A program made the translations under genes and the position numbers. Positions 1-12,305 of a DNA stretch of 12,305 nucleotides are shown here, in pieces; within the stretch, counting starts at the first letter, position 1, and every line of letters begins with the position of its first letter. This DNA comes from Candidatus Heimdallarchaeota archaeon (lineage in GTDB: Archaea; Asgardarchaeota; Heimdallarchaeia; Heimdallarchaeales; Heimdallarchaeaceae). The stretch is taken from the NCBI GenBank assembly GCA_030603505.1, contig JAUVXQ010000029.1, positions 1 to 12,305 of the forward strand, written 5' to 3'. The notes under the pieces are model-generated. The model searched no databases. It was not told the origin of the DNA and saw nothing but the letters and a program-made list of their open reading frames with translations.

Positions 1-87
1 AGTTCCAACTACTTCTCTACAGGGTCTAAGTTGCTGGACAAGATTCTTTAAACTTCTTATGAAGTTTATTCTATTAGTTAAATTCAT
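1..87 (-). CDS. N-terminal fragment of an unidentified protein, cut by the left window edge
   Basis: An ATG at 85-87 on the minus strand opens a frame with no stop to the window edge, giving 29 residues that begin MNLTNRINFIRSL and end REVVGT. The composition (a basic amphipathic start, then LVQQLRP) looks like a real protein N-terminus, while the plus-strand frames of the same stretch are interrupted by stops. It would be transcribed divergently from the DinB-like gene at 166, which suits the AT-rich spacer between them. I do not recognise the family from this fragment and assign no function. The main doubt is its length: a 29-codon open frame in AT-rich DNA can occur by chance. Confidence 0.45.
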   Translation of the reverse strand, partial: MNLTNRINFIRSLKNLVQQLRPCREVVGT

Positions 88-165
88 AATAATTTTGTCG
101 GCACTTTGACCCTAAAATTTTGCGGTAATTCGGAAGTACTATATATTCAAAAAAAAATTTCACTC

Positions 166-669
166 ATGTTCAACTTGTTGGAGTATTACAAATTAATTGA
201 AAAAGAGAGAAATGATCACTTTAAACTGTTCAAACTAGCACCTAAGGATGTCTTCCACAAATCTTTTACAGAAGATACTTGGTCTACTGAGCTCATCTTT
301 AGACATAATCTTGCAGTTCTAAATTGGTTCAAAACGCTTATTCCTAATATTGATTTCGAAGAAAGTACCTTGGCTACTAAATATGGTGAAAAAACTGAAG
401 ATTCCTTCTCTTTAGAGGAAATTGAAAAAGAATTCCACAAGATATCTCCTATTATAGTTGAAGGGATTGAAAAAATGACTATTGAAGAGGAAGAGGAAAT
501 TCTAAAATCTCCTTTCGGTGATAATCCAAGATACAAGAGTATCGCTGGTTTATTAAATCACGAAAGTAATCATTTAGGTCAAGTTATTTGGATTTTCAAG
601 CGAATAACTGGATGGACAGATCAGGATATCAGAGAGAAATTATATGGTGTTCCTAAGAAAGAAGATTAA
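166..669 (+). CDS. DinB-like metal-binding four-helix protein
   Basis: The product is 167 residues from the ATG at 166. A TTG at 106 in the same frame would add 20 residues, but family proteins start directly with the first helix, here EYYKLIEKERNDHF, so the ATG is preferred. What can be seen is a helical protein with His47 in RHNLAVLNWF and a C-terminal His-x3-His (His132 and His136, NHESNHLGQV). This is the spacing of the DinB/YfiT-type metal triad. Family members are four-helix bundles binding Ni, Zn or Mn; some are thiol-dependent transferases, but most have no known reaction. An acidic insert (EEEEE, about residues 107-111) lies before the last helix. No operon partner is evident: the next large gene starts 125 bases downstream. 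The superfamily assignment is fairly safe; the substrate is unknown. Confidence 0.75.
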   Translation: MFNLLEYYKLIEKERNDHFKLFKLAPKDVFHKSFTEDTWSTELIFRHNLAVLNWFKTLIPNIDFEESTLATKYGEKTEDSFSLEEIEKEFHKISPIIVEGIEKMTIEEEEEILKSPFGDNPRYKSIAGLLNHESNHLGQVIWIFKRITGWTDQDIREKLYGVPKKED

Positions 670-681
670 GGTAGAGAGGCT

Positions 682-747
682 ATGCCAGAACAACAAAAAG
701 ATTCCCTTACAAAACTATCTGTTGACCATTTCATATGCCAAAAATAG
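682..747 (+). other. Doubtful 21-codon ORF in the spacer between the DinB-like and peptidase genes
   Basis: An ATG at 682, thirteen bases after the DinB-like stop, opens 21 codons (MPEQQKDSLTKLSVDHFICQK) ending in TAG. The heptamer AGAGAGG lies at 673-679, only two bases before the ATG, which is too close for a good ribosome-binding site. The same heptamer precedes the Vps23-like gene at a better distance. The peptide could be a degraded gene remnant, a micro-protein or chance. I see no homology. Confidence 0.15.
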
Positions 748-794
748 GTAGGTTTTAGAGAAAAAGATAAAACGGTGTAACTCTTTTTCGACAT

Positions 795-2783
795 ATGAAT
801 TTTAAAGATTTACTAAATTCAATGATGGATGAACTTTCTGGTGAAAGAACAAAAAGAATTGTAGGGATATTGTCTACTTATCATCGAATACAAGCAAGTT
901 CTGGATTATTATCTGCAATCAAAGTGATTCAAGAAGAGTTAAAAGTTATAGGGGATCAAAACTGTAAGATTATTGAGTATATAGCAGATGGTAAAAAACG
1001 TTATTATGATTGGAATACTCCTATCCCTTGGGAAATTAAAGATGGCTCCTTGAAACTTATTGAACCTGAAGAGAAAATACTTTGTAGATTCACAGAAACC
1101 CCTGTAAGTATTACAACCCATTCAAAATCAATTGATATAATAGCTGAGATTGTTGACATTGGAGAAGGGAAAGAAAAAGATTTCGAAGAGAAAGATGTAA
1201 AAGGAAAAATAGTTTTAACATCTGGATCACCTCGATCACTAATAGAAAGAATGCACAAGAATGAAGCGATTGGAATTCTTGGTTATCCAACTGAGCAGAG
1301 AGCAGCGGGACATGCACATTTAATTCAATATTTAGGAATTTGGCCTAATGCAGAAAATGTAGATAAAGCTAGTTTTGGATTTTCACTTTCGAGAAAACAA
1401 GCATTAGAGTTGTTAAATCATTTAAAAAGAGGGAAGAAAGTAGAAGTTCAAGCAAAAATCGATGCTAAATTAGAACCAGGGAAAATGCAAATCTTATCTA
1501 CAAAGATTGAAGGAACAAAAATTCCTGAAGAAGAAATAATTTTAATTGCTCACATATGTCATCCTTCGCCTTCTGCTAACGACAACGCGTCAGGTAGTGC
1601 ATTATTACTAGAAGTTTTTAGAACAATTTTTGAATTGATTAAACAAAGTAAACTACCACAACCAGAAAGATCTCTAAGATTTTTATGGGTACCAGAATTC
1701 AATGGTAGTCTTCCTTGGATAGAGAATCAGTCTAAGAAAGAAACTTGGAAACCACAATTTTGCATAAACTTAGACATGGTGGGAGAACATCCTGCTATTA
1801 TTGGAGAACCATTCACAGTTCATCAAGCTAGTATCACAACTCCATTTTACCTCAATGACGTTATCAATTGTGCTGTTAATTTGATTAAAGATAATAGAAA
1901 AGCAATTGAACAAGGAGGGTGGCAACATCCTTGGAATTATCGGTTTAAATCATTCTCAGGAGGGTCAGATCATGTTCTTTTCAACGATGAGCCAACTAGA
2001 ATCCCAGCTGTTATGTTTGGTCATAATGATCAATTCTGGCATACAAATTTAGATACTGTAGAGAAGGTTGATACAACAGAATTGAAAAGAGTAGGTCTTG
2101 TGACAACAATATCTGCCGTATTAAGTGCATATACTACAAAATTCAGTACTATAATCCTTAATTCGTTTATATCAGGACATTTGACGCGAAAAGGACAATT
2201 TTTAGAAATGATAACTTCAGAGTTTGAAAAATATGAGAATAATGAAGAACAAGAACAAAAATTAGCCTACTACATCATGCGACATTTGGGACAGGCATTC
2301 ATAGTAAATGAAAAAATCGCATTGAATTCTATAAAAATGTCTTTTGGAAAAATTGATAAAAATCTCTTAAAACTTATAGAAGATGATGTTGAGTCATTTT
2401 TAGAGAAATTTGAGACGATTAAACAGAAAATCCCTCTTATGGAAATAAGTGAAAAATTAAAGCAGGAATTGATGAAAATACCAATAAGAAAATGGAATGG
2501 ACCAATAGATGCTAGCCACATATATAGAGTTCTTAGTGATGAAGAAAAGGAGTTACAACCACCTAATTTTGAGATGTCACAAATTGAAAGAATTAAATCC
2601 TTTATTCGATCTTCTTCATTTGGAGGAACAATTCACGAAATTATTAACTTAATCAATGGCAAAAGAACAATAAGTGATTTACTTATCCATCACTCATTGT
2701 CATCTAGGAAAATATCTCACTGTTCAACCGTACTTGATTTTCTTAAACTCTTGAAATTAAAGAATTTGCTAGAATTTAACTGA
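795..2783 (+). CDS. M28/DUF4910-type zinc aminopeptidase with C-terminal winged-helix-like extension
   Basis: A 662-residue cytoplasmic protein with no signal peptide. An N-terminal helical region is followed by a PA-like insert (about 100-220) and a zinc exopeptidase core. Candidate metal and catalytic residues are His253 and His256 in AHICHP, Asp263 in ANDNASG, Glu301 in WVPEFNGSLPW, Asp327 and Glu331 in NLDMVGE, Asp392/His393 in GGSDHVLF, and His416 in FWHTNLDT. The CHP...NDN..SG pattern is that of the DUF4910 branch of M28 aminopeptidase-like proteins. Residues about 450-590 are helical. The last about 70 residues (NGKRTISDLL and after) look like a winged helix, as reported for some relatives. 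The reaction is inferred to be removal of N-terminal residues from peptides; the substrate is unknown. The ATG has no Shine-Dalgarno, and an A-rich box near 761-771 about 28 bases upstream would suit a leaderless transcript. Confidence 0.8.
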   Translation: MNFKDLLNSMMDELSGERTKRIVGILSTYHRIQASSGLLSAIKVIQEELKVIGDQNCKIIEYIADGKKRYYDWNTPIPWEIKDGSLKLIEPEEKILCRFTETPVSITTHSKSIDIIAEIVDIGEGKEKDFEEKDVKGKIVLTSGSPRSLIERMHKNEAIGILGYPTEQRAAGHAHLIQYLGIWPNAENVDKASFGFSLSRKQALELLNHLKRGKKVEVQAKIDAKLEPGKMQILSTKIEGTKIPEEEIILIAHICHPSPSANDNASGSALLLEVFRTIFELIKQSKLPQPERSLRFLWVPEFNGSLPWIENQSKKETWKPQFCINLDMVGEHPAIIGEPFTVHQASITTPFYLNDVINCAVNLIKDNRKAIEQGGWQHPWNYRFKSFSGGSDHVLFNDEPTRIPAVMFGHNDQFWHTNLDTVEKVDTTELKRVGLVTTISAVLSAYTTKFSTIILNSFISGHLTRKGQFLEMITSEFEKYENNEEQEQKLAYYIMRHLGQAFIVNEKIALNSIKMSFGKIDKNLLKLIEDDVESFLEKFETIKQKIPLMEISEKLKQELMKIPIRKWNGPIDASHIYRVLSDEEKELQPPNFEMSQIERIKSFIRSSSFGGTIHEIINLINGKRTISDLLIHHSLSSRKISHCSTVLDFLKLLKLKNLLEFN

Positions 2784-2786
2784 AAA

Positions 2787-2815
2787 CTACAAATTCTTAT
2801 TCTTTTATTGTTATT
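2787..2815 (+). terminator. Possible oligo-T terminator after the peptidase gene
   Basis: Just after the peptidase stop the plus strand carries a T-rich run (ATTCTTATTCTTTTATTG) without a stable hairpin. Archaeal RNA polymerase commonly terminates at such oligo-T tracts. In AT-rich DNA this is weak evidence. Confidence 0.3.
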
Positions 2816-2872
2816 AGGAACAAAGCAAACTATTTTAAGAGAGAATCAATATATCTAGTTCGTAGATTTACA

Positions 2873-3574
2873 ATGACAAAGGACGAATTAAAATCTCTTG
2901 CAAGTTCAGTGTCCATGCTCAAAAACATGATAGAGAGCATTGTTACTACTGTACAAGACCGTTTTAAAGATAATGATAAGATTATAATATCATTAAAGGA
3001 AAAAATTGAGAATTTTGAAAATAAAATTGATGAATCATCAATTTCTGGCGATACTGGTCAAATAACTGTAAGCCAAGAATTACTAAAGAAAATTGAACAA
3101 ATGGAATTAAGATTAGATAAGTTAAACGAGAGAATTTTACTAGTTGAAGCAGCAAAAAGTGTAAAAACTGAGATTCCTTCAGCTAAACCTGTCATTGATA
3201 TAAGTGCTATTGAAGATATTGCAAAAACTGAAATTGTCACCCCTAAGGAACCAGCTCCAAAATCAGCACCTCCACCAGCACCAGCAGCAGATATACCAAT
3301 ACCAGAAGTAAAAACGACAACTCCGTCTGTTATAGATGCAGAAAGACCCGTGAGCGATGTTGCAAAAGAAGCACCAGCATCTCCAATCCCTAAACCACCC
3401 ACAGTTGTTGATCAAGTACAAGTTACTGACGATGCAGAAACGACTTTACCTAAAACAGAAGAAATAGAGAAAACAGTTCCTGAATCGGAAAAATCAGCAG
3501 AATTATTTGAAGAAGCGGTCAACGGAGACAAATCTGAATTATTAAAAGCCTTAAAAAAGCTTGAAGACATATAA
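2873..3574 (+). CDS. Coiled-coil protein with proline/alanine-rich low-complexity linker, function unknown
   Basis: A 233-residue soluble protein that I do not assign to a family. It has three zones. Residues 1-95 form long charged helices with heptad spacing (a first segment around 5-52, a second 65-95), separated by a short polar gap. Residues about 100-190 are low-complexity, rich in Pro, Ala, Val, Asp and Glu, with clusters such as KSAPPPAPAAD and SPIPKPPT. Residues 205-233 form a final amphipathic helix (SAELFEEAVNGDKSELLKALKK). This is the layout of a scaffold or adaptor with a flexible linker and a terminal docking helix, which is inference only. It starts at the ATG after the short spacer 2784-2872 and lies 44 bases before the GPT gene, so co-transcription is likely. 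The proline-rich zone has near matches (PSAKP, PKSAP) but no exact P(S/T)AP motif. Confidence 0.7.
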   Translation: MTKDELKSLASSVSMLKNMIESIVTTVQDRFKDNDKIIISLKEKIENFENKIDESSISGDTGQITVSQELLKKIEQMELRLDKLNERILLVEAAKSVKTEIPSAKPVIDISAIEDIAKTEIVTPKEPAPKSAPPPAPAADIPIPEVKTTTPSVIDAERPVSDVAKEAPASPIPKPPTVVDQVQVTDDAETTLPKTEEIEKTVPESEKSAELFEEAVNGDKSELLKALKKLEDI

Positions 3575-3618
3575 CTATCTCAACGGAAATTTCTTAAAGT
3601 GTTTACAAAATTTGAGTG

Positions 3619-4644
3619 ATGGTTAGTGCAATAGTAATTTACATCACTACATTTTTTGTTCCTCTTTTATTGAGCCTAGTGGTTTTACCTTTTTATATAC
3701 GTTTTATGAAGAAAAAGAAAATTGTGGGAACAGATATTCATAAAGAATCTCAACCAAAAATTGCTGAAATGGGTGGAATAATAATTCTATTAGCAATGAT
3801 TATCGGATCAATAATAGCTATATTCATTGTATCTGACCCCTCAGATAAGTTGACAATTGGCATATTTTGTATCACAATCACTATTGCAGGTATAATTGGT
3901 TTAATAGACGATTTTAAACCGCTCAGTGCAATTATTAAACCCATACTTTTGCTGTTTGCGTCTATTCCGATTATTGTTTCAAAAAGATACATTTCAGAGC
4001 CCATGTTACCATTTGTTGGGAAAACGAGGTTAAATATAGTGTATTTAGCTCTACTTCCTTTTGTTGTGTCTGTACCAGCAAATGCAGTAAATATGTTAGA
4101 TGTCTTCAATGGGTCAATGGCAACAACCTCTATGCTAGTTCTTGTTGCGATTGCCATTGCTAGTGGGTTAATTTTTGGTTTTAGTTTTACCGAATTAAAT
4201 CTAACGTATGTGTTTTTACTAATTACTTTAGGAGCTTTACTAGCTTTCTGGTTCTTTAATAGATATCCAGCTAAAGTCTTTGCAGGAGACACAGGAAGTT
4301 TAACAATAGGTGCAGCGATTGGTGCAATTGCTGTTCTTGGGCAGCTTGAGATAGTAGTAATCATTGCAATGATACCTTTCATCATGAACGCTTTTGGGAC
4401 TTTGAGTAGTGTGAAAGGATTAGTTGAAAGAAGGAAAATGCCAGCTAGACCTACTTCAATGACGAAAGATTGGAAATTACAAGCTAATCCAGATCCAAAA
4501 GCTCCAATAACATTGGTTGGTATAGTCTTACAAAAAGGTCCTTTACGTGAAGATGATGTTGTTAAAAGTTTCAACATTCTTACAATACTTAGCTGTATAT
4601 TAGCAATAATAACAGCAGTTCTGATTAGGGTGACGGTAAAATGA
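3619..4644 (+). CDS. GPT-family polyprenyl-phosphate GlcNAc-1-phosphate transferase (MraY/WecA/Alg7 superfamily)
   Basis: An integral membrane protein of 341 residues with about ten hydrophobic segments. Family motifs appear in order: the nucleotide-sugar loop GTDIHKESQPKIAEMGG (about 37-53), the Mg-binding Asp pair in GLIDDFKP (97-98), NAVNMLDVFNG (155-165), FAGDTGS (221-227), and the basic cytoplasmic loop ERRKMPARPT (270-279). The enzyme moves a sugar-1-phosphate from a UDP-sugar to a polyprenyl (dolichyl) phosphate on the cytoplasmic face. In archaea this usually starts N-glycan lipid carrier synthesis, as AglH or Alg7 does, so UDP-GlcNAc is the likely donor but is not proven by sequence. 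Peptidoglycan synthesis is unlikely given the archaeal context. A GTG directly before the ATG is an alternative start adding one residue. The stop overlaps the next start (ATGA), implying translational coupling to the small membrane protein. Confidence 0.88.
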   Translation: MVSAIVIYITTFFVPLLLSLVVLPFYIRFMKKKKIVGTDIHKESQPKIAEMGGIIILLAMIIGSIIAIFIVSDPSDKLTIGIFCITITIAGIIGLIDDFKPLSAIIKPILLLFASIPIIVSKRYISEPMLPFVGKTRLNIVYLALLPFVVSVPANAVNMLDVFNGSMATTSMLVLVAIAIASGLIFGFSFTELNLTYVFLLITLGALLAFWFFNRYPAKVFAGDTGSLTIGAAIGAIAVLGQLEIVVIIAMIPFIMNAFGTLSSVKGLVERRKMPARPTSMTKDWKLQANPDPKAPITLVGIVLQKGPLREDDVVKSFNILTILSCILAIITAVLIRVTVK

Positions 4645-4910
4645 AGTACTACAAAATAGCCCCTCGATTAACTAGAATTTTAGGGTTGGAGATATTTGTC
4701 TTTGTGAGTTTCCTAGCTATATGTGCTCTTATTAATTTAATAGCGGGTATACAAATTGACACTACAACTTTCTGGAATTTTATTGTCGGGGCAGGAAAAG
4801 TTATCCTTAGTTTCATTTTGGTAGGCATATGGCTGAGTTTATGGTACTATTTGACTAAAAAACTTATTAAAGTTAAAAAAGAAGAGAATCTACCCGTAAA
4901 AACAATATAA
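4641..4910 (+). CDS. Small two-helix membrane protein coupled to the GPT transferase
   Basis: An 89-residue protein whose ATG overlaps the GPT stop codon in an ATGA junction, so the two are almost certainly translated together. It has a basic N-terminus (KYYKIAPRLTR), a first hydrophobic segment at about 13-36, a polar turn (GIQIDTTTF), a second segment at about 47-71 (ILSFILVGIWLSLWYYL), and a lysine-rich tail (KKLIKVKKEEN). By the positive-inside rule both termini should be cytoplasmic. I do not recognise a family. The coupling suggests an accessory subunit or partner of the glycosyl-phosphate transferase, but this is inference. The gene ends 17 bases before the converging Vps23-like gene. 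Confidence 0.75.
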   Translation: MKYYKIAPRLTRILGLEIFVFVSFLAICALINLIAGIQIDTTTFWNFIVGAGKVILSFILVGIWLSLWYYLTKKLIKVKKEENLPVKTI

Positions 4911-4927
4911 TTGAAATATAGAAACTA

Positions 4928-5584
4928 CTACTGTTGAGATTGTAACAGGAACACACGTTTCTTCAAACTATAATACTTTTTTGCAAACTCAAGACTCAAT
5001 ATGTCATAATCTTCAAATTGTTGCTCTATTACAAAAAGCTGACTCTCAAGTCCTAAAATCTCATCATCTAAATGATTTTGTTTTTCTTGTTCTAGTACTT
5101 GAGTTGATGTTTTGCTTACTTTTCTAGACTTCATTTCCATCAATAGACCTCTTTTTTGCTTAAGAATTAAAGCTAACTGATCCTTTTGTTGAGATAGCGA
5201 ATTGAATTGTGTTTGTGGATCAACCCAATCATATTCTACACTTTTCATCCTTGGGGGGACCTTAGAGAATAGACGCCTAATTTCAACTATTACCTGGAAA
5301 AGATGATACGAGGATTTCCATCTAGCAAGCATTCTCATATCAAGTAAACCATTTTTATCGACATTTGGATGTGATATAGGAGTCAAAATATGTATAAGAG
5401 GAGCGCTAGCTGGAAAAGAGTCAAGTAATTGAATCTCAACATCAATTGCGTACTCACCTTCTTCTATTATAATTGGAATGAAACCTTTCCATCTGGTTAA
5501 ATCTCCATCTTTGGGTTGAAAACCATATGATCGTTCATATACAAATTGTGCTTCTTTGCTCAAGATACTATCAGGGATAGGCAT
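4928..5584 (-). CDS. vps23: Tsg101/Vps23-like ESCRT-I subunit: UEV domain, coiled coil and steadiness-box-like C-terminus
   Basis: A 218-residue soluble protein. Residues 1 to about 112 have the E2/UEV fold: a sheet region (GFIPIII, YAIDVEIQLLDSFPASAPLI), then HPNVDKNG (72-79), RWKSS (88-92), helix HLFQVIVEIRRLF, and VPPRM, which matches the PP end of the Tsg101 UEV. The position of the E2 catalytic Cys, ten residues after the His of HPN, is Asp82, so it should not conjugate ubiquitin. Residues about 127-185 are a charged coiled coil. Residues 180-218 (FEDYDILSLEFAKKYYSLKKRVFLLQ) resemble the Tsg101 steadiness box, which pairs with Vps28. Known role of the family: ubiquitin or motif recognition and ESCRT-I assembly. 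Asgard UEV/Vps23 proteins have been reported. No other ESCRT gene is in the window. A good promoter (5627-5634) and AGAGAGG site precede it. An alternative is a non-ESCRT UEV/RWD protein. Confidence 0.78.
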   Translation of the reverse strand: MPIPDSILSKEAQFVYERSYGFQPKDGDLTRWKGFIPIIIEEGEYAIDVEIQLLDSFPASAPLIHILTPISHPNVDKNGLLDMRMLARWKSSYHLFQVIVEIRRLFSKVPPRMKSVEYDWVDPQTQFNSLSQQKDQLALILKQKRGLLMEMKSRKVSKTSTQVLEQEKQNHLDDEILGLESQLFVIEQQFEDYDILSLEFAKKYYSLKKRVFLLQSQQ

Positions 5585-5593
5585 TAGCTATTT

Positions 5594-5600
5594 CCTCTCT
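5594..5600 (-). promoter_or_regulatory. Ribosome-binding site of the Vps23-like gene
   Basis: On the minus strand AGAGAGG lies nine bases before the ATG at 5584, a workable Shine-Dalgarno distance. This supports that ATG as the start. Confidence 0.5.
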
Positions 5601-5626
5601 TACGGTATTAATATCACAATGTTGTA

Positions 5627-5634
5627 TTTATATA
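5627..5634. promoter_or_regulatory. Near-palindromic TATA box in the Vps23-like/ABCE1 divergent promoter
   Basis: TTTATATA on the plus strand matches the archaeal TATA consensus, and the minus strand reads TATATAAA. For the minus-strand Vps23-like gene the start of transcription would fall near 5603, leaving a leader of about 19 bases that contains the AGAGAGG site. For ABCE1 it would leave about 50 bases of leader, so a second box nearer ABCE1 is the better candidate there. Confidence 0.5.
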
Positions 5635-5676
5635 TTCTCTTTCAGTTTCTAAAAAATTGGTTACTAAATCTGTAAA

Positions 5677-5685
5677 TTTTTAAAG
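5677..5685 (+). promoter_or_regulatory. Candidate ABCE1 TATA box giving a leaderless transcript
   Basis: TTTTTAAAG is centred about 26 bases before the ABCE1 ATG at 5707. No Shine-Dalgarno precedes that ATG, so a leaderless mRNA from this box fits. The whole region is AT-rich, so the call is tentative. Confidence 0.35.
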
Positions 5686-5706
5686 TTATAGAAAATTTCT
5701 CTAATA

Positions 5707-7551
5707 ATGACGCGAATTGCAGTTATTAACAAAGAGAAGTGTCAACCTGAAAAATGTGGTCACTTGTGTTATAAAGTATGCCCTTCAGTTAGAGCTGGAA
5801 GAGAAACAATATCTTTTGACCCGCCAGATAATAAAGCCACAATTCATGAATCCTTATGTTCAGGGGTAGCTATATGCGTTAAAAAGTGCCCATTCAAGTG
5901 TATCACCGTTATTAATCTTCCAGAAGAACTTGAAAAAGAAACTACACATCGCTATGGTATCAACTCGTTTAAATTATACAGATTGCCTATGCCCAGAATT
6001 GGACAAGTAATGGGATTAGTGGGACAAAATGGTTCTGGAAAATCAACCGCTCTCAACATTCTGAAAGGCGAGATTCGTCCTAACCTAGGGAGATATGATG
6101 ACCCTCCTGAATGGGATGATGTTATTGAACATTACAGAGGAACATTAGCTCAAACTTACTTCCAGAAATTGGTTGATGAAGAATTTCGAATAGTTTTGAA
6201 ACCTCAAAGCGTTGATCAACTACCTCGTGTCATTAAAGGAAATGTTTCAGATCTCCTTACCAAAGTGGATGAGAGAGGAATAAAAGACGAATTGATTGAA
6301 TCATTCTCATTAAATGAAGTATTGAATCGAAATATCAATAAACTGAGTGGAGGAGAACTACAAAGATTAGCGATCGCAGCAACCATTGCTCGCGATGCTG
6401 AGGTTTACCTTTTTGATGAACCCACATCTTACTTAGATGTACAAGAGAGAGTTAAAATTTCTCAATACATTAATGAAATGAAATCACCTAAACGAACAAT
6501 TATAGTAGTAGAACACGATCTTGCAATGCTTGACTACCTAAGTGATCAAGTACATATGTTTTATGGAGTTGCAGGAGCTTATGGGATAGTTAGTCATCCA
6601 TTTTCAGTTAGAGACGGTATTAATATCTTCTTAGATGGTTATATACCTTCTGAAAACATGCGATTCAGACCAGAACCGATAATCTTTAAAAAAGCAAGTT
6701 TTGAGGATAGAACCACTTCACATCGATTGGCTATAAAATTTGGGGATATGACAAAAGAATTTGACTCTTTTAGTTTATCGGTGAAAGGTGGAGAACTGTT
6801 TAAAGGAGAAGTTGTTGGGATTATAGGGCCAAATGGTATAGGAAAAACAACTTTTGTAAAAATGTTAGCAAATGTTTTGGAACCAACAACAATATCAGAA
6901 AAAATTCAACTCTTGACAAATATTTCATATGAAGGAGATGTACACGAAAAAGATATAAAAACAGATTTGCGAATACTTGTAAGTCATAAACCACAATATT
7001 TGTATACAGAATCTGAAGAAATTGTTGAAGAATATCTGCGAGACATAAATCCTGTAATATTATCCAGTGCTTGGCATAAAAGTGAAATTTTAACACCATT
7101 AAACATTACAAGGCTACTTGATTCAAAACTCAATAGTTTATCAGGAGGAGAACTTCAGAGAGTTGCTATTACAGCTTGTTTAGCAAGAAAATCTCATCTG
7201 TATTTGCTTGATGAACCATCAGCGTATATCTCGTCAGAAGATCGTGTTACAGTTGCTAAAGTTATCAAAAGAGTAACTAACCATTATGAAATGCCAGCAA
7301 TAGTTGTAGAACACGATGTAATGATGTTAAATTTCCTGAGTGATAGATTAATAGTTTTTGGAGGAAAGTCAGGAATAAGTGGAAGAAGTTCTAGAATAAT
7401 ATCATTACAGGTAGGAATGAATGAATTTCTTAGAAAAATGGGTATAACATTTCGCCAAGATCCAAAAACATTACGTCCCAGAGTAAACAAAAAAGATTCA
7501 CAGCGAGATAAAAAACAAAAAGCTGAAGGAAAATATTTTGTTATCGCATAA
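5707..7551 (+). CDS. abce1: ABCE1/RLI ribosome-recycling ATPase with altered Fe-S and D-loop residues
   Basis: A 614-residue protein with full ABCE1 order. The Fe-S domain (1-70) has C12-x4-C17-x3-C21-x3-C25, then C51, C57 and C61. Where the family has a cysteine in CxGCGIC, this protein has Val54, and it carries an extra Cys65. NBD1 has Walker A GQNGSGKST (106-114), signature LSGGELQR (213-220), Walker B LFDEPTSYLD and switch VVEHD. NBD2 has Walker A GPNGIGKTT (374-382), signature LSGGELQR (478-485), Walker B LLDEPSAY and VVEHD. The NBD2 D-loop reads AYISSED instead of AYLDVEQ, and an insert of roughly 15-20 residues lies near 395-422. The hinge-2/C-terminus (GITFRQDP to QKAEGKYF) is canonical. 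The protein splits ribosomal subunits after termination with aRF1/aPelota. Its unusual residues suggest a diverged lineage or paralogue; both ATPase sites otherwise look intact. Confidence 0.95.
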   Translation: MTRIAVINKEKCQPEKCGHLCYKVCPSVRAGRETISFDPPDNKATIHESLCSGVAICVKKCPFKCITVINLPEELEKETTHRYGINSFKLYRLPMPRIGQVMGLVGQNGSGKSTALNILKGEIRPNLGRYDDPPEWDDVIEHYRGTLAQTYFQKLVDEEFRIVLKPQSVDQLPRVIKGNVSDLLTKVDERGIKDELIESFSLNEVLNRNINKLSGGELQRLAIAATIARDAEVYLFDEPTSYLDVQERVKISQYINEMKSPKRTIIVVEHDLAMLDYLSDQVHMFYGVAGAYGIVSHPFSVRDGINIFLDGYIPSENMRFRPEPIIFKKASFEDRTTSHRLAIKFGDMTKEFDSFSLSVKGGELFKGEVVGIIGPNGIGKTTFVKMLANVLEPTTISEKIQLLTNISYEGDVHEKDIKTDLRILVSHKPQYLYTESEEIVEEYLRDINPVILSSAWHKSEILTPLNITRLLDSKLNSLSGGELQRVAITACLARKSHLYLLDEPSAYISSEDRVTVAKVIKRVTNHYEMPAIVVEHDVMMLNFLSDRLIVFGGKSGISGRSSRIISLQVGMNEFLRKMGITFRQDPKTLRPRVNKKDSQRDKKQKAEGKYFVIA

Positions 7552-7600
7552 ATTACTCTAATCTAAAGGAAGGATACTTTTGCCATGTTCTGTTGAGGTA

Positions 7601-8032
7601 TTACGATCTATTCTTTAAATGTTCAAACCATTCAGGAAGTTTGATTTTATCTAGTGGAACACTTTCTCCTGGGAGATATGGTTTAATATCTAATACTGGT
7701 GTTCCATCTATTGCATCAATTCGATCTATGTATAATCTATTGTTTTTGACTTTAACTAGTTCAACCTTAGTTAATCCAATTGGGTTAGGTCTTGAAGGAC
7801 TACGACAAGAAAATGCTCCTGTTTCAACTGGTTTTTCTAGTTTTGGGGGAGTTACCAATAATTGAGTTCTATCTTGTGGATTATCTCTCAAAGAAATCCA
7901 CCATATAACAAAAACATGACTAAATTTCTCAATATGCCTTAAACCAGCGACAAATGGTTGAAATATTTCAACATAGCAAGCATCTTGCTCTATTCTTATT
8001 ACACCGATTTGGTGAACGCCAAAAGAAGCCAT
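7601..8032 (-). CDS. trmO: TrmO/TsaA-like tRNA t6A37 N6-methyltransferase
   Basis: The 143-residue product starting MASFGVHQIGVI has the hallmarks of the TsaA/TrmO beta-barrel family: the opening IGVI strand, GLRHIEKFSHVFVIWW (about 31-46), the signature GAFSCRSPSRPNPIGLT (about 72-88), and DAIDGTPVLDIKPYLPGE (about 106-123). The family uses S-adenosylmethionine to methylate N6 of threonylcarbamoyladenosine at position 37 of ANN-decoding tRNAs, notably tRNA-Thr. The frame stays open upstream to 8101, but the family starts just before the IGVI strand, so the ATG at 8032 is chosen; the ATG at 8041 adds three residues. No clear ribosome-binding site is seen. The gene is convergent with ABCE1 (49 bases) and divergent from L15e, so it is probably its own unit. 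Serine and threonine flanking residues vary in the family; nothing here looks inactivating. Confidence 0.9.
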   Translation of the reverse strand: MASFGVHQIGVIRIEQDACYVEIFQPFVAGLRHIEKFSHVFVIWWISLRDNPQDRTQLLVTPPKLEKPVETGAFSCRSPSRPNPIGLTKVELVKVKNNRLYIDRIDAIDGTPVLDIKPYLPGESVPLDKIKLPEWFEHLKNRS

Positions 8033-8129
8033 TGTAATCATAAGCTGTAGGGTGACATAACATTTGAAGTTTTCTCTTAATACTATGTTAACAAAAAACA
8101 ACTTAAATCATAAGCTTTAAAATTCAACG

Positions 8130-8137
8130 TTTAAATA
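8130..8137 (+). promoter_or_regulatory. TATA box of the L15e gene
   Basis: TTTAAATA lies about 57 bases before the L15e ATG. Transcription would begin near 8158-8162, giving a leader of about 25 bases that includes the GGTGAT site. This is a typical strong archaeal promoter layout and fits a highly expressed ribosomal protein. Confidence 0.55.
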
Positions 8138-8177
8138 GCCATTAACTACCTAGCGAGATGTCCAATTGGGAATCGTT

Positions 8178-8183
8178 GGTGAT
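8178..8183 (+). promoter_or_regulatory. Shine-Dalgarno site that fixes the L15e start
   Basis: GGTGAT ends three bases before the ATG at 8187 and matches the anti-Shine-Dalgarno core. It supports that ATG over an in-frame TTG at 8166, which would add seven residues not typical of the family. Confidence 0.55.
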
Positions 8184-8186
8184 TGT

Positions 8187-8816
8187 ATGACAAAGAGTAT
8201 GTACAAATATATAGGAGAATTCTGGAGAAATAATAACAGCCCAGAATTTAAAGAATTGATGCGTTCTCGTATCATTCAATGGCGTAGGGAAGAGACTATT
8301 CAAAGAGTTGAACGCCCAACAAGAATAGATAGAGCTCGTTCTTTAGGATATAAAGCTAAGCAAGGTTATGTTGTCATTAGATCTAGGGTTAGAAAAGGTG
8401 GTCGCAGAAAAAAACGCCCAGTCAGAGGTAGAAAAAGTAGAAACATGGGTGTAAACAAAATAACTCCAAAGAAGAGCATCAAACTCATTGCTGAAGAAAG
8501 AGCAGCAAGAAAATATTCTAACCTTGAAGTACTAAATAGTTATTGGGTAGGTCAAGATGGGCGACACAAGTGGTTTGAAATAATTATGATTGACCCACAA
8601 CATCCTGCTGTTGCAAGAGATCCACGAACAAGCTGGATATCAACATATGAATACCGAGGAGACAAGAAAGTTTACCTTAAGAATCCTACACATAGAGGAA
8701 GAGTTCATCGTGGATTAACAAGCTCAGGTAAAAAAATGAGAGGTCAACGAAAGAAAGGGATTGGAACTGAGAAAAATCGTCCTTCACTCCGAAGACATAA
8801 TCGTAGAGGAAATTAA
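8187..8816 (+). CDS. rpl15e: 50S ribosomal protein L15e
   Basis: The 209-residue basic protein begins [16 protein letters not shown], close to the usual archaeal/eukaryal L15e start (MYKYIxExW). Other conserved blocks are [35 protein letters not shown] (about 21-55), the lysine/arginine-rich stretch [43 protein letters not shown], and the C-terminal glycine/arginine tail ([23 protein letters not shown]). It is a large-subunit protein that binds 23S rRNA and exists only in archaea and eukaryotes (eL15). The length is slightly above the roughly 190-205 residues usual for archaea. It is followed 43 bases later by a PF01877-type RNA-binding protein, a neighbour pair known from archaeal exosome/ribosome gene clusters. 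Confidence 0.97.
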
Positions 8817-8824
8817 ACTCCTCA

Positions 8825-8845
8825 GTTTTCCAACTTTTTTATCTT
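8825..8845 (+). terminator. Oligo-T tract between L15e and the RNA-binding protein gene
   Basis: A TTTTTT run at 8835-8840 within a T-rich stretch follows L15e. It could end a share of L15e transcripts and lower expression of the downstream gene. No hairpin is evident. Confidence 0.3.
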
Positions 8846-8859
8846 GGTGTTATTAACAA

Positions 8860-9315
8860 ATGAGTGTAACTATATCTAGAATTACAGTAACTTTCACTAT
8901 TCACGCAACAGAGGATATGAATAATAATTTACTTGCTCTGTACTCTTTAATCCCAGAAAAAGCCTTAGAAGAGTGTGAATGCATAGAAGACCAGCTTGAA
9001 GGAGGGTATGGAAATAGCATTGGTTTTATCCAATATTCTACTAGACATAAAAAAAATATCAACTTAATTATGAAAAACATTTCAAAAAAATTATCACTTG
9101 AAGAAAAAAAGAACTTGTGTTTAGATTTCAAAAATCGGTTTGAACAGGAGAGAAAAACCTTTTACATTCGCTTTGATAAGGACAAAGCCTTTCAAAATCG
9201 ATTCGTTATAACTAATTCCTCAAATGCTATAAAAGTTATAATAAAACTTAATAGTTATTCAAAGGATTTAGACTTTAAAACCTTTTTAGCTGACCAAAAC
9301 ATCATTGTTTATTGA
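8860..9315 (+). CDS. PF01877/COG1325-type RNA-binding protein, predicted exosome-associated
   Basis: A 151-residue protein. Family markers are the first strand RITVTFTIHATED (8-19), where archaeal relatives also have HATED; GGYGN (48-52), matching the family's GHYGNP; a helical middle (HKKNINLIMKNISKKLSLEEKKNL); and FYIRFDKDKAFQN (101-113), matching the family's LRxDKQxAY. A last strand (NAIKVIIKLNSY) follows. Members were predicted to be exosome-linked RNA-binding proteins from their place in the archaeal exosome gene cluster; the exact biochemical role is not settled. It follows L15e by 43 bases, probably in the same operon, with a weak GGTG at 8846-8849. The protein is lower in conserved residues than typical (for example GNS for GNP), but its length is normal. 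Confidence 0.8.
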   Translation: MSVTISRITVTFTIHATEDMNNNLLALYSLIPEKALEECECIEDQLEGGYGNSIGFIQYSTRHKKNINLIMKNISKKLSLEEKKNLCLDFKNRFEQERKTFYIRFDKDKAFQNRFVITNSSNAIKVIIKLNSYSKDLDFKTFLADQNIIVY

Positions 9316-9336
9316 ATTTAAGCATAAAAAAGAAAA

Positions 9337-9344
9337 ATTTAAAA
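9337..9344 (+). promoter_or_regulatory. Candidate TATA box of ileS
   Basis: ATTTAAAA just after the RNA-binding protein gene would start transcription near 9365, leaving a leader of about 110 bases before the IleRS ATG. The long leader contains an inverted repeat. Tentative, given the AT-rich context. Confidence 0.35.
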
Positions 9345-9378
9345 CACGTACCTCATAAAGCATTCAGAGGTTAAAAGG

Positions 9379-9429
9379 ATGGATCGTGAAATTTGTTAAT
9401 TGTGGAAGGTCTGTTCTAAAACGATCCAT
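9379..9429 (+). repeat. 9-bp perfect inverted repeat in the ileS leader
   Basis: ATGGATCGT (9379-9387) and ACGATCCAT (9421-9429) are exact reverse complements separated by 33 bases. In RNA they would form a nine-pair stem with four G-C pairs, 45 bases before the IleRS start. A weaker five-pair stem (ACCTC 9350-9354, GAGGT 9367-9371) lies just upstream. It could be a leader structure, a protein-binding site or a coincidence. No known riboswitch class is recognised. Confidence 0.45.
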
Positions 9430-9463
9430 AAATTGCAATAATCATTTTTGTAGGATTTCTTCT

Positions 9464-9468
9464 AGGAG
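9464..9468 (+). promoter_or_regulatory. Shine-Dalgarno site of ileS
   Basis: AGGAG lies six bases before the ATG at 9475 and nine before the ATG at 9478. A third in-frame ATG at 9469 touches the site and is too close. Either 9475 or 9478 is the start; the difference is one residue. Confidence 0.6.
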
Positions 9469-9474
9469 ATGAAA

Positions 9475-12305
9475 ATGATGGATGAAAACGAAGTTTTCAA
9501 ACCAGTAAAAAACATGCCAAATTTCGCTAAAGAAGAAGAGAAGATATTAGATTTCTGGGAGAAAAAAGATATCTTTGGTAAAGCTCAAGAAATAAATAAA
9601 GGTAAAAAAATCTTCCGCTGGTTGGAGGGTCCACCAACAGCTAATGGTCTCCCTCACATGGGTCATGTTCTTACTCGAGCTATTAAAGATGTCTTCCTCC
9701 GTTATAAATTGATGACTGGTCATAATGTCGTCCCACGTAAAGCGGGGTGGGATTGCCACGGATTACCCATTGAAAGAGAAGTTGAGAAAGATTTAGGAAT
9801 TAAGAATAAGCAAGAAATCGAAAATTATGGAATAAAGGAATTCAACCTAAAATGCAAAGAATCAGTTTTCAAGTATTTAACTGAATGGGAAAAAATGTCA
9901 AAAAGAGTGGGTTTCTGGGTTGATTTGGATCACCCCTATATTACTATGGATGAGACTTATATCGAATCTGTTTGGTGGTCTCTTAAGCAAATCTGGGATA
10001 AAGGGTTAATATATTTAGGACACAAAGTTGTTCCTTATTGTACACGTTGTGGAACCCCTCTTTCTACACATGAAGCAGGTCAAGGTATGAGAGAAACTAC
10101 TGATCCTTCTGTTTACATTAAATTTAAATCTCTAGATTTTGAAGATACATATTTTCTTGTTTGGACAACCACTCCATGGACATTAATCAGCAATATTTGC
10201 CTTTCTGTTCATCCCGATATTGATTATATTACAGTAGAATATGGTGGAGAAAAACTAATTTTAGCTGAAATCATTGCACAAAGTTTACTTAAAGATTATA
10301 AAGTCATTAAAAAATTCAAAGGGAAAGATCTTGAAAATAAGCGTTATGAACAACTCTTCCCATTTATTAAGCCTAAAAATGACGCTTTTTATGTTACACT
10401 AGCTGATTATGTAACTACAATCGATGGAAGTGGAATTGTACATTCTGCTCCAGCTTTTGGTGAAGATGATGCTGAGACGGGAAGAAAATATGGATTACCA
10501 ACTATCAATCCTGTATTAGAAGATGGTTCTTTTGATGAAAGAATAGTTGATTTTGCTGGATTACACGTTAAGAAAGCAGATCCCAAAATAATACAGAATC
10601 TGAAAGATAGGGGTTTATTGTTTAAACAAGCAAAATATAAACATACATACCCATTTTGTCCCCGATGTGATAGCCCTCTTCTTTACTATTCAACGCCTAC
10701 TTGGTACATCAAAATGACCGAAATGCGCGAAAAGTTATTATCAAATAATGAACAAATTAAGTGGAAACCCGAACACCTTAAACATGGACGCTTTGGTAAT
10801 TTTATTGATGGTGTTCGTGATTGGGCTCTTTCGCGTAATCGTTACTGGGGAACACCTTTACCTATTTGGGAATGCCCTAACGGTCATATAACATTCGTGG
10901 GAAGTCAAAACGAATTAGCAGATTTCTATGGAAAACCATTTAGTGAGGATTTCAGTCTGCATCGTCCTTGGGTTGATGAGATTACTTTCAAATGCCCAAA
11001 ATGCGAAAAAACAGCTTCTAGAGTCCCTTATGTCATTGATTGTTGGTATGATTCCGGATCTGCCCCATTCGCTCAATATCACTATCCTTTTGAAAACAAA
11101 GAATTGTTTGAAGAACATTTCCCTTTTGATTTTATTACAGAAGCTATGGATCAGACAAGAGGGTGGTTCTATACTTTATTAGCTATTAGCACCGTTCTTT
11201 TCGATAGACCTGCCTACCTTAGTTGCCTTACTATGGGACTTGTTCTCGATGAAAAAGGTTTGAAAATGAGTAAAAGCAAAGGAAACTATGTAGCACCGGA
11301 TGAAATATTCAATATTCATGGTGCGGATGCAGTACGATGGTACTTACTCTCCAACCCTACTTGGTCAAATACTCGTTTTTCTGAAAGGTTAGTCCAAGAA
11401 GCATTTAAGAAATTCATTCTTACTTTATGGAATTCTTATTACTTTTTTGTACAGAACGCTAACATAGATCAATTTAATCCCAAGACATTCATCATTCCAT
11501 TGAAAGAGAGACCTGAGCTTGATCGTTGGATAATATCAGAACTAAATTACTTAATCCAGTTAAACTATAAATCTTTGAATAACTTTTCAGTTCATCTATC
11601 GATTCAAGCGTTTGAGAAATTTGTTTTAGATAAGTTTTCAAACTGGTATTTACGTCAATCAAGAAGAAGATTCTGGAGAGAAGATTTAGATAACGATAAA
11701 AAATCTGCTCTTATAACAACTTATGAGGTTTTGGTTACTCTAACTAAACTTCTAGCTCCATTTAGTCCGTTTATTTCTGAACAGCTCTATCAGAATCTAG
11801 CTCGCCAAGTCGATATTTCTCTACCAAAGAGTGTTCATTTATGTGATTATCCAAAATTCAAACAGAAAAATATTCAAGAACAACTATCAACTGATATGAA
11901 CATTATTCTTGCATTAGTAACAGCTGGTAGGAGCTTAAGAATCAATGCTAATATAAAAATGCGCCAACCCCTATCCGAATTAGTTGTTATAACTCCAATT
12001 GGAAAAGAAGAAATATTATACAAATATCAATCAGTCTTACGTGATGAATTGAATGTCAAAGAGGTCATCATAGAAGAAAGTTCAGAAGAACTCGTTAGTT
12101 ACATTATAAAACCGAATTTCAAAGTTTTAGCTAAGAAAGTAAGAGGAGTAATAAATAAAATCAAAGTATATCTAGAGAGCCTAAACTCAAATATTTCAAG
12201 AGATTATGTCCTAAAAATAATTGCTGGTGAAAGCTTCAAAATAGAGGTAGAAGGAAACATATACGAATTATCTCCAGAAGATATAATATACCAAATTAAA
12301 GTTTC
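9475..12305 (+). CDS. ileS: Isoleucyl-tRNA synthetase, C-terminus cut by the right window edge
   Basis: 943 codons are visible without a stop; archaeal/eukaryal-type IleRS is usually about 1050 residues, so about 100 are missing. The catalytic HIGH motif is HMGH (61-64, in GPPTANGLPHMGH), and the KMSKS loop is exact (597-601, followed by KGNY). The CP1 editing domain carries TTTPWT (231-236). One zinc site is complete (C189-x2-C192 and C395-x2-C398). The second has C467, C507 and C510, but its usual second cysteine is replaced in ECPNGH. DQTRGWFYTLL and DSGSAPFAQ are standard. After residue about 640 come the anticodon-binding helical bundle and the start of the C-terminal domain. The enzyme charges tRNA-Ile in the cytoplasm. 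It follows the exosome-type gene by 159 bases and probably has its own promoter and a structured leader. Confidence 0.97.
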   Translation, partial: MMDENEVFKPVKNMPNFAKEEEKILDFWEKKDIFGKAQEINKGKKIFRWLEGPPTANGLPHMGHVLTRAIKDVFLRYKLMTGHNVVPRKAGWDCHGLPIEREVEKDLGIKNKQEIENYGIKEFNLKCKESVFKYLTEWEKMSKRVGFWVDLDHPYITMDETYIESVWWSLKQIWDKGLIYLGHKVVPYCTRCGTPLSTHEAGQGMRETTDPSVYIKFKSLDFEDTYFLVWTTTPWTLISNICLSVHPDIDYITVEYGGEKLILAEIIAQSLLKDYKVIKKFKGKDLENKRYEQLFPFIKPKNDAFYVTLADYVTTIDGSGIVHSAPAFGEDDAETGRKYGLPTINPVLEDGSFDERIVDFAGLHVKKADPKIIQNLKDRGLLFKQAKYKHTYPFCPRCDSPLLYYSTPTWYIKMTEMREKLLSNNEQIKWKPEHLKHGRFGNFIDGVRDWALSRNRYWGTPLPIWECPNGHITFVGSQNELADFYGKPFSEDFSLHRPWVDEITFKCPKCEKTASRVPYVIDCWYDSGSAPFAQYHYPFENKELFEEHFPFDFITEAMDQTRGWFYTLLAISTVLFDRPAYLSCLTMGLVLDEKGLKMSKSKGNYVAPDEIFNIHGADAVRWYLLSNPTWSNTRFSERLVQEAFKKFILTLWNSYYFFVQNANIDQFNPKTFIIPLKERPELDRWIISELNYLIQLNYKSLNNFSVHLSIQAFEKFVLDKFSNWYLRQSRRRFWREDLDNDKKSALITTYEVLVTLTKLLAPFSPFISEQLYQNLARQVDISLPKSVHLCDYPKFKQKNIQEQLSTDMNIILALVTAGRSLRINANIKMRQPLSELVVITPIGKEEILYKYQSVLRDELNVKEVIIEESSEELVSYIIKPNFKVLAKKVRGVINKIKVYLESLNSNISRDYVLKIIAGESFKIEVEGNIYELSPEDIIYQIKV

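Follow-up and report, generated by a model that had tools for sequence, protein, structure and literature searches.

The locus described here raises the question of which ESCRT-I subunit, if any, is encoded by a short gene lying within a 12,305-nt stretch of Heimdallarchaeota DNA (hereafter the window, by which we mean the whole of the stretch that was analyzed). The original prediction, made from the letters alone, took the product for a compact Vps23/Tsg101-like protein from an archaeon. The archaeal source is correct, and the predicted ORF, read from an ATG on the minus strand and specifying 218 residues, was confirmed (Table 1). Further, all of the motif strings that had been quoted are present where they were placed: HPNVDKNG at residues 72-79, WKSS at 89-92, VIVEIRRLF at 98-106 and VPP at 109-111, while residues 195-214, ILSLEFAKKYYSLKKRVFLL, match the pattern I-x2-L-x-F-x-K-x3-x-L-x2-R-x-F-L-L. 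The proposed domain order of UEV, coiled coil and C-terminal hairpin is upheld by Pfam and by an AlphaFold2 (AF2) model. The Pfam UEV profile (PF05743) matches at 4.4e-10 with 39.9 bits (cut-off 27); the coiled coil is modeled as one long helix; and the steadiness-box-type C-terminus folds as a helical hairpin with a pLDDT of about 90. No catalytic Cys is present, and across 30 aligned family rows the corresponding position is E, D, S or A, with Cys in 0/30. As had also been stated, the protein is about half the length of Tsg101 and lacks a long proline-rich linker. With its Cys-less UEV, stalk helix and steadiness-box-type hairpin, this is best read as an ESCRT-I-type subunit. We infer that it may bind ubiquitin, the UEV being a candidate contact for cargo.

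Table 1. Positions in the window of the short-protein gene, its domains and its putative upstream elements
Feature	Position	Strand	Remarks
Gene for 218-aa UEV / coiled coil / steadiness-box-type protein	4928..5584	-	ORF with ATG start; conserved family
UEV (inactive E2-like) domain, residues 5-113	5246..5572	-	
HPN motif, residues 72-74	5363..5371	-	Kept in 30/30 close-family rows
D82, site of E2 catalytic Cys	5339..5341	-	Zero Cys in entire protein
Long helix 123-159 (stalk / coiled coil)	5108..5218	-	AlphaFold2 model
C-terminal helical hairpin 162-191 / 197-217, steadiness-box type	4934..5101	-	
Putative TATA-like element TATATAAATA, in 122-bp divergent intergenic region	5634-5625	-	Sequence reading
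Putative Shine-Dalgarno-like GAGAGG, 9 nt upstream of ATG	5599-5594	-	Sequence reading

In a VIA structural comparison, the top four of 141 aligned chains were yeast Vps23 chains of ESCRT-I, at weak significance. Foldseek with the C-terminal model returned no match below 0.001, and the closest solved hairpins, which belong to Vps23 and not to Vps37, came at E 0.75 or more. When the C-terminal profile was run against PDB sequences, none of the 57 matches to E 10 was a Vps37, Vps23 or other ESCRT chain; they were coiled coils, prefoldin, influenza HA2 stalks and similar.

In the nearest genome compared (Heimdallarchaeota 8H_bin2, G001), a 98% identical copy has the same neighbors (L006), and 25 of the 32 homologs found at E<=1e-3 are likewise 218 aa long; the short protein is therefore not the product of a chance ORF. 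The gene occurs in 21 records (L006-L026; titled Heimdallarchaeota, one of them “Asgard group”) at 51-98% identity. Accompanying it are a small membrane protein and a GT4 gene in 21/21 records, a coiled-coil gene in 19/21 and RLI in 18/21, the contigs of the other three stopping within 600 bases of the short-protein gene. By Pfam, the window neighbors are an M28 peptidase, a GT4 transferase, ABCE1/RLI, TrmO and L15e; another is, as we take it from its sequence, IleRS. No ESCRT gene was recognized within the window, as the original prediction had said, and because the conserved neighbors are non-ESCRT genes, the short-protein gene stands apart from the ESCRT genes. At the 19 loci compared from the more distant families (L058-L076), none of the other window genes was found. 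The gene and RLI form a divergent pair separated by 122 bp, a layout that, together with the TATA-like element and GAGAGG, reads as consistent with a promoter of its own. As a separate observation, the window also encodes at 2873-3574 (plus strand) a 233-aa protein with an N-terminal coil and an acidic proline-rich tail. It is 74% identical to its 8H_bin2 counterpart, compared with 91-98% for the other ten window genes; it thus changes far faster than its neighbors, yet it adjoins GT4 in 19/21 records.

Is this protein the Vps23 of its lineage? ESCRT genes, which the original prediction had proposed to look for elsewhere, are indeed found in 8H_bin2. Ubiquitin, Vps22, an E1-like ThiF gene and a pair of Snf7 genes lie on a contig (C9) separate from that of the short gene, where a protein of 471 aa is also encoded. 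This protein matches Pfam UQ_con at residues 25-116 and VPS28 at 280-468 (1.1e-12), as well as Vps23_core at 213-251, the latter at 4.8e-5 and below that family’s cut-off. It has the make-up of a UEV-Vps23-Vps28 fusion like HeimAB125_14070, the Heimdall fusion described by Hatano et al. 2022 (PMC9192718). By BLASTP, residues 5-216 of the short protein align with residues 7-262 in the first half of the fusion (26% identity, E 3e-24). We coded the families compared as f1 to f7, which probably together make up the class Heimdallarchaeia, f1 being the family of the window and including AB_125 and 8H_bin2. A Vps23-type gene adjoins a separate Vps28 in f2, f3, f4, f5 and f7 (one locus examined in each); Vps22 comes next in f3 and f4 and, beyond one small ORF, also in f7. 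At the f1 locus (L136), the Vps23 and Vps28 parts are fused, with Vps22 downstream. Therefore, the fusion is the lineage’s Vps23, and the window protein is a paralog of it. The idea of a “compact” or “minimal” Vps23 is accordingly not supported, and the Vps23 core profile (PF09454), put forward as a check on it, does not match the window protein at E<=10. We amend the assignment to a second, Vps23-derived ESCRT-I subunit with a lean toward Vps37.

Two further features are recorded here. In both f1 (L136:3223-3534, minus strand, 104 aa, with zero Pfam matches at 0.01) and f7 (L078:5025-5327, minus strand, 100 aa), a small ORF separates the Vps28 part from Vps22. In another genome (G038), contig C104 carries two adjacent ubiquitin-like genes and an E2-like gene at about 1.3-3.7 kb, while the best ubiquitin match is on C97; the C104 genes could possibly represent a second ubiquitin-like system.

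Among the 227 Asgard genomes searched, the paralog is confined to one class. A profile built from short-family C-termini matched 41 of them at E <= 1.5e-24, the next match (3.4e-9) being a Vps23-type frame. These are 41 of the 58 genomes of the class and none of the 169 other Asgard genomes; by family, the counts are 22/23 (f1), 1/1 (f2), 3/3 (f3), 7/8 (f4), 0/12 (f5), 0/2 (f6) and 8/9 (f7), in genomes whose listed completeness runs from 52 to 100%, many being incomplete. In a tree of 77 proteins, which took 8/22 f1 short rows and 10/19 fusion rows, the short rows, 26 in all, group into a single clade (100/99) apart from the Heimdall Vps23 proteins and fusions; these make up a clade of their own (93/95), within which the fusions are again one clade (100/98). 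One protein (L077, from G036) that was fetched as a short protein groups with Vps23 and was counted as such, and the truncated L066 was excluded from profiles and trees. The short family is thus an ancient Vps23 paralog of single origin in Heimdallarchaeia, retained beside the true Vps23. Among its distant members (f2, f3, f4 and f7; L058-L076), Pfam UEV is detected in 9/18 and the HPN triplet in 0/18 aligned rows, and the hairpin is still recognizable; the UEV wears away there, as if being lost, while the hairpin stays.

An ancient paralog of Vps23 could simply be a second Vps23, and we weighed the alternative that its homodimer joins Vps28 in another version of ESCRT-I, serving other cargo or another membrane and having no Vps37-like place. 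The short protein is homologous to Vps23 over nearly its entire length, its C-terminus aligns with that of Asgard Vps23 at 97.6% by hhalign, its closest solved hairpins are those of Vps23, and an Odin Vps23 homodimer with Vps28 has been reported by Hatano et al. 2022 (PMC9192718). Against this stands the distribution of Pfam matches. Vps23_core is absent among the families listed (25 of 29 and 25 of 60, respectively) for the 30 f1-type and 18 more distant short members, whereas it is found in 50/59 Vps23-type proteins (16/24, 15/16 and 19/19 in the three sets). Instead, the short family leans toward Mod_r (VPS37, PF07200), which is not found among the Pfam families listed (at most 25 per set) for Vps23-type proteins; it appears in 2/30 f1-type members (best 7.2e-5, spanning residues 113-210 with 23.3 bits) and in 7/18 from f2-f7 (best 1.8e-5), the window protein itself being unmatched. 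Nor is a Vps28 gene known beside the short gene in f1, where loci were compared for the window’s own genes. We consider a second Vps23 of this kind unlikely, if still the most serious of the competing explanations.

A genome-wide Mod_r search is one line among several in this comparison. Across the 227 Asgard genomes no protein exceeded the Pfam cut-off of 30.1 bits, and the best short protein reached 25.7; short proteins ranked 2nd, 4th and 7th among the matches listed, among which was also a true Vps23 (G061, E 0.033). PF07200 is noisy at this scale, with matches at E<=1 in 203/227 Asgard genomes and in 11/14 controls, and because of the control matches we rejected the search as stand-alone proof.

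Profiles were also compared with eukaryotic proteins. The Vps37 set comprised 116 of the best 120 (of 684) matches to an Arabidopsis query, plants where named, after removal of four longer than 300 aa, together with a human and a yeast chain; for TSG101 we took the best 120 of 1210 matches to one human query, vertebrates where named. Both sets are narrow, so that means across them describe non-independent samples, and it is with this reservation that the short HMM gave eukaryotic Vps37 a mean of 14.6 bits (n=118, best 25.7) and TSG101 a mean of 0.6 (n=120), whereas the Vps23-type HMM gave TSG101 21.8 bits and Vps37 2.0. Reversed short sequences, used as decoys with the short HMM, averaged 6.5 bits with a maximum of 17.4, against the best Vps37 score of 25.7. 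In the converse direction, the contrast was weaker with a Vps37 HMM (short 7.6, fusion 7.0, Vps23-type 4.8, TSG101 11.2), and a TSG101 HMM scored Vps23-type proteins at 7.0 and short ones at 1.9. By hhalign, the pooled short C-termini matched Vps37 at 80% (hairpin, 93%) and TSG101 at 0.1%, also for the hairpin; the Vps23-type C-termini matched TSG101 at 53% and Vps37 at 6%, or 29% and 41%, respectively, with the hairpin only. Column shuffles reached the true score in 0/100 cases for short/Vps37 and in 42/100 for short/TSG101; with full Vps23-type C-termini, 0/100 did so for either Vps37 or TSG101.

The preference is uneven. Among subgroups, f2-f4 matched Vps37 at 90-92%, the window’s own family f1 at 8% (hairpin, 55%) and f7 at 2-7%, and Heimdall Vps23 alone matched it at 45-49%. 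Yeast SRN2 favors the short profile over the Vps23-fusion profile (12.5 vs 2.6 bits), as does the Arabidopsis protein (22.6 vs 11.5), but human VPS37B shows the reverse, with 14.1 bits for the fusion profile and 2.8 for the short one. Thus, the short C-terminus appears to lean toward plant and yeast Vps37 and that of true Vps23 toward TSG101, human VPS37B excepted. With the Vps23 C-terminal profile of the fusion (L136:3605-5017, minus strand), that same score of 14.1 puts human VPS37B first among the five eukaryotic sequences compared, ahead of TSG101 (8.0). It may be that the eukaryotic and archaeal hairpins do not divide neatly into a Vps23 and a Vps37 line.

Phylogenetic analysis gave a mixed answer. 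In a tree of 73 rows and 72 columns, the short proteins and Vps37 are split from Vps23 and TSG101 at 99/99, and the AU test rejected independent duplication (p 0.028) but not the other pairing (p 0.107). This tree took 21/40 short rows and 5/19 fusion rows and omitted five Vps23-type rows (L112, L077, L079, L082 and L086). With the 44 hairpin columns, quick trees retain the split (SH-aLRT 94 and 98), whereas the AU test gives the alternatives p 0.64-0.82 and better likelihoods than the quick tree. A 36-row subset does not separate the topologies (p 0.42-0.46). The split is kept with the plant Vps37 subset (98/99.6; alternatives p 0.09) and the yeast subset (96/99.4), and it is lost with a subset of five Vps37 rows and with human VPS37B as the sole Vps37. 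We set aside the 73-row topology test as proof of a link to Vps37, given the p of 0.107 and the indecisive hairpin columns and subsets. In view of the subgroup, human VPS37B and tree results, we treat Vps37 orthology as a live hypothesis and not as a result.

Position in the complex is a different matter from orthology, and here we lean, with guarded confidence, toward the short protein being the second-hairpin (Vps37-position) subunit of the Heimdall ESCRT-I. In the eukaryotic ESCRT-I headpiece, Vps23, Vps28 and Vps37 each contribute one of three homologous hairpins (PMC10936438), and in Odin the third place is filled by a second Vps23, according to Hatano et al. 2022 (PMC9192718). The Heimdall fusion would supply two of the three hairpins within one chain. 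Most likely, the short protein would use its stalk and hairpin to pair with the Vps23-Vps28 protein and would occupy the second-hairpin (Vps37) place in the headpiece; the outcome would be a heteromeric ESCRT-I offering two different UEV domains to ubiquitylated cargo. We put the short protein in this position because it combines stalk, hairpin and UEV, is kept across the breadth of the class beside Vps23 and has diverged as a group. The chief experimental objection to its being needed is that the Heimdall fusion self-dimerizes, as reported by Hatano et al. 2022 (PMC9192718); in such a dimer, one partner could nonetheless be exchanged for the short protein.

A bolder proposal would make the short protein a genuine archaeal Vps37, born of a Vps23/Vps37 duplication in the stem lineage that Heimdallarchaeia share with eukaryotes. 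This we regard as possible but doubtful. Heimdallarchaeia are closest to eukaryotes in most trees (PMC10936438). If the proposal holds, the archaeal copy retains a UEV that most eukaryotic Vps37 proteins have lost (VPS37A has a UEV-like one), and ESCRT-I was heteromeric before eukaryotes, contrary to the published absence of Vps37 in Asgard archaea. The accessible text of Hatano et al. 2022 (PMC9192718) gives Vps23 and Vps28 as present and a clear Vps37 as absent in Asgard archaea, and it presents ESCRT-I as having started as a Vps23 homodimer, with Vps37 a eukaryotic invention. With an ancient UEV/steadiness-box paralog kept beside Vps23 across Heimdallarchaeia, there is a tangible candidate for the headpiece’s other half, and the origin of Vps37 becomes experimentally testable.

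Another possibility is that the short protein acts outside ESCRT-I altogether, as a free ubiquitin receptor or as a cofactor that, like Mms2/Uev1, serves an active E2. UQ_con (2.3e-13) outscores UEV in the window protein, its closest PDB sequence matches are Ubc13 and Mms2/Uev1-type proteins, its conserved f1 neighbors (21 loci) are non-ESCRT genes, and an E2 with a Cys is present in 8H_bin2. Yet UQ_con beats UEV in the first Vps23-type members as well, and the UEV, for all its sequence resemblance to Mms2 and Ubc13, carries an attached coil and hairpin in the AF2 model; Mms2-type UEVs are not known to have either. In the close family, invariant residues are about as dense in the hairpin as in the UEV. 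The hairpin occurs in all 41 genomes, whereas Pfam UEV falls to 9/18 in the distant families. A role outside ESCRT-I is therefore improbable in our estimation. That the gene, located away from the ESCRT cluster, is a functionless relic or gene-prediction artefact is scarcely credible, being already refuted by conservation: 42 residues are invariant over 30 close-family members, gene order is conserved in 21 records, and 41/58 genomes of the class retain it.

The short protein has probably appeared in print already, as an ortholog under another name. AB_125 (G009) carries a 57% identical protein (L013) and, in its whole genome, exactly four E2-like loci; four E2-like AB_125 proteins, HeimAB125_11700 included, are listed by Hatano et al. 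2022 (PMC9192718). Since the fusion is 14070 and the others match 07740 and 09840, by length only, the ortholog of the short protein is, by elimination, HeimAB125_11700. In the accessible text of that paper, HeimAB125_11700 is without catalytic Cys, “the 91 to C-terminus region” of its model was removed for low confidence, and the expression methods name 14070 and not 11700; no coil or steadiness box is assigned to it there, nor a paralog family or a role. Makarova et al. 2024 (PMC10936438), in the text available, list Vps23 and Vps28, and no mention of an Asgard Vps37 was found in that of Eme et al. 2023 (PMC10307638). A report of an Asgard Vps37 was not found in the accessible literature, searched by title and abstract opening. 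Thus, the protein is already known from a published E2-like list; its family, paralogy and possible role were not found in the literature so searched.

Set beside known systems, the short protein differs from TSG101 and yeast Vps23 (STP22) in being about half as long and without the proline-rich linker, and its C-terminal profile matches TSG101 no better than many column shuffles do. Eukaryotic Vps37 is marked by Mod_r, and the UEV-like region is missing from VPS37 homologs other than VPS37A (PMC11748760, in the text available); the short family falls below the Mod_r cut-off, and human VPS37B does not follow its lean. With Asgard Vps23 it shares UEV, coiled coil, steadiness-box hairpin and homology over nearly the full length, but it forms a separate clade, has no listed Vps23_core match, lies outside the ESCRT cluster, has a shorter linker and is unfused to Vps28.
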